A stretch of DNA of 64,000 bases, taken from positions 1-64,000 of the forward strand of contig JAPPGE010000069.1 in assembly GCA_028821455.1 (NCBI GenBank). The letters run 5' to 3'. Both the position numbers and the translations under genes were made by a program. Source of the stretch: a bacterium (GTDB taxonomy: Bacteria > Pseudomonadota > Alphaproteobacteria > SP197). The notes under the pieces were generated by a model. The model saw nothing but the letters and a program-made list of their open reading frames with translations. It made no database searches and was not told where the DNA came from. Of this stretch, positions 1 to 64,000 are shown one piece after another; position 1 is the first letter of the stretch, and each line of letters begins with the position of its first letter.

Positions 1-162
1 GCTCAATCTCATCCGTGCCGCTGCATGAAAAATCCAAAAGCGATTGCCCTGGCCAAGACCGGTGATGTGGCTCCGGTACCCGGTGCGACAATGCCACCGA
101 TGTTATTCAGTGGGCCAGCGGACCGATCTGGCGGTCGGGATGCGACCATTGAGAAGGCGCGT

Positions 163-324
163 TCAGTACCGGGATGTCAGGCCGGGGAGCGAGCGGACAA
201 AGGGGGCAACCTGATCGCGGTTGAGCCCGATGTCGCGCAACTGTTCGTCGGAGAGAGCCTCGAGTTGTCGGCGGGCGCGCCGGACGTCCCAGGTGTGGCG
301 AATGTGATCGAGAAGGCCTGACAT
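163..324 (-). CDS. DUF1127 small basic protein
   Basis: A 53-residue frame from an ATG at 324. Residues 12-37 carry the arginine-rich DUF1127 pattern, with WDVRRARRQLEALSDEQLRD followed by IGLNRDQ, which matches the usual 'R-x-L-x-x-L-x-D-x-x-L-x-D-I-G-L-x-R' helix pair. DUF1127 proteins are typical of Alpha- and Gammaproteobacteria; CcaF1 of Rhodobacter sphaeroides is an RNA-binding member, so an RNA-related regulatory role is possible but inferred. The protein stands alone, convergent with nothing recognisable, and no strong Shine-Dalgarno sequence is visible. Longer frames overlapping it on both strands look like shadows. I see nothing else recognisable in 1-162 or 325-491. Confidence 0.72.
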   Translation of the reverse strand: MSGLLDHIRHTWDVRRARRQLEALSDEQLRDIGLNRDQVAPFVRSLPGLTSRY

Positions 325-491
325 GGATTGTGTCCCGATGACGGTCGTTGAGCCGGTCTGTGACGTAGGTCGCCGCGCATCGGGATACCAGCGCCGTTAT
401 GGCACCGCTGTCATGCCGGACATGCATACCGGGACGGGCTTCGGGAGAGCCCCATGCGATTGTCCGTTGGCAGCTATGTCGAGGGTTCGCA

Positions 492-2564
492 TCACTGCTT
501 GCACCGGACGAGAACGTCGACTGCCATGGCGCCACGGGAGTGGACGATCAGCGGATTGATGTCGAATTCTTCCAGAAAGTCGCCAAGAGAGGCGGCAAGA
601 CGGGAAAGACGTGACACGGCATCGGCGGCGGCCAGCCGGTCGAGAGGCGGCCGTCCGCGCACTCCGTCGAGGACCGCCGAAACCTTCAGCCTGCCGATCA
701 GTGCATCGGCCTCCTCGGTGCTGACCGGCGGAACGAACATGACGGCATCGTCGAGAACCTCGACCAGAATGCCGCCGGCGCCGATGGTCATGACCGGTCC
801 GAACACCGGATCAGTGATCATGCCGACAATCATCTCGACACCGTCAGGCGCAGTCTCCTGGACCAGGACCTTCGGGCCGAGGGAGGAAGACATGGTGCGC
901 CACGCCTGTCGGACCGCGGTATCGCTCGTGAGCCCTGTCATCACTCCACCGGCCTCCGTCTTGTGGGCAATATCCCGGTTTGCCGTCTTCAGGACAGCCG
1001 GACAGCCGGTGAACTCCAGGGCAGGGCCGAGATCATCTTCGAGGCCGCATGTTCGTGTACGCGGTACGTCAAGACCGAGAGACGCCAGGAGAGCGAGAAG
1101 ATCCTCGGGTTGAGGCTGACCGGAGGAAAGCTGATGGCGCCAGTGCGCGAGCGTGTCCTGAGGCAGGGGCGGGACCGGATTGTGACGTGTCCGCCGGTTG
1201 GCGTGCCAGGTGATGAGATGGCGAATCGCCCGGAGGCCGGTCAGCGTGCCGCACAGCACCGGGATGCCTGCCGTGCGCAGTCGCCGGGCCTCGTCGTCAT
1301 CGATCGTCGAGGTGATGTTCCCCATCATCATGCATGGTTTCGTTGACGCGCGGTGTGTCGCTTCCAGGGCCTCGCTCGACCGGTAAAGGAGTTCACGGCC
1401 GCTCACCATGTTCGTGGCGAACACCACCACGCCGGCCTCATCGGCGTTGCCGAGAATGCTGGTGACTTGCGGCAAGGCCTCGAAGCCGCTCTCGCCCCAG
1501 TAGTCGACCGGATTGGCGGTATCGAGGCCGGGATCGAGAACCCTGGCGAGTGCCTTGCGAGTGGCATCCGAAAACGTGGCAAGAGGCACGTTCTCGCGCT
1601 CGGCAAGGTCGGTGATGAGCTGGCGTTCGCCTCCGGAGTCCGTCTGCACGGCCACCGTGTCGACCGGCGGAACGCGTTCGCAGGCGACGGCCTCCAGCGT
1701 GTCCATCATTTCGTCGAGTGTATCGACCGCAATGACGTTGTGGCGCCGGAAGACGGCGTCGAGCACCCTTTCGTCGCCGGCAAGGGCGCCACTGTGGGTG
1801 AAGGCGAAGGCACGGGATGTCGCGGAACGGGCAAGCTTGAGAGCGACAAGAGGGATGCCGGCGGAATCGGCGGCCTCGATGGCAGCAAGGAACCGTTCGC
1901 CGTCGCGCACGGTCTCCAGGATCATGGCAACGGCCGACGTGGCCTCCTGGGTGACGAGATGGTCGAGGTAGTCGGCGATACCTGTCACGAGTTCGTTTCC
2001 GGCCGACACGCCGGTGGAAAAGTGCAGGGAGCGCTTGTTGCCGCCCAGGCCCGACCAGGTCGAACCGCTGTGGGAGACAAGCCCGATGCGTCCTGGCTGG
2101 TCCAGTCCCGGCAGATCGCTGAGCGAAAGACGGACATCCGCCCTGGTATTGAAGAGGCCCATGCAGTTGGCGCCGCAGACCGCCATGCCCGCTTCCTTGG
2201 CAATGGCGGCGATTCGATCAGGCAATGTCCGGCCGCCATCTTCGGCAGTGACGAGGCGGCCGAGCAGAACGGCACCCTTCACGCCCGCGGAGGCGGCATC
2301 CTCCATGGCCGCCGCGATCCTGGAATCCGACACCGCCATGACGGCACAGTGAGGGGTGTCGGGGACGTCTGCCAGGGTTGGATGACAGGGGCGTCCCAGC
2401 ACCTCGCCATAGCCTGGATTGATGGCCACGACGGTGCCCGTGAATCGTGGCCCTCCCGCGTGTTCGATGATCCGCCGGCCTGCCGCGTTCTCTCTGGGTG
2501 TGGCTCCGACCACCGCCACTCGTTGCGGATTCAGCAGAGCTTCGAGAGCCGTCATCCTCGACAT
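492..2564 (-). CDS. NDP-forming acyl-CoA synthetase (acetate--CoA ligase family)
   Basis: This 690-residue protein has the single-chain ACD/Pat-like layout. A CoA-binding Rossmann domain occupies about 1-130 (VAVVGATPRENAAG near 17-30), a succinyl-CoA-ligase-like region about 155-450, and an ATP-grasp domain the C-terminal third (VLKTANRDIAHKTEAGG). The family converts a carboxylic acid plus CoA and ATP to acyl-CoA through a phospho-histidine; the expected histidine lies at 257 in FAFTHSGALAGDE. The acid cannot be told from sequence. It diverges from rsmI across 59 bp. A full-length paralogue lies at 52390-54543, beside a carnitinyl-CoA dehydratase-like gene, which suggests that these ligases activate carnitine-like or other uncommon acids (inference). 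Confidence 0.88.
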   Translation of the reverse strand: MSRMTALEALLNPQRVAVVGATPRENAAGRRIIEHAGGPRFTGTVVAINPGYGEVLGRPCHPTLADVPDTPHCAVMAVSDSRIAAAMEDAASAGVKGAVLLGRLVTAEDGGRTLPDRIAAIAKEAGMAVCGANCMGLFNTRADVRLSLSDLPGLDQPGRIGLVSHSGSTWSGLGGNKRSLHFSTGVSAGNELVTGIADYLDHLVTQEATSAVAMILETVRDGERFLAAIEAADSAGIPLVALKLARSATSRAFAFTHSGALAGDERVLDAVFRRHNVIAVDTLDEMMDTLEAVACERVPPVDTVAVQTDSGGERQLITDLAERENVPLATFSDATRKALARVLDPGLDTANPVDYWGESGFEALPQVTSILGNADEAGVVVFATNMVSGRELLYRSSEALEATHRASTKPCMMMGNITSTIDDDEARRLRTAGIPVLCGTLTGLRAIRHLITWHANRRTRHNPVPPLPQDTLAHWRHQLSSGQPQPEDLLALLASLGLDVPRTRTCGLEDDLGPALEFTGCPAVLKTANRDIAHKTEAGGVMTGLTSDTAVRQAWRTMSSSLGPKVLVQETAPDGVEMIVGMITDPVFGPVMTIGAGGILVEVLDDAVMFVPPVSTEEADALIGRLKVSAVLDGVRGRPPLDRLAAADAVSRLSRLAASLGDFLEEFDINPLIVHSRGAMAVDVLVRCKQ

Positions 2565-2623
2565 TCCGGCAAAACACGGGCATGGAACGGCCTTGCAGTC
2601 CCGGGGTCAAGAGCGAAACAGGC

Positions 2624-3337
2624 ATGACAGGCCGACTTATCCTGATCGGTACACCGATCGGCAATCTCGGTGACCTGTCGCCGCGCGCCCGGGAAGCCCT
2701 GGGATCGCTTGACGCCCTCGTCTGCGAGGATACCCGCCGTACACGCACGATCCTGGAGCGTTTCGGTATCGACCGCCCACGTATCGTGTTCTCCTGCCAC
2801 GAACACAACGAGGAACGTTCCGTCGCCCGCATGGGACGGCTTCTCGATGACGGACTGACCGTCGGTCTGGTGAGCGATGCAGGCATGCCAGGCATCAGTG
2901 ATCCCGGCTATCTCGCGGTACGCATGGCAACAGGGCGTGGCCATCCGGTCGAAGTCATCCCCGGTCCCTCGGCTGTCATCACGGCGCTTGCGGTATCGGG
3001 CCTGCCCATGTCGAGTTTCTCGTTCCTCGGCTTTGCGCCACGCAAGACGGCGCGGCGCCGCAGATTCCTGGAACCCCTGGCCGGGCTGGACTCGACACTC
3101 ATTCTCTTCGAATCACCCCGGCGTCTCGGCGCTCTCCTTGCCGACGCCCTCGTGGTGCTCGGCGACCGCCGCGCCTCGGTGTCGATTGAACTCACCAAGA
3201 TGTTCGAGGGAACCGAACGCGGCTGGCTTGCCGATCTGGCCGATCACTTCGCCGGGACGGTTCCAAAAGGGGAGGTCACCGTCGTCATCGCCGGCAACAA
3301 CGGAAAGTTCATTCGCACGGAAGGGGCGAAGGGATAA
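2624..3337 (+). CDS. rsmI: 16S rRNA (cytidine-1402-2'-O)-methyltransferase RsmI
   Basis: RsmI 2'-O-methylates C1402 in the decoding centre of 16S rRNA using S-adenosylmethionine. The tetrapyrrole-methylase fold is clear: GTPIGNLGDLSPRA at 9-22, CEDTRRT near 34-40, SDAGMPGISDPG at 84-95 and IPGPSAVITAL at 112-122. The start at 2624 gives the normal N-terminus (MTGRLILIGTPIG); in-frame starts further upstream add only non-conserved sequence. The protein has 237 residues, against about 286 in E. coli, and ends after the KGEVTVVIAG strand, so the C-terminal RsmI helix-turn-helix domain is absent. The next gene ends 19 bp downstream on the other strand, leaving no room for the missing domain. Confidence 0.9.
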   Translation: MTGRLILIGTPIGNLGDLSPRAREALGSLDALVCEDTRRTRTILERFGIDRPRIVFSCHEHNEERSVARMGRLLDDGLTVGLVSDAGMPGISDPGYLAVRMATGRGHPVEVIPGPSAVITALAVSGLPMSSFSFLGFAPRKTARRRRFLEPLAGLDSTLILFESPRRLGALLADALVVLGDRRASVSIELTKMFEGTERGWLADLADHFAGTVPKGEVTVVIAGNNGKFIRTEGAKG

Positions 3338-3355
3338 CAGTCTCCTCTGGTCCGG

Positions 3356-4399
3356 TCACGGACAGGGATAGGTGTAGCGGCGGTGGGTTTCCTCGACGGC
3401 CTCGACCAGTTCCTCCGGGAGCTCGACATCGACGCTGGCAAGATCGCTTGCAAGCTGCTCCGCGTTCATCGCGCCGATGATGGTCGAGGTCGTGAATGGC
3501 TGCCGGTTGACCCAGGCCAGCGCCATGACGCCGGGTTCGAGGTCGTAGCGGCGCGCCAGATCGACGTAAGCCTGGATCGCCGGTTCGGCGTTCGGTGGTC
3601 CGAGATAGCGCCGGTTCGACGGGTACATGGTCATGCGGGCGCCGGCCGGCCGGGCGCCGCCAAGGTACTTGCCCGAGAGGGCTCCGGCGGCCATGGGGGC
3701 ATAGGCAAGGAGTCCGACCTGTTCATAGCGTGTGATCTCGGCGCATCCGGCCTCGAACGACCTGTTGAGCAGGCTGTAGGGATTCTGGTTCGAGACGATG
3801 CGCGGAAACCCCAGGGTCTCGGAGAGATGGAGGAAGCGCATGGTGCCCCAGGGCGTTTCGTTGGAGACGCCGATGAAGCGAACCTTTCCGGCCTTCACGA
3901 GACCGTCGAGGGCCTCAAGGGTCTCCTCGAGGGGTGTGGAGTCGTCGTTCTCGGGATAGTGGTATCCCAGGCGCCCGAACATGGCGGTGGGCCGCTCGGG
4001 CCAGTGAAGCTGATAGAGATCGACGTAATCGGTTTGCAGGCGCTTGAGGCTGGCATCGATGGCCCGCTCGATATGCCATCTGGTGAAGCGTGGCTTGCCG
4101 TCGCGGATGTATGTGAAGTGATCGCCCGGTCCGGCGACCTTCGTGGCGAGGATCACGCGGTCGCGGTTCGCCCGGCTCTTCATCCAGGTCCCGATGACCT
4201 CCTCGCTCCTGCCGTAGTGTTCGGCGCTTGTCGGCACCGCATACATTTCGGCGGTGTCGATGAAGTTGACCCCGTGGTCGAAGGCCTGATCCATCTGCCG
4301 GTGGCCCTCGGCCTCGGTGCTGTTGCTGCCCCAGTTCATGCTGCCGAGACAGAGCAGCGAGACCTCGACCCCGGTACGTCCCAGTTTCCGATACTTCAT
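3356..4399 (-). CDS. Aldo/keto reductase, Tas-like
   Basis: An NADPH-dependent aldo/keto reductase of 347 residues, close to the E. coli Tas (YgdS) length. The start at 4399 (MKYRKLGRTGVEVSLLCLGS) is the family N-terminus; an upstream in-frame start would add 29 unlikely residues. The catalytic tetrad is visible as Asp48 and Tyr53 (FIDTAEMY), Lys87 (LATKV) and His132 (YQLHWP). The Tas hallmark MYAVPTSAEHYGRSEEVIG is nearly complete. NADPH-binding residues lie near the C-terminus (TSTIIGAMNAEQL). The physiological substrate is unknown. The gene is convergent with rsmI and has no evident operon partner. Confidence 0.9.
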   Translation of the reverse strand: MKYRKLGRTGVEVSLLCLGSMNWGSNSTEAEGHRQMDQAFDHGVNFIDTAEMYAVPTSAEHYGRSEEVIGTWMKSRANRDRVILATKVAGPGDHFTYIRDGKPRFTRWHIERAIDASLKRLQTDYVDLYQLHWPERPTAMFGRLGYHYPENDDSTPLEETLEALDGLVKAGKVRFIGVSNETPWGTMRFLHLSETLGFPRIVSNQNPYSLLNRSFEAGCAEITRYEQVGLLAYAPMAAGALSGKYLGGARPAGARMTMYPSNRRYLGPPNAEPAIQAYVDLARRYDLEPGVMALAWVNRQPFTTSTIIGAMNAEQLASDLASVDVELPEELVEAVEETHRRYTYPCP

Positions 4400-4686
4400 G
4401 CTGACCAGACTTCCCACTCGTGATGCGGGCGCATCATGGCCCGGGCATCCCGGACCGTCCACCACGGCAGCAGAATGGCGAATCAATCGAAAAGCCCGTG
4501 GTGGCGCCGCACGCCCTCGTCGTCCGTGAAGCGCCCGGCCTGGGCCAGCACGCTAGCGGCGGACGCCACTTCGCGGACGATCGCCAACCTCATCACGGAT
4601 AATCTTGGCCAGAGTCGTGTCATCATGTCCGAAGTCGCAAAGTGAACCAGTCTTGGCAATCTTGGTTCAAGCCGAAGGAGGCACTC
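4400..4686. other. Intergenic, no convincing gene
   Basis: Short frames exist on both strands here, but none has a recognisable family, a good ribosome-binding site, or codon use clearly better than chance. It presumably holds the promoters of the aldo/keto reductase gene and the toxin-antitoxin pair. Confidence 0.5.
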
Positions 4687-4926
4687 ATGCGCACCGTCAA
4701 CATGCACGAAGCGAAGACACATCTGTCGCGTCTTGTCGAAGCGGCCGCCAAGGGCGAGTCATTCATCATCGCACGCGCCGGCAAACCGATGGTCAAGGTC
4801 GTCGCTCTTGACGCTCCGGATCCACGGCATCGAATTGGTTTCCTGGCCGGGCAGATCTCTGTGCCGGACGATTTCGACAGCATGGGCTCGGAAGATGTTC
4901 GCATCCCGTTTTCGGGGCGCGGGTGA
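4687..4926 (+). CDS. Phd/YefM-family antitoxin
   Basis: A 79-residue type II antitoxin. The N-terminal half has the Phd pattern (MRTVNMHEAKTHLSRLVEAA, then GESFIIARAGKPMVKVV), which forms the DNA-binding dimer that usually autoregulates the pair. The C-terminal tail (GFLAGQISVPDDFDSMGSED) is the toxin-neutralising segment typical of partners of SmVapC-like PIN toxins. The ATG at 4687 is chosen because AAGGAGG at 4675-4681 lies 5 nt upstream; a GTG at 4642 lacks one. The stop overlaps the toxin start (GTGA), as in intact pairs. Confidence 0.9.
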   Translation: MRTVNMHEAKTHLSRLVEAAAKGESFIIARAGKPMVKVVALDAPDPRHRIGFLAGQISVPDDFDSMGSEDVRIPFSGRG

Positions 4927-5323
4927 GGCTCCTGCTGGACACGCACCTGTTGTTTGGGCGGCACAGGGATCGGCAAAGCTTCTGGCTGAGGCGCACGATC
5001 TCATAACGGAGCCCGGAACCGAGTTGGTGTTGAGTGCCGCGTTGCATTGGGAGATTGCGACAAAGAGCGGACTCAGGTGCTCCGACTTCCAGGTGAACCT
5101 GCAACTCTTGCATCGCAGCTTGCTGGACGATGGTTATGCCGAACTTCCCGTGACGGGTGCCCACGCAGTGAAGTTAAGCGTGCTGCCGCAGCAGATCGGT
5201 CACCCCTTCGACCGTATCCTGATCGCCCAGGCGCGTGTCGAGCGCATCTTGCTGCTCACTGCCGACAGGACGCTGGCGTACCATCCAGGTCCAATTCTCG
5301 CGCAACAGGAGAGTGCTGCCTGA
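4923..5323 (+). pseudogene. PIN-domain VapC toxin, frameshifted
   Basis: VapC toxins are Mg-dependent endoribonucleases. The start GTG at 4923 overlaps the antitoxin stop and reads MRLLLDTHLLF, the canonical PIN N-terminus with the first catalytic Asp. That frame then departs. The rest of the protein continues in another frame from about 4952 (WAAQGSAKLLAEAHDLI, then SAALHWEIATKSGL, HPFDRILIAQA and LLTADRTLAYH) to a TGA at 5321-5323. Adding one base near 4950-4956 (in TTGTTTGGG) would restore a normal toxin of about 133 residues. The acidic residues of WEI, FDR and TAD are all kept. It is therefore a fresh inactivation, a sequencing error, or (least likely) programmed frameshifting. Confidence 0.8.
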
Positions 5324-5411
5324 CATCGGTTGCGCACGCTGTCGAATGACATGATGCGCAGGTCGGTCTGGCAGACGGCGTCTTCGAGTGCAGGACAGGC
5401 TGCGGGCACTT

Positions 5412-5441
5412 TTGCAATAGCTGATGGCAGTGATGTAAAAT
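5412..5441 (+). promoter_or_regulatory. Candidate sigma-70 promoter of the amide ABC operon
   Basis: TTGCAA at 5412-5417 and TAAAAT at 5436-5441 are separated by 18 bp, 118 bp before the binding-protein ATG and after the upstream pseudogene. Seen by eye only; no start-site data. Confidence 0.4.
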
Positions 5442-5558
5442 TCACGGTCCGGGGAGCAGGACATGTCAAACCGGAAACAACCGGTTGATCGGTCGCCATC
5501 CCGTGCCTTCTTGTCACGGGTCATACAGACCGATGCCGATCACAAGGGAGGAACAATC

Positions 5559-6779
5559 ATGCGGGACCGTTTGAAGGGCACGAAAGTGGCGCGTGCAGCC
5601 GCCGTCGTGCTGGCACTCACCCTGGGAACCGGAACCTGGGCCGACGATGACATCAAGGTCGGCGCGATCTTTGACTTGACCGGTGGACTCAACATCTACG
5701 GTATCCAGCAGAGTCAGGCACTGCACCTTGCCGTCGACAGCATCAATGCCGCTGGTGGCGTGCTGGGCAACCAGATCACCGTCATCGAGAACGATGCACA
5801 GTCCGATCTTGCCAAGTACACGCAGTACACCAACACGCTCATCCTGCGCGATCAGATCGACGTCCTGTTTGCCGGACTGACGAGTTCGTCGCGGGAAGCC
5901 ATCCGGCCGATCGTGAGGCAAAAGAAGGTACCGTACTTCTACAGCGCCCTCTATGAGGGCGGCGCCTGCGACAAGCAGACATTCATCACCGGCGCTTCGG
6001 CGTCGCAGCAGATGAGCGTACTCATTGACTGGGCAGTGAGGGAGTACGGGCCCAGAATCTACATCATGGCACCCGACTACAACTTCGGAACCATCTCGGC
6101 CCACTGGGTGGAGTACTACGCCGAACAGTTTGGCGCCGAAGTTCTCGGAGCCGACTTCCTGCCCCTCACGGTGACCGACTATTCGCCGACGATCCAGAAG
6201 ATCCAGGCGGCCGACCCGGACTTCGTCGTCGCCTTGCCGGTGGGCGCCAACCAGACAGGATTCCTGGAGCAGTTCGCGGCCGCCGGACTGAAGGACAAGA
6301 TGGGGATCGTTTCCACCAACTATGGTTCGGGCAATCAGCAGGTGGTTGTCTCGCCGGATGCCGGCGAGGGCATTGTCGCTTCCCAGGAGTACTTCATGTG
6401 GATCGACGAGCCGAACAACGAACCGTTCATGGCCCTGTGGGAGGAAGCGTACGGACTGGATGAGCCCATTATCTCCGAGGCGGCCGACGTCTGGAATGCG
6501 GTTCACGTCTGGGCGGCAGCCGTCGAGATTGCAGGCACCACGGACAACGATGCCGTGATCGCGGCGCTCGAGAGCGGTGTCTCCTTCGAGGGCCCGAACG
6601 GAACGGTCTCCATGCAGCCCGGTTCCCACCACCTGCGTCAGAACATCTACATCGTCCGCGGCAACCGTGAACATGCCTTCGATGTGATCGAGAAATTCGA
6701 GTATGTGGCGCCGAGTTTCGAGGACGAGGTGTGTGACCTGATCGCCAATCCAGATACGGCGGAACACTTCGTTCCCTGA
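5559..6779 (+). CDS. Urea/short-chain-amide ABC transporter binding protein
   Basis: A periplasmic binding protein (406 residues, Peripla_BP_5/UrtA-FmdD type) that would capture the solute for the permeases encoded next. A Sec signal peptide spans 1-28 (RLKGTKVARAAAVVLALTLG, cut after GTWA). Family hallmarks include KVGAIFDLTGG, FYSALYEGGACDKQTF, PDYNFGTISAHW, TDYSPTIQKIQAADPD and FEGPNGTVSMQPGSHH. The last is shared with urea and formamide/amide binders rather than LivJ. The ATG at 5559 follows AAGGGAGGAAC; an upstream in-frame start at 5463 would place extra residues before the signal peptide. It is the first gene of the operon; the amidase downstream makes an amide or ureido compound the likely ligand (inference). 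Confidence 0.9.
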   Translation: MRDRLKGTKVARAAAVVLALTLGTGTWADDDIKVGAIFDLTGGLNIYGIQQSQALHLAVDSINAAGGVLGNQITVIENDAQSDLAKYTQYTNTLILRDQIDVLFAGLTSSSREAIRPIVRQKKVPYFYSALYEGGACDKQTFITGASASQQMSVLIDWAVREYGPRIYIMAPDYNFGTISAHWVEYYAEQFGAEVLGADFLPLTVTDYSPTIQKIQAADPDFVVALPVGANQTGFLEQFAAAGLKDKMGIVSTNYGSGNQQVVVSPDAGEGIVASQEYFMWIDEPNNEPFMALWEEAYGLDEPIISEAADVWNAVHVWAAAVEIAGTTDNDAVIAALESGVSFEGPNGTVSMQPGSHHLRQNIYIVRGNREHAFDVIEKFEYVAPSFEDEVCDLIANPDTAEHFVP

Positions 6780-6790
6780 ACCCTGGAGAG

Positions 6791-6828
6791 GAAGGCGGGC
6801 GGCTGCAGGCGCAGCTGCCCGCTCCTTC
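6791..6828 (+). promoter_or_regulatory. Intercistronic stem-loop
   Basis: GAAGGCGGGCGGCTGC and GCAGCTGCCCGCTCCTTC can pair with one mismatch and a bulge. The hairpin lies between the binding-protein stop and the permease GTG. No T-run follows. Such hairpins often stabilise the upstream mRNA or cause partial termination, so that the binding protein exceeds the membrane subunits (inference). Confidence 0.55.
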
Positions 6829-6867
6829 TCAGACTGACCCGGCGCCAGTACGCGGAGAGTCCCGACC

Positions 6868-7734
6868 GTGGAACTCGACTATCTTGCGACAGTTCTGCTG
6901 TCATCTCTGTCGAGCGCCTCCGTTCTGCTCATTGCCACCGTAGGACTCGCCATCGTCTTTGGATTGATGGGGGTCATCAATCTCGCCCACGGCGAGTTCA
7001 TCATGTTCGGTGCCTACGTGGCGCTGTTTGCCACGCGAAGCGGTGTTCCGTTTCCCCTGGCGGTTGTTCTGGCCAGCGTCGTCACCGCTCTGTTCGGCGC
7101 CATCGTCGAGAGGGCGATCATCCGCCATCTCTACGGGCGCATTCTCGATACTCTGCTCGCGACCTGGGGGCTCTCTCTGGTGCTCTACCAGTCGGCGGTG
7201 CTGATTTTCGGCACGGTAACGCCCGGTGTCGGCATGCCGCAGTCCAACATCGAGATCGGGAATTACACGCTTTCCACATACCTGCTTTTCCTCATTCTCG
7301 TGGCGGTGGTCCTGATCGGGCTTCTCTATTGGCTGCTCACGCGCACCGGATACGGAATTGTTGCACGGGCGGCTATTCAGGATCCGGAGACCGCGGCAAC
7401 GATGGGGATCGAGTCCGGACGCATCAACACGGCGACGTTCGCCCTGGGTTCGGGACTCGCCGGATTTGCGGGCGCCATCCTGCTTCCCGCATTCCCGGCG
7501 ACGCCAAGCATGGGCTTCGCCTTCGTCATCAAGGCCTTTCTTGCCGTTGTCGCGGCGGGACCCGTCACTCTCTCGGGAACGGTCGCTGCCGGCGGAGTCC
7601 TGGGCTCCATCGCCAGCATGACGGCGAGTTTCTACACGACCGTCATGGGAGATGTCGTGTTCTTCATCGCGACGATCACGATCCTGCGGATCTTCCCCCT
7701 CGGGATCTCCGCGCGCTGGCGTCTGAAACTCTGA
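6868..7734 (+). CDS. ABC transporter permease, LivH/UrtB-like
   Basis: An inner-membrane permease of 288 residues with about eight hydrophobic segments. The family signature GLAIVFGLMGVINLAHGEFIMFGAY starts near residue 26. The cytoplasmic coupling region reads GIVARAAIQDPETAATMGI, where ATPases dock. The GTG start at 6868 has GGAGAG about 8 nt upstream. It pairs with the second permease encoded 4 nt downstream. Compared with LivH, the short N-terminus and the neighbouring UrtD/UrtE-like ATPases favour a urea/amide importer. Confidence 0.9.
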   Translation: MELDYLATVLLSSLSSASVLLIATVGLAIVFGLMGVINLAHGEFIMFGAYVALFATRSGVPFPLAVVLASVVTALFGAIVERAIIRHLYGRILDTLLATWGLSLVLYQSAVLIFGTVTPGVGMPQSNIEIGNYTLSTYLLFLILVAVVLIGLLYWLLTRTGYGIVARAAIQDPETAATMGIESGRINTATFALGSGLAGFAGAILLPAFPATPSMGFAFVIKAFLAVVAAGPVTLSGTVAAGGVLGSIASMTASFYTTVMGDVVFFIATITILRIFPLGISARWRLKL

Positions 7735-7738
7735 TCCG

Positions 7739-9583
7739 ATGGCAGGAGCCGTGGAAACGGACATGCCCAGGGTGGCGCGCTTCGAACCGTTCTCGCTCAT
7801 CTGGCTATGCGGTCTGGTCGGACTGGCGATTGTCGCCAGCCTCGCCTTCGATCCCTACCTTGCCTATGTCGCGACGTCGTGGGTCATCTTCGGATTGCTG
7901 GGTCTCAGCCTTGACCTGGTGTGGGGCAGGGGCGGGATCCTGAGCCTCGGACAGACAGCATTCTACGGTGTGGGCGGCTACCTTGGCAGTATCACAGCGA
8001 TCAATTGTGCATCCCTCACCGGGAACACACTCATCTGGTCACTGCCGGTGGGTATGGCGACGGGCGCGGCGACGGCGATTCTGATCGGTGGTCTCACATT
8101 CTACGGTCGTCTCGGTCCGCTTCAGACGACCATCATCACCTACACCTTCACGCTGGTGCTGTGGACCGTCGCGGTATCATTCACGACCACAATAGGTGAC
8201 GCCGTTGTCGGTGGCGACAATGGGATGTCGAACATCCCGGGGTACGTCCTTGGTTTTGGGCATGACGCTCCGTTGCTCGAGCCGGGAGCGATGTTCCTCA
8301 CCGTCGCCGTCATCGCCACCATAGCCTGGTATGCCAGTCACGTCCTGATGCGCTCGCCGTTCGGACTGGTGATCGACTGTATACGCATGGATCCGGTCAA
8401 GGCCGAGCTTCTCGGTTACGATGTCCGGCTCTACCAGCTTCTTCTCTTCACGATTGCCGGAGCTGTTGCGGGCCTTGCCGGCGCCCTGTTCGGCGCCTGG
8501 GCCAACTATCTCAACCCTTCCGTCTTCAGTGTCCAGGAGGCCCTGCTGGTGCCGATCTATGTCCTCGTCGGGGGCAGGGGATCACTGGTGGGGGCCTTTC
8601 TTGGAGCCCTCATGGTGGGAGGGCTGTCCTTCTGGCTTGGCGGAGGCGTCATCGGCGGCCAGACCACTCTCGTCATGGGCGCCTGCCTCATCCTGCTGGT
8701 GATATTTCTGCGTAACGGGCTGACCGGGGGTCTTCGTGATCTCGCGGAAATGACGAGGCACCTGGCGATGCGACGCGGCGAGGGTGAGGACGACGATTCG
8801 CGCGAGCCCAGTCTCAACGTGGACTTCGAGCGTCTCGACCTGCTGCGCGCTACGGAAGGAGAACCGGTAATTCTGGAGACCGAAGACACGTTCAAGCGTT
8901 TCGGCGGGGTGATCCCGGTGAGGCATGTTTCCCAGTCCTTCTCCCCGGGGCGGGTGCGGTGCCTCATCGGCCCCAACGGCGCCGGAAAGAGCTCCTATCT
9001 CAAGGCCTGTACGGGTGTTTACAAGCCTGATGGTGGGAGCATTACGCTGGCCGGCCAGGACATCACGAAGACCGACCCCTTTCGAAGGGTGCGCATGGGG
9101 CTGGGCATCAAGAACCAGAGGGCACAGGTGTTTGCCGGTCTTGACGTGCGTCGTAACCTCTGGGTTGCCGCCTACAGCCGCAGCCGGGATGCACGAACGG
9201 CCGACTGGATCACGGCGGAAATGCTCCACATGCTTGGCATGCGGAATTCGGCATCAAGGCCGGCGAGTGAGCTGTCCCACGGGGAGCAGCAGTGGCTGGA
9301 TCTGGGCATGGTGCTTGCTCTGGGCCCTGATGTCATCCTGCTCGATGAGCCCGCAGCGGGCATGACCAACGAGGAGCGTCGTCAGCTGTCACACATGGTC
9401 CGGGCACTTGCCAGGACCGCCTCCGTGGTGGTGGTGGAGCATGACATGGACTTCGTGCGCACACTCGATGCCGATGTCACGGTCCTTCACCAGGGTGAAG
9501 TGTTTGCCCGTGGCGACATCGAGGCGCTGCGCCAGGACGACCGGGTGCTCGACATCTACCTGGGCCGTCATCAGCATGTTTGA
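7739..9583 (+). CDS. Fused ABC permease-ATPase, LivM-LivG (UrtC-UrtD) like
   Basis: A 614-residue fusion. Residues 1-325 form the LivM/UrtC permease (GLSLDLVWGRGGILSLGQTA at 55-74, coupling region CIRMDPVKAELLGYDVR at 214-230). Residues 330-375 are a charged cytoplasmic linker. Residues 377-614 are the LivG/UrtD ATPase, with Walker A GPNGAGKSS at 411-419, signature LSHGEQQ at 512-518 and Walker B ILLDEP at 533-538 followed by VVVVEHDMDFVR. In most genomes these are two genes; fused forms do occur, and the reading frame here is continuous without a weak spot. The start follows the previous stop by 4 nt; ATG 7763 is an alternative. The stop overlaps the next start. Confidence 0.9.
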   Translation: MAGAVETDMPRVARFEPFSLIWLCGLVGLAIVASLAFDPYLAYVATSWVIFGLLGLSLDLVWGRGGILSLGQTAFYGVGGYLGSITAINCASLTGNTLIWSLPVGMATGAATAILIGGLTFYGRLGPLQTTIITYTFTLVLWTVAVSFTTTIGDAVVGGDNGMSNIPGYVLGFGHDAPLLEPGAMFLTVAVIATIAWYASHVLMRSPFGLVIDCIRMDPVKAELLGYDVRLYQLLLFTIAGAVAGLAGALFGAWANYLNPSVFSVQEALLVPIYVLVGGRGSLVGAFLGALMVGGLSFWLGGGVIGGQTTLVMGACLILLVIFLRNGLTGGLRDLAEMTRHLAMRRGEGEDDDSREPSLNVDFERLDLLRATEGEPVILETEDTFKRFGGVIPVRHVSQSFSPGRVRCLIGPNGAGKSSYLKACTGVYKPDGGSITLAGQDITKTDPFRRVRMGLGIKNQRAQVFAGLDVRRNLWVAAYSRSRDARTADWITAEMLHMLGMRNSASRPASELSHGEQQWLDLGMVLALGPDVILLDEPAAGMTNEERRQLSHMVRALARTASVVVVEHDMDFVRTLDADVTVLHQGEVFARGDIEALRQDDRVLDIYLGRHQHV

Positions 9584-10274
9584 AATCACTGACGCAACCG
9601 GCGGCTACGGCAAGACGCGGATCATCCGCAACGTGTCGATGAAAGTGAACACCGGGGAAGTTGTGGCACTTCTGGGGAGGAATGGTGTCGGCAAGTCGAC
9701 GTTGCTGAAGTACATCATGGGACTGATCGATGTCTTCGGTGGACAGGTATCACTCGATGGCGCACCGCTTCCCGCTTCCACTGCGCGGCGCGCCCGTGCC
9801 GGACTCGGCTACGTGCCGCAGGGCCGCTATGTCTTCCCGCGTCTCACCGTGACGGAGAATATCGCGGCAGCGGCCATCGGTTGCGGCCTTGACAGGAAGG
9901 AGGCGGTCGAACGGGCGCTCAGTGACTTCCCCATCCTCTACGAGAAAGCTGAGGCATTGGCCGGCAGCCTGAGTGGCGGCCAGCAGCAGATCCTCGCCAT
10001 CGCCCGCGCCCTGGCCACGCGCCCCAGAGTGCTGATGCTCGATGAGCCAAGCGAGGGTGTCCAGCCATCCATTGTCGACGAGATTGCCGGCATTCTCATG
10101 GCGATGAAGGATGAGGCAACTCTCACCATCATCATCGCCGAGCAGAATCTCGATTTTTGTCTTTCCCTTGCCGAGCGGGCCTACGTCATGGCGGGTGGCA
10201 CCATCGCCCGGGAAGTCACACGCGATGAACTTGTCGGCGACCGCGAACTGCTGCACGACCTGCTCGGGGTATGA
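9576..10274 (+). CDS. ABC transporter ATP-binding protein, LivF/UrtE-like
   Basis: The second ATPase of the importer, 232 residues. Walker A is LGRNGVGKST at 33-42, the signature is LSGGQQQ, and Walker B is VLMLDEPSEGVQPSIVDEI. The 'EGxQPSI' wording after Walker B is characteristic of UrtE/LivF subunits. The ATG at 9576 lies inside the end of the preceding fusion gene (8-nt overlap), consistent with translational coupling. It would heterodimerise with the C-terminal domain of the fusion protein. Confidence 0.92.
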   Translation: MFEITDATGGYGKTRIIRNVSMKVNTGEVVALLGRNGVGKSTLLKYIMGLIDVFGGQVSLDGAPLPASTARRARAGLGYVPQGRYVFPRLTVTENIAAAAIGCGLDRKEAVERALSDFPILYEKAEALAGSLSGGQQQILAIARALATRPRVLMLDEPSEGVQPSIVDEIAGILMAMKDEATLTIIIAEQNLDFCLSLAERAYVMAGGTIAREVTRDELVGDRELLHDLLGV

Positions 10275-10303
10275 CGGCGCACGAAGAAGGAGGACGAGGG
10301 GCC

Positions 10304-10489
10304 ATGACACGCGTGACGGGTGAGCAGGTGATCGGTTATCGCCGGGCCATGGGGCGGCCGGACCTTGCGGATGCCGATGTCGACCGTGTGGTCGACATAC
10401 TCAACGATGCCCTCGGGGCGCTCGCCGGTCTCGATGATGTATCGTGGGTGGAGCCGACACCTCACTTCCGGGTCGAGCGCCATGACTGA
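10304..10489 (+). CDS. AtzG/GatC-like small amidase partner (DUF4089-like)
   Basis: A 61-residue protein placed immediately before the amidase, overlapping its start by 8 nt. It has a helical pattern (DLADADVDRVVDILNDALGA) and a C-terminal segment (VEPTPHFRVE) resembling AtzG, the small subunit that binds the AtzE amidase in cyanuric-acid breakdown, and more distantly GatC. Similarity is by pattern and position, not by strong identity. ATG 10304 is preferred because AGAAGGAGG ends about 10 nt upstream; an earlier ATG at 10271 overlaps the ATPase stop. It is likely a structural or stability partner of the amidase. Confidence 0.55.
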   Translation: MTRVTGEQVIGYRRAMGRPDLADADVDRVVDILNDALGALAGLDDVSWVEPTPHFRVERHD

Positions 10490-11879
10490 GGTCCCCCTCA
10501 ACGAACTGGAAGTCGGCGACCTCGTCCGTCGTCTGCATCACCGTGACATCACCGCTGTCGCCCTCGCCGAGGCCTGCCTTGCCGCCTCGGCGAGGGTGCG
10601 TGACACGATCAATGCCCATGTTGCCCTTGACGAAGGGAAGGTCATCGCCGAGGCCCGGGCACTCGACGACATGAGGGCAGGTGGCGTCGTTGCCGGCCCG
10701 CTCCACGGCATCCCGGTGGCGGTCAAGGACAACTTCTGGACCAGGGACTATCCGACAACAGCGTGCTCCCGGGTTCTCGCCGTTGCACCCGTCGGCATCG
10801 ATGCGACGGTTGTGGGACGACTGCGGGCTGCCGGCGCCATTGTCTTCGGCAAGACCAACATGCATGAATGGGCCTACGGCGCGACGAATACGTCGTCGGC
10901 ATTCGGTCCGGTACACAATCCATGGAACCCCGGTCACATCTCGGGAGGATCGAGCGGCGGATCCGCAGCCGCCCTGGCGGCGCGTGTCGTGCCTGCGGCC
11001 CTGGGCAGTGATACGGGCGGATCAGTGAGAATACCCGCGGCGGCATGTGGAGTCTGTGGGCTCAAGCCGACCTACGGGCGTCTCAGCCGATTCGGAGTCC
11101 TGCCGCTCTCGTTCTCGCTCGATGTCGCGGGACCCATGGCCCGTTCGGCGCGGGATCTGGAAATTCTCCTCGACGTCCTTTCCGGCGAAGACCCGAAGGA
11201 CCCTACGACCCGTGTCGACAGGCGTGCCGCCGCGAGGTCGGGCAATCCTCGACTCGCGGTGTTGCGTGGCGAGGGGATTCTCTGTGACGAGGACGTCGGG
11301 CACGCCTTCGAGAATGCTCTTGGCGTGTTCCGGGAAGCGGGTTGCACCATCACCGAAATTGAGGTGCCGGGGCTTGAGCGCGGATTTGGCATCTGGAAAG
11401 TCATCATGCTGGCAGAGGCGTCCGCCTGGCATGCACGATACCTGGAAACCCATGTCGACTCGTACGGAGAGGACGTCAGGATTCAGCTGCAGGCCGGGCA
11501 GCACATCGCCGCCGTCGACTATCTCAAGGCCCAGCAGTTCAGGACCCACCTTGTCGCCAGGTTTCGGGAACTCCTCGAGCACCACGACGCCGCGTGCATG
11601 CCAACCCTCCCCGTTGCCGCACCGGCAATCGGGGAAACGGACCTCACAGTTGGCACAAGACGGATCTCCGCGCAGGACGCGATGACGGTGATGCCATGGA
11701 TCGCCAATCTGACGGGCCTGCCGGCTGTCTCGATCCCCTCGGGACGCAATTCAGCGGGTCTGCCGGTCGCGCTGACCCTGATGGGTCGCCCATTCGGGGA
11801 AGAGACCATTCTCGACATGGCCGGAGCATTCCAGTCTGTCACGGGCTGGCATACCCTCAAGCCTGACATGGTGGCTTGA
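10482..11879 (+). CDS. Amidase-signature family hydrolase (AtzE/GatA-like)
   Basis: A 465-residue amidase with the Ser-cisSer-Lys triad in place: Lys82 in [11 protein letters not shown], the cis-Ser in GGSSGGS at 155-161, and nucleophile Ser181 in [13 protein letters not shown]. It hydrolyses a C-N amide bond. The AtzG-like gene before it points to AtzE (1-carboxybiuret hydrolase) type enzymes rather than GatA, and no gatB is present. Co-transcription with the urea/amide-type importer suggests that the imported compound or a product of it is the substrate (inference). The ATG at 10482 gives the standard N-terminus ([13 protein letters not shown]). Confidence 0.9.
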
Positions 11880-11932
11880 TTTCCCGTGCTGCGCCGGGGG
11901 CGCAGACGGTCTCGATCATTCAGGGCTTCGGG

Positions 11933-13153
11933 ATGGCGCGAGGGATGGACAAGAGACTTCTTGAACTGATGACCCGTTCGGAGCGGGACAGGGTCATGGC
12001 ACCGATCGGCGAGGCCATGACACTCCCCTCCCAGGCCTTCACGGATGCCGCATGGCATGCGCTTGAGGTGGAGCGGATCTTCGCGCGGAACTGGACCGCC
12101 GTCATGTTCGCCGTGGAACTTCCGTGTGCCGGGGATGCCCGGCCGTTCGATCTCTTCGATCAGCCGCTGCTGGCGGTCCGGGGGCGAGACGGGACGTTGC
12201 GCGTCTTTCACAACATCGTCCCATATGACGGCTGCCTGGCCCTGCTGCGTCCGGCAAGGGGCCTGGAGTTCATCGACACTCCCTACCATGGCCTTCGCTA
12301 CGACCTCGACGGCCGCCTTGTGGGCGCGCCCTACTGGGATGGCAGTCCAGATGCCGGCCCCGAGGCCCTGGATGGATGGCCATGCGATCTCGTCGAGGTT
12401 CCGAGCGCCGAGCGGTTTGGCACTCTCTTCATCAATTCCGATGGCGATGCACCGGATATCGATGAGTGGTTGATGCCCTGGCGCCGCCTCGTGGGCACCG
12501 ACTTTGCCATCGACCGTCTGGTCCCTGCCCGCGACGGCGACGGACAGCCGCTCATCGAAGAGAGAACCGTCAACACCAACTGGAAGACCTACCAGGAAAA
12601 CGCATCCATCAACCTCCTCCATGAAGCCTTTACACACGACATCTACCGCAAGTCTCCCGAAGTTCCGCGGGTCGGAGCGGCCGGAGAGCCCCGCTTCGAG
12701 CTCACCATGGAGGGCTCACTCCTTGCCTTCGCCCATTCCCGTGAGCAATCCGGCGCCACATATGACGAAGTTCACCTTCCCTCGGCCGGTCACGATACCG
12801 GCATCGTGCCCGAACGGGGCTACTTCACGACACTCTATCCCAACGTCAACATTCCGCTGCTCGACACCTTCGCCAAGGTCAACATCGCCCTGCCGCTGGG
12901 TCCGGGCGTCACGGAGTTGAGACACCTGCGGTTCTATGCTCCCGAAGCACTCGAGGATCCCGCCTTCCAGGATCAGGAATTGCAGGTGCAAGGATTGTTC
13001 GATGTCGTTCACGCGGAAGACAGGATCATGATCGAGGCCGTGCAGGCCGCACGCCGCAGCCCAGTGTGCCTCCAGCATTACTACGCACCGTTCTGGGACA
13101 GGCTCCACCACCGCTTCAACCAGCTCGTCATGGCGGATATGGAGCGGACCTGA
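11933..13153 (+). CDS. Rieske-oxygenase alpha-subunit homologue lacking the Rieske ligands
   Basis: About 406 residues with end-to-end similarity in layout to CMO/GbcA-type ring-hydroxylating oxygenases. In the Rieske domain the expected C-x-H...C-x2-H becomes Val96-Pro-Tyr98 (FHNIVPYDG) and Thr116-x2-His119 (IDTPYHGLRYDLDGRL). Spacing is normal, but three of four cluster ligands are gone. In the catalytic domain, NWKTYQENASINLLHEAFTH keeps both iron histidines (230, 235) while the bridging Asp/Glu is Asn227; an Asp candidate remains in HAEDRIMIEAVQ. It probably cannot take electrons through its own 2Fe-2S centre. Last gene of the amide operon. Start is uncertain (TTG 11876 overlaps the amidase stop; ATG 11933 or 11945). 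Confidence 0.82.
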   Translation: MARGMDKRLLELMTRSERDRVMAPIGEAMTLPSQAFTDAAWHALEVERIFARNWTAVMFAVELPCAGDARPFDLFDQPLLAVRGRDGTLRVFHNIVPYDGCLALLRPARGLEFIDTPYHGLRYDLDGRLVGAPYWDGSPDAGPEALDGWPCDLVEVPSAERFGTLFINSDGDAPDIDEWLMPWRRLVGTDFAIDRLVPARDGDGQPLIEERTVNTNWKTYQENASINLLHEAFTHDIYRKSPEVPRVGAAGEPRFELTMEGSLLAFAHSREQSGATYDEVHLPSAGHDTGIVPERGYFTTLYPNVNIPLLDTFAKVNIALPLGPGVTELRHLRFYAPEALEDPAFQDQELQVQGLFDVVHAEDRIMIEAVQAARRSPVCLQHYYAPFWDRLHHRFNQLVMADMERT

Positions 13154-13192
13154 ACTCCACCCGGGATGGCGTCCGACTCCGAGGCGGAGTCT

Positions 13193-15292
13193 TCAGGAAA
13201 GCCGGCGAAGACGGCTTCCGTCAGGGTCGGTCACCAGGAGATGCGGGCTTGCGGATCCGATCCGCACCTCGCGGGATGCCGGGTGGGGAGTGACGGTGCC
13301 GGTGAGGAGATCGATCGAAAGAACGGGGTGACCGGACCAGGCGACAGTGAGGGCTGCTGACTGGTCCTCCGGCACCACCAGCACCAGCGGGTTGCCGGCT
13401 TCCATCATCTCAAGGCATCGCCCTCCTGCAAGGTTCCTGGCGGCGCCAGGCGAAATCTCGTCGTCGACGATGTCGAAGGCCGCATGCATGTGGCGCACCA
13501 CGTGATAGGCGGGACGCGGGTTGCAGAGACGGTCGAGAACGCCGGACCGGGGGAAGTAGCCTCGGTCGATGTCGACCAGGGTGTCGGCGAACACGGTGAC
13601 ATTGGAAAAGGTCATGGCGGCCGCCATGACCTCGGCAATCCGCCTGACGGTGAGGGCGTCGTCCATGACCGGACTGGCCGGACTGGTTCCGGCCATGCGC
13701 ATGTGGATATGGGCCCTGAGGCCGAGGCCGGTTGCCACGGCGCTTGCCGCTGCCACCGTTTCCCAGACCGGCATGTCGAGTGTGAGGCGGAAGACCACGC
13801 CGGCGAGCACGCCATCGAGTGCCGGCAGCCTTGCGATTGCGGTGACCTCGTCTGTGTCGGAGGCAAGGAATCCCTGGTTGATCGAATGGTAGTACTTTCC
13901 CGCCTCGGCGCGCTGTTCGTCAATCGAACGCAGGCGCGACAGGACGAGTGGCATACCGGCGCCCTTGGCGGCAGAGGCGATGGGGCCGATGTCACGGTTG
14001 ATAACCTCGGGATTGACGGCGACGTCCCAGGTCCGAAAGAGGTCGTGGTGGGCCCTGAGGCGGTCCATCAGGTCGCCGGTAGGGGCGCCGAACGACATGA
14101 GCGTGAAGAGGTGGCCGTGTTCCGCCAGCACGTTCATGCGCGCGACATTGGCCTCGTTCACGAGATCGCGTACCGGCACCCTCAAGGGCCGAACGGCCAT
14201 GTCCCACAGGGCGAGCAGAGGGTAGTCGTTGCGCACGGTCTTGCGATCAAACTCGTCCAGACCGCCGGTGGGAGGAATTTCGACAATCTCCATCCAGTTG
14301 TGGCGCATATCGAATCCGAACGCGGCACGCCGGTTTTGGCGTGGATGGATGGCAGCGAGACGATGTTCCGGCTCGGTTGCCTGAACCGCACCGGCATCGA
14401 GGGTGTTTCCCCATGTGCGCACGATCTCGATCAGGTGCCTGTACTCGTGGACATGGCAGATCGCATAGCCAAGCTTGGGCCTGTCATTGCGTCCGAATTC
14501 GGTTTCGGCGCCAGGCGAGGCCCTCAGCATCTCGGCGTAGTCAAAGCGCACGAAGGCGGTCGACGGCAGGATGTAGCAGTCGGTCGGGTCGAGCCGGAGG
14601 TACCAGAAGTTGTGGACATGTCCGGCAATCAGGGCTTCGACCCGGTGCTGCCGGGCGAGTCCGAGGAGCCAGGAGCGGCCGGGTTCGCCGATATTGTCAT
14701 AGGACTCGTCCTCGTCTGCGTCCAGGAGACAGGGCGGATAGTGGCTGAACAGGAAGATGCGTCGGCCATGGTGGTTGCGGAGGTCGTCCTCCAGCCAGGC
14801 ACGCTGGCGGTCCTCTGCCTCGAGGTGCGAGTTGATGACCTGGGCGTTGATGATGACGAAGTGGCAGTCCTGGTGATCAAAGGACGTGTACTGGTCGCCG
14901 AAATGGTGTTGCCACAGGGCGAGATGATCCTCGTTGATCCGGGCAGCGGGCGCCCAGTCATTGGGCTTGTCGCCGACGTCGTGGTTGCCGGGTGTGAGCC
15001 AGGCAGGATGGTCGAGGGTATTGAACACCTCGAAGAAGCGCCGGGCCGCATCGGCATAGAGTCCGGGGATCGCCGGAACCGGATGGACGATGTCGCCGAC
15101 GTGAACGACAAAGGCGAGGTCCCGCGCATTGAGGTCCCGGATGACATGGCGCATGCGTCGGTTGGCGAGGCGACCCGATTCGAAGGGCGAATTCGTCTCG
15201 TCCTCGCCCTGGTTGACGTGGGTGTCGGTGATGATGCCGTAACTGAAGAGACGCCTGCCAGGGGCGGTGGATCGATTCGGGGGCTCGGCCAA
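13193..15292 (-). CDS. Calcineurin-like metallophosphoesterase with long C-terminal domain
   Basis: A 699-residue protein. Residues 15-300 form a calcineurin-like phosphoesterase with all metal motifs: TDTHVNQ, VGDIVH, TPGNHDVG, FSHYPP and AGHVHNF. Activity could be phosphodiester or phosphomonoester hydrolysis. About 400 further residues follow. They do not match a family I can name, but alternating hydrophobic strands and helices (MPLVLSRLRSIDE, LDGVLAGVVFRLTLDMPVWE, LGLRAHIHMRM, NVTVFADTLVDIDRGYFPRS) suggest an alpha/beta barrel, perhaps glycosidase-like (inference), ending in a beta-rich tail. No signal peptide is seen. It is convergent with the amide operon and divergent from upp. Confidence 0.8.
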   Translation of the reverse strand: MAEPPNRSTAPGRRLFSYGIITDTHVNQGEDETNSPFESGRLANRRMRHVIRDLNARDLAFVVHVGDIVHPVPAIPGLYADAARRFFEVFNTLDHPAWLTPGNHDVGDKPNDWAPAARINEDHLALWQHHFGDQYTSFDHQDCHFVIINAQVINSHLEAEDRQRAWLEDDLRNHHGRRIFLFSHYPPCLLDADEDESYDNIGEPGRSWLLGLARQHRVEALIAGHVHNFWYLRLDPTDCYILPSTAFVRFDYAEMLRASPGAETEFGRNDRPKLGYAICHVHEYRHLIEIVRTWGNTLDAGAVQATEPEHRLAAIHPRQNRRAAFGFDMRHNWMEIVEIPPTGGLDEFDRKTVRNDYPLLALWDMAVRPLRVPVRDLVNEANVARMNVLAEHGHLFTLMSFGAPTGDLMDRLRAHHDLFRTWDVAVNPEVINRDIGPIASAAKGAGMPLVLSRLRSIDEQRAEAGKYYHSINQGFLASDTDEVTAIARLPALDGVLAGVVFRLTLDMPVWETVAAASAVATGLGLRAHIHMRMAGTSPASPVMDDALTVRRIAEVMAAAMTFSNVTVFADTLVDIDRGYFPRSGVLDRLCNPRPAYHVVRHMHAAFDIVDDEISPGAARNLAGGRCLEMMEAGNPLVLVVPEDQSAALTVAWSGHPVLSIDLLTGTVTPHPASREVRIGSASPHLLVTDPDGSRLRRLS

Positions 15293-15406
15293 GACAGTTC
15301 TCCAGTGAAATTGCTAACGTGGCACGCCAGTCTGAGTCGTATGCCGACCGTCGGTCAATCCACCGGAACCGGTTCAGGGAACGCCGGCGGCAGGAAGGAG
15401 CAACCC

Positions 15407-16033
15407 ATGCCGGGCGTCACCATGATCGATCATCCCCTGGTTCAGCACAGGCTCTCCCTCCTGCGTTCCAGGGAAACCGGAACCCGCCCCTTCCGCCGGA
15501 TCATGCGTGAACTCGCAACGATGGTCGGCTACGAGGTCTTGCGTGATCTGGACCTCGTACGGCGCACCATCGAGACGCCGCTGGCCAGGATGGAGGCACC
15601 GTTTCTCAAGGAAGGAGAACCGGTCCTGATTTCTGTCCTGCGCGCAGGCAACGGATTGCTCGAGGGCATGCTCGAACTGGTGCCATCGGCTCCTGTCGGA
15701 TACGTCGGGCTGGTACGCGACCCGCATACGCTTCAGGCGAGTGAATACTACTTCAAGGTGCCGCGTGATCTCGCCGACAGACCGGTCATTGTTCTCGATC
15801 CAATGCTGGGGACGGCCAACACGGCGTCTGCCGCGTTGTCACGGCTGAAGGGCGCGTCAGCCCGCAGTATCCGGCTAATGTCCCTGCTGGCCGCGCCCGA
15901 GGGAATCGACGCTCTGGCGAAAGCCCATCCGGACGTTCCGGTCTTCACCGCCGCCGTCGACCAGTCTCTCGACGATCATGGCTACCTGGTGCCCGGTCTC
16001 GGAGATGCCGGCGACCGGCTGTGTGGAACGTGA
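15407..16033 (+). CDS. upp: Uracil phosphoribosyltransferase-like protein
   Basis: A 208-residue protein of normal UPRT length; the family makes UMP from uracil and PRPP in pyrimidine salvage. N-terminal (IDHPLVQHRLSLLRSRETGT), middle (SVLRAGNGLLEGMLELVPSA) and C-terminal uracil-site (GYLVPGLGDAGDRLCGT) motifs match. The PRPP loop, however, reads DPMLGTANTASA at 131-142 where E. coli and most homologues have DPMLATGGS, so two loop glycines are Ala and Asn. A strong AGGAAGGAG precedes the ATG at 15407. Either a functional variant or a paralogue with another nucleobase substrate. Confidence 0.85.
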   Translation: MPGVTMIDHPLVQHRLSLLRSRETGTRPFRRIMRELATMVGYEVLRDLDLVRRTIETPLARMEAPFLKEGEPVLISVLRAGNGLLEGMLELVPSAPVGYVGLVRDPHTLQASEYYFKVPRDLADRPVIVLDPMLGTANTASAALSRLKGASARSIRLMSLLAAPEGIDALAKAHPDVPVFTAAVDQSLDDHGYLVPGLGDAGDRLCGT

Positions 16034-16134
16034 TCATGCTCCACAGGCGTCTTTGCGAGGGAAGTCCTGTCCTGCTGGTACGGCTTTCGGCGCGCTGATA
16101 GAAGCCGTGAGTAATACGACCGTGGAGGAAACTC

Positions 16135-17055
16135 ATGGGAACAACGGGTTTCATTGGCCTCGGGCGCATGGGATGTCCCATGGCCTCAAATCTCGTGCGC
16201 AGGGGCTTCGATCTGGTGGTTCACGACATCGTGCCGGGTCAGGTCGACATTCTGTCACGCCTGGGCGCCGTGCCTGCCGCATCGCCGGCGGGGGTGGCGG
16301 CCGAGGCGGAGGTGGTGATTACCATGCTCCCCGGTCCGTCCAGTGTCCGCGAGGTCATTGCCGGAGAAGGCGGAATTCTCACCACGGCCCGGCGCGGCAC
16401 CATCGTCATGGACATGAGCACCATCGATCCCGGAACCACGGACGCCATGGCGGAACTCTGCCACGGCAGGGGGCTTGAGTTCGTTGACGCACCGGTGGGT
16501 CGTCTTGCTTCCCATGCGGATGCCGGAGAGTCCCTCTTCATGGTGGGCGGCACATCCGACAATCTCGAACGTGTCCGGCCGCTTCTCGAGGCCATGGGGA
16601 CGGCGATCTTCCACTGCGGCCCGTGCGGTACGGGGACGCGCACGAAGCTCGTCAACAACTTCATTTCCACGGCATCCTGCCAGATCAACGCCGAGGCGCT
16701 CGTTCTCGCGGCGGGCTTCGGACTCGATCTCGACAGTACGCTCGACGTGATCTGTGGCACGTCGGCCATCAACGGGCAGATCAGTTCGGCCTGGCCCGTC
16801 AAGGTGCTGGCCGACGACACCTCTCCCGGGTTCACCATCGACCTGGCGCACAAGGATCTCTCACTCGTCGTCGAAGCCGCCAACGCCACCGGCGTGCCGA
16901 TGCCCATGGCCGCCGCTGCCCGGGAAGCCTACAGTGTGGCGAAGGTGCGCGGATATGGCGGCAAGGACTTTTCGGCCATGCTCGATGTGCACTGTGACAT
17001 TACCGGCACTCCGCAGCCTCGCCTCATCGCCAACTCGAGATATCGCAGCACCTAG
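16135..17055 (+). CDS. NAD(P)-dependent beta-hydroxyacid dehydrogenase, YihU-like
   Basis: A 306-residue member of the 3-hydroxyisobutyrate dehydrogenase family. The dinucleotide motif is FIGLGRMGCPMASNL at 6-20, the substrate motif is VDAPVGRLASHADAGES, and the catalytic lysine lies in GTRTKLVNNFIS. The wording DxPVGR plus SWPxKVLxxDxSPxFxIDLAHKDL is closest to E. coli YihU, the 3-sulfolactaldehyde reductase, rather than to MmsB or GarR. No other sulfoquinovose gene lies here, so the substrate is open. GTGGAGGAAACTC supplies the ribosome-binding site. Confidence 0.85.
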   Translation: MGTTGFIGLGRMGCPMASNLVRRGFDLVVHDIVPGQVDILSRLGAVPAASPAGVAAEAEVVITMLPGPSSVREVIAGEGGILTTARRGTIVMDMSTIDPGTTDAMAELCHGRGLEFVDAPVGRLASHADAGESLFMVGGTSDNLERVRPLLEAMGTAIFHCGPCGTGTRTKLVNNFISTASCQINAEALVLAAGFGLDLDSTLDVICGTSAINGQISSAWPVKVLADDTSPGFTIDLAHKDLSLVVEAANATGVPMPMAAAAREAYSVAKVRGYGGKDFSAMLDVHCDITGTPQPRLIANSRYRST

Positions 17056-17146
17056 GCGGCGACGGAGGCCCCGGAACAACCGACTCTTGTTGAGTTCGCA
17101 TGGATGATCTATTTGAACGTGGGGCCACATTCTGGCGGACGGACGG

Positions 17147-18559
17147 GTGATATCCGAGATCAGGTATGTTTCGACCCGCGGGGGGGCGGCCGAAGCGGGC
17201 TTCGAGGAAATCCTGCTGGGTGGACTGGCCCCCGATGGGGGGCTGTGGCTTCCGAAGACCTGGCCCTGGTTCGCGGCCGAGGACTTTCGAGCCATGCAGG
17301 GCATGACATACGCCGAGATTGTCGCGCGCGTCATCCAGCCCTTCGTTGCCGGCTGGATCAGGCCGGACGATCTGCTCGCCATGACACGCCAGGCTTATGC
17401 GCGATTCGACCATCCCGCCGTCATTCCCATGGTGCAGACGACGGACAACGACTGGCTTCTCGAACTGTTTCATGGCCCGACCTTCGCCTTCAAGGATCTG
17501 GCCCTGCAGCTTCTCGCCCGCCTCATGGACCGGGCACTCGAAGCGAGGGGTGAACGGGTCACCGTTCTGGGCGCTACGTCGGGAGACACCGGTTCGGCGG
17601 CCATCGCCGGGTGTGCCGGCCGGCGCAACATGGACATCTTCATCCTGTTTCCCAAGGGCAGGATCAGCGACATCCAGCGGCGCCAGATGACGACCGTGGT
17701 CGCCGGCAACGTCCACTGTATCGCTATCGAGGGGACGTTTGACGACTGCCAGTCCCTGGTGAAGGCCATGTTCAACGATGCGGCCTTCGCGGCATCCCGA
17801 AGGCTGACGGCGGTCAACTCCATAAACTGGACCCGCATCGTGGCGCAGGCAGCCTATTGCATCGCCGCGGCCGTCCGCCTCGGTGCGCCGGATCGCAAGG
17901 TGGCCTTCTCCATTCCCTCCGCCAACTTCGGCGCCTGTTTTGCCGCATGGTGTGCCGTCAGAATGGGGCTTGCCGTTGACCGTCTGGTGGTGGCGACCAA
18001 TGCCAACGACATCCTGCACCGGTTCTTCCAGACCGGACACTACACGCCGCGTGATGTCGTCGCGACGTTGTCACCAAGCATGGATATCCAGATCTCGAGC
18101 AATTTCGAACGTCTGCTGTTCGAACTCTACGATCGCGACGGCAGTTCCATCCAGCGCCTGATGGGACGCCTGCCACGTCTGGGGTCATTCGACGTCACGG
18201 CGCGGGCCCTGATGCGGGCGCGTTCCATCATCGCCAGCCATCGTCTTGATGACGACGGAATCATCGCCGAGATGCGACGCATGTGGCGCGAACACGGCGT
18301 CATGGTTGATCCTCACACCGCTTGTGGAACGGCGGCCGCGCGTGAGGTCGGAATAGATCCGGGCGTTCCGGTAATCATGCATGCCCAGGCCCATCCGGCG
18401 AAGTTTCCGGAAGCGGTCGTGGCCGCGCTGGGAGAACCGCCGAAAACCCCCGCGAAACTCTCGAGAATTCAGGGGCTGACAGAGAACATGACGACCTTGC
18501 CAAACGATATCGACATCGTGCAGGGTTACGTCCGCGACAACACGGAGGCGGACGGTTGA
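17147..18559 (+). CDS. thrC: Threonine synthase
   Basis: This PLP enzyme converts O-phosphohomoserine to threonine, the last step of threonine synthesis. The 470 residues include the N-terminal YVSTRGGAAEAGFEE, the PLP lysine at 116 in FHGPTFAFKDLALQ, and the phosphate-binding VLGATSGDTGSAA. It is the long (E. coli/yeast) subtype. The GTG at 17147 is the only start that gives the family N-terminus. It leads a run thrC / M16 peptidase / RimJ-like acetyltransferase, an arrangement I recall from other alphaproteobacteria. Confidence 0.95.
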   Translation: MISEIRYVSTRGGAAEAGFEEILLGGLAPDGGLWLPKTWPWFAAEDFRAMQGMTYAEIVARVIQPFVAGWIRPDDLLAMTRQAYARFDHPAVIPMVQTTDNDWLLELFHGPTFAFKDLALQLLARLMDRALEARGERVTVLGATSGDTGSAAIAGCAGRRNMDIFILFPKGRISDIQRRQMTTVVAGNVHCIAIEGTFDDCQSLVKAMFNDAAFAASRRLTAVNSINWTRIVAQAAYCIAAAVRLGAPDRKVAFSIPSANFGACFAAWCAVRMGLAVDRLVVATNANDILHRFFQTGHYTPRDVVATLSPSMDIQISSNFERLLFELYDRDGSSIQRLMGRLPRLGSFDVTARALMRARSIIASHRLDDDGIIAEMRRMWREHGVMVDPHTACGTAAAREVGIDPGVPVIMHAQAHPAKFPEAVVAALGEPPKTPAKLSRIQGLTENMTTLPNDIDIVQGYVRDNTEADG

Positions 18560-18587
18560 TCGAGCGGCCGATGCGGATCGGGCAGCC

Positions 18588-19874
18588 TTGAGTCTGGACG
18601 TCACACGCCTCGCCAACGGTTTGAGGGTCGTCACCGACAGCATCGAGGGTGTCGGCTCTGCTGCGGTGGGTGTCTGGGTCAATGTCGGCGCGCGCGACGA
18701 GCCTGACCATCTCCACGGTATCTCGCATCTTCTCGAACACATGGCGTTCAAGGGCACGGAGCGGCGCAATGCGCGCATGATTGCCCAGGAGATCGAGGAT
18801 GTCGGCGGATATGTGAACGCCTACACCACGCGCGAGAACACGGCCTACTATGCCCGGGTCCTCGGGGACGATGTGCCGCTGGCCATCGACGTTCTTGGAG
18901 ACATCCTGCAGAACTCCGTCTTCGATGAAAGCGAACTCGAAAAGGAGCGCTGGGTCGTCGAACAGGAGATTGCCCAGGTCTTCGACACCCCGGATGATCT
19001 CGTCTTTGACCTGTTTCAGGAGTGCGCCTTCCCCGACCAGCCCATGGGGCGCTCCATCCTCGGCACACCGGCGAGCATCGCCGGCATGACCCGGCAGACC
19101 CTTCTTGGACACATGACCGGCCACTACACTGCCGAGAGCATGGTGCTGTCGGCTGCCGGAGCCGTCGATCACGGGGAGATCGTGCGCCTGGCAGAGGACC
19201 AGTTCTGCGACCTGCCCCGTTCGAACGGCCATCTCCCGCGTCCTGCGGCCTATGCCGGTGGAGCCATTGACCGCAAGGATGACGTCGAGCAGGTCCATCT
19301 CGTCATGGGGTGCCCGGGGTTCGGTATCTGCGACGACAACTACTACCCGGTCCAGTTCTTCAGCAACGCTCTGGGTGGCGGCATGTCGTCGCGTCTGTTC
19401 CAGGAGATCCGCGAGGACCGGGGACTCGCCTACACCATCTATTCGTTCCACTCGGCCTTTGAAGACAGCGGCCTCTTCGGCATCTATGCCGGGTGTGCCG
19501 AAGCCGATGCCCGGGAAGTGGCGAACCTGGTCGTCGACGCGATCGCGCGAACGACAGACGGCCTCGCCGATGACGAGATCGAGCGGGCCCGCACGCAGAT
19601 GAAGGCGGGGCTCCTGATGGCGCGGGAGAGCACGGCTGCGCGATGCGAGGCGCTGGCGCGCCAGATGCTTGTCTTCGGGCGCACCATCACCGAGGAAGAA
19701 ATCGTTGCGAAGATCGAGGCCGTGTGCGCGGCGGATATCCGCAAGTGCGCCGAGACCCTGTTCCAGGGCACACGTCCTGCGATGGCCTGCATCGGACCGG
19801 AAGAGGGCATCGTTCCGTACGGGAAGATCCTGTTGGGTCTGGGCAAGGAATCAGGGGCGTGTTCGCCTTCCTGA
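18588..19874 (+). CDS. M16 family zinc metallopeptidase (processing-peptidase-like)
   Basis: A 428-residue pitrilysin-family peptidase related to mitochondrial processing peptidase beta and bacterial PqqF/YmxG-type enzymes. The inverted zinc motif HLLEH (His47, Glu50, His51) lies in GISHLLEHMAFKGT, with the distal Glu in RWVVEQEIAQVFDTPDD. The second half has the non-catalytic M16C fold (SSRLFQEIREDRGLAYTIYS). The TTG at 18588 starts at the usual position before LDVTRLANGLRVV. The 3' end overlaps the next gene by 16 nt. The substrate is unknown; no signal peptide is visible. Confidence 0.92.
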   Translation: MSLDVTRLANGLRVVTDSIEGVGSAAVGVWVNVGARDEPDHLHGISHLLEHMAFKGTERRNARMIAQEIEDVGGYVNAYTTRENTAYYARVLGDDVPLAIDVLGDILQNSVFDESELEKERWVVEQEIAQVFDTPDDLVFDLFQECAFPDQPMGRSILGTPASIAGMTRQTLLGHMTGHYTAESMVLSAAGAVDHGEIVRLAEDQFCDLPRSNGHLPRPAAYAGGAIDRKDDVEQVHLVMGCPGFGICDDNYYPVQFFSNALGGGMSSRLFQEIREDRGLAYTIYSFHSAFEDSGLFGIYAGCAEADAREVANLVVDAIARTTDGLADDEIERARTQMKAGLLMARESTAARCEALARQMLVFGRTITEEEIVAKIEAVCAADIRKCAETLFQGTRPAMACIGPEEGIVPYGKILLGLGKESGACSPS

Positions 19875-20476
19875 GGAAACCGGCATCACGGCACCAGCTT
19901 GCCTGTCTCGAGAGCGTCAGGCTGGCGCTCCGGCCGCCTGCCATCGATGACTGGCCGCAATGGGCCAGGTTGCGCAACGAAAGCAGGGACTTCCTGCAGC
20001 CCTGGGAACCGACATGGCCGCGCAACGCGTTGACCAGGGGTTCCTTCACCCGACGCATCAAGCTGCAGGCGCGCGATCGTGAGGCCGGAACGGCGCTCAG
20101 CTGGTTCCTGATCCGGCGAGATGATGAAGCGCTCATGGGTGGGGTGACGGTGAGCGACATTCGCCGGGGTGTGGCAAGTTCGGGAACCCTTGGATACTGG
20201 ATTGGCCGCTCCTATTCCCGCCAGGGGTACATGAGCGAGGCCGTGGAGGCGGTGATCGACCATGTCTTCGACGAGTTCGGACTGCATCGCCTGGAGGCGG
20301 CCTGTCTGCCGGCCAACGAAGCGAGCCGCCGGCTCCTTGTTTCCAGGGGATTCAGTCTCGAGGGGATAGCCCGCAGCTACCTCAAGATCGACGGAGACTG
20401 GCGCGACCACCTGCTGTTCTCCCTAATCGAATCGGAATGGCGTCCATCGCGCCGATCACATGGACCGGAGCCCTGA
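19859..20476 (+). CDS. GNAT acetyltransferase, RimJ-like
   Basis: A 205-residue N-acetyltransferase of the RimJ/RimL group, which acetylates the N-terminal alanine of ribosomal protein S5 in E. coli. The N-terminal motif (LRPPAIDDWPQWARLRNESR, then FLQPWEPTWP) and acetyl-CoA region (WIGRSYSRQGYMSEAVEAVI, then HRLEAACLPANEASRRLLVS) are typical. The GTG at 19859 overlaps the end of the peptidase gene and is preceded by AGGGG. An S5 role is inferred from similarity only. Confidence 0.87.
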   Translation: MFAFLRKPASRHQLACLESVRLALRPPAIDDWPQWARLRNESRDFLQPWEPTWPRNALTRGSFTRRIKLQARDREAGTALSWFLIRRDDEALMGGVTVSDIRRGVASSGTLGYWIGRSYSRQGYMSEAVEAVIDHVFDEFGLHRLEAACLPANEASRRLLVSRGFSLEGIARSYLKIDGDWRDHLLFSLIESEWRPSRRSHGPEP

Positions 20477-20918
20477 GAGTTTGAATCGCAGACCAGGCAT
20501 CTGGTTCTTGCGTGTCGCCTCGAGCGCATGGCTCTCGTGTCACAAGCCGATTCCGGGACGGCAGTGACGGGATCACCATTGAAGAAATAAGGCCGTGGAG
20601 GTCAAACTTCACGGCAGGGACTGAGGTCGTCCCCCTGAAGGCCACAGCGCTGCGTGACCGGAACGGCTGACACTTCATGGACCGCCGGCGCATCTATGCC
20701 GCCGGGCCAATGTCTCCACGAGACGCAATGCGTCCGACAAGTGGCATGTCGCGACGTCGGGTCAATCTGCGGTTGGGACGTGCGAAGCGGTCCTGGTGAA
20801 TTTGTCTGTCCATGTTCGGAGGGTGTAGTCTTACGAACTTCGGTCCTCCCGGATAGGGCGGACACACACGCAGCCGGGACTGCGTCGACAGTTCTCCCGG
20901 CACCAGAGGAGGGAGAGG
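20477..20918. other. Intergenic, 442 bp, no gene seen
   Basis: No frame on either strand shows a family or convincing coding pattern. A weak sigma-70-like pair, TTGTCT at 20802-20807 and TAGTCT at 20826-20831 (18-bp spacer), could drive the downstream binding-protein gene, whose start has GAGGAGGGAGAGG upstream. Confidence 0.45.
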
Positions 20919-22037
20919 ATGGATACCAGGAAGTTTGTCGAGACATGGCGCAGCGGAACGATGTCGCGGCGCACCTTCGAAGGTGGTCTGGCGGCCGCGG
21001 GGCTCGGACTCGTGACCGTGCCTGCCGTACGCCGGCCGGCGCACGCGGCCGGCGAGGTGACGTATTTCGGCTGGTCCGGCTACGAGTCAGAGGGGTTCCA
21101 TACCGCCTACACCGAAAAGTACGGCGGATCGCCGGAGGCCGCCTTCTGGGCCACGGAGGAAGAGGCGCTCCAGAAGATGCGCCAGGGCTTCACGCCTGAC
21201 GTCATGCATCCGTGCACCTATACACTGCACAAGTGGCGGGACGCGGGCGTCCTCATGGCGCTTGATCCCGACCGTCTGGCGTGGCTGCCCGACATGTTCG
21301 AGAGCCTCAATGACGTCGCCGGTGCGGTGCATGACGGCATTCGCTACTTCATGCCGATGGACTGGGGCAATTCCACGGTTCTTTATCGCTCGGACATCGT
21401 CGCGCCCGAACACGCCGGCGAGAACCTCAGTTGGGCGATCATCTACGAGGATTGGTACAAGGGGCGAGTCGCCACGTACGACACGGAAGCGAATGTCCAG
21501 ATTGCGGGCCTGCTGCTGGGCTACGATGACATCTTCAACCTGACCGACGAGCAGCTTCTGAGTACGAGGCCGCTACTGGAAAAGCAGCGCGAGAACCTGC
21601 GCTTCTACTGGGGCGATGTTTCGGAGATTGACCAGGCCCTTGCCTCCGGGGAACTGGTGGCAGCCTATGGCTGGAACGACTCGTACGTGCGTCTGCGCGC
21701 CCAGGGCGTGCCGATCGAACTTGGCATTCCCAAGGAAGGAATCTTCACCTGGCTGTGCGGGCTCACGATCCACCCCGGAACGAAGGATATCGACGCCGCC
21801 TACGACCTCGTCAATGCGATGACCAGTCCGGAAGCCGGCGCATTCGAGATCGAGAACTTCGGCTTCGGTCACGCCAACAAGAAGGCCTTTGATCTGGTTT
21901 CCGATGACGCGCTTGCGGACCTGGGGCTGAGCACACCGGAGGCCCTGCTCAGCAACGGGATCTTCTTTGCCGCCATGGACGGGCAGATCGAGGAGAAGTA
22001 CATCCGCCTGTTCGACGAGGTGAAGGCAGGCTTCTGA
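20919..22037 (+). CDS. Tat-exported PotD-like ABC substrate-binding protein
   Basis: A 372-residue extracellular solute-binding protein of the spermidine/putrescine (PotD/PotF) group. The N-terminus has a twin-arginine signal (MSRRTFEGGLAAAGLGLVT at 15-33, cut near AHAAG), so it is exported folded. Mature features include VTYFGWSGYESEGF, EALQKMRQGFTPDVMHPCTY, MDWGNSTVLYRSD and GWNDSYVRLRAQGVPIELGIPKEG. No permease or ATPase genes adjoin it, so it is an orphan here. The next gene, a HemL-like aminotransferase, may act on the imported amine (inference). Confidence 0.87.
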   Translation: MDTRKFVETWRSGTMSRRTFEGGLAAAGLGLVTVPAVRRPAHAAGEVTYFGWSGYESEGFHTAYTEKYGGSPEAAFWATEEEALQKMRQGFTPDVMHPCTYTLHKWRDAGVLMALDPDRLAWLPDMFESLNDVAGAVHDGIRYFMPMDWGNSTVLYRSDIVAPEHAGENLSWAIIYEDWYKGRVATYDTEANVQIAGLLLGYDDIFNLTDEQLLSTRPLLEKQRENLRFYWGDVSEIDQALASGELVAAYGWNDSYVRLRAQGVPIELGIPKEGIFTWLCGLTIHPGTKDIDAAYDLVNAMTSPEAGAFEIENFGFGHANKKAFDLVSDDALADLGLSTPEALLSNGIFFAAMDGQIEEKYIRLFDEVKAGF

Positions 22038-22059
22038 GACGGTTGGCCGCGTTCTCTGG

Positions 22060-22090
22060 CCGGGCCTGGGCGCACGTCGCTCCGGCCCGG
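22060..22090. terminator. Candidate stem-loop terminator after the binding-protein gene
   Basis: CCGGGCC at 22060-22066 pairs perfectly with GGCCCGG at 22084-22090 across a 17-nt loop, 23 bp after the stop codon. There is no T-run, so terminator function is uncertain. Confidence 0.3.
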
Positions 22091-22291
22091 TCATTCATGG
22101 GCTGTCGACGGTTCTGCTTCCCGGTCGTGATGACGGGTATCCGCCGACTGGCGGCGGGGAGTTCTTTGTCGCAGGACGGATTTGCCATGCGAGCGCTCCC
22201 CCCGTCCCCGGGGCGGAGGTCGAGACGACACACATCATTGATGCGGCGACGACGCGGGGCAGTTTCCCCGTGTCGTCCATAAGAGGACGAC

Positions 22292-23668
22292 ATGTCGGTG
22301 GAGAGAATCGATAGGTCCAGACTGCGCGTTCTTCGAGAACATGAGGACGCCGAATTCGTCCGTCGCCGCCCGCGGTCGCGCGAACTGCTCGAGCGTGGTC
22401 GTGCCTCCATGCCGGGCGGGGTGCCGATGTCCTGGATGACGGGGCTCTACGAACACGCGACAATGTTCCCGGTATCAGGCGACGGGGCCTGTTTCGAGGA
22501 TGTCGATGGCCACTGCTACCTGGACATGAACCAGGTCGATGTCGCGGGCTTTCTGGGCTTCGCACCGCCACCGGTCACCGAGGCGTTGAGTGCCCAGGCG
22601 GCCCGGGGTTCTTCCTTCCTGTTGCCGTCCGAGGACAGCATCGTGGTGGCCGAAGACCTGGCCCGGCGCGTGGGCCTGCCGTTCTGGCAATTCACGGGCG
22701 CCGTTTCCAACGCGAACGCGGAGGCCATCCGCCTGGCACGGGTCAGTACGGGACGCGAACGCGTGCTCATGTTCGAAGGGAAGTATCACGGTGACATCGA
22801 TGATGTCCTGGGACGACATGATGGCGAAGGTCCGAAGGCCGCCGTGCCGGGGCGTATCGCCAATGCCCCCCGGGGCGAGGTGACGATCCCGTTCAACGAC
22901 CTCGCCGCGCTCGAGGCGATGCTCGCGGCAGGTGATATCGCCTGCGTGCTCAGCGAGCCCATGTTGACCAACTTCAATCTCATCTTTCCCGACGACGGCT
23001 TCTGGACGCAGGCCGAAGCAATCATCCGCGCCGCCGGCGCCCTGCTGATCATCGACGAAGCGCACACACATTCCTTTGCGTACGGCGGATTGACGAACGC
23101 CTGGCAGCTTTCGCCAGACGTTGTCACGCTGGGCAAGGGTCTTGGCAGCGGTGTCCCCTTTGGTGCCTACGGAATGACCGCAGAGTTGGCCCGGGTCCTG
23201 GAGCGCCACGCGAAACCCCCGTCGCCTCTGGAAGGCGGCGGCGCGACCCTTGTAACCGGTGGTACCACGTACGCGAATGCGCTGGTCCTGGCGGCTGCAC
23301 GCGCCGCGCTGGAGCGGTGTTTGACGCCGGAAGCATACATTCGCAACGAATCGCTTGGCAGAAGGCTCGCCGTAGGCCTCGAGGAGATCTTTGCAAGGCG
23401 GGATCTCGACTGGAGGGTGCCGCAGATCGGTGGCCGCTGCGGCTGGGTGCTTGGCCCGGATCTGCCGCGCAACACCGGGGATTCCGCCGCGACGATGGAC
23501 ATTTTCTTCTCCAATTCACGGCGCGTGTTCATGGCCAACCGGGGAATTTGGGAAGCGCTGGATACGGCGGGTCCGGCGTGCTCCTTTGCCCATGACGAGG
23601 CCGACGTGGATCGCTATCTGGAAGTCGCCGAGGCCTTCGTGGAAGCCACCACGACGCCTGCTTCCTGA
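22292..23668 (+). CDS. Class III PLP aminotransferase, HemL-like
   Basis: A 458-residue fold-type I PLP enzyme related to glutamate-1-semialdehyde aminomutase. It shows YLDMNQVDVAGFLGFAPPPV, the cofactor Asp in LLIIDEAHTHSF (255-262) and the Schiff-base Lys282 in VTLGKGLGSGVPFGAYGM. The phosphate-binding stretch is unusual, AVSNANAEAIRLARVSTGR instead of the common SGTEAxxxAIRLAR. This argues against true HemL and for a transaminase of another amine or amino acid. It lies 254 bp after the PotD-like gene on the same strand. Confidence 0.85.
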   Translation: MSVERIDRSRLRVLREHEDAEFVRRRPRSRELLERGRASMPGGVPMSWMTGLYEHATMFPVSGDGACFEDVDGHCYLDMNQVDVAGFLGFAPPPVTEALSAQAARGSSFLLPSEDSIVVAEDLARRVGLPFWQFTGAVSNANAEAIRLARVSTGRERVLMFEGKYHGDIDDVLGRHDGEGPKAAVPGRIANAPRGEVTIPFNDLAALEAMLAAGDIACVLSEPMLTNFNLIFPDDGFWTQAEAIIRAAGALLIIDEAHTHSFAYGGLTNAWQLSPDVVTLGKGLGSGVPFGAYGMTAELARVLERHAKPPSPLEGGGATLVTGGTTYANALVLAAARAALERCLTPEAYIRNESLGRRLAVGLEEIFARRDLDWRVPQIGGRCGWVLGPDLPRNTGDSAATMDIFFSNSRRVFMANRGIWEALDTAGPACSFAHDEADVDRYLEVAEAFVEATTTPAS

Positions 23669-23762
23669 TGGCGTGTTTGCCCTCCACGGGTTGCGGCGAA
23701 TGCAAAGGGCCGTGTCCGTTCGAGGCTCCTCAGCTGGCTTCCTGTGACAGGAAGGTGAACAC

Positions 23763-25403
23763 ATGATGATCACGAAACGGGTGTTCGAGGGCGGACGCGT
23801 CTTCACCTCGGATCCTGACAATCCCTGGGCGGAGGCCCTTGTCGTTGACGGTGACCGGATCGCCTTCGTGGGCGGTGCGGAGAATGCGGCCGCCGTGGCC
23901 GGTGACGATGCTGAGCACATTAACGTTGACGGCGGTCTCGTCTTGCCTGGCTTTGTCGATGGTCACGTGCACATCACGCTGACGGGCTCCTCCATGCTCA
24001 AGGCGTATCTTCGCGATGCCACGAGCGTCGAGGAGATCCAGCGTCGGGTCAAGGCGTGGGCCGACGACAATCCGCATGAACCACGCGTCCTCGGGACCGA
24101 CTGGGTGCACTCGGTCCTGCCGGACAACAAGCCCACCAAGGAGATGCTGGATGCGGTCGTGTCCGATCGGCCGGTGTATCTCGAGGCCTTTGATTTCCAT
24201 TCCTGCTGGGTCAACTCGGCCGCGCTCGAGGAACTCGGCATCGACGACGACACGCCGGATCCGGCTGGCGGGACCATCGCACGCGACCCTGAAACCGGCG
24301 AAGCCACCGGCCATTTGCTGGAAAGCGCCAGTTTCGCGCTGGTGGCGCCCCTTCTTGCACAGGTTGATGACGAGGTGCGGGACGGCTATGTCTCCACGGC
24401 GCTCGAGGCCTTTGCTCGTGCGGGCATCACTACGGTTGTGGAGATGGCGCTCGAGGAGGAGGCGCTCGAGTCGATTGCCAGGTTGCAAGCGGCCGGCAAG
24501 CTGACCGTGCGGGTCGTTGCGCACATGATCATCTGGCGCAAGGGCGATACCGCTGAAGAACTCGCCCTGGTGAAGAGGGCCGCCGAACTGTCCCGGGAGT
24601 ATCGGGGCGACTGGCTGCGCGTCGGTGGCGTCAAGGTCATCTCGGACGGCTCGATCGATGCCTGCACAGCCGCACTCAGCAAACCGTACACGAACGGGAC
24701 GAGCTCCGATCCCATCTGGCCACCCGAGGCGCTCGAACCGGTTGTCGAGGCAGCCGACGCCGCCGGGCTGCAGATTGCCGTTCACGCCGTGGGCGACCAG
24801 GCGATCCGCAACACAGTTGACGCAATGGAAAGGGCCATGCGGATCAACGGAACATCAGGAAAGCGCCATCGCATAGAGCACCTGGAGTACGTTCGTGCCG
24901 AGGACATCGAACGAATGGGTCGGCTCGGCATCACGGCGTCGATGCAGCCGGTGCACATGGATCCGGCCTATCTGCAGAACTGGATTGCAATGCTCGGTCC
25001 GGAGCGCGCCAATCATGGCTTCGCCTGGCCCCTGCATGACGCCGCGGGGTCGGTTCTCGCCTTCGGCACGGATGCACCCACCACCCCGCACTGGTCGCTG
25101 CCCAACATGTACATCGCCTCGACCCGCAAGTCGCCGGTCGACGAAACCCTGCCCGCACATCGGCCCGACTGGGCACTGCCGCTCGAAGCGGCCATCATCC
25201 ATGGCACCCGTGAGTCGGCCTGGGCTGCATGGCTCGACCATGTGACGGGTGTGCTGAAGCCCGGGTTCGCCGCGGATATCGCTGTTGTGGATCGCGATGT
25301 CCTTGCCCTGGGACCCGCCTCACTACTTGAGGCCAGCATCAAGCTGACGATGATGAACGGCAGGATCGTCTATTCGGTCCCGTCTCCCGTCGCCTTACCA
25401 TAG
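23763..25403 (+). CDS. YtcJ-like metal-dependent amidohydrolase
   Basis: A 546-residue amidohydrolase of the Amidohydro_3 (YtcJ) group. The metal-binding H-x-H lies in GFVDGHVHITLTG, with later histidines in AVHAVGDQAIRNT and RHRIEHLEYV and the conserved Asp in FGTDAPTTPHW. The N- and C-terminal beta-sandwich pieces (RVFTSDPDNPWAEALVVDGD; LKPGFAADIAVVDRDV) are intact. Substrates of this group are mostly unknown N-acyl or cyclic amide compounds. The start ATG 23763 follows GGAAGG. Confidence 0.9.
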   Translation: MMITKRVFEGGRVFTSDPDNPWAEALVVDGDRIAFVGGAENAAAVAGDDAEHINVDGGLVLPGFVDGHVHITLTGSSMLKAYLRDATSVEEIQRRVKAWADDNPHEPRVLGTDWVHSVLPDNKPTKEMLDAVVSDRPVYLEAFDFHSCWVNSAALEELGIDDDTPDPAGGTIARDPETGEATGHLLESASFALVAPLLAQVDDEVRDGYVSTALEAFARAGITTVVEMALEEEALESIARLQAAGKLTVRVVAHMIIWRKGDTAEELALVKRAAELSREYRGDWLRVGGVKVISDGSIDACTAALSKPYTNGTSSDPIWPPEALEPVVEAADAAGLQIAVHAVGDQAIRNTVDAMERAMRINGTSGKRHRIEHLEYVRAEDIERMGRLGITASMQPVHMDPAYLQNWIAMLGPERANHGFAWPLHDAAGSVLAFGTDAPTTPHWSLPNMYIASTRKSPVDETLPAHRPDWALPLEAAIIHGTRESAWAAWLDHVTGVLKPGFAADIAVVDRDVLALGPASLLEASIKLTMMNGRIVYSVPSPVALP

Positions 25404-25735
25404 ACCCGCACGGATCGTGTGTCTTCGTCGGCCGGTCTCCCGGTCATGAAGGCATGGAGCTGCTCGACGGGCAAAATGCCGTCATCAGGCCGGACCATGC
25501 GTACGCCGCCACCCGGAATGGGGAAGGGGGCAAAGAAGCGTGAGCCCGGCTTCACCTCGGGTGTCTTTCGGACATGTGTCCCGGCAGTCCTTCCCGCTCT
25601 GGGGAATACGACAGTGGTTGCGCCGGGCTGATTGGTGAAACAGGTTGTTCGCCTCGCCCTGATGACCGGAGTTCATCGAGCGCCATGTCATGATCCGCAG
25701 CGGTTCCCGCAGGTAATGGCGAGTTGGGGATACTG
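25404..25735. other. Intergenic with a possible small minus-strand frame
   Basis: No recognised gene. One minus-strand frame (stop 25370, GTG at 25555, open back to about 25670) reads unusually like protein, with RKTPEVKPGSRFFAPFPIP followed by VRMVRPDDGILPVEQLHAF. It lacks an ATG or good ribosome-binding site and overlaps the 3' end of the amidohydrolase gene. It might be a decayed gene; confidence is low. Confidence 0.25.
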
Positions 25736-26629
25736 ATGTCGAACGCTCAGCCTGCTCCGCTCTCTCCGCTGATGTTTGCCACGCTTGCCGTGGTGTTCGT
25801 CCTGTTCTGGGCGACCGGATTCGTTGCCGCGAAGTTCGGCTCCCCCTATGCCGAACCGCTGACATTCCTGGGCACGCGATTTGTCATCGCCAGCGTGCTC
25901 CTCCTTGTGCTTTGCCTGGTTCTGCGCACCTCATGGCCGCGGCGTCTGCGCGACTACTGTCACATCGCGGTTGCTGGTCTGCTCGTGCAGTGCCTCTACC
26001 TGATCGGTGTCTATTATGGCATCTATCTCGGGGTCTCCATCGGTGTCATGGCACTGATTGTCGGGCTGCAACCGTTGATTACCGGAGCGCTGGTCGGGCC
26101 GTTTCTCCGCGAGCCGGTGAGCCGGCTTCAGTGGCTCGGGCTGGCGCTGGGTTTCGGCGGTCTCGGCCTGGTTGTGGCGGAGAGGGTCGTGTTCGGTGAG
26201 GCGGTATGGTTCGGCTATGTGCTCGGGCTCATCGGACTGGTGGCGATCACGGCCGGCACCCTTTACCAGAAGAAGTTCTGCGCAGCCTTCGATCTGCGTA
26301 CCACGGTGGCGATCCAGAACACCGTCAGTTGCGTGGTGATCCTTGCCCTGGCCGTCACGTTCGAGACCATGGAGGTGTCGTGGACCGGAGAGTACCTGTT
26401 CGCCCTCCTATGGTCGGCGGTCGTCCTCTCGGTCATCGCCATGATGGTCTTCTACGCTCTCGTGACCCGTGGCGCCGCTACCAGGGGTACGAGCCTGATC
26501 TATCTCAGCCCGCCCACCACCGCAGTGATGGGCTGGCTCTTCTTTGACGAGTCCCTGGCCGTGCTGGCCATTGTCGGCATGATGATTGCGGTGGTCGGCG
26601 TGGCGATGGTCACGCGTGGAAGCCGCTGA
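25736..26629 (+). CDS. EamA/DMT-family transporter
   Basis: An inner-membrane exporter-like protein of 297 residues with about ten transmembrane segments in two EamA repeats. The first opens with FATLAVVFVLFWATGFVAAKFG, and the second includes GLIGLVAITAGTLYQKKFC and ends ALLWSAVVLSVIAMMVFYAL. Family members export amino acids or metabolites; nothing here indicates the substrate. ATG 25736 (MSNAQPAPLSPLMF) is preferred to the in-frame TTG at 25724. Confidence 0.9.
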   Translation: MSNAQPAPLSPLMFATLAVVFVLFWATGFVAAKFGSPYAEPLTFLGTRFVIASVLLLVLCLVLRTSWPRRLRDYCHIAVAGLLVQCLYLIGVYYGIYLGVSIGVMALIVGLQPLITGALVGPFLREPVSRLQWLGLALGFGGLGLVVAERVVFGEAVWFGYVLGLIGLVAITAGTLYQKKFCAAFDLRTTVAIQNTVSCVVILALAVTFETMEVSWTGEYLFALLWSAVVLSVIAMMVFYALVTRGAATRGTSLIYLSPPTTAVMGWLFFDESLAVLAIVGMMIAVVGVAMVTRGSR

Positions 26630-26731
26630 CACACCCCCCGGCCATGGCCGCGGGGATGGAGCCCGCGTTCAGATGACATCGAACGCCGCCGCAGGCCTCG
26701 AAAGCAGTCGCCCGCTGGTGGAGACGGGCGG

Positions 26732-27319
26732 TCAGTTCGGCTTGCCGGTGCCGCCCACGTCGGTGGCCAGCATGGCCGGGTCAATGCCGAGCTTCGTCAG
26801 CGCTCCCGTCCACTTGCCATCGAGATCGCTGTTGAAGAGGAGTTCGGGGTCCGCGTCACAGACCAGCCAGCCATTGTTCTGGATTTCGGCATCGAGTTGA
26901 CCTGGCGCCCACCCGGCATAGCCGAGGGCCAGCAGGCTGTTGCGAGGACCGTCCCCCCGGATCATGGCCTTGAGGACGTCGATGGTGGCGGTGAGAGCGA
27001 TACCACCGGATATCTGCAATGTTCCGTCGCGTACGTAGTCGTCGGAATGCAGAACAAAGCCCCGGCCTGTCTCCACGGGGCCGCCGAAGTGCACGCGGAT
27101 TCCATCGCCACTGTCGCCCGGATCGAGACCGAGGCGTTCGACGACATCGCCGACTGTGATGCTCTCCAGTGACTTGTTGACGACCAGTCCCATCGCGCCC
27201 TTGTCGCTGTGGGAGCACATGTAGATCACGGTCCGTTCAAATCGCGGATCACCGATTGTCGGCATGGCGATCAGGCAGCGTCCTTCGAGCTGGCTGTCGT
27301 CTTCCATTGGTTCGTTCAT
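26732..27319 (-). CDS. YqgE/AlgH family protein (UPF0301)
   Basis: A 195-residue YqgE/AlgH protein. The pattern LEGRCLIAMPTIGDPRFERTVIYMC, GAMGLVVNKS, VHFGGPVETGRGFVLHS and GYAGWAPGQLDAEIQNNGWL is the full family signature. The molecular function is not established; in Pseudomonas AlgH was linked to alginate regulation. The start is ambiguous (ATG 27319 chosen; ATG 27349 or 27346 would add about ten residues). It diverges from the peroxiredoxin gene 142 bp away, a frequent arrangement I recall from other alphaproteobacteria. Confidence 0.9.
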   Translation of the reverse strand: MNEPMEDDSQLEGRCLIAMPTIGDPRFERTVIYMCSHSDKGAMGLVVNKSLESITVGDVVERLGLDPGDSGDGIRVHFGGPVETGRGFVLHSDDYVRDGTLQISGGIALTATIDVLKAMIRGDGPRNSLLALGYAGWAPGQLDAEIQNNGWLVCDADPELLFNSDLDGKWTGALTKLGIDPAMLATDVGGTGKPN

Positions 27320-27460
27320 GAATCCATGTCCACGGTCGACGTTCATCATAGCCGTTGCCGAAGACTTTTGCATCACCGGTCCATGAGGGGTTGAGGAAGG
27401 GTGCAGGCCGGTCCATATACCAGACACAGGTCACCCAACCCGGGCGAAAGGACAAAGACC

Positions 27461-27943
27461 ATGACGATCAGTGTCGGCGACAACATGCCATCGGGAACGC
27501 TCCACACCATGACGGCCGACGGCCCGGCGCCAGTCTCGACCGACGAGCTGTTTGCCGGCAAGAAGGTGGTGCTGTTCTCCGTTCCCGGCGCCTTTACCCC
27601 CACCTGTTCGGCCAAGCACCTGCCGGGGTTCGTCACCCATGCCGACGCCATCAGGGCCAAGGGTGTGGACACCATTGCCTGCATGGCCGTCAATGACGCC
27701 TTTGTCATGGGGGCCTGGGGTGAACACCAGAATGTCGGGGATAGTGTCCTCATGCTGGCCGATGGCAGTGCGGACTATTCGAAAGCACTGGGACTGGAAC
27801 TCGATCTCTCCGGGATCGCGTTTGGCATGCGCGGCAAGCGGTTTTCGCTCCTCGTCGAGGATGGAGTGGTCAAACAGGTCAATGTCGACGAAGACGGCTT
27901 TTCCTCGACCAGTGCGGAGACCATGCTCGAGCAACTGGGCTGA
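27461..27943 (+). CDS. Peroxiredoxin, Prx5-type
   Basis: A 160-residue thiol peroxidase that reduces peroxides using glutathione, glutaredoxin or thioredoxin. The peroxidatic Cys49 is in VPGAFTPTCSAKHLPGF; further Prx5 motifs are GVDTIACMAVNDAFVMGAWG, LADGSADYSKALGL and GMRGKRFSLLVEDGVV. There is a Ser rather than a clear resolving Cys in the 1-Cys pattern. ATG 27461 follows GAAAGGACAAAG; earlier in-frame starts would add non-conserved residues. Confidence 0.93.
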   Translation: MTISVGDNMPSGTLHTMTADGPAPVSTDELFAGKKVVLFSVPGAFTPTCSAKHLPGFVTHADAIRAKGVDTIACMAVNDAFVMGAWGEHQNVGDSVLMLADGSADYSKALGLELDLSGIAFGMRGKRFSLLVEDGVVKQVNVDEDGFSSTSAETMLEQLG

Positions 27944-28078
27944 CTGGTCCGGACCGCGTGTTCGGGCCTTCAACCGGCGCATTGTTGCCGAGGATTTGGC
28001 TCCGTTGCTCCACTGCCGCCGGCAGACTGGTGACATCGCCGGTGCGGCAAGTGGCATGCAGTGACCCAATCCTGTAGC

Positions 28079-28100
28079 ATCTCCCTCATTTCAGGGAGAT
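28079..28100 (+). promoter_or_regulatory. Perfect hairpin covering the dxs ribosome-binding site
   Basis: ATCTCCCT (28079-28086), loop CATTTC, AGGGAGAT (28093-28100): an 8-bp perfect inverted repeat. The 3' arm contains AGGGAG, the Shine-Dalgarno of dxs, 5 nt before its ATG at 28104. In mRNA the site would be paired, so translation could depend on temperature, a protein or an sRNA (inference). Confidence 0.7.
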
Positions 28101-28103
28101 CGG

Positions 28104-30023
28104 ATGGTGACGGACACCCCTCTTCTCGACACGATCAAGGTACCGGGCGACCTCAGGAAGCTGCCGGTTGATGCGCTTCGGCAGGTTGCCGACGAGTTGC
28201 GGGCCGAGACCATCGACGCGGTTTCGGTCACCGGAGGCCACCTTGGAGCAGGTCTCGGAGTGGTCGAGCTGACCGTGGCGCTCCACTATCTCTTTGACAC
28301 GCCCGACGACCGGATCATCTGGGATGTCGGCCATCAGGTGTACCCCCACAAGATCCTCACCGGACGTCGTGACCGGATCCGTACCCTGCGCAAGGGCGGT
28401 GGTCTTTCGGGATTCACGAAGCGCTCGGAGAGCGAGTACGATCCGTTCGGCGCAGCGCACGCCTCGACGTCAATATCAGCGGCTCTCGGATTCTCCGTGG
28501 CCCGCGACCTCCAGGAACGGTCGAACAGGGTCGTCGCCGTCATCGGCGACGGCGCCATGACGGGAGGGATGTCCTTCGAGGGCCTCAACAACGCCGGTGC
28601 GAGCGCCAGCAAACTGATCGTCATCCTGAATGACAACGACATGTCGATCGCCCCGCCCGTCGGCGCGCTGTCGGCCTATCTGTCGCGTCTCATCTCGTCG
28701 AAGTCCTACCGGTCCCTGCGCGAAATCGGCCTGCAGGTTTCGGATCGGTTCCCCGATACTGTCAGGAAAACAGCGCACAGGGCGGAAAGCTATGTGCGGG
28801 GGATGCTGACCGGAGGCACGCTGTTCGAGGAACTCGGCTTCTTCTATGTCGGGCCCATAGACGGTCACAACCTGGACCACCTGATCCCCGTCCTGCGCAA
28901 TGTTCGCGACGATACAAGTGAGGGACCGGTCCTCATCCACGCCATCACCCGAAAGGGAAAGGGCTACGCACCGGCGGAAGGGTCGAGTGACCGGTATCAC
29001 GGGGTTGGCAAGTTCGATGTGGCGACGGGCGAGATCGCCAAGAGCACCAGCAACAAGCCAAGCTGGACACGGGTGTTCGCCGACAGTCTGATCGACGAGG
29101 CGCGGCGCGACGACTCGATCGTGGCAATCACGGCGGCCATGCCGTCAGGGACCGGCGTTGACCGCTTTGGTGACGTGTTTCCCGAGCGCACGTTCGATGT
29201 CGGACTGGCCGAACAGCACGGGGTCACGTTTGCTGCGGGCCTGGCGGCCGAAGGCATGAAACCATTCGCGGCCATATACTCGACCTTCCTCCAGCGGGCG
29301 TTTGACCAGATTGTCCACGACGTCGCCATCCAGAGTCTGCCGGTACGTTTTGCCATGGACCGCGCCGGGTTTGTGGGCGCGGACGGACAGACCCACTGCG
29401 GTGCCTTCGACATCGCCTACATGGGCTGCCTTCCGGGCATGGTCGTCATGGCGCCAGCCGACGAGGCGGAGCTGGTCCACATGGTGGCGACGGCCGTGGC
29501 CATCGACGACCGCCCGAGCGCCTTTCGCTATCCACGCGGCTCAGGGGTTGGCGTGCCTTTGCCGGAACAGGGCCAACCACTGGAAATCGGGCGTGGCCGG
29601 ATTGTGCGTGAAGGCACGCGCGTCGCGCTCCTCTCCTATGGTGCGCGGTTGCAGGATGCGCTGGAAGCCGCAGTGGTGCTGGACGCCAGGGGTCTTTCGA
29701 CGACCGTTGCCGATGCCCGTTTCGCCAAGCCCGTCGATGGCGAACTGATCACGCGCCTGGCGGCCAATCACGAGGTTCTCCTGACGGTTGAGGAGGGATC
29801 GATCGGCGGTTTCGCCACCCAGGTCATGCATGTCCTCGCTGGCGCCGGTCTCTTTGATTCCGGCCTGATTTTCAGGCCGGTGATCATGCCTGATGCCTTC
29901 CTTGATCAGGATGCGCCCGAGAGTCAGGTTCGCCAGGCGGGCCTCGATGCTTCGGGAATTGTCTCGACGGTCCTCGCTGCAGTGGGATTGGAGGAGCATC
30001 GACAGGCGAGCGGCAGTTCGTGA
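28104..30023 (+). CDS. dxs: 1-deoxy-D-xylulose-5-phosphate synthase
   Basis: DXS condenses pyruvate with glyceraldehyde 3-phosphate, the first and flux-controlling step of the MEP isoprenoid pathway. At 639 residues it is full length, with [19 protein letters not shown], the thiamine-diphosphate motif [18 protein letters not shown]...NDNDMSI, the catalytic Glu in [16 protein letters not shown], and the C-terminal transketolase domain ([20 protein letters not shown]). It opens the operon with hpnD and hpnE, supplying precursors for the squalene/hopanoid branch. Its ribosome-binding site lies within a hairpin. Confidence 0.96.
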
Positions 30024-30051
30024 GGCTCATGCCCTGAGTACCGAGACCGTC

Positions 30052-30891
30052 GTGACCGACGACCCCTGGAAACATGTCAACGGTATTCTTGCTCGTTCCG
30101 GCACATCGTTCCTGTGGAGCATGAAGGTGATTGCGCCGGAGCGCCGGCGCGCCATGTATGCGATCTATGCCTTCTGCCGCGAAGTCGACGACATCGCGGA
30201 CACTCCGGGCGACGTGGCCTCCAGGCGGGCTGCTCTCAACGCCTGGCGCGAGGAGATTGGCCGACTCTATGGCGGCTCTCCCACCATGCCGACCGCCCGT
30301 GCGCTGGATCCGGCCGTCAGGCGCTTTGAGCTTCCCAGGGAAGAATTCCTGGCGATCATCGATGGGATGGAAACGGATGTCGCTCCGGGAGTGGAAATGG
30401 CAGCCACCGACGATCTTTTCGCCTACTGCCGCCGCGTGGCGGGAGCCGTCGGCATGCTGATCATCCATGTCTTCGGTATTGCCGGCCACCCCGGGCCGGT
30501 CATGGCACAGACCATGGGGAACGCGTTCCAGATCACAAACATCCTGCGCGATCTCGAGGACGACGCGAAGGAGGGGCGGTTGTATGTCCCGAGGGACATC
30601 CTGGCGAAGCACGGCATCAGGGCCGCCTCTCCAGGCGACGTCCTGAAGCACCCGGCCTTTGCCGGCGTCTGCGCCGAACTGGCGTCGATGGCGCGCCGCC
30701 ACTACGCGGAAGCGGACCGGCTTCTGGGCGAGATAGGCCGGCGGCGCATCAGGCCGATCGTGGCCATGATGAAAGTCTACAGCGAAATCCTTGATCTCCT
30801 GGAACAGCGGGGCTGGAATCGGCTCGATGTTCCGGTGAAGCCGCCGAAGGTGCGTCTGGTATGGCTTGCACTCAGATACGGGCTCCTCTGA
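30052..30891 (+). CDS. hpnD: Presqualene diphosphate synthase HpnD
   Basis: HpnD joins two farnesyl diphosphates to presqualene diphosphate in the bacterial three-enzyme squalene route. The 279 residues contain the first Asp-rich motif CREVDDIAD (42-50) and the second, NILRDLEDDAKEGRLYVPRD. The N-terminus (RSGTSFLWSMKVIAPERRRAM) matches HpnD rather than HpnC, whose counterpart has ENFPV. GTG 30052 is the first start after the dxs stop that gives the family N-terminus; the frame itself is open further back within dxs. Co-transcribed with dxs and hpnE. Confidence 0.9.
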   Translation: MTDDPWKHVNGILARSGTSFLWSMKVIAPERRRAMYAIYAFCREVDDIADTPGDVASRRAALNAWREEIGRLYGGSPTMPTARALDPAVRRFELPREEFLAIIDGMETDVAPGVEMAATDDLFAYCRRVAGAVGMLIIHVFGIAGHPGPVMAQTMGNAFQITNILRDLEDDAKEGRLYVPRDILAKHGIRAASPGDVLKHPAFAGVCAELASMARRHYAEADRLLGEIGRRRIRPIVAMMKVYSEILDLLEQRGWNRLDVPVKPPKVRLVWLALRYGLL

Positions 30892-30903
30892 AGGCCAGGT
30901 CCT

Positions 30904-32157
30904 GTGCCCGTGATCCACATTGTCGGTGCCGGCCTCGCAGGTCTTTCGGCTGCCGTTTCCCTGGCGGAGGGCGGGAAGCGGGTGGTGCTCCACGAGGCAG
31001 CCGCACAGGCCGGAGGGCGATGCCGGTCTCTTCTTGATTCCCGTCTCAAGTGCCGGATTGACAACGGCAATCACCTGTTGATGACCGGCAACCGCCACAC
31101 CCTGGCATACCTCGATGCCATCGGCGCGTCCGACCAGGTCAGTGGACCGGTTCCGGCTGCCTATCCATTTGTCGACGTGGGCGATGCGAGGCAATGGACC
31201 GTGCGTCCTGGCAGAGGGCGGATACCATGGTGGATTCTCGATCCACGACGACGTGTTCCGCAGACCGCTCCGGCCAGTTATCTCTCCGCACTCGCTGTCA
31301 TCACCGCCGGCGAAAGCCGGACCGTGGAAGAGTGCGTGGGGCGATCCGGAAGACTTGTGACGTGTTTCTGGGAACCTATGACCGTGGCGATTCTCAACAC
31401 GCCACTCGCGGAAGCTTCAGCAGGACTGTTGCGCCAGGCATTGAAGCGGACGCTTATGAAGGGAGAGTCCTGTTGCCGTCCTCTCGTCGCCGGACAATCG
31501 CTCTCGGCCACCTTCGTAGATCCGGCTCTGGGATACCTCGCGCGCAAGGGCGTAGACGTCAGGTTGTCCAGCCGGCTGTGCGGTTTGCAGACGGCAGCCG
31601 GCAGGGTGGAAAGGCTGGACTTCGCCTCGAACAGCATCACTCTGGTTCAGGGGGACAGCGTGATTCTTGCGCTGCCCCCATTAATCGCCGGCGACCTCGT
31701 GGCGGGTCTTGAGGTTCCGCGCAAGCATCAGGGAATCGTCAATGTCCATTTCCGCCTGCCCGGGCCGGCTGTGCTTCCCGGTGGCCAGTCCTTTGTTGGA
31801 GTGATCGGAGGCATGGTCCAGTGGATATTTGTACGCGACCAGGTTCTGTCCGTCACGGTCAGTGCGGCAAACGACATGATTCGTCAGCCACTGGATGATA
31901 TCGCGACGACGGCGTGGCGTGATGTGGCTGCAGTTCTCGATGCCGATCCGCACTCGCTGCCTCCCTGGCGTGTTATCAAGGAACGCCGGGCGACGATTTC
32001 GCAGGATCCCGACACCATTGCGATGCGTCCCGGAACCCGCACAGCGTTCAACAACATGTACCTTGCCGGTGACTGGACGGATACGGGGCTTCCGGCAACC
32101 ATCGAGGGAGCCGTTCTCTCCGGCAAGCGTGCCGCCCGTGCCTGCGAGCAAACATGA
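30904..32157 (+). CDS. hpnE: Hydroxysqualene dehydroxylase HpnE
   Basis: An FAD-dependent amine-oxidase-fold enzyme that reduces hydroxysqualene to squalene. The dinucleotide motif IVGAGLAGLSAAVSLAEGG lies at 6-24, followed by EAAAQAGGRCRS and DNGNHLLMTGNRHTLAYLDA, the latter typical of HpnE. The C-terminal FAD signature is NNMYLAGDWTDTGLPATIEGAVLSG. The start is a GTG 12 nt after hpnD, and the stop overlaps chrA (ATGA). HpnC, which should hydrate presqualene diphosphate between HpnD and HpnE, is not encoded in this window. Confidence 0.92.
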   Translation: MPVIHIVGAGLAGLSAAVSLAEGGKRVVLHEAAAQAGGRCRSLLDSRLKCRIDNGNHLLMTGNRHTLAYLDAIGASDQVSGPVPAAYPFVDVGDARQWTVRPGRGRIPWWILDPRRRVPQTAPASYLSALAVITAGESRTVEECVGRSGRLVTCFWEPMTVAILNTPLAEASAGLLRQALKRTLMKGESCCRPLVAGQSLSATFVDPALGYLARKGVDVRLSSRLCGLQTAAGRVERLDFASNSITLVQGDSVILALPPLIAGDLVAGLEVPRKHQGIVNVHFRLPGPAVLPGGQSFVGVIGGMVQWIFVRDQVLSVTVSAANDMIRQPLDDIATTAWRDVAAVLDADPHSLPPWRVIKERRATISQDPDTIAMRPGTRTAFNNMYLAGDWTDTGLPATIEGAVLSGKRAARACEQT

Positions 32158-33347
32158 CGTCCGGACAAAAGCGCGGTTCACCGCTTGAGGTCTTCCGCGT
32201 CTTTCTTCTTCTGGGTCTCACGTCCTTCGGGGGGCCTGTGGCCCATCTCGGCTACTTTCGCGAGGCCTTTGTCGTGCGCCTCCAATGGATGAATGACAGG
32301 GCCTACGGCGACTTCGTCGCCCTGGGACAGCTGCTTCCCGGTCCCGCCTCGAGTCAGGTCGGCATGGCGATCGGATTCATGCGCGCCGGCTATGGCGGCC
32401 TGCTGGCGGCGTGGTTCGGATTCACGCTCCCTTCAGCGCTTATTCTCACGGCCTTCGCCTTCAGCGCCGGTGAACTCGAAGCGGCTCTGGGTACTGGCTG
32501 GATCCACGGATTAAAGGCTGCCGCGGTTGCGATTGTCGCCCATGCGCTCATCGGCATGGCGCGCAGTCTGGCGCCGGACCGCAAGCGGGCCACGATTGCG
32601 GTCGCCGGCATGATTGCCGCCATGCTCATTCCCTTCGCCACCGGGCAATTGATGGTGATCGTCGGGGGAGGGCTTGCGGGCCTCGCCTGGTTGCGCGATG
32701 AGTTGGCGCCCGACGGGGAGGGACCGATGGAGGTCCTGGTCGGCCGAACAGCTGCCATCCTGGCCCTGCTCGTCTTCTTCCTTCTTCTCTTGGCTCTTCC
32801 GGTGGCGTCCGGCCTCATCGGTGATGACCCATGGCCTCTCATCGATGCGTTCTATCGCACAGGTTCGATGGTCTTCGGCGGCGGACATGTCGTCTTGCCT
32901 CTTCTCGAGGCCGAGGTGGTCGATACCGGCATGGTCGACCGCGAGACCTTCCTTGCGGGATACGGTGCGGCGCAGGCAATCCCGGGACCGTTGTTCACCT
33001 TCGCAGCCTACCTTGGCGCTGTGATGAAAACACCACCGTCCGCACTGGCGGCCCTGCTGGCGCTGTTGGCAATTTTCCTCCCCTCGGCCCTTCTCATTGT
33101 CAGCGGTCTCCACTTTCAGGGGCTCTTGCGCCGCGCGCCCACGGCCCGGCGCGCCTTTGCCGGAGTCAACGCCGCGGTGGTGGGGCTCCTCGCCGCCGTG
33201 TTTTATGACCCGATCCTCTCGGCAGGCCTCATCTCACCTCTCGCGACCGCCATCGCCGCAGCCTCCTTCGTGGCGCTCGCAGCCTGGAAGGCACCTGCCT
33301 GGGCGGTCGTGCTGCTCGCCGGCATCGCCGGCTACGCTCTTCTGTGA
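32154..33347 (+). CDS. chrA: Chromate transporter ChrA
   Basis: A long-chain (two CHR domains) chromate efflux protein of 397 residues with about twelve membrane segments. The N-terminal CHR signature is LLLGLTSFGGPVAHLGYFRE with LGQLLPGPASSQVGMAIG; the second repeat has SMVFGGGHVVLPLLEAEVV with AAQAIPGPLFTFAAYLGAV. It exports chromate, probably driven by the proton gradient. It overlaps hpnE by 4 nt, so it is translationally coupled to a hopanoid gene. The link is unexplained and may be incidental. Confidence 0.94.
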   Translation: MTSGQKRGSPLEVFRVFLLLGLTSFGGPVAHLGYFREAFVVRLQWMNDRAYGDFVALGQLLPGPASSQVGMAIGFMRAGYGGLLAAWFGFTLPSALILTAFAFSAGELEAALGTGWIHGLKAAAVAIVAHALIGMARSLAPDRKRATIAVAGMIAAMLIPFATGQLMVIVGGGLAGLAWLRDELAPDGEGPMEVLVGRTAAILALLVFFLLLLALPVASGLIGDDPWPLIDAFYRTGSMVFGGGHVVLPLLEAEVVDTGMVDRETFLAGYGAAQAIPGPLFTFAAYLGAVMKTPPSALAALLALLAIFLPSALLIVSGLHFQGLLRRAPTARRAFAGVNAAVVGLLAAVFYDPILSAGLISPLATAIAAASFVALAAWKAPAWAVVLLAGIAGYALL

Positions 33348-33383
33348 GAAGGGATCCTTCGCGTTTCCGACAGGCGGCTGACG

Positions 33384-34913
33384 TCAGTACCAGGCATCCT
33401 CCATCGATGCCTTGCGCCGGGCGACGAAGTCGTTGAGGGCCCCGGCGACCGCATCATCGATCAATGGCGCCTCGAAGGATTCCAGCATCGTCTTCCACAC
33501 GGCATTGGCCCGCTCCTCCACGCGCCTGGATCCGTCACCGGACCAGGCCTCCCAGGGGCCGGGTTCCGGTATTCCGGCCATGAAGTTCGCACTCTGGTAC
33601 TGGCGCAGCGTGTGGGGCGTTGCCAGGTGGGTCTGACCCGGGGCCGCCTCCAGATAGGCGTCGGCTGCCAGGTCCTCGCCTTCGGCGCGGAATCCCTGGA
33701 GCATGCGGAGCATCATGCCGCAGTGATCGACATCCATGATGAACTTCTCGTAGGACATCGTAAGGCCGGCCTCGAGCCATCCAGCGGCATGCCAGATCTG
33801 GTGGGCGCCGGATATCATTGTGGCCCACATGGCGCTGGTGCTGTCCTGCATCGCCTGCCCGTCAGGCGCGTTGGAAGCCGTGATCTGACCACCGCCGGAG
33901 CGCACGGGAACGCGAAGCCTGCGGCCGAGCTGTGCCAGCGCAAATGTCACGAGGTTGGCCTCAGGCGTACCAAAGGTCAGGGCGCCTGACTTCAGGTTCA
34001 TGGTGGCGTGGAAACTTCCGAAGACACAGGGGCAGCCGGGGCGGACGAGCTGGGCGAGTGCAATGCCCGCCATGCCCTCTGCCAGTGTCTGGGCGCAGAT
34101 CGCTGCAGGCGTGAGCGGCCCCATGGCGCCGCCTATGACCGACGGAGAGACCGCGACACACTGGTTGGCTTCGGCATAGACCCTGAGAGCTCCCGACATG
34201 GCGGCATCGTAGACCAGCGGGGAGTTGACATTGATGTTCGCCTGGATGACGGCGTTTTTTTCCATTGCCTGGGGAGAGAAGGCGATTCGGGCCATGTCGA
34301 TCGAATCGCGGGCACGCCGGGGCGTGGTCACCGCCCCCATGAAGGGTTTGTCGGAGAGCGTGAGGTGGGCCAGCACCATGTCGAGATGGCGCTTGTTGAC
34401 AGGGATGTCGACAGGTTCGCACACGGTGCCGCCGGAATGAGTGAGCCACGGCGTCATGAACGCAAGACGCACGAAGTTCCTGAAATCCTCGAGGGAGGCA
34501 TAGCGCCTGCCGCGGTCAAGATCGGTGACGAAAGGCGAACCGTAGCCTGGCATCAGCACCACGTGATCGCCGCCCAGCGTGACGCACCGTTGCGGATTGC
34601 GTGCGTGAAGCACGAATGTCTCCGGTGCGGATGCGCACAGTGCGCGCGCCTGACCCGGCTCCATCCTGACACGCTGCTTCTCAACACGCGCACCCGCCGA
34701 CCGGAAGAGCGCCAGCGCGGCGTCATCCCCGCGAAAGTCGACGCCGATGGTATCGAGGATCCAGTCCGCCTGCCTCTCGATGGCTTCGAGCACGTCCTCG
34801 CCAAGGGGTTCATAGGCAGGTATGCGCCGTCTCGCCGGCATCACCACAGCCGTGTTCTTGGAGGGTCTTCTGCCACGCCGCCCGGAACGCCGCCTGTCAC
34901 CTGCTGTCGTCAT
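33384..34913 (-). CDS. MttB-family methyltransferase, non-pyrrolysine
   Basis: A 509-residue homologue of trimethylamine:corrinoid methyltransferase. Features are VGTIGVDFRGDDAALALFRSAGA-like N-terminal sequence (here LDTIGVDFRGDDAALALFRS), LMPGYGSPFVTDLDRGRRYA, VNSPLVYDAAMSGALRVYAEA and RSGGGQITASNAPDGQAMQD. There is no in-frame amber codon, so it belongs with the pyrrolysine-free group, whose studied members (MtgB and relatives) demethylate glycine betaine and other quaternary amines. A very basic N-terminal tail (GDRRRSGRRGRRPSKN) precedes the barrel. No corrinoid protein or activating enzyme gene lies nearby. Divergent from a TAXI binding protein. Confidence 0.87.
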   Translation of the reverse strand: MTTAGDRRRSGRRGRRPSKNTAVVMPARRRIPAYEPLGEDVLEAIERQADWILDTIGVDFRGDDAALALFRSAGARVEKQRVRMEPGQARALCASAPETFVLHARNPQRCVTLGGDHVVLMPGYGSPFVTDLDRGRRYASLEDFRNFVRLAFMTPWLTHSGGTVCEPVDIPVNKRHLDMVLAHLTLSDKPFMGAVTTPRRARDSIDMARIAFSPQAMEKNAVIQANINVNSPLVYDAAMSGALRVYAEANQCVAVSPSVIGGAMGPLTPAAICAQTLAEGMAGIALAQLVRPGCPCVFGSFHATMNLKSGALTFGTPEANLVTFALAQLGRRLRVPVRSGGGQITASNAPDGQAMQDSTSAMWATMISGAHQIWHAAGWLEAGLTMSYEKFIMDVDHCGMMLRMLQGFRAEGEDLAADAYLEAAPGQTHLATPHTLRQYQSANFMAGIPEPGPWEAWSGDGSRRVEERANAVWKTMLESFEAPLIDDAVAGALNDFVARRKASMEDAWY

Positions 34914-35210
34914 GTCATGTCCCTCACGAACATGATTGGCGCCATGGCCGCGCGCTATGGGGCCTCAACGGCTGCACCTGACGCCAGTTTCCACCTGTTC
35001 GGTTGCTCCTTCCATACCCGGGGACAGGAAATGGGGATGACGAACAAACCGGTGTCCCAGTCGCACCGGTCTTGGTCAAAATCACGACAGACAAGGCCGA
35101 TCCCGTCATGTGCAAGCGTCGTTGAAAGCCGCATGACGTTGAAGGTCTGCTGTCGTAGAGTAAAAAGGGGGGAGTTGGCAGCGCTTCTGGCGGCAAGAGG
35201 GAAACAGGAG
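34914..35210. other. Divergent intergenic region, no gene
   Basis: This stretch separates the leftward MttB homologue from the rightward TAXI gene and should hold both promoters. No convincing -35/-10 pair was found by eye. Confidence 0.4.
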
Positions 35211-36278
35211 ATGGTCAAGCCGGTATCGGGAATGCCACGCCGATCGGCGCTCGCGACGGGAGCCGGTGGCATCGTGGCAGCGCTGGTGCCGTCAACACTT
35301 CTGGCTGAAGCCGACCTGACATTCTTCCGCATTGCAACCGGCGGCACAGCCGGGACCTTCTATCCGGTGGGCGCGCTCTTGGCCACGGTCATTTCCGGCC
35401 CGCCGGGAGTGCCGGACTGCGAGGAGGATGGCGGCAGCTGCGTGCCCGGGCTTCTGGCGACGGCCCTGTCGTCGGAAGGCGCGGTCGAGAACATCGGATC
35501 GGTCGTCTCAGGCGATGTGGAATCGGGGTTTTCCCAATCGGATGTCGTGTACTGGGCCTACACAGGGACCGGCATCTTTGCCGGCAGTGAACCCCGGCAG
35601 CAGTTGCGGTTGATCGGCAGCCTCTATCCCGAGGTTATCCACATCGTCATCAGGCGCGATGCCGGCATTGCTTCTGTCCCGGATCTGGCCGGCAAGCGGA
35701 TATCGCTGGATGTCGAGGGGTCGGGGACGCTGGTTGCCGCACGGATCATTCTCGAGTCCTACGGCCTTGGCGACGCCGATCTCGATGTCCGCTACATCAA
35801 GCACGGCCCGGCCGTCTCCATGATGCGAGCGGGCGAACTCGATGGACTCTTCGTCATTGCCGGATATCCAGCCAATTCCGTGTTCGACCTTGTCGAGGAA
35901 GGAATCGCCGATCTCCTGCCGATCCCTGCGGAACATGCGCTTGGCCTCCTGGTCGATCACCCCTTCTTTTCCCTGTCGGTGGTTCCGGAAGGGTCCTATC
36001 CGGGTCTTTCCCATGTCACCACGCTGGCGATCGGCGTGCAGTGGATCGTGACACAAGCCGCGCCTGACGACCTGGTCTACCGGGTCACGCGGGCGCTGTG
36101 GCATCCCAACAACGGGGAGCAACTGGCCTCCGGACTTCCTGCGGCGCGACAGATGAAACTCTCCAATGCACTGCTTGGCGCCGCCGTGCCGTTGCATCCC
36201 GGCGCAGCCGCCTACTACACCGAAGCCGGGCTCGATCTTTCGGACGTTCCGGTAGCGGATTTCATCCCCGATCAGTAG
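35211..36278 (+). CDS. TAXI-family TRAP transporter substrate-binding protein
   Basis: A 355-residue periplasmic binding protein of the TAXI group (TRAP transporter associated extracytoplasmic immunogenic). An RR-containing signal (MPRRSALATGAGGIVAALVPS) leads to ALA-type cleavage near LLAEA. Mature motifs are FRIATGGTAGTFYPVGALLA, SEGAVENIGSVVSGDVESGF and GKRISLDVEGSGT. No dctQM-type membrane subunit is encoded beside it, so the partner is elsewhere. It overlaps the 3' end of the convergent reductase gene by 7 bp. ATG 35211 follows AAGAGGGAAACAGGAG. Confidence 0.88.
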   Translation: MVKPVSGMPRRSALATGAGGIVAALVPSTLLAEADLTFFRIATGGTAGTFYPVGALLATVISGPPGVPDCEEDGGSCVPGLLATALSSEGAVENIGSVVSGDVESGFSQSDVVYWAYTGTGIFAGSEPRQQLRLIGSLYPEVIHIVIRRDAGIASVPDLAGKRISLDVEGSGTLVAARIILESYGLGDADLDVRYIKHGPAVSMMRAGELDGLFVIAGYPANSVFDLVEEGIADLLPIPAEHALGLLVDHPFFSLSVVPEGSYPGLSHVTTLAIGVQWIVTQAAPDDLVYRVTRALWHPNNGEQLASGLPAARQMKLSNALLGAAVPLHPGAAAYYTEAGLDLSDVPVADFIPDQ

Positions 36279-37204
36279 CCGCGGTCGAGGTCAACAACAT
36301 TGATGAAGGGTTCGCCGGTGCGCAGCCGCCGGCAGTTCTCGGCAATCTGGGGAGCGCTGGTCTCGGGCACGGTCAGGGCCGCGATGTGCGGAAAGGTCAG
36401 AATCTTCGGGTGATACCAGAGCGGATGGTCGTCAGGCATGGGTTCCTGGCGCTGGACATCAAGCGTGGCGCCGGCGAGCTGGCCATCGTCGATCGCCCGA
36501 ACGAGATCCTCTTCCACGACATGACCTCCCCGCGCCGCGTTGATGAGAAAGGCTCCCCTCTTCATCCAGGACATCGTGCGGGCATTCAGGATGCCTTCGG
36601 TCTCTCTGGTGAGCGGCAACAGGCAGATCACGACATCACAGGGGGCAAGAAAACTCTCAAGCGCTTCATGTCCGGAATGACAGGTCACCCCATCAATCTC
36701 ATGCGGTGACCTGCTCCATCCCCTGACCCGGTACCCCATCGCCGCGATGACGCGGGCGCAATCCCCGCCAAGCACGCCGAGTCCCAGGATGCCCACCGTG
36801 ACATCACGCGGCAGCGGGACCTTGAGCTCCTCGTAACGCCGCTCCCGGTGGAGCTGGCGGTAGTCTTCCATCCGGCGCAGGTGATCGAGCATGACCATGA
36901 CGCACCAGCCGGTCATCTGCGCGGTCATGGCGGGATCGACAATGCGTGTCAGGGCAACGCCATCGGGAACGAGATGACGGAACCCCATGATATGGTCGAC
37001 GCCTGCGCCAAGGGACATGACGAGCCTGAGGCGGGGAAAACGCGCCAGATCGTCAAGAGGATGGTTCCAGACAAGGGCAGCATCGATGTCTTCGGGGGCG
37101 CCGCTGTCAGGGTGGATGCGAAAATCAATGCCAGGAGAATGGGGTGCGAGACATGCCTTCCACACCGGACCGTCGCTGTGTCCGCTCATGTAGAGAAGTG
37201 CCAT
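36272..37204 (-). CDS. D-2-hydroxyacid dehydrogenase, GhrA-like
   Basis: A 310-residue NAD(P)-dependent reductase resembling glyoxylate/hydroxypyruvate reductase A. The dinucleotide site is VGILGLGVLGGDCARVIAA; the arginine is in LINAARGGHVVEEDL, the acid in LDVQRQEPMPDDHPLW, and the catalytic His in TFPHIAALTVPE. It follows yejF by 18 nt on the same strand and is likely the last gene of the yej operon, though a functional link with peptide import is not obvious. Confidence 0.9.
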   Translation of the reverse strand: MALLYMSGHSDGPVWKACLAPHSPGIDFRIHPDSGAPEDIDAALVWNHPLDDLARFPRLRLVMSLGAGVDHIMGFRHLVPDGVALTRIVDPAMTAQMTGWCVMVMLDHLRRMEDYRQLHRERRYEELKVPLPRDVTVGILGLGVLGGDCARVIAAMGYRVRGWSRSPHEIDGVTCHSGHEALESFLAPCDVVICLLPLTRETEGILNARTMSWMKRGAFLINAARGGHVVEEDLVRAIDDGQLAGATLDVQRQEPMPDDHPLWYHPKILTFPHIAALTVPETSAPQIAENCRRLRTGEPFINVVDLDRGY

Positions 37205-37222
37205 CGTATTTTCCTCCAGAAG

Positions 37223-38844
<1,622 letters not shown>

Positions 38845-38848
<4 letters not shown>

Positions 38849-39888
38849 GACGGCAACTTCCGGGGATCGAAGGCATCGCGTACGGCTTCTCCGGTGAAGG
38901 TGAGGAGAGAGAGCATCAGTGCGACGACGGCAAAGCCCGTCAGCCCGAGCCACGGCGCCTGAAGGTTGTTGCGTCCCTGGTTCAGCAGTTCTCCAAGCGA
39001 AGGCGAACCCGGCGGCAGACCGAATCCGAGGAAATCGAGAGCGGTGAGCGTGGTGATCGAACCATTGAGGATGAAGGGCAGGAAGGTCAGGGTCGACACC
39101 ATGGCGTTGGGGAGCACGTGGCGCACCATGATGACGCTGTCGGTCACTCCCAGTGCCCGCGCCGCCTTGACGTAGTCGAAGTTCCTGGTGCGCAGGAACT
39201 CCGCCCGCACGAGGCCCACGAGCGCCGTCCATGAGAACAGGACAAGGAGACCAAGGAGGGTCCAGAATCCGGGAACGATGACACTCGCCAGAATGATGAG
39301 GATGTAGAGCACGGGTATGCCGCCCCAGACCTCGAGGGCGCGTTGCGCCAGAAGATCGATCCAGCCGCCGTAGTAGCCCTGGACCGCACCGGCAGCGATG
39401 CCGATGACCGAGGAAACGAGTGTCAGGACGAGACCGAAGATGACCGAGAGACGAAAGGCGTAGATGACCCGTGCCGCGACGTCACGGCCCTGATCGTCTG
39501 TTCCCAGCCAGTTTTCGGTCGTCGGAGGCGACGGCGCCGGACTGGGCAGGTCGTAGTTGATGGTGCGATAGTCGTAGGCGATGAGCGGCCATATGATCCA
39601 CCCGTCTGCGGCGTGGATGAGATCCTTGACGAAGGGGTCGCGGTAGTCCGCCTCGGTCTCGAAATCGCCACCGAAGGCAGTCTCCGGATAGACCGTCAGC
39701 ACCGGTACGTGGAGAGCGCCGTCGAACCAGACCGCAAGGGGCCGGTCGTTGGCAATCATCTCTGCCGGCAGGGTGAAGGCGAAAAGGACGAGGAAGATGC
39801 GGAACGACCAGTAGCCGCGCCTGTTGGCCCTGAAGTTGGCCAGGCGCCGCCGCGAGATGGGGTCCAGCCTGTGGCTGCTAAATCTCAT
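38845..39888 (-). CDS. yejE: Peptide/microcin C ABC permease YejE
   Basis: A 347-residue inner-membrane permease (DppC type). It has the long YejE-specific periplasmic insertion after the first helix (NDRPLAVWFDGALHVPVLTV, then YDLPSPAPSPPTTENWLGTD) followed by DDQGRDVAARVIYAFRLSV. The EAA-like coupling loop VRAEFLRTRNFDYVKAARAL meets the ATPase. Starts and stops overlap yejB and yejF by 4 nt each, so the three membrane-complex genes are translationally coupled. Confidence 0.95.
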
Positions 39889-40967
39889 CCGACGTCCCGG
39901 CTCTCGAAGTCGATGCGCGGGTCGACGATGACGTACATCAGGTCGCCAACGAGATTCATGACGAGACCAAGAAGGGTGAAGATATAGAGAGTCGCGAACA
40001 TGACCGGATAATCCCGGTCAATCGCCGCCTCGTAGCCGAGCAGGCCGAGGCCGTCGAGAGAGAAGATGATCTCGATCAGGAGTGCGCCGGTGAAGAGAAT
40101 GCCGATGATGGCCCCGGGAAAGCCGGCGATGATGATCAGCATGCCGTTGCGGAACACATGACCGTAGAGGACCCGCTGCTCGCTCAGCCCCTTGGCGCGT
40201 GCTGTCGTGACGTACTGGCTCCGGATCTGGTCGATGAAGGAGTTCTTGGTGAGCATTGTCAGTGTGGCGAAGCTGCCGATGATGAGGGCCGTCAGGGGCA
40301 GTGCCAGGTGCCAGAAGTAGTCGGCGATCTGTCCCAGGGTGCTCATGTCCTCGAAACCCGGAGAAACGAGACCGCGCAGCGGGAAGAGCTTCCAGTAGGA
40401 TCCGCCGGCGAACAGCACCACGAGAAGGATGGCGAACAGGAATCCCGGGATGGCATACCCCAGGATGATGGTGCCGCTTGTCCACACGTCGAAGGCGCTT
40501 CCGTCACGCCGTGCCTTGGCGATTCCCAGCGGAATGGAGACGATGTAGACGACGATCGTTGTCCATAGTCCAAGGGAAATCGAGACGGGCATCTTTTCGA
40601 TAATGAGATCGACGACGCGCCGGCTCCGGAAGGCGCTCTCTCCGAAGTCGAAGGTGAGATAGTTCTCCATCATCAGGAGGAAGCGTTCGACCGGCGGCTT
40701 GTCGAGACCGTACATCCTTTCGAGTTTCTCGACGAAACCGTCCGGCAGTCCCTGGGCCCCGCGGTAGAGCGATTCGCCTGCGGTCTGAACGTCTCCGCCG
40801 GAGCCTGCGACCCTTGCCGTGGCGCCGACAGCCGTGCCTTCAAGCTCGGCGAGAATGCGTTCGACAGGTCCGCCCGGCACGAACTGCACGATGACGAAGT
40901 TGATCATCATGATGGCGAGCAGCGTCGGGGCGATGAGCAGCAGACGCCGGACAATGTAGGCAAACAT
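39885..40967 (-). CDS. yejB: Peptide/microcin C ABC permease YejB
   Basis: A 360-residue DppB-type permease. The N-terminal helix (YIVRRLLLIAPTLLAIMMIN) is followed by FVIVQFVPGGPVERILAELE and the YejB-characteristic insertion (ARVAGSGGDVQTAGESLYRG). The coupling loop IRSQYVTTARAKGLSEQRVL is intact, and the C-terminus ends MYVIVDPRIDFESRDV. It begins 14 bp after the yejA stop. Confidence 0.95.
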   Translation of the reverse strand: MFAYIVRRLLLIAPTLLAIMMINFVIVQFVPGGPVERILAELEGTAVGATARVAGSGGDVQTAGESLYRGAQGLPDGFVEKLERMYGLDKPPVERFLLMMENYLTFDFGESAFRSRRVVDLIIEKMPVSISLGLWTTIVVYIVSIPLGIAKARRDGSAFDVWTSGTIILGYAIPGFLFAILLVVLFAGGSYWKLFPLRGLVSPGFEDMSTLGQIADYFWHLALPLTALIIGSFATLTMLTKNSFIDQIRSQYVTTARAKGLSEQRVLYGHVFRNGMLIIIAGFPGAIIGILFTGALLIEIIFSLDGLGLLGYEAAIDRDYPVMFATLYIFTLLGLVMNLVGDLMYVIVDPRIDFESRDVG

Positions 40968-40981
40968 GACGCTGCCTTGGG

Positions 40982-42805
40982 TCAGTCGTTTTCAGATCCG
41001 ATCCGTTCCTTGAGGGCCGCATCCCTCCCGGTATCGATCCACCAGGTGTCGAGAACGATGCCATCATCGGAAACGATGTCGGGCTGTCCGAACCTGTCCC
41101 ACCAGGCAACCCGGTCGTAGGTAATGTGCCAGTTGGGGATGACGTAGTGGCCGTGACGCAGCACCCGGTCGAGAACCCGCGCTGCCGTGACGAGTTCAGC
41201 ACGGGTGCCGGCATAGATGAGTTCTTCGATGAGAGCGTCAATCGCCGGACTCCTGATACCGGCAAGGTTGTTGCTTCCGGGAATGTCGGCGGCGGCCGAG
41301 CTCCAGTAGTTTCTCTGTTCATTGCCCGGCGATCGCGACTGACCAAATCCGGTCACCACCATGTCGAAATCGAAATTGTCGAGGCGTTCCTTGTACTGGG
41401 CGGCATCGATGGACCGGATCTCCAGGCGGGCTCCGAGGCGTTCGAGCTGGGCACGGAACGGTTGGAGAATGCGTTCGAACGCCGGCTGGACCATGAGAAA
41501 CTCGATCTCCATCGGTGTTCCGGCGGGGCCGGTCAACACGCCGTCCTGGACCGTCCAGCCGGCCTCTGCAAGTAGGGCCTTTGCCTTGCGCAGATTGGTT
41601 CTGTTGTTGCCCGATCCGTCGGTGACCGGCGGTACGGGCACCTCGCCGAAGACCGCTTCCGGAAGGCCGACGCCATGGCGTTCCAGCAGGACGCGTTCGG
41701 CTTCGTCCGGGGTGCCGCTGGCGGCGAGTTCCGAATTGGAAAAATAGCTCACTGATCGCAGGTACTGTCCGTAGAAGAGGTTCTGGTTGGCCCACTCGAA
41801 GTCGAAGGCAAGGGCGAGCGCCTGGCGGACCTTCGGGTCGGCGAACTTCTCGCGGCGCAGGTTGAAGACGAATCCCTGCATGCCCTGGGGACGGCTGTGC
41901 GCGACCTTCTCGACGATGACCAGGCCGTCGTCGAAGATGCTGCCGCTGTAGGACGTTGCCCAGCGCTTGGAGTTGTTCTCCGAACGGAAGTCGTACTCGT
42001 TAGCCTTGAACGCTTCCATGGCGATGTCGAGGTCGAGATACTCGTCGTAGCGTATTCGATCGAAGTTGTGGAACCCGGCGTTGACCGGAAGATCGGCGCC
42101 CCAGTAGTCCTCATGGCGCTCGTAGGTGATGGAGCGCCCCGGGTCGACATCGATGACCCTGTAGGGTCCGCTTCCCATGGGGAAATCGAGACTGGCTTCC
42201 TCAAACTCCCGGCCCTCGTACCAGTGGCGCGGCAGAATCGGCAGCTCACCCAGAATCAGCGGCAGTTCGACGTTTCCCGGTCCGTCGAAAGTGAAGCGAA
42301 CCCAGCCACCGTCCTCGACGACCGCTTGCGCGACGTTGGCATAGTAGGTTGCATAGAGCGGCAGACCGCTCTCGCGCAGGGTTTCGAGGCTCCAGACCAC
42401 GTCGTCCGCCGTGACCGGCGTGCCGTCGTGCCAGCGCGCTTCAGGGCGCAGGCGGAAGGCGACCCAGGAGTGGTCGTCCGGCACCCGCACGCGGTCGGCC
42501 AGCAGGCCGTAGGCCGCGGTCGGTTCGTCATTCGACTGTTTCAGCAGGGTGTCATAGAGCCTCGACAGACCGGCCGCCTTGCGTCCCCTGAGACTGTAGG
42601 CGTTGAGAGTATCGAAGCCGCCGAAGCCGAAGAAGCGGGCCTCGCCACCTTTCGGTGCGTCAGGATTGACATAGTCGAAGTGACGGAACGCCTCGTCGTA
42701 CTTGAGGTCGCCGTACCGCGAGATTCCGTGGGATTCCCGCACCGTTTCTGCCAGCGCAGACCCCGCTGCCAGCACCAGGACAGCAAGAATGGACACGAGA
42801 CGCAT
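40982..42805 (-). CDS. yejA: Peptide/microcin C ABC substrate-binding protein YejA
   Basis: A 607-residue SBP_bac_5 protein that binds peptides in the periplasm. The Sec signal peptide is MRLVSILAVLVLAAGSALA (cleavage at ALA-ET). Mature motifs include HGISRYGDLKYDEAFRHFDY, VNPDAPKGGEARFFGFGGFD, and a C-terminal NLAGIRSPAIDALIEELIYA. The start at 42805 is set by the signal peptide; an in-frame start 22 codons earlier adds a hydrophilic leader. First gene of yejABEF. Confidence 0.93.
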   Translation of the reverse strand: MRLVSILAVLVLAAGSALAETVRESHGISRYGDLKYDEAFRHFDYVNPDAPKGGEARFFGFGGFDTLNAYSLRGRKAAGLSRLYDTLLKQSNDEPTAAYGLLADRVRVPDDHSWVAFRLRPEARWHDGTPVTADDVVWSLETLRESGLPLYATYYANVAQAVVEDGGWVRFTFDGPGNVELPLILGELPILPRHWYEGREFEEASLDFPMGSGPYRVIDVDPGRSITYERHEDYWGADLPVNAGFHNFDRIRYDEYLDLDIAMEAFKANEYDFRSENNSKRWATSYSGSIFDDGLVIVEKVAHSRPQGMQGFVFNLRREKFADPKVRQALALAFDFEWANQNLFYGQYLRSVSYFSNSELAASGTPDEAERVLLERHGVGLPEAVFGEVPVPPVTDGSGNNRTNLRKAKALLAEAGWTVQDGVLTGPAGTPMEIEFLMVQPAFERILQPFRAQLERLGARLEIRSIDAAQYKERLDNFDFDMVVTGFGQSRSPGNEQRNYWSSAAADIPGSNNLAGIRSPAIDALIEELIYAGTRAELVTAARVLDRVLRHGHYVIPNWHITYDRVAWWDRFGQPDIVSDDGIVLDTWWIDTGRDAALKERIGSEND

Positions 42806-43230
42806 GGCCGACACTCCACAGGACCAAGGGAACGGAGAGTATGGCACGCTGTCATGTCTCGATGAAGGCAACCCGAGGAACGAATGATCACCACGCTGAT
42901 CATGGCAACGTCGTGCACATCCCTCGTGAGAGTCTGTTCACGAGATGGCCGCATGTGCGTTCGGACAGCAGTCCTCCAAGTGTTTTCGGGTTGGTTTGCG
43001 ATACGACAGTCCACACAGGGACACCAACCGGAGTTTCCGCCGGTGGCCACCCGACGATTCCGCTGTGGTTGCATGAGCGCCTGGGCACGTTTTTCCGAGT
43101 CCCGGCACTGGAGTATAGGTGCGATCCTGAATTCCCTGGCGAAAGCAGAGTCGCGGCACCCCTGCCAATGAGTTGATCCCTCGCATCAGGTTGGCCAGGA
43201 GTTGCACGCCGACAGCAGGAAGGAAGAGCG
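42806..43230. other. Divergent intergenic region, 425 bp
   Basis: It lies between the leftward yejA and the rightward photolyase gene. Open frames here show no family or ribosome-binding site. A TATAGG at 43114-43119 with TTTCCG 16 bp upstream is a weak candidate promoter for the photolyase gene. Confidence 0.4.
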
Positions 43231-44742
43231 ATGACGAATGCAGCCGGAGCGCAGTGGGAAGGTCGCGGCAGTGACGCACGACCGGTGCTGGTCTGGTTCC
43301 GGCGCGACCTTCGGCTCGCGGACAACCCGGCGCTCGGGTGGGCCGTCGGGTCCGGACGACCCATCGTTCCGGTGTTTGTCCTGGATGATGAAACGGGCGA
43401 CACCGCGCTCGGCGGCGCATCGCGCTGGTGGCTTCATGGCAGCCTGGAGGCGCTTTCAAACACCCTGGAGCGTCAGGGCAGCCGGCTCGTGCTGCGCCGC
43501 GGCCCCGCGGAGGCGGCCCTCGCCGGGCTGATCGCGGAAACCGGTTGCTCGGCGATCGTCTGGAACAGGCTCTACGAGCCGAAGACCATCGTTCGCGACC
43601 GGTGTATCAAGACCGAGTGCGGGAACCGCGGAATCGAGGCGCGCTCCTTCAACGCTGCGCTGTTGTTCGAGCCCTGGGACATCTGCACGGCCAGCGGAAC
43701 GGCCTATGGTGTCTTCACGCCGTTCTGGCGACGCTGCCTGGAGCACGAATTCGCGGCGCCCGGTGGTGCCTCGCTTCGCCTGCCCACGCCCGGCGCGTGG
43801 CCGCCGGGCGATGCGCTGGAAGACTGGGGGCTGCGCTCGCGGGCCCCGGATTGGGCTGCAGGGCTGCGGGCGACCTGGCAGCCGGGAGAGGCCGCAGCTC
43901 AAGAACGCCTCGACGCGTTTGCCTGCGGCGCCGTCACGCGCTATGGCGACGATCGGGACCGGCCGGGCGATCCGGCTACGAGCATGCTTTCGCCCCACCT
44001 GCGCTTCGGCGAGATCGGGCCTCGCCAGATTGCGGCCGCGATCGGCCCGAGGAAACCTGATGAGGGTAGCGACGCCTTTCTTCGCGAACTCGGCTGGCGG
44101 GAGTTCGCCCACCACCTCCTGTTCCACAATCCCGGCATGGAGCGCAAGAACATGCGCCCGGCCTTCGATCGTCTGGCCTGGCGCGACGATCCGGCCGGGC
44201 TTGAGCGCTGGCAGCGTGGCTGTACCGGCTACCCGCTGGTGGACGCAGGCATGCGGGAACTCTGGGCCACGGGCTGGATGCACAACCGCGTTCGCATGGT
44301 CGCAGCTTCGTTCCTCGCCAAGCATCTGCTGATCGACTGGCGCGCCGGCGCCGAGTGGTTCGTCGACACACTGGTGGATGCCGACCGCGCCAACAACAGT
44401 GCAGGCTGGCAATGGGTGGCAGGCACCGGCGTTGATGCCGCGCCCTACTTCCGCATTTTCAATCCGGTCGCGCAGTCGCGGCGTTTCGACGGGGAAGGAC
44501 GTTACCTGCGGCGCTGGCTTCCCGAACTTGCGGAGTTGCCGGACTCGTTGATTCACGCGCCGTGGACCGCGCCGGCGCCGGTCCTGAAGGCAGCAGGCGT
44601 CAACCTCGGAGACACGTGGCCCTGGCCTGTCGTTGATCATGCGTATGCCCGCAAGCGAGCGCTGGACGCATTGCAGCGTGTGAATCGCCCCGAGGAGTTC
44701 GATGAAACCGCCAGCCCCACGGGTCATGAAGGTACCCGGTAA
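43231..44742 (+). CDS. phrB: Deoxyribodipyrimidine photolyase
   Basis: A class I CPD photolyase of 503 residues that repairs cyclobutane pyrimidine dimers with blue light. The N-terminal antenna domain starts VLVWFRRDLRLADNPALGWA; the FAD domain has LRELGWREFAHHLLFHNPGM, CTGYPLVDAGMRELWATGWM, HNRVRMVAASFLAKHLLIDW, and ANNSAGWQWVAGTGVDAAPY followed by FRIFNPVAQSRRFD. All hallmarks are present and there is no sign of decay. ATG 43231 follows GGAAGGAAG. Confidence 0.95.
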   Translation: MTNAAGAQWEGRGSDARPVLVWFRRDLRLADNPALGWAVGSGRPIVPVFVLDDETGDTALGGASRWWLHGSLEALSNTLERQGSRLVLRRGPAEAALAGLIAETGCSAIVWNRLYEPKTIVRDRCIKTECGNRGIEARSFNAALLFEPWDICTASGTAYGVFTPFWRRCLEHEFAAPGGASLRLPTPGAWPPGDALEDWGLRSRAPDWAAGLRATWQPGEAAAQERLDAFACGAVTRYGDDRDRPGDPATSMLSPHLRFGEIGPRQIAAAIGPRKPDEGSDAFLRELGWREFAHHLLFHNPGMERKNMRPAFDRLAWRDDPAGLERWQRGCTGYPLVDAGMRELWATGWMHNRVRMVAASFLAKHLLIDWRAGAEWFVDTLVDADRANNSAGWQWVAGTGVDAAPYFRIFNPVAQSRRFDGEGRYLRRWLPELAELPDSLIHAPWTAPAPVLKAAGVNLGDTWPWPVVDHAYARKRALDALQRVNRPEEFDETASPTGHEGTR

Positions 44743-44880
44743 CACTCAGGCGGATGATGCCCACGACGGTGCAACGGCCTGAACGTGCCGGTCCTTCCCG
44801 CTCGCTTTCGCAAGGGACATCGGGGTCTCGGCACCGCTACGAGTCCCTGCGCACCGCACGAGGGATCAGACACAGGCCGC

Positions 44881-44940
44881 CGCGAATTCGCTCCCGATGG
44901 AATTCCCGGCACGTTCCGGCCCCTCTCATGTCCTGAAGGC
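44881..44940 (-). pseudogene. Decayed fragment of an SDR gene (direct repeat of 47368-47427)
   Basis: These 60 bp match 47368-47427, inside the intact SDR gene at 46747-47535, at 50 of 60 positions without gaps and in the same orientation. Read on the minus strand in the SDR frame, it gives FRT-stop-EGPERAGNSIGSEFA against SRTREDLERARNAIRSEFA, so it is not coding. Weaker resemblance continues to about 45000 after a one-base shift. A minus-strand AGGAGGAGAG-ATG at 45092 opens only 13 codons and may be a leftover gene start. The rest of 44743-45232 shows no gene. Confidence 0.65.
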
Positions 44941-45232
44941 TCAAGCAGGGCATGCGCCCATGTCGAAAGAGAGAGCCGTCCGTGCTCAGGCCGGGGGTCC
45001 CGATGCGTGTTTCGAGCGGCAACCCCCGAGCCGGCCCATTTCCGGGCGGCTCAGGGCGTTCGCGCCACAAACCGGACTTCGACCATGGTCATCTCTCCTC
45101 CTGATGCAGGAAGCCGAGTTCTTCAAGTTCCGCTGGACGTGGCCGGACGCGTATGATGTTCCCCTCGTGTAGGCTGCGGATCTCCTGCCCGACATGATGT
45201 CGCTGCGTAGCGGGTTTCACCGCATGACAGGG

Positions 45233-45313
45233 TAAGCGCAAGATTGATCAAACGCGCAAGAAATATTGCGCCTATAATTGTAATTTGCGCCAACCGGATC
45301 TATCTTGCGCTTA
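45233..45313 (+). promoter_or_regulatory. AT-rich promoter of the Fic gene with five TTGCGC/GCGCAA boxes
   Basis: Boxes lie at 45236-45241, 45254-45259, 45266-45271, 45285-45290 and 45305-45310. The outer pair extends to a perfect 12-bp inverted repeat (TAAGCGCAAGAT at 45233-45244, ATCTTGCGCTTA at 45302-45313). The second and third form GCGCAAGAAATATTGCGC, also an inverted repeat. A TATAAT at 45273-45278 lies in the middle. This looks like an operator covering the promoter, plausibly bound by the winged-helix domain of the Fic protein itself (inference). Confidence 0.7.
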
Positions 45314-45332
45314 AGGCGAGTGGAGCACAGAA

Positions 45333-46760
45333 GTGGCAAGGCACATTCCCGAAGAGAGCCTCCGGGCGATCGAAGAGGTGGTAAGGCAACGTCCGGAGGG
45401 CATGACATCACCTGAGATCGAGGTTGCGCTGGACGTCCCGTTGCCGCGCCGTACCCTGCAGTACCGCCTGAAGACTCTCGTCGACGATGGCCGCCTGCTC
45501 AGGGATGGAAGGGGTCGCTGGGTGCGCTACCGAGCGACAAACCTGGCTCCAGGGCCCGTACAGGTGACCACCAGGTCTCCCTCATCCGGTACGCAGGCCA
45601 CGGCATGGATCCAGCTGTCTGCAGCAGGCCAGGACATCCGCAACCATGTCCGACAGCCGTTGGGGACACGTCAACCGGTCGGTTACGACCGAAGCTTCCT
45701 TGAAGAATACCGGCCGAACGAGACTTGGTACCTTTCGCAGGCACAGCGATGTGAACTGCGGGAGATCGGCGAGACCGAAACGGCCCAGCAACCCGCCGGC
45801 ACTCACGCGAGGAAGGTGCTGAACCGGCTCCTGATCGACCTTTCCTGGAATTCGAGTCGGCTGGAGGGCAACACCTACTCCCTGCTCGAGACCGAGCGTC
45901 TGATCGAACGTGGTGAGCATGCTCGAGGAAGGGAACTGCGCGAAACACAGATGATTCTGAACCACAGGGATGCCATCTCATTCCTGGTCGACAGCCCCCG
46001 GGACATCGGTTTCAACCGCCAGACCATTCTCAATCTGCACGCATTTCTTGCAGACAATCTTCTTGCCGATCCCGGTGCGCCGGGACGGCTCCGGTACGCC
46101 GCCGTGGGCATTCAGGGATCTGTCTTTCATCCCATGGAATTGCCGCAGCTCATCGAGGACTCCTTCGACCGGCTTCTGAACAAGGCAAAGAGGATTGTTG
46201 ATCCCTTCGAGCAGGCATTCTTCGTGCTGGTGCACCTGCCATACCTGCAATCCTTCGACGATGTGAACAAGCGGGTGTCCAGACTGGCGGCGAACATCCC
46301 GTTCATCAAGGCGAACCTGTCGCCTCTTTCCTTCGAGGAGATGCCGCGTGACCTCTACACGGAAGCGATACTCGGTGTGTACGAACTCAAGCGTACTGAG
46401 TTGCTGCGCGATCTCTTTCAATGGGCCTATCGGCGATCCGCTTCACACTACACTGCGATGCGCCAGTCGCTCGGCGAGCCCGACCCCTTCCGGTTGACCC
46501 ACCGCACGGCGATCCACGATCTTGTCGCGGACATCATCCGAAGGCGAATGGACAAGGGTGCGGCGGCGACGCACATCAGCGCATGGGCGGCAGACCATGT
46601 TGGAGAAGCGGAACGGGAGCGTTTTCGTGATGTCGTCGAACGACAACTGATGAGCGTCCACGAAGGCAACTTCTCCCGCTACCGAGTCAGGCCTTCCGAA
46701 TTCGTCGCCTGGCAGGAGGCTTGGCAATCCTGTAGCGATGCGCTCTTCAACCGCCAATGA
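45333..46760 (+). CDS. Fic-domain protein with N-terminal winged helix
   Basis: A 475-residue protein. Residues 1-70 form a winged-helix/helix-turn-helix (EESLRAIEEVVRQRPEGMTS, then LPRRTLQYRLKTLVDDGRLL). The Fic region spans about 160-330. The inhibitory-helix motif S-x3-E-G is intact at 174-179 (NSSRLEGNTYSLLETERL). The active-site loop reads QSFDDVNKRVSRLAANIPFI at 306-325: the canonical HPFxDGNGRxxR has Gln at the catalytic His and Val/Lys for the two glycines. AMP transfer by the usual mechanism is therefore doubtful, although this 'FxDVNKRxSR' variant recurs in a Fic subgroup I recall. GTG start with GGAG 7 nt upstream. Its 3' end overlaps the convergent SDR gene by 14 bp. Confidence 0.85.
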   Translation: MARHIPEESLRAIEEVVRQRPEGMTSPEIEVALDVPLPRRTLQYRLKTLVDDGRLLRDGRGRWVRYRATNLAPGPVQVTTRSPSSGTQATAWIQLSAAGQDIRNHVRQPLGTRQPVGYDRSFLEEYRPNETWYLSQAQRCELREIGETETAQQPAGTHARKVLNRLLIDLSWNSSRLEGNTYSLLETERLIERGEHARGRELRETQMILNHRDAISFLVDSPRDIGFNRQTILNLHAFLADNLLADPGAPGRLRYAAVGIQGSVFHPMELPQLIEDSFDRLLNKAKRIVDPFEQAFFVLVHLPYLQSFDDVNKRVSRLAANIPFIKANLSPLSFEEMPRDLYTEAILGVYELKRTELLRDLFQWAYRRSASHYTAMRQSLGEPDPFRLTHRTAIHDLVADIIRRRMDKGAAATHISAWAADHVGEAERERFRDVVERQLMSVHEGNFSRYRVRPSEFVAWQEAWQSCSDALFNRQ

Positions 46761-47535
46761 CCGCCTGTCGTGCACACATGCCGCCATCGATGGTCAGCAC
46801 GATGCCGCTGATGAAACGCGCCCGGGGGCTGGCGAGGAAGACGATGGCGTGGGCCATGTCCTCGGAAACCGGGAGAGAGCCGCCCGGCATGCCGGATATC
46901 AGTTCGCGCCACCTGTCGCTGTCACCGAACTTCTTCCGGGCATGATGCTTGAGAGCCATGATGCCGCGCTCGTTTTCCATGTCCCCGGGGCTGATGCCGA
47001 CGACCCTGATCCCGTCGTCGAGACTCGTTCCACCGAGAGCCCGTGTCAGTGTGACGAGCGCACCGTTGGCCGTTACTCCTGCGGCGTAGCCGGACGGCTT
47101 CTGATCGCCCGCCGTGCCGATGTTGTTGACGATCACACCGCGGCCGCGCGCCTTCATTTCAGCATACATGGCACGCATCATCGTGATGTAGCCGAAGAGC
47201 TTGAGATCCCAGGCGGCACGCCAGGTCTCGTCGTCGATATCCAGCAGCGTGCCAAGGGGAATGGCACCGGCATTGTTCACGAGAATGTCGGCGTCGGCGC
47301 AGGCGTGTGCCACCGCACGTGCCTGCTCTCCGCTGGAGAGATCGGCCGCGTGAATGTCGACGGCGACCGCGAATTCGCTCCGGATGGCATTCCTGGCACG
47401 CTCCAGATCCTCTCTTGTCCTTGAGGCCAGGTGGAGGTCTGTCCCTTCCGACGCGAAAACACGGGCGGTGGCCAGGCCGATGCCGCGCGAACCTCCGGTG
47501 ATCAGGACGGTCTTGCCACGAAGTTCAAGGTCCAT
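46747..47535 (-). CDS. SDR-family oxidoreductase with altered catalytic residues
   Basis: A 262-residue short-chain dehydrogenase fold. The cofactor motif LITGGSRGIGLATARVF lies at 11-27 and NNAG at 87-90; the C-terminal part ends SGIVLTIDGGM. The active site is atypical: Tyr150 in PSGYAAGVTANGALVTLTRA is followed at +4 by Val154 instead of Lys, and the position of the catalytic Ser is Gly140 (NNIGTAG). It may bind NAD(P)H and do different chemistry, or serve as a non-catalytic partner. Last gene of the leftward operon. A decayed partial copy lies at 44881-44940. Confidence 0.85.
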   Translation of the reverse strand: MDLELRGKTVLITGGSRGIGLATARVFASEGTDLHLASRTREDLERARNAIRSEFAVAVDIHAADLSSGEQARAVAHACADADILVNNAGAIPLGTLLDIDDETWRAAWDLKLFGYITMMRAMYAEMKARGRGVIVNNIGTAGDQKPSGYAAGVTANGALVTLTRALGGTSLDDGIRVVGISPGDMENERGIMALKHHARKKFGDSDRWRELISGMPGGSLPVSEDMAHAIVFLASPRARFISGIVLTIDGGMCARQAVIGG

Positions 47536-47567
47536 CGCCGGAGTCCTCTCGCCAACGGCAGTCGAGC

Positions 47568-48515
47568 CTACCTGAAGCCATCCGTGGCGCCCACGAGTTC
47601 ATGGATGTTCCCCGGTTCGAGGGCCGTGTGTCCGGCATCGGGCACCAGGCGGAAGTCGGCTTCCGGCCATGCGCGATGAAGGTCCCATGCCGTTCTGGCC
47701 GGTGTACAGATGTCGTAGCGTCCCTGCACGATGACCGCGGGAATGTGCCGGCACCTGTCGATGTTGTCGATGAGCTGGCCGTCGCGGGAGAAGAACCCGC
47801 CGTTGACAAAGTAATGACATTCGATCCGGGCAAAGGCTCTGGCGAAGGCATCGCAGGCGAATCTCTCCATCCGTCCGGGATCGGGGAAGAGCGAAAGAAT
47901 CGATCCTTCCCAGACACTCCATGCTCTCGCTGCCTCGCGTTCCCTGTCGGGATCGCCGGACGTCAGGAGTTGCATGTACGACCCCATCATGTCCTCCCGT
48001 CCGGCTTCGGGAACAGGGGCGAGAAAGTCCTCCCAGGCGTCGGGAAAGACGTGGCTGGCACCGTCCTGGTAGAGCCACCGCAGTTCCGATCTGCGCAGGG
48101 TGAAGATGCCGTAGAGAACGAGTTCACTCACATGCCCGGGATGGGTCTGGGCATAGGCGAGCGCCAGCGCACTTCCCCAGGATCCACCAAAGACAAGCCA
48201 GGAGAAAATTCCGAGATGCTGCCTCAAGACCTCCATGTCTTCGACCAGGTGCCAGGTGGTGTTGGCCTCGAGCGAGGCCCACGGCGTGGAGCGGCCACAG
48301 CCCCTCTGGTCGAACAGGATCACGCGCCAGGCTTCGGGATCGAAGAACTGCCGGTAGTGGGGTCTCACTCCGCCTCCGGGTCCGCCATGAAGGAAGACGG
48401 CAGGCTTGCCTTCAGGATTGCCGCATTCCTCGAAATGGAGCTCGTGGCCGTCCCCGACCACCAGTCGGCCCGATCGATAGGGCTCGACCGGCGGATAGAG
48501 CGAGCGAAGCGTCAC
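47568..48515 (-). CDS. pip: Proline iminopeptidase
   Basis: An alpha/beta-hydrolase (S33) of 315 residues that removes N-terminal proline from peptides. The oxyanion loop is AVFLHGGPGGGVRPHYRQFF, with DQRGCGRSTPWASLEANTTW next; the nucleophile is Ser112 in VFGGSWGSALALAYAQTHPG. The catalytic Asp is in GRYDICTPA and the His in PDAGHTALEPG. It is 6 bp after the PhyH-like gene and 32 bp before the SDR gene in one operon. Confidence 0.93.
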   Translation of the reverse strand: MTLRSLYPPVEPYRSGRLVVGDGHELHFEECGNPEGKPAVFLHGGPGGGVRPHYRQFFDPEAWRVILFDQRGCGRSTPWASLEANTTWHLVEDMEVLRQHLGIFSWLVFGGSWGSALALAYAQTHPGHVSELVLYGIFTLRRSELRWLYQDGASHVFPDAWEDFLAPVPEAGREDMMGSYMQLLTSGDPDREREAARAWSVWEGSILSLFPDPGRMERFACDAFARAFARIECHYFVNGGFFSRDGQLIDNIDRCRHIPAVIVQGRYDICTPARTAWDLHRAWPEADFRLVPDAGHTALEPGNIHELVGATDGFR

Positions 48516-48521
48516 GGATAC

Positions 48522-49328
48522 TCAGACACCATGCCCTGGAGAAGCCTGCGTCCAGACGATCGGGAAACGGTCGCAGTCAAGGCGTGCGCCGTCGGCAAGG
48601 TCCGGCAGAACGGTGGGTACGGAAATCTCGCCAGGACGCAGGTGAAATCGCGCGTCGTCCCCGGTCCACCGGGTCGAGAGCGCCCGGCGCCGATGATGGC
48701 CGGTGTTGCCGGGAGCGCCGTGAACGATCATGCCGTGAAACATCAGCGCGTCACCGGGCTCCATGGCAAAGCGCAGGATGTCGTACCGTTCGCGGTGTGA
48801 TTCGATATCCGGCAAGCGAGGGAGCCCGACTCCCTCATACAGGCGGCCGTCCTCGAAGTGATAGGGGCTGAACTCCTGCCAATGATGGGAGCCCTTCACG
48901 AACTCGACGGCGATGTCGCGGCTGACAGGGTCGAGCGGCAACCACAGCGAACACACCTGGCGTCCGCTGACGGCCCAGTAGGGCTGGTCCTGGTGCCACG
49001 GAGATGGCTTGGTGGTTCCTGGCTCCTTGACCAGGAGATGATCGTCGAAATAGTTGACCTTCTCGGAACCCATGATGAGACCGGCGTAGCCGGCGGCAGG
49101 CGATTCGCGCACGAAGCGCATGAACGCCGGCAGACGATGGGCGAGTTCAACATCGCCGAAGAAACGGCCTTCCCTGGCGTACTCCATGGCATGGGGTCCC
49201 GGGTTGGCCATGGCCTCGTCAACGGCCTTGCGCAGATAGGTGACCCATGCCTCATCGAAGGCGTCGGACAGCAGCACGACGCCGTCTTCCTCGAACACTG
49301 CACGGTCCTGATCGGTCACCTCACGCAC
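48522..49328 (-). CDS. Phytanoyl-CoA dioxygenase (PhyH) family protein
   Basis: A 268-residue Fe(II)/2-oxoglutarate-dependent oxygenase. The iron ligands are His112 and Asp114 (SPWHQDQPYW) and His203 (GMIVHGAPGN); a likely 2-oxoglutarate arginine is Arg220 in RRALSTRW. Bacterial PhyH proteins hydroxylate many small molecules. The neighbouring carnitine- and methylamine-type genes make a quaternary-amine or carnitine-like acid a reasonable guess for the substrate (inference). It starts 3 bp after the stop of the TMADH-like gene. Confidence 0.88.
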   Translation of the reverse strand: MREVTDQDRAVFEEDGVVLLSDAFDEAWVTYLRKAVDEAMANPGPHAMEYAREGRFFGDVELAHRLPAFMRFVRESPAAGYAGLIMGSEKVNYFDDHLLVKEPGTTKPSPWHQDQPYWAVSGRQVCSLWLPLDPVSRDIAVEFVKGSHHWQEFSPYHFEDGRLYEGVGLPRLPDIESHRERYDILRFAMEPGDALMFHGMIVHGAPGNTGHHRRRALSTRWTGDDARFHLRPGEISVPTVLPDLADGARLDCDRFPIVWTQASPGHGV

Positions 49329-49331
49329 GGG

Positions 49332-51422
49332 TCATCCTCCGTCTGCGTTGAACCGGAAGTCCGCCGGCACCTGTTCGACCCGGAAAGGAAGGTCTCCCGG
49401 GTCGGTTTCGTCAAGAGAGCGTGCCGCCAGATGTCCGCTGAAGACAGCCTCCGAGACCAGTCCCGGTACATGGCAATCCCCCACGGCAGTCAGGGTCCGG
49501 ATGTCACCGGCAGCGCCGTTCTCCATCGCCTCGTCGAGTTCGTCGGCCAGTTCGGTCTGCGGGTTGCGCATGGTGACCAGAACCACGCTTGCCGCCTCCC
49601 GGACGGAAGGAGCTTCACCAAACATGCCGGCAACCGTTACCGAGCCCCCCTCCATGGCCACGAGATTGTGATTGAGGAGAACGTCGACGCCACACGAGAC
49701 CAGACGACGATGAATGTCCGCCTGGTCGATCACGAAACGACTCCAGGGCGAAACCATCGCCCCGGTGGCGACGAGAAGGACGCGGTGTCCATCGCGGGCG
49801 AGCTTTTCTGCCAGTGCACCACCCATGACATAGGCGTCGTCATCGAAGATCACCACCGGCGAGTGGACCGGGGCTTTGCCAAGAACATCATCGGGGGTGA
49901 GGACATGCTCGCATGCATGTCCCTGGACTGGATCGATGTTGGTGCGTCCCACTCCGTCACGTCGCCAGTGCGATCCGGTGGCGACAATCACATGACCGAA
50001 CCCCCAGTCCGCCACGTCTGAGGCATTGAGTCTGCTCTCCCGGTACATTTCGACATTGTTCAACCGCTCGATCTGGCCGACGCGCCAGTCCCGCACCCGG
50101 ATCCATTCCTCGAGACCCGGCAGGCGCGCCATCCGGTTGAGATGGCCACCTGGCTCCGACTCTGCGTCGGCCAACGTCACCTCGTAGCCCCGCTCTCCGG
50201 CGGCTCGTGCGGCCTCGAGACCGGCCGGCCCGGCTCCGATGACAAGGACGCGTGTCCCACTGCCGCGCCGGGGCAGCCGCTCAGGGTGCCAGCCACGGCG
50301 CCATTCCTCCGACATGGTGGGATTCTGGGTGCAGCGTATGGGCACGGACATCATGTTGGAGGCCAGGCACACGTTGCAGCCGATGCATTCGCGAATGTCG
50401 TCGATGCGGCCTTCCTCGATCTTGCGGGGCAGGAACGGATCGGCGATCGACGGTCGGGCTGCGCCGATGAAATCAACGACGCCACGTCTGACCATGTCTG
50501 CCATCGTGTCCGGACTGGTGAAACGGCCGACGCCAACGACAGGTCTGGAGGTGAGTGTCTTGACAAAGGCCATGGAAGGTTCCTGCCAGCCCTCCTTGCG
50601 AAAACGGGAGGTCAGCATGTCGTTCGGTCCGCCGACATTCACATCCCACAGATCGGGAACTTCGGCCAGGCACTCGACGACAGCACGGCACTCCTCGTCT
50701 CCCAGATGTACCGGTCCATCCTTCTCGTCGACGCCGAAGCGCAGGGCAACGGCACAGCGTCCCTGCGCCTCTTCCAGGACGTCCTCGAGGGTCTCGCGCA
50801 GCAGGCGCAAGCGATTCTCGAAACATCCTCCGTACTCGTCCGTTCGCCGGTTGATCCGCGGCGACAGGAAGTCCGTGAAGACCGTGATGCCATGGCTGGC
50901 GTAGACGTAGACGAGGTCGAATCCTGCCTCGAGCGCGCGCCTGACACCCGCGCGGTGCCAGCGCCGGACGTTGCGAATGTCGTCGCGTGTCATGGCCCGC
51001 CCATGACCGGGAAAGTCCTGGGGCGGCATGGGTCGCGCAGACGGTCCCAAGGCCGGCAGCCGGCTGTAGGAATTGTGCGATGTGAGACCGGCGTGGGCGA
51101 GCTCGCACCCGGCCAGTGCGCCGTGGCGATGGACGGCCTCCACCATCAGGGCGTGCACGCGCACGTCCTCCCGGCTCCACAGCCTCGTGCTCTGGGCCGA
51201 GGGGATGTCCATGGACGGGTGAATCGAACACCACTCGGTGTTGACCACCGCCCAACCGCCCTCGGCCTTCATGCCGCGCATGGCGGCCTGACCGTGGGGA
51301 AACTGGATGCCGGCGCCGTTGCAGTGGGGAACCTGGTAGAACCTGTTGCGCGCCACGACGGGGCCGATGCGCACCGGCTCGAAGAGAATGTCGTATCGCG
51401 GGTCGCGCGCCACTCTCGTCAC
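49332..51422 (-). CDS. Trimethylamine/dimethylamine dehydrogenase-like flavoprotein
   Basis: A 696-residue iron-sulphur flavoprotein closely resembling TMADH, which oxidatively demethylates trimethylamine. The FMN-linking Cys is present (Cys34 in RNRFYQVPHCNGAG); Tyr174 and His177 lie in DLVYVYASHG; the 4Fe-4S cysteines are 346, 349, 352 and 364 (RECIGCNVC...C); the ADP-binding domain starts VLVIGAGPAGLEAARAAGER. In the aromatic bowl that holds the substrate cation, Tyr60 of TMADH is Trp64 here, Trp264 is kept (Trp259) and Trp355 is replaced by Asn356. The substrate may thus be a different methylated amine. Operon with CaiD-like and PhyH-like genes. Confidence 0.9.
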   Translation of the reverse strand: MTRVARDPRYDILFEPVRIGPVVARNRFYQVPHCNGAGIQFPHGQAAMRGMKAEGGWAVVNTEWCSIHPSMDIPSAQSTRLWSREDVRVHALMVEAVHRHGALAGCELAHAGLTSHNSYSRLPALGPSARPMPPQDFPGHGRAMTRDDIRNVRRWHRAGVRRALEAGFDLVYVYASHGITVFTDFLSPRINRRTDEYGGCFENRLRLLRETLEDVLEEAQGRCAVALRFGVDEKDGPVHLGDEECRAVVECLAEVPDLWDVNVGGPNDMLTSRFRKEGWQEPSMAFVKTLTSRPVVGVGRFTSPDTMADMVRRGVVDFIGAARPSIADPFLPRKIEEGRIDDIRECIGCNVCLASNMMSVPIRCTQNPTMSEEWRRGWHPERLPRRGSGTRVLVIGAGPAGLEAARAAGERGYEVTLADAESEPGGHLNRMARLPGLEEWIRVRDWRVGQIERLNNVEMYRESRLNASDVADWGFGHVIVATGSHWRRDGVGRTNIDPVQGHACEHVLTPDDVLGKAPVHSPVVIFDDDAYVMGGALAEKLARDGHRVLLVATGAMVSPWSRFVIDQADIHRRLVSCGVDVLLNHNLVAMEGGSVTVAGMFGEAPSVREAASVVLVTMRNPQTELADELDEAMENGAAGDIRTLTAVGDCHVPGLVSEAVFSGHLAARSLDETDPGDLPFRVEQVPADFRFNADGG

Positions 51423-51445
51423 ATCTCCACAGAACGGGACCCCGG

Positions 51446-52255
51446 TCAGCGCCCCTTCCAGACCGGCTTGCGCTTCTCCTGGAAGGCGCGGGGGCCCTCC
51501 TTGCGGTCCTCGCTGGGAATCATGACCTCGACCGTGCGGTACTGCCGCGCGTTGACCTTGTTGAGAGCGTCCTGGAATTTCTTGTCCTCTGCATCGCGTA
51601 CGATTTCCTTGGTGACTGCCTGGACAAGGGGCGGCCCGCCGGCAAGGAGTCGTGCGAGTTTCCAGGCTTCATCCATGAGATCCGCTGCAGGCACCACGCG
51701 ATTGACCAGGCCCCAGCGGTGCGCTTCGGCGGCATCGAACCACCTGCCGGTGAGCAGGAGTTCCATGGCGATGTGGTAGGGAATGCGCTTGGGCAGGGCG
51801 ATGCAGGCCGCTGGCGCATAGGTGCCGACTGTGATTTCGGGAAGCGCGAAGGTGGCGTGTTCGGCAGCAATCAGGATGTCGGCGTCGAGGGCGACTTCGA
51901 GTCCGCCGCCGCAACAGATGCCGTTGACGGCGCTGATGATGGGCTTGTTGAGATCGAGCAGATCCTGCATGCCGCCAAACCCTCCAGGTCCGTAATCCTC
52001 CTCGAGCACCTCGAGTTCGGCCGATGCGGCCTTGAGGTCCCAGCCGGCCGAGAAGAACTTCTCGCCGCCGCCCGTCAGGACGGCCACCCTGAGACCGGGA
52101 TCGTCGCGAAATCCGAGAAACACCTCTCCCATCCTGCGGCTCGTCGCATTGTCGATGGCGTTGGCCGGGGGACGATCAAGGGTGACGAGCAGCACGCCGC
52201 CCTCCCGGTGGACAGTCACGCCCTGGCTGGTACCGTCTTCGACAGGCAAGCTCAT
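51446..52255 (-). CDS. caiD: Carnitinyl-CoA dehydratase-like enoyl-CoA hydratase
   Basis: A 269-residue crotonase-fold enzyme very like E. coli CaiD, which interconverts L-carnitinyl-CoA and crotonobetainyl-CoA. Matching stretches are NAIDNATSRRMGEVFLGFRD, GEKFFSAGWDLKAA, YGPGGFGGM and the C-terminal PSEDRKEGPRAFQEKRKPVW. The two catalytic glutamates are kept: Glu120 (GGGLEVAL) and Glu140 (FALPEITVG). First gene of the leftward operon; the divergent acyl-CoA synthetase could make its CoA substrate (inference). Other crotonases of this shape act on different acyl-CoAs, so the symbol is provisional. Confidence 0.85.
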   Translation of the reverse strand: MSLPVEDGTSQGVTVHREGGVLLVTLDRPPANAIDNATSRRMGEVFLGFRDDPGLRVAVLTGGGEKFFSAGWDLKAASAELEVLEEDYGPGGFGGMQDLLDLNKPIISAVNGICCGGGLEVALDADILIAAEHATFALPEITVGTYAPAACIALPKRIPYHIAMELLLTGRWFDAAEAHRWGLVNRVVPAADLMDEAWKLARLLAGGPPLVQAVTKEIVRDAEDKKFQDALNKVNARQYRTVEVMIPSEDRKEGPRAFQEKRKPVWKGR

Positions 52256-52332
52256 GGATCGCTCCCGCGGTTTCGATTCAAGGAATCATCTAACGCCTGC
52301 GCGCCTCCGCCCGCAAGGCGGCCGCGTCCTCC

Positions 52333-52360
52333 TTGACACACCCCATGTCCGGACCATGAT
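52333..52360 (+). promoter_or_regulatory. Candidate promoter of the second acyl-CoA synthetase gene
   Basis: TTGACA at 52333-52338 and CATGAT at 52355-52360 with a 16-bp spacer, 30 bp before the ATG. It lies in the 134-bp divergent region shared with the CaiD operon. A small inverted repeat, GATTC-AAG-GAATC at 52275-52287, lies on the CaiD side and could be an operator. Confidence 0.45.
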
Positions 52361-52389
52361 TTGCCGGCGGCGAAGGCGAGGGGTTCTCG

Positions 52390-54543
52390 ATGACGGTACG
52401 CACCCACTGGCTTGAGCCTCTGCTTGCTCCCCGATCCATTGCCCTTGTCGGCGGATCGCCGCGGCCCGGCTCTGTCGGAAACCTCATGGTGAAGAGCCTC
52501 CTTGCGGGTGGTTACCCTGGCAGTCTTGCCGTGGTGAACCCGAGACATTCCGTCGTCGAGGGCATTGAAGCCGTGGCCTCCCTGGCGGATCTCTCGGGGC
52601 CGGTCGATCTTGCCATCCTGTCGGTGGCTGCCCATCGCATGGAAGGGATCATGAGGGAGGCGATCCGCGCCGGAGCCCGTGCCTTGGTCATCTTCGATGC
52701 CTGTCTCCTCGATGACGACCGCGAACCCCGCCTTCTCGGGCGCCTGAAGGCGATGGCCCGCGAGGCGGGCGTTCCGGTGTGCGGTGGTAATGGCATGGGA
52801 TTCTACAACTTTGACGCCCGGACCTTCGCAAGTTTCCAGGAACCGCTCGATACCCGGCCCGGCCATATCGCGGCCCTGTGCCACTCGGGATCTGTTTTCG
52901 GCCTGCTGGCGAACGAATCGCGCCGGATGCGCTTCAATCTTCTGGTGTCCCAAGGACAGGAGATCAACGCATCGATCGCCGACTACATGGACTACGCCCT
53001 GGAACAGCCGACGACCCGTGTCCTGGCGCTCTTTGCCGAGGCGATCCGTGATCCTGACGCCTTCGTGCGGGCCCTCGTCAGGGCGCGGGACCGGGATATC
53101 CCGGTGGTGGTCACGAAGGTCGGAAGAACGCCGGAGAGCGCCCGGCTTGCCCAGACACACTCAGGGGCCCTGGTCGGAGACGACAGGGCGTTCGATGCGG
53201 TATGCCGCCGCTACGGCGCCCTGCGTACGGACGATCTCGACGGCCTCATGGCTGCAGCCCAGATCCTCGGTCTGGAAAAGACAGTGGGCGAGGGGGGCTT
53301 TGCCGCAATTCTCGATTCCGGAGGATTGCGCGAACAGATGATCGATCTTGCCAGTGACATCGGCGTCGAGTTCGCGCCGCTGTCCAGGGCTACCGTCAGC
53401 GCTCTCGAGATGTGTCTCGACATCGGTCTCGAGGCGGTCAATCCGCTCGACGCCGCGGGACGTTACAACGAGCGTCTTGGAGCCGTGATTGGCCAGTGTG
53501 CCGGCATTCTCGAACGGGACCCTGGAGTGGCGATCCTTGCCCACGAGTACTATCGCACGGACCGCAACGAGGGCCTGCCCGAAATCGGCGAAACGGCACG
53601 GCAGATCGGCCGTGATTCGAAAAAACCCTACATTCTCACCAATTCGCTCGGCGCTGCGGACAACGGATCCTTTGCCAGCGCCATGCTCGATTGCGGCGTT
53701 CCAGTGATCAATGGCATGAAGCCGCTCCTCACGGGCGTGAGGTGTGCTCTCGCCTACCGCGATCGACATACGATCGGCGATGACGCGGTTGAGGCCGTGG
53801 ATCCGGATCTCGTCCGGATCTGGAAGGAGCGTCTTTCCAGGGGTGATGGTCCGGGCGAAGCCGAGGTCCTCTCCATGCTGGGTGCATTCGACATCCCGGT
53901 AGCGGCGAACCGGTTCTGCCGATCCCCCGAAGAAGCCGCCGCGGCGGCCCGTGCCATCGGGTATCCGGTCGCGCTCAAGACGGCGGTGCCGGGACTCCTT
54001 CACAAGTCCGACAGCGGTGGTGTCCATCTCGACCTTCAGGATGATGCCGCTGTGCGCAGGACCGCCACATCGTTGATGTCGCTTGGTCCGGAGATGTGCG
54101 TTGCCGAAATGGTCCGGGGAGAGACCGAAGTGGCATTCGGCATGGTGAACGATCCCCAGTGGGGGCCCGTGGTGATGGTGGGCGCCGGGGGCACCCTGGT
54201 GGAGCTACTTGACGACCGGACCTCATCGCTGGCGCCCTTTGGCGCGCTAGAGGCCCGCCGCCTGATCGAGGGGCTCAGGATCCGGCGCCTGCTTGACGGG
54301 GTGCGTTCCCGGCCGCCCTGCGACATTGCTCTGCTCTCGGCCGCGCTCAGCCGCTTTTCCGCAGTCTGCCACGCGCTGAAGGATGTCATCGTCGAGATAG
54401 ACGTCAATCCGCTCATCGTCGGTGAAGACTTCGTCAAGGCCGTTGATGCCGTGCTCATCCCGCGGAAGACAGTTGAGCGCCATGACGGGCTTGGTCCGCC
54501 ACAGGAGTCTGCAGCGCGCCCGGCACCCGTCTTGACGGCATAG
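52390..54543 (+). CDS. NDP-forming acyl-CoA synthetase (paralogue)
   Basis: A 717-residue ACD-type ligase with the same domain order as the protein encoded at 492-2564: CoA-binding domain (IALVGGSPRPGSVGNLMVKS at 17-36), ligase region with the phospho-His motif LAQTHSGALVGDDRAFDAVC, and C-terminal ATP-grasp domain (ALKTAVPGLLHKSDSGGVHL, MVGAGGTLVELLDD). It lies divergently from a carnitinyl-CoA dehydratase-like gene, so it may activate carnitine or a related acid to its CoA ester, a job done by CaiC or CaiB in E. coli (inference). Confidence 0.88.
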   Translation: MTVRTHWLEPLLAPRSIALVGGSPRPGSVGNLMVKSLLAGGYPGSLAVVNPRHSVVEGIEAVASLADLSGPVDLAILSVAAHRMEGIMREAIRAGARALVIFDACLLDDDREPRLLGRLKAMAREAGVPVCGGNGMGFYNFDARTFASFQEPLDTRPGHIAALCHSGSVFGLLANESRRMRFNLLVSQGQEINASIADYMDYALEQPTTRVLALFAEAIRDPDAFVRALVRARDRDIPVVVTKVGRTPESARLAQTHSGALVGDDRAFDAVCRRYGALRTDDLDGLMAAAQILGLEKTVGEGGFAAILDSGGLREQMIDLASDIGVEFAPLSRATVSALEMCLDIGLEAVNPLDAAGRYNERLGAVIGQCAGILERDPGVAILAHEYYRTDRNEGLPEIGETARQIGRDSKKPYILTNSLGAADNGSFASAMLDCGVPVINGMKPLLTGVRCALAYRDRHTIGDDAVEAVDPDLVRIWKERLSRGDGPGEAEVLSMLGAFDIPVAANRFCRSPEEAAAAARAIGYPVALKTAVPGLLHKSDSGGVHLDLQDDAAVRRTATSLMSLGPEMCVAEMVRGETEVAFGMVNDPQWGPVVMVGAGGTLVELLDDRTSSLAPFGALEARRLIEGLRIRRLLDGVRSRPPCDIALLSAALSRFSAVCHALKDVIVEIDVNPLIVGEDFVKAVDAVLIPRKTVERHDGLGPPQESAARPAPVLTA

Positions 54544-55019
54544 GGAGTCGGCACGCGCTTCATGGAGTCGTCACCTGGGGCCATCTCGATCCGAGCGGTC
54601 TGGCGGTCCTGTGGCGCCGGGGACCATCGACACCTGTTCGAAGGACGTCGTGATGTGTTCCACCGCCGTTCAGGATCTCGGCGTCGGCGACCGCATCGAG
54701 GTCTGCGACCTCGCGGAATTCGTCCTCGAATCAACAACGATTGAAGAGTTTGCCCCACCAGAAACCCGGAAACTCGCTGACGGGTCTCTGGGGCCAGCCC
54801 GGATCGTCGAGGGGGTTGCCCTTGACGAACCCCCGGCGCAGGTTCGCGCAACTCGGACCGGTTGAACGCGGTCTGCGAAAGCGTACGAGTCCGACAGGGG
54901 CCGGTCTGACCACGATCAGGGTTCCGGCGCCACCGACGATCATCCGGACGCTTTGTCCCCTGATGCAGACAGGCTGGAAAAGACTGCCGAAAAGGTGCGT
55001 TCAGCCGTCCGGAAACGCT
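54544..55019. other. Intergenic, 476 bp, with a possible small minus-strand ORF
   Basis: No family is recognised. A minus-strand frame at 54731-54943 (70 codons, ATG 54943) ends CANLRRGFVKGNPLDDPGWP followed by RPVSEFPGFWWGKLFNRC, which has protein-like composition and GC-rich third positions, but no clear ribosome-binding site. An overlapping plus-strand frame at 54611-54865 is less convincing. Confidence 0.3.
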
Positions 55020-55616
55020 TCAACTCACGTTGACGTCGTCGATCCCTGACACGATGTGGCTGACAATGCCGTAGTCGCGGGCCTCTTCCGGACTGAGCCA
55101 GTGATTACGGTCCGTGTCCCGTGCCACCTGCTCGATCGACTGCCCTGTCTCGTCGGCAATGATGCGGTTGAGGCGGTCGCGCATCTTCAGGATCTCCCGG
55201 GCCTCGATTTCCATGTCAACGGCACTGCCGCCAACGCCGCCCATGGGCTGGTGAAGCAGGAACCGGGTGTTGGGCGTGCAGTAGCGCCTTTCCCGTGCCG
55301 CGCCAAGGTAGATGTGCACACCAGCACTGGCCACCCAGCCGGTTCCGATGACGGTCACGGGAGCGCCGACAAATCGGATCATGTCGTGAATGGCATCGCC
55401 CGATTCGACATGACCTCCCGGTGAGCTGATCACCAGGCGCACGGGTTCATGCGAGACTTCGCTCAGCGCCAGGAGCTGTGCGGTCGTCTCGCGCGCCACC
55501 TTTTCGTTGATCTCGCCGAAGAGCAGGATCAGGCGGGAGTCGAAGAGGATCCTTGCCGCAGCGGGCGTCCTGTTACGGGAATCCCGCTCGTCTTCAGGCA
55601 GCACCGGTGTTGTCAT
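55020..55616 (-). CDS. clpP: ClpP-like protease subunit with Asn in the triad
   Basis: A 198-residue ClpP. Nucleophile Ser97 is in TGWVASAGVHIYLGA and His122 in TRFLLHQPMGG. The third residue is Asn171 (ARDTDRNHWLSPEEARDYGI), where E. coli has Asp (DTERDRF). L. monocytogenes ClpP1 has the same Ser-His-Asn triad and is weakly active alone, so this is probably a secondary paralogue that works in mixed rings. No clpX, clpA or tig lies nearby; it sits 51 bp after ftsY on the same strand. Confidence 0.9.
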   Translation of the reverse strand: MTTPVLPEDERDSRNRTPAAARILFDSRLILLFGEINEKVARETTAQLLALSEVSHEPVRLVISSPGGHVESGDAIHDMIRFVGAPVTVIGTGWVASAGVHIYLGAARERRYCTPNTRFLLHQPMGGVGGSAVDMEIEAREILKMRDRLNRIIADETGQSIEQVARDTDRNHWLSPEEARDYGIVSHIVSGIDDVNVS

Positions 55617-55667
55617 GCGCGCTTTGTCCGGTTGAATGGAGGCTGACGAATAGCAGTACCGGGGTGC

Positions 55668-56591
55668 TCAGGAAAGCCCCATGAGAGAGCGGGCGTACTC
55701 CCGCGCCTCGAAGGGCTTCAGATCATCGGCCCCTTCGCCGACGCCTATGGCGTGCAGGGGGAGCTGGAATCGTTCGCCGAGGCCAACGACGACGCCGCCC
55801 CGTGCCGATCCGTCAAGCTTGGTGACGATCAGCCCGGTGATATCGCACGCATCGCGGAAGGTTTCGACCTGGGCATGGGCGTTCTGGCCGGTGGTCGCAT
55901 CGACGACGAGAATCCGGTCGTGTGGCGCATCGGCATCCAGCTTGCCCAGGACACGCCGGATCTTGACCAGTTCGTCCATCAAGTGGCGCTTGTTGTGGAG
56001 ACGGCCGGCCGTGTCGACGAGCAGGAGGTCGGCATCGTGCGATTGCGCCGTATGGTAAGCGGTGTAGGCAAGGGCTGCGGGATCGCCTCCCTCCTTGCCG
56101 CTCACCACGATGGCGCCGGTGCGCTGACCCCAGATCCCGAGCTGCTCGATGGCTGCTGCCCGAAAGGTATCGCCGGCGGCCAGCACCACGGCGAGACCCT
56201 TCTCCCGATGCAGCCGCGCGAGCTTGCCGATGGTCGTGGTCTTCCCTGTCCCGTTGACTCCCATCACGAGAACGACATGGGGACGATTGAGGGGATCGGG
56301 ACGCAAAGGTACGGCAAGCGGCTCGAGAATTTGGGCGATGTGTTCGGCGAGATCGCCGCGCACATCTTCATCCGTCACCTGGCGGTTGAACCGACGGTTC
56401 GACAGTTCCGCCACCAGGATGGCCGCCGTGGCGACGCCGATGTCGCCCTCGATCAGCGCATCCTCGAGGTCTCCGAGCGCGGCACTGTCGAGCTTTCTGG
56501 CACTGACAATCGCGCCGATCGAATCCTTCAGCCTGTCCGACGAGCGCGTGAGACCGGCGCGCAGCCGGGCGAGCCAGCCGTCCTGGCTCAC
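55668..56591 (-). CDS. ftsY: Signal recognition particle receptor FtsY
   Basis: The SRP receptor GTPase that docks ribosome-nascent chain complexes at the membrane. At 307 residues it has the NG core and almost no acidic A domain. GTPase motifs are GVNGTGKTTTIGKLARL (G1), DTFRAAAIEQL, DTAGRLHNKRHLMDEL (G3) and TKLDGSARGG (G4). Translation overlaps mtaB by 4 nt, forming dapF-mtaB-ftsY(-clpP). Its partner Ffh is encoded about 2.6 kb away on the other strand. Confidence 0.96.
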   Translation of the reverse strand: MSQDGWLARLRAGLTRSSDRLKDSIGAIVSARKLDSAALGDLEDALIEGDIGVATAAILVAELSNRRFNRQVTDEDVRGDLAEHIAQILEPLAVPLRPDPLNRPHVVLVMGVNGTGKTTTIGKLARLHREKGLAVVLAAGDTFRAAAIEQLGIWGQRTGAIVVSGKEGGDPAALAYTAYHTAQSHDADLLLVDTAGRLHNKRHLMDELVKIRRVLGKLDADAPHDRILVVDATTGQNAHAQVETFRDACDITGLIVTKLDGSARGGVVVGLGERFQLPLHAIGVGEGADDLKPFEAREYARSLMGLS

Positions 56592-57784
56592 GGGCCGGAT
56601 CCCGTGAGAAGCCTGTCGCCGTCGCGACCGGTGAGAACGAGCGAATGGATGCTACCCGCCGCGAGATCCGCTCGCGTCGCCACCGGGGCGTAGTGTTCCG
56701 TGCGGCCTCTTCCCGGGGATTCGACGAGAACGGAAGCCACAGAGCTCACGAGAGAGTCGAGAAAGGCGGTGGCGGCAGCGACACCGGCCTGGCGCAGCCT
56801 CGCCGCGCGCTCCTTTCTCAACTGGCGCGGCAGAGACGGCATCCTCGCTGCAGGTGTGCCGGGCCGCTCGGAATAGGGAAAGACATGGAGCCATGTCAGA
56901 CCGCAGTCCTCCACGTGGGCCAGGGTATTGGCGAACATGCCCTCCGATTCGGTGGGAAATCCGGCAATCAGATCGGCGCCGAACACGATGTCGGGACGCA
57001 GCCGGCGCACCGTCCGGCAGAAATGGACGGCGTCCTCCGGTGTGTGCCGGCGTCTCATGCGCTTGAGAATCATCGGATCACCCGCCTGAAGCGACAGGTG
57101 GAGGTGGGGCATGAGGCGCTCCTCGCAGGCGATCGCATCGAAGAGAGTCTCGTCGACCTCCGCGACATCGAGGCTGGTCAGCCTCAGCCGCGGCAGTTCA
57201 GGAACACCGGCGAGAATGGCGCGGACAAGGTTGCCGAGGCGGGGCCGTTCCGGGAAATCCTGGCCCCATGCGGTGATGTCGACTCCGGTCAGCACCACCT
57301 CGTTGCACCCGGATGAGACGATCTCGTGAACATCGTTGATGACGTCCTCGGCCGGACGGCTTCTCGAAGCGCCGCGACCGCGGGGGATGATGCAGAACGT
57401 GCAGTGATGATCACAGCCGTTCTGTATCTCGACAGGGGTCCGGGCCTTCGGTGCAGGGGATGCGGGCTGCGGAGTGGACGGAGCCGTAGTCCACGTCTCG
57501 CGGCGGGTCTTGAGAGCATTGGCCACGACACGATCGATCTCCGGCATGGCGGCCCACGCCTGGGCGTCGATTTCGCTGGCGCAGCCGGTGGCGACGATGG
57601 TGGCCGATGGGTGCTCGCGGCGCAGCCGACGCACCATCTGGCGAGCCTGACGCTCGGCTTCGGAGGTCACGGCGCAGGTGTTGACGACAATCGTGTTCTC
57701 CACGCCGCCCGATTCCAGGTGACGCGACATGATTGCCGCCTCGCGGGTGTTGAGCCGGCAGCCGAAGTTCACCACGTGGCTCAT
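56588..57784 (-). CDS. mtaB: tRNA t6A37 methylthiotransferase MtaB
   Basis: A radical-SAM enzyme that makes ms2t6A37 in tRNAs reading ANN codons. The 398 residues begin with the UPF0004 domain (VVNFGCRLNTREAAIMSRHL; further Cys in NTCAVTSEAE and ATGCASEID). The radical-SAM cluster is CDHHCTFC in QNGCDHHCTFCIIPRGRGAS, and a short C-terminal TRAM-like segment follows. ATG 57784 overlaps the dapF stop (ATGA); an earlier in-frame start lies within dapF. Confidence 0.95.
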   Translation of the reverse strand: MSHVVNFGCRLNTREAAIMSRHLESGGVENTIVVNTCAVTSEAERQARQMVRRLRREHPSATIVATGCASEIDAQAWAAMPEIDRVVANALKTRRETWTTAPSTPQPASPAPKARTPVEIQNGCDHHCTFCIIPRGRGASRSRPAEDVINDVHEIVSSGCNEVVLTGVDITAWGQDFPERPRLGNLVRAILAGVPELPRLRLTSLDVAEVDETLFDAIACEERLMPHLHLSLQAGDPMILKRMRRRHTPEDAVHFCRTVRRLRPDIVFGADLIAGFPTESEGMFANTLAHVEDCGLTWLHVFPYSERPGTPAARMPSLPRQLRKERAARLRQAGVAAATAFLDSLVSSVASVLVESPGRGRTEHYAPVATRADLAAGSIHSLVLTGRDGDRLLTGSGP

Positions 57785-58608
57785 GCCATGATCTCCGGCA
57801 TGAGCGTTCCCTTGCACACGAGACTGGCAGGTCCGGTCATGTGAACATGTCCGTTCTCGCGCCAGTCGAGGTCGAGGTCGCCTCCCGGCAGGGCCACGGT
57901 CACGTGACGCAGGGTGAGACCGCGACGGTGGCCGGCGACGGCGATGGCGCAGGCCGCGGAGCCGCAGGCGCGGGTCACGCCGGCTCCCCGCTCCCAGACC
58001 CTCGCTCGCACTCTCGAGACCGTCTCGACCGTGGAAAAGCTGATGTTGGCCCGGCGCGGGAAGAGAGAGTGTCGTTCGAGCAGTGGTCCGGTTGTTTCAA
58101 GGTCGACCGTGTCGCAGTCCTCGACGAAGAGGACGGCATGGGGGTTGCCCATGCTGACGCAGGTGGCGGGCGACGGCGCGATATCGCCGAGATCCAACTG
58201 AATCGTGTCCGACGGCGTTGCCAACGGAATATCCTGCCAGCCAAGCCGGGGTTCACCCATGTCGACGTCGAACATCTCGTCACCGCGCCGGCGCGCCTTC
58301 AGCAAGCCGGACTGTGTTTCGATACCGGCGTCGTCCCGTCCGGTCTCCTCCATGAGCAGCCGGGCGACGCAGCGGGTTCCGTTGCCACAGGCCTCGGCCT
58401 CGCTGCCGTCCGGGTTCCAGATGCGCATGAAGGCATCGCCCGTGAGCGAAGGCTCGAGGCGGATGAGCTGGTCGCATCCCACACCGACGCGGCGATCGGC
58501 AATCGTGCGGATCGCGCAGACGGGGAGCGGCGCGGCACGCTCCCGGGCATCGATGATGACGAAGTCGTTGCCCAGGCCGTGCATCTTGACGAAACTGACA
58601 GGATCCAT
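57781..58608 (-). CDS. dapF: Diaminopimelate epimerase
   Basis: DapF converts LL- to meso-diaminopimelate for lysine and peptidoglycan. The 275 residues contain FVKMHGLGNDFVIIDAR at the N-terminus and both catalytic cysteines, in SEAEACGNGTRCVARL and TRACGSAACAIAV. ATG 58608 gives the standard N-terminus. It is divergent from the ATC-hydrolase-like gene across 66 bp. Confidence 0.96.
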   Translation of the reverse strand: MDPVSFVKMHGLGNDFVIIDARERAAPLPVCAIRTIADRRVGVGCDQLIRLEPSLTGDAFMRIWNPDGSEAEACGNGTRCVARLLMEETGRDDAGIETQSGLLKARRRGDEMFDVDMGEPRLGWQDIPLATPSDTIQLDLGDIAPSPATCVSMGNPHAVLFVEDCDTVDLETTGPLLERHSLFPRRANISFSTVETVSRVRARVWERGAGVTRACGSAACAIAVAGHRRGLTLRHVTVALPGGDLDLDWRENGHVHMTGPASLVCKGTLMPEIMA

Positions 58609-58674
58609 GGCTGTTGCTATATAGGGCTGCACGCTGCGGGCGTCCATTCCCACCGGGCAGACGAGGTGACTTTA

Positions 58675-59157
58675 ATGACGACGCTCAATCGCCTGCCGGT
58701 TCTCGAAAGGCGGCGAATCCAGGCAGAGGTTGTCAGGCCGCTCTGGCAGGCCATGAAAGCCGAGATTGGCGAGGCCGGGGCGCGCCGCATCCTCTCTGCG
58801 GCGATTGTCGAGGCGGCCATCGCCGAGGGACGCGAGTTCGCCCGGAAGAACGGGGGCCCCGGGGGAATTCGCGGATTTCTGTCCTTCCAGCATCTCTGGG
58901 ATGCCGATGGCGCCCTTGAGACGGAGGTCACGCACACCTCGGATGACGAACACGCCTATCGTGTCACGCGGTGCCGCTATGCGGAGATGTACAGCGAGAT
59001 GGGGTTGGCCGACATCGGTTTCGAACTCTCCTGCAATCGCGACGCGACATTTGCGACAGGCTATGATCCGCGTATCCGCCTCCGCCGCACGCAGACCATC
59101 ATGCAGGGTGCGGACCACTGTGATTTCCACTACCGGATGGTCCGGGAAGAGACTTAA
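58675..59157 (+). CDS. L-2-amino-thiazoline-4-carboxylate hydrolase-like protein
   Basis: A 160-residue protein of the ATC-hydrolase family (PF14196). The conserved C-terminal pattern of Cys, Asp, Gly and a final Cys-Asp-Phe is present (LSCNRDATFATGYDPRIRLR, then GADHCDFHYRM). The Pseudomonas enzyme opens a thiazoline ring on the way to cysteine, but most family members are uncharacterised. ATG 58675 follows GAGGTG; an in-frame GTG at 58666 is possible. It sits 17 bp before ffh. Confidence 0.8.
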   Translation: MTTLNRLPVLERRRIQAEVVRPLWQAMKAEIGEAGARRILSAAIVEAAIAEGREFARKNGGPGGIRGFLSFQHLWDADGALETEVTHTSDDEHAYRVTRCRYAEMYSEMGLADIGFELSCNRDATFATGYDPRIRLRRTQTIMQGADHCDFHYRMVREET

Positions 59158-59174
59158 GGTCCCAGGGGCGCCCC

Positions 59175-60575
59175 ATGTTCGACAGGCTTTCCAGCAACCT
59201 CGAGGGAATCTTCACCCGACTGCGGCACAAGGGGTCGCTACGCGAAAGCGACATAGACGCTGCCCTGCGTGAAGTGCGCGCTGCCCTGCTCGAGGCCGAT
59301 GTCGCGCTCTCCGTCGCCAGGGAATTCGTCGAGACCGTGCGCGAGCGGTCACGTGGCGCCGAGAGGCTGCGTGGCGTCAATCCAGCCCAGCAGGTCATCA
59401 AGCTCGTGCATGACCATCTCGTGGAAACGCTCGGGTCCGAAACCACCGAGCTTGATCTGGCCGGCAATCCCCCCGTCGCCATGATGCTGGTCGGTCTCCA
59501 GGGCTCCGGCAAGACCACGACCACGGCCAAGATCGGGCGCTGGCTCCAGGAAGGGGAGGGGAGGAGGAAAGTCCTCATGGCCTCCCTCGATGTCCGCCGT
59601 CCGGCGGCCCAGGAGCAGTTGGCGGTCCTCGGCGAACAGGCGAGGATCGCGACCCTGCCGATCGTCGCCGGAGAAGGTCCCCTTGCCATTGCCCGGCGCG
59701 CCCTCAAGGCAGCGCGACGCAGCGCCACCGATGTCGTTCTCCTCGACACCGCGGGCAGACTCCACATCGACGACGAACTGATGGAGGAACTGGCCAGCGT
59801 CAGGGAGCTGGCCTCGCCCCGCGAAGTGCTGTTCGTGGCGGACGCCATGACCGGGCAGGATGCGGTCAACAGCGCCAGGTCCTTTCACGACAGCGCCGGC
59901 GTGACCGGAATCGTCCTGACCCGGATTGACGGCGATGCCCGCGGAGGGGCGGCGCTCTCGATGCGGCAGGTCACCGGGTGTCCCATCAAGCTGATGGGAA
60001 CCGGCGAACAGATCGACCAGCTCGAGCCCTTCCACCCCGATCGTCTGGCCGGCCAGATTCTCGGCATGGGCGATGTCGTGAGCCTGGTGGAGAAGGCTGC
60101 CCGGGTCGTGGAAGAGGAGGATGCGCAGAAGCTGGCAAGGAAGATGGAGTCCGGGCAGGGGTTCGACTTCGACGATCTGCGCCTGCAGATTTCGCACTTG
60201 CGCCGGATGGGCGGCATGCAGGGCCTTCTCGGGCTGTTGCCCGGCGTTGCCCGGGCGCGCCGGGAGATGGAGGCCTCGAGACTCGACGAGACCGCCCTTG
60301 GGCGCATCGAGGCTATCCTCTCATCGATGACGCCCGCCGAGCGCCGCGACCCGCGCATCATTCACGCCAGCCGGAAGAAGCGCATTGCTGCCGGCTCCGG
60401 CACCCGCATCCAGGATGTCAACAGGGTTATGAAAATGCATGCCCAGATGAACGGCAGCATGAAGAAAGTGCGCAGGATGGCGAAGAAAGGCCAGCTCCCG
60501 CCCGGCTTCGAGATGCCGGATTCCGGGAACCCGTTGTCCGGTATCGACATGCCGGGCGGACTCAAGTTTCCCTGA
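59175..60575 (+). CDS. ffh: Signal recognition particle protein Ffh
   Basis: SRP54 homologue that binds signal sequences and 4.5S RNA. The 466 residues contain the N domain, the G domain (GLQGSGKTTTTAKIGRWLQ, DVRRPAAQEQL, DTAGRLHIDDELMEEL, TRIDGDARGG) and the methionine-rich M domain (MGGMQGLLGLLPG, MKMHAQMNGSMKKVRRMAKK). The G4 motif reads TRID where TKxD is usual. The common rpsP-rimM-trmD-rplS cluster does not follow; the next gene is convergent. Confidence 0.96.
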   Translation: MFDRLSSNLEGIFTRLRHKGSLRESDIDAALREVRAALLEADVALSVAREFVETVRERSRGAERLRGVNPAQQVIKLVHDHLVETLGSETTELDLAGNPPVAMMLVGLQGSGKTTTTAKIGRWLQEGEGRRKVLMASLDVRRPAAQEQLAVLGEQARIATLPIVAGEGPLAIARRALKAARRSATDVVLLDTAGRLHIDDELMEELASVRELASPREVLFVADAMTGQDAVNSARSFHDSAGVTGIVLTRIDGDARGGAALSMRQVTGCPIKLMGTGEQIDQLEPFHPDRLAGQILGMGDVVSLVEKAARVVEEEDAQKLARKMESGQGFDFDDLRLQISHLRRMGGMQGLLGLLPGVARARREMEASRLDETALGRIEAILSSMTPAERRDPRIIHASRKKRIAAGSGTRIQDVNRVMKMHAQMNGSMKKVRRMAKKGQLPPGFEMPDSGNPLSGIDMPGGLKFP

Positions 60576-60584
60576 ACGGGGCCA

Positions 60585-60636
60585 GGGGCTGAGCCAGCTC
60601 GCCCGGACCACAAGGCAGTGCCCGGGCGCGAGCCCC
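60585..60636. terminator. Bidirectional GC-rich stem-loop between ffh and the ProX-like gene
   Basis: CTCGCCCGG (60598-60606) pairs with CCCGGGCGCGAG (60621-60632), and the outer GGGGCT/AGCCCC (60585-60590, 60631-60636) extends it with an internal loop. The two genes are convergent. No T-run is present. Confidence 0.4.
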
Positions 60637-60659
60637 GGCACCCTTGTGTCAAGAGGAGA

Positions 60660-61580
60660 TCAGGACCCTGCCATGGCGGCATCGACCATCGGCTGCCAGA
60701 CATCCATGTTGTCGTCGAGCCACTGGTTCGTCACCTCGATGAGATCCTGTTGCTGGTTGTCGATCAGATCCATCATGATTTCCTGGGGCCCGTTCGCCAG
60801 GGTGAAGTTCTCCAGGAATCGGGCGGCGACGGGCCATTCATCGTGGATACCGGGCCACGCAACCTTGAAGATTCGCGGCTTGTGCAGGCTGTACTGGTTC
60901 ACCAGGTCCTCGGGAATGTCGATCCATCCGGTCTCGTGAACGGACAGCACCCAGTGAGGGGCCCAGAACATCATGACGAGCGATGCCTTGCGTTCCACCG
61001 CCGAATTGAGTTCCGCGATCATCGTTCCTTCACTGCCCGCGGGAACGACATCGAACGGAAGCCCCTGCTCGCGAATGAGGTCGCCGGCGCGACTGCGCCA
61101 TTCCGACGGATAGTCGAGGAATCGGCCGTTGGGAATGGTCTCGGTGGAAGCGAAGAGTTCGTGACAGTCGAGGAAGGCCTCCCAGGCTGGCAGGCCCGGA
61201 CACTCCTCCTCAAGGTAGAGCGGGTATAGCCATCCCTCCCGGGCATCGAGACCCAAATCACCGATATCGATGATGTCTCCGCTCTCGATCATGACCGGAT
61301 AGACCTCACCCAGGTTGTTGCTCCACAACTCGGGTGCATAGCTGATCTCGCCGTCGGCGATGCCCTGAGGGGCGGACAGCGCGGAGATGGCCACATACTC
61401 CACATTATAGCCCATGCGCCGGAGAATCTCTCCCGAAACGGTCGAGGAGATCTGGGCGCCGGTCCAGTTGTGCAGCGGCACGATGATCGGCCTCTCCGAC
61501 TCAGGCACATCCGCGCCGGCAGAGCCCGTGAACATGAGGGCGGCGCCGGCGGCGAACATCAACTTTCTGGCAATACTCAT
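60660..61580 (-). CDS. ProX-like glycine betaine/choline ABC binding protein
   Basis: A 306-residue OpuAC-domain periplasmic protein. The signal peptide is MSIARKLMFAAGAALMFTGS, cut near GSAGA-DV. Trp residues suited to a quaternary ammonium box appear in PLHNWTGAQ, APELWSNNLG and VMMFWAPHWVLS. No OpuAA/OpuAB genes adjoin it. Its nearness to a glycine-betaine-type Rieske oxygenase gene supports betaine-like uptake for catabolism (inference). Confidence 0.87.
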   Translation of the reverse strand: MSIARKLMFAAGAALMFTGSAGADVPESERPIIVPLHNWTGAQISSTVSGEILRRMGYNVEYVAISALSAPQGIADGEISYAPELWSNNLGEVYPVMIESGDIIDIGDLGLDAREGWLYPLYLEEECPGLPAWEAFLDCHELFASTETIPNGRFLDYPSEWRSRAGDLIREQGLPFDVVPAGSEGTMIAELNSAVERKASLVMMFWAPHWVLSVHETGWIDIPEDLVNQYSLHKPRIFKVAWPGIHDEWPVAARFLENFTLANGPQEIMMDLIDNQQQDLIEVTNQWLDDNMDVWQPMVDAAMAGS

Positions 61581-61603
61581 GACTTCAAACTCCTGTCGTT
61601 ACG

Positions 61604-61613
61604 TCACATGTGA
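61604..61613. promoter_or_regulatory. Palindrome TCACATGTGA upstream of the ProX-like gene
   Basis: A perfect 10-bp palindrome 24 bp upstream of the ProX-like start, in the region shared with the YjbR gene. It could be an operator half-site pair; no cognate regulator is encoded here. Confidence 0.3.
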
Positions 61614-61709
61614 TGGCGAGTTTGCCCTCGTCCGTCTGCCAATGCGAGTCGCTCCCACGTCCCTGAGGGTGTATTGGTCCTGCGGATGACAAGGCGGAGT
61701 CGAGAGGAC

Positions 61710-62099
61710 ATGAGCCGGGCGACGATCAATGCGATGTGTGCTGTGTTTCCGGGTGCGGTGGACACGGACCCCTGGGGAGACGGCCATGACGCCTGGAAGA
61801 TTGGCGGCAAGATGTTTGCCTGCATGGGGGCATCCGATGAGGGTGTTTCCGTCAAGACCGACAGTGTCGAGACGGCGACGATGCTGATCGACGCGGGCAT
61901 CGGCAGAAAGGCGCGATACTTCCACCGCTCGTGGATCAACCTGCCCTTTGACTGTGCGGAAGACCAGCTGTGGCAGCGCCTTGCCGTGTCCTACCGTATC
62001 GTGCGTTCCGCACTGCCTGCCCGGGTGCGGGCGGAACTTCCCCCGGAAGAGGATCCGGCGCTCCTGCATTCGAGATATCAGGCCGCAAGGACCGGGTAG
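61710..62099 (+). CDS. MmcQ/YjbR family protein
   Basis: A 129-residue YjbR-fold protein. The pattern CAVFPGAVDTDPWGDGHDAW, KIGGKMFACMG and FHRSWINLPFD (the usual HKxxWxxLxLD region) identifies it. The fold resembles double-wing DNA-binding domains; the function is unknown. The start at 61710 gives the normal N-terminus; ATG 61686 would add eight residues. Convergent with the Rieske gene, 2 bp apart. Confidence 0.87.
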   Translation: MSRATINAMCAVFPGAVDTDPWGDGHDAWKIGGKMFACMGASDEGVSVKTDSVETATMLIDAGIGRKARYFHRSWINLPFDCAEDQLWQRLAVSYRIVRSALPARVRAELPPEEDPALLHSRYQAARTG

Positions 62100-62101
62100 G
62101 T

Positions 62102-63325
62102 TCAGGACGCGATGCGGTCAAGGTACCAGTCGGTGAAAGCCGCCGAGTAATCCTCCAGGACCGCATAGGGTCCCGGCGTGTAGCGGGTGGAGTTCACGCC
62201 CTTCTGGTTGTCGATGATGATCTTCGTGTCCTCGATGGTGGTGACGTCCCACATCCAGATCAGGCGCTTGAGATCGACGTCCCGGTCCAGGTCGGCATCG
62301 GCGCGAACGTGCCAGGTCACGAGCACTTCGCTGAACTCCGGCGTGACGGGCGTGAAGCGGAACATCGTGAGATGATCGGCACACAGGTAGGCGTAGGACA
62401 GCGGGCCAAGGGTGAAGGCAGTCTCGCCACCGTCCCAGTGCTCCAGAGCGCCAAGGAGGGGAGCGACGGGCTGCCCGCTCTCGGAAAGCGTGAGATAGCC
62501 CTCCCGAATGGGCTGGCGCCAGACGCTGTGAGGCTGGCGCGGGTCACCGATGTCGCCATCCGACCAGCCCACGGGGAGGCCCAATTTCCTTGTCTTTTCT
62601 GCCCAGGCCTCAACCACCGGACGGTAGGTCTCCGGTCCGCGGTCATGCGCCTTCACGTAGGCATTGACCATCGTGTACTCGGGGTGTGCCGGTGAGCAGT
62701 GATAGCACTCGCGGAAATTGTCGACGACGAGTTTCCAGTTGGCGTAGGTCGGATAGACCTCGCGGTGCACGATCTTCGTGTCCTTGAGGCCATGCAGTCC
62801 GGCGTAGGCATCGAGCAGATCGGCAATGCCGCTGAAGTCCGCGACATGCGAATCGTCGGCGCCGGCGAGGCAAATGAAGATGAGACCCTGGGCGACCCGG
62901 ACCGAGCACCTGTGAAGCGGATAGTCCGCCTTGTCGAATCCTTGAGGCATGGAACGCGCGGCGATGAGGCGGCCGTCGAGATCGTATGTCCAGGCATGAT
63001 AGGGGCACACGAGCTTGCCGGCATTGCCGCGTTCCTCGAGGCAGATGTGGCTGCCTCGGTGTCGGCAGACGTTGAAGAACGCGCGGACCTCATGATCGCG
63101 GCCGCGTACCAGGATGATCGACTCCTCGCCGATCCGGTAGACAAGGTAGTCGCCCCGCGAGGGAATCTCGCTCTCGTGGGCGACATAGAGCCAGGATTTC
63201 GAAACGACCCTCTCCATGTCCCTCTTGAAGATCCCGGGGTCCCGGTAGAACGGCTGTTCCAGGGTGAAACCGGATCGCTGCCGGGCGATCAGGTCATCCA
63301 CCGCAGGGATGTCGTGCGCCTGCAT
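62102..63325 (-). CDS. Rieske-type oxygenase alpha subunit, glycine-betaine/stachydrine-demethylase-like
   Basis: A 407-residue Rieske non-heme iron oxygenase. The 2Fe-2S ligands are all present: Cys87 and His89 (FFNVCRHRGSH), Cys107 and His110 (LVCPYHAWTYDLDGRL). The mononuclear iron site NWKLVVDNFRECYHCSPAHP gives Glu206, His209 and His214. Overall layout resembles GbcA/Stc2-type enzymes that N-demethylate glycine betaine or proline betaine. No reductase gene is adjacent. ATG 63325 has GGGAGG 6 nt upstream; the in-frame GTG 63331 overlaps that site. Confidence 0.9.
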   Translation of the reverse strand: MQAHDIPAVDDLIARQRSGFTLEQPFYRDPGIFKRDMERVVSKSWLYVAHESEIPSRGDYLVYRIGEESIILVRGRDHEVRAFFNVCRHRGSHICLEERGNAGKLVCPYHAWTYDLDGRLIAARSMPQGFDKADYPLHRCSVRVAQGLIFICLAGADDSHVADFSGIADLLDAYAGLHGLKDTKIVHREVYPTYANWKLVVDNFRECYHCSPAHPEYTMVNAYVKAHDRGPETYRPVVEAWAEKTRKLGLPVGWSDGDIGDPRQPHSVWRQPIREGYLTLSESGQPVAPLLGALEHWDGGETAFTLGPLSYAYLCADHLTMFRFTPVTPEFSEVLVTWHVRADADLDRDVDLKRLIWMWDVTTIEDTKIIIDNQKGVNSTRYTPGPYAVLEDYSAAFTDWYLDRIAS

Positions 63326-63447
63326 TGTCACCTCCCGTCAATGCCGCAATCTACTCCATCCCGCGCCGGGACGTGAAGTCCGGCGGTGCGCCAAGACGGG
63401 ACTCTCAGGGACCGAGGTGCAGGCGTCCCGGAAAGGGAACGCGCACG

Positions 63448-64000
63448 TCATTCTGCCGGAATGTTGAGGGGTGGGTTACTCGACCGCAGGGGCGACCATG
63501 CAGGCGGCCCGGTCACGAGGGTCTTGGCTCTTTCCCTGGCCTGCGCGAGGCCGGCGTCATCGAGTCCGGAAGAAAGATCGGCAAAAAGCTGCCTCGAGAA
63601 CAGGTAATCGGCGCCGGGACCAGTGTTCTCCAGGGCCACGATGGCCCAGGCGCAGGCCTCCACGGCGTCCGCGGCGATGCCGTCACCCCGGGCGTAGCGG
63701 TCAGCGATGTCGTGTTGCGCGGCAAGCAGTCCCCACCGGGCCGCTTCCAGAATCTGGTCGCTGGCCGAAACACCAGGTGGACGCACGTAGTTCACGCCCG
63801 GGGCGGTGCGACCGAGAACAAGGAGGGCGTCCGCCGAGCCGGCGGCTTCGGCCCGCGCGAGGAGCTGACCCTTCAGGTTGTTGATGAAGAAGGTTCCCCA
63901 TCCTTCGGTGATCATGGCTGCCAGGGCCCAGATGGCCCGGGGGTGGCGATGGCGCGCAGCAACGAGATACCAGTCGGTTGCATCCTGGATGCTGGGGATG
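63448..64000 (-). CDS. Sel1-repeat protein, 5' part beyond window
   Basis: The frame runs off the window end at 64000; 183 codons plus the stop are visible. Sel1-like (TPR-type) repeats are seen in ATDWYLVAARHRHPRAIWAL and in AARWGLLAAQHDIADRYARG, then AVEACAWAIVALENTGPGAD. Such repeats mediate protein contacts, often in secreted or signalling proteins. An internal ATG at 63915 is not the true start because the repeat pattern continues upstream of it. Ends LRSSNPPLNIPAE. Confidence 0.7.
   Translation of the reverse strand, partial: IPSIQDATDWYLVAARHRHPRAIWALAAMITEGWGTFFINNLKGQLLARAEAAGSADALLVLGRTAPGVNYVRPPGVSASDQILEAARWGLLAAQHDIADRYARGDGIAADAVEACAWAIVALENTGPGADYLFSRQLFADLSSGLDDAGLAQARERAKTLVTGPPAWSPLRSSNPPLNIPAE

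Follow-up and report, generated by a model that had tools for sequence, protein, structure and literature searches.

Rieske oxygenases are defined by the delivery of electrons from a Rieske cluster to a mononuclear iron through a conserved carboxylate. The window analyzed here is a stretch of 64,000 nucleotides from an alphaproteobacterial contig (JAPPGE010000069.1), and one of its genes, P0001, encodes a protein with the fold of these enzymes in which the cluster ligands and the carboxylate are replaced. What can such a protein still do? The original prediction offered two answers: a non-redox enzyme on the old iron site, or a binding or regulatory protein for an amidase pathway. We addressed this question with the translation of the gene, its homologues, their genomic neighbours and a predicted structure.

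Altered ligand positions in P0001

Residues are numbered throughout on the 406-aa translation from position 11933. The ATG at 11945 is probably the likelier start, because a stop codon lies just before the equivalent Met in the homologue L010. The features of the gene are as follows.

11945..13153, + strand: P0001, cluster-less protein with the Rieske-oxygenase fold (402 aa from ATG 11945; 406 aa from 11933)
12218..12226, + strand: V96-P97-Y98 where the first Rieske ligand pair (C-x-H) would stand, then D99 for Arg; from the translation, with Y/F98 and D99 in 24/24 homologues
12278..12289, + strand: T116-P-Y-H119 in place of C-x2-H, with H119 kept; from the translation, residue 116 never being Cys in the family
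12611..12613, + strand: N227, at the position of the bridging carboxylate (CntA E205); from the alignment and motif table
12620..12637, + strand: iron ligands H230 and H235 with the family-specific E231 between them; from the alignment and motif table
12644..12670, + strand: family-specific loop after H235 with invariant Y238, S241, P245 and R246; low model confidence
13019..13021, + strand: D363, third iron ligand (CntA D323), in an E362-D363 segment; from the alignment and motif table

In the translation of 11933-13153, the first-ligand stretch reads H93-N-I-V96-P97-Y98-D99-G-C, the second T116-P-Y118-H119-G-L, and the bridge and iron stretch E222-N-A-S-I-N227-L-L-H230-E-A-F-T-H235. Two Pfam models match above cut-off, Ring_hydroxyl_A (PF00848; E=3.5e-14) and Rieske (PF00355; E=3.8e-6). 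The best profile match in the PDB (5e-28) is CntA, the oxygenase of carnitine monooxygenase (group Va), whose cluster ligands are C86, H88, C106 and H109, whose bridge is E205 and whose iron ligands are H208, H213 and D323 (PMC7948474). In the phmmer alignment, V96/Y98/T116/H119 of P0001 lie opposite C86/H88/C106/H109 and N227 lies opposite E205, whereas H230/H235/D363 occupy the same iron triad positions as H208/H213/D323. Thus, P0001 has V/Y/T/H and N where CntA has its four cluster ligands and its bridge.

An AlphaFold model, computed with 17 family members, has the full Rieske oxygenase fold (pLDDT 88, pTM 0.89). When it was compared with the PDB by Foldseek, CntA was the best match (TM about 0.73 by query and 0.81 by target) and Stc2 the second, both being quaternary-amine oxygenases. 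Pfam and these matches agree on the two-domain architecture, Rieske plus SRPBCC-type catalytic domain. Residues 232-245, the iron-site loop that carries H235, have pLDDT below 50. The Asn at the bridge and the altered loop could alternatively mean that the metal has been lost.

Stc2 (stachydrine demethylase, group Vb) resembles P0001 in fold and spacing. Among the NCBIfam models that match P0001, GbcA (glycine betaine monooxygenase, group Vb) ranks second (4.9e-14), with a score far short of its 670-bit cut-off. Group V enzymes have a Rieske centre and a bridging carboxylate (PMC7948474), neither of which P0001 retains. The substrate-binding aromatic of group Va is also absent: Y203 of CntA lies opposite A224 or a gap, and the A224/S225 of P0001 correspond to W/Y/A followed by S/G/A/C in other members, so that no aromatic is conserved there.

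Members, distribution and ancestry of the family

A scan of the genome collection with P0001 gave 21 loci, and the translations that span the sites carry the same substitutions. Further members were added by profile searches. The motif alignment comprises 24 family rows and 50 rows of canonical relatives. Y/F98, D99, N227 and E231 are present in 24/24 family rows versus 0/50 canonical rows, which rules out chance or a lone mutant. A sequencing or annotation error behind the substitutions is likewise ruled out, because identical residues occur in independent assemblies. Canonical rows have C-x-H and an Asp or Glu at position 227 in 50/50 cases and C-x2-H in 49/50. In contrast, all 24 family rows have V/C-P-Y/F, (T/S/V/A/G)-x2-H and Asn227. 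Position 96 is V or C depending on the member, so that a lone Cys survives in some; residue 98 is Phe in one member and Tyr in the others. H119 is invariant across all 74 rows, and the 2-His-1-carboxylate ligand residues H230, H235 and D363 are intact in every family row at the level of sequence. The original prediction had described these cluster-ligand losses with only His119 kept, and the exchange of the bridging acid for Asn227 beside the remaining iron histidines; the translation bears both out, with D363 kept as well. It had also proposed to check whether close homologues keep C-x-H/C-x2-H. They do not: all 24 share the losses.

The changes are not confined to the ligands. The exchange of Arg99 for Asp and the new Glu231 are as universal in the family as the ligand losses. 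Other family-specific invariant residues are W135, T219, Y238, S241, P245, R246 and Y277, and eight family-specific positions (T219, N227, E231, F233, Y238, S241, P245 and R246) are close in sequence to the iron ligands. The loop after H235 has no counterpart in the canonical alignment.

The tabulated homologues come from alphaproteobacteria, Pseudomonadales, Leucothrix, Methylobacter and Nitrospinaceae, and from one short contig in a Nostoc assembly, which may be a contaminant. In the small order to which the window belongs, 11/16 genomes have a family member that scores at least 345 bits, and the best canonical proteins reach about 221 bits, leaving a clear gap. In the rest of the class, the family is present in 3/384 other sampled genomes, two of which belong to the window's own taxonomic family. 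Broader phylum and order samples gave, besides the window and Leucothrix, only matches in the canonical range (207-227 bits); inspection of one such match, L045, showed its ligands to be intact. A search of plasmids gave matches at the canonical level only (about 25-28% identity).

In a tree computed with the diagnostic motif columns removed, the 24 family proteins form one side of a 100/100 branch with a long stem. The clade is therefore not a convergence artefact of the motif columns. The family joins 19 canonical proteins (99/98), most of which come from the same order as the window. In the searched full-text literature, from which most subscription papers and all preprints fell outside the scope, we found no account of this cluster-less family; the oxygenase NdmC is the only cluster-less relative found there. 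Judged from these sequences, the P0001 group is a family previously undescribed in that literature, without the cluster ligands and bridging acid but with the iron ligands kept. Because two defining features, the cluster ligands and the bridging carboxylate, are missing from the sequence, P0001 ought not to be classed with functional Rieske oxygenases. These genes are probably misannotated when they are labelled 'aromatic ring-hydroxylating dioxygenase'.

Genomic neighbours

The genes around P0001 in the window are as follows.

5463..10274, + strand: urea/amide-type ABC transporter (binding protein, UrtB-like permease, fused UrtC-UrtD-like permease-ATPase, UrtE-like ATPase)
10365..11879, + strand: AtzE/GatA-like amidase, directly upstream of P0001, an adjacency common only to L009 and L010
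13193..15292, - strand: convergent neighbour, a 699-aa metallophosphoesterase-like protein with no Pfam match

The transporter genes score below the curated urea cut-offs, the match of the permease to UrtB being close to its cut-off. The UrtC-like permease and UrtD-like ATPase are a single 614-aa ORF (window 7739-9583). Two distant family members, L055 and L056, have a relative of the 699-aa protein (38-39% identical) in their vicinity.

The window, L009 and L010 share the layout of amidase upstream and metallophosphoesterase downstream. In L009, the family copy on the amidase side is broken (4906-5180, 8552-8761) and an intact copy lies at 10001-11209; genes for a PLD-domain protein and, by eye, a PIN-like protein separate the two. 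The link to an amide operon is recent, being confined to the window, L009 and L010, and is not what defines the function. The amidase-pathway role of the original prediction was rejected as a general function of the family, because the gene has other neighbours in the remaining lineages.

Six alphaproteobacterial loci (L012, L013, L014, L015, L018 and L054) have an alpha/beta hydrolase gene, an FAD amine oxidase gene and then the family gene. The nearest NCBIfam models of the hydrolase are PcaD-type enol-lactonases, and the nearest PDB entries of the oxidase are monoamine oxidases. L052 has the amine oxidase gene together with TauD and BKACE genes, and three Pseudomonadales loci have an alpha/beta hydrolase gene upstream. 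In Leucothrix, genes for a PKS, an aromatic amino acid lyase and a TauD-like protein are divergent from the family gene. In the window genome, an orthologue of the amine oxidase (59%) adjoins a carbon-nitrogen hydrolase gene on another contig. The neighbours vary and do not point to one pathway; their common theme across lineages, as far as the sequences indicate, is amine or aromatic metabolites.

Two further observations concern these loci. The Leucothrix arctica region (L021 1-15294), in which AMP-binding/PKS, aromatic amino acid lyase, TauD-like and Haem_oxygenas_2 iron redox genes surround the family gene, is possibly a natural-product cluster. A conserved protein of 423-426 aa adjoins the family gene at L019 (2958-4229) and L021 (11731-13011); the 423-aa copy from Methylobacter (L019) matched nothing in Pfam or NCBIfam and nothing significantly in the PDB.

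Possible functions of the retained iron site

Several explanations of the family were weighed. That the gene is decaying and heading for loss is hardly credible. Broken copies are known, namely L043 with two stops and the frameshifted amidase-side copy in L009, but dN/dS between the intact window gene and its L009/L010 orthologues is 0.11-0.12, below that of the adjacent amidase (0.17-0.21), and distant lineages carry identical substitutions. The low dN/dS therefore indicates that the gene is under strong purifying selection. A pseudo-oxygenase that uses the old pocket for ligand binding, sensing or regulation, without catalysis, would account for the loss of the electron-transfer apparatus and for the varying neighbours. 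We nevertheless regard it as unlikely, since the three metal ligands are invariant in all 24 members despite 34-42% identity, and family-specific invariant residues surround them where drift would be expected in a mere binder. Of the two answers in the original prediction, the invariance of H230, H235 and D363 favours the first, an enzyme of a non-Rieske kind on the old iron site, over a pure binding or regulatory protein; the proposed tie to the amidase pathway finds no support, since an amidase adjoins the gene only in the window, L009 and L010.

The protein might instead depend on a partner. NdmC, the oxygenase of 7-methylxanthine N7-demethylase, is a genuine precedent: this non-heme iron protein of the Rieske family lacks a cluster of its own (PMC4408171, PMC10380055), receives its electrons from an additional Rieske cluster carried by NdmD and also requires NdmE (PMC4408171). 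By analogy, the iron of P0001 could receive electrons from a cluster on a ferredoxin or reductase, and small Rieske-domain proteins do occur in the same genomes: the other confident Rieske-domain ORFs of Leucothrix arctica (G756) and Methylobacter (G755) are 211 aa or shorter. The Nitrospinaceae genome (G757) has one Rieske-domain ORF of 550 aa. We consider such a split oxygenase improbable. Every member has Asn at the bridging carboxylate, and a non-exhaustive survey of the annotated neighbours showed neither a reductase or Rieske ferredoxin gene nor a pair of the NdmC type (Rieske-carrying NdmD-like reductase plus GST-like NdmE). Moreover, in contrast to NdmC as described, the family keeps the whole Rieske domain fold, has lost the bridging acid and occurs in genomes without a canonical Rieske oxygenase. 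The last point bears also on a mixed oligomer in which P0001 would be a non-catalytic subunit beside a canonical oxygenase. In all five Pseudomonadales loci, a canonical Rieske oxygenase gene immediately precedes the family gene, and the subtrees of the two proteins have matching branching orders; on these grounds, a lineage-specific functional link is likely there, and a mixed oligomer could still hold as a lineage-specific arrangement. As an explanation of the whole family, it is very improbable. Leucothrix arctica, Methylobacter, Nitrospinaceae and the Nostoc assembly (G763) each have one PF00848 protein, which sits where the family gene does; the single-copy claim is qualified for Methylobacter and Nitrospinaceae, whose genomes were assembled from metagenomes. 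Therefore, no canonical partner is needed in the first three genomes, and an obligate one was rejected for them. In the alphaproteobacterial loci examined, too, the family gene has no canonical gene next to it.

On balance, we lean towards P0001 being a stand-alone mononuclear non-heme iron enzyme that works without electrons from a Rieske cluster and keeps the H230/H235/D363 site. The lineage would have lost the [2Fe-2S] cluster together with the carboxylate that bridges it to the iron, and retained the 2-His-1-carboxylate metal site, where iron would bind. Most likely, O2 would then be activated with electrons from the enzyme's own substrate, as in other facial-triad iron oxygenases; a purely Lewis-acid reaction is the alternative chemistry. 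The substrate may be a small aromatic or amine-derived compound, and the monoamine-oxidase-like and PcaD-like neighbours fit amine or aromatic chemistry, as far as their nearest matches indicate. The former cluster domain would remain as a structural part of a putative head-to-tail trimer. In classical enzymes, the bridging acid makes hydrogen bonds to a His ligand of the cluster in one subunit and to a His ligand of the iron in the adjacent subunit, for example His108-Asp218-His221 in 1Z02 (PMC5033481). By motif order, His108 is probably the His of the C-x2-H pair and the counterpart of H119. H119 may thus form a hydrogen bond with N227 of the adjacent subunit, next to the iron there. H119 is the only cluster ligand kept in every member, which suggests that the interface contact was preserved and the electron route was not. 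The E205A, E205D and E205Q variants of CntA lose activity and electron transfer (PMC7948474); therefore, Asn227 fits a lost Rieske electron input.

A more specific form of the stand-alone iron enzyme is offered tentatively. The family may be a new enzyme class of stand-alone Fe(II) dioxygenases that use substrate electrons. Its ancestor would be a Rieske oxygenase of the quaternary-amine type that lost the cluster and the bridging acid and kept the H119-N227 contact at the subunit interface; the reaction could, for example, be an oxidation or a ring cleavage of aromatic amine-derived metabolites. A family under selection that lost cluster and bridge together and kept the iron ligands and the bridge-touching His is a natural experiment on the purpose of the bridging acid. 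It also makes testable whether this fold can perform oxygen or hydrolytic chemistry without external electrons.

Lastly, canonical relatives are abundant around the family. The window genome (G000) has 41 other matches to P0001, mostly Rieske oxygenases, and genomes of the window's small order have 31-74 first-look candidates each, an unusual expansion. One canonical-looking Rieske oxygenase of the window genome, L004 (contig C90:26313-26822 and flanks), has G-P-C-H for C-P-Y-H, the Cys being displaced; L050, which is 68% identical to L004, keeps C-P-Y-H.
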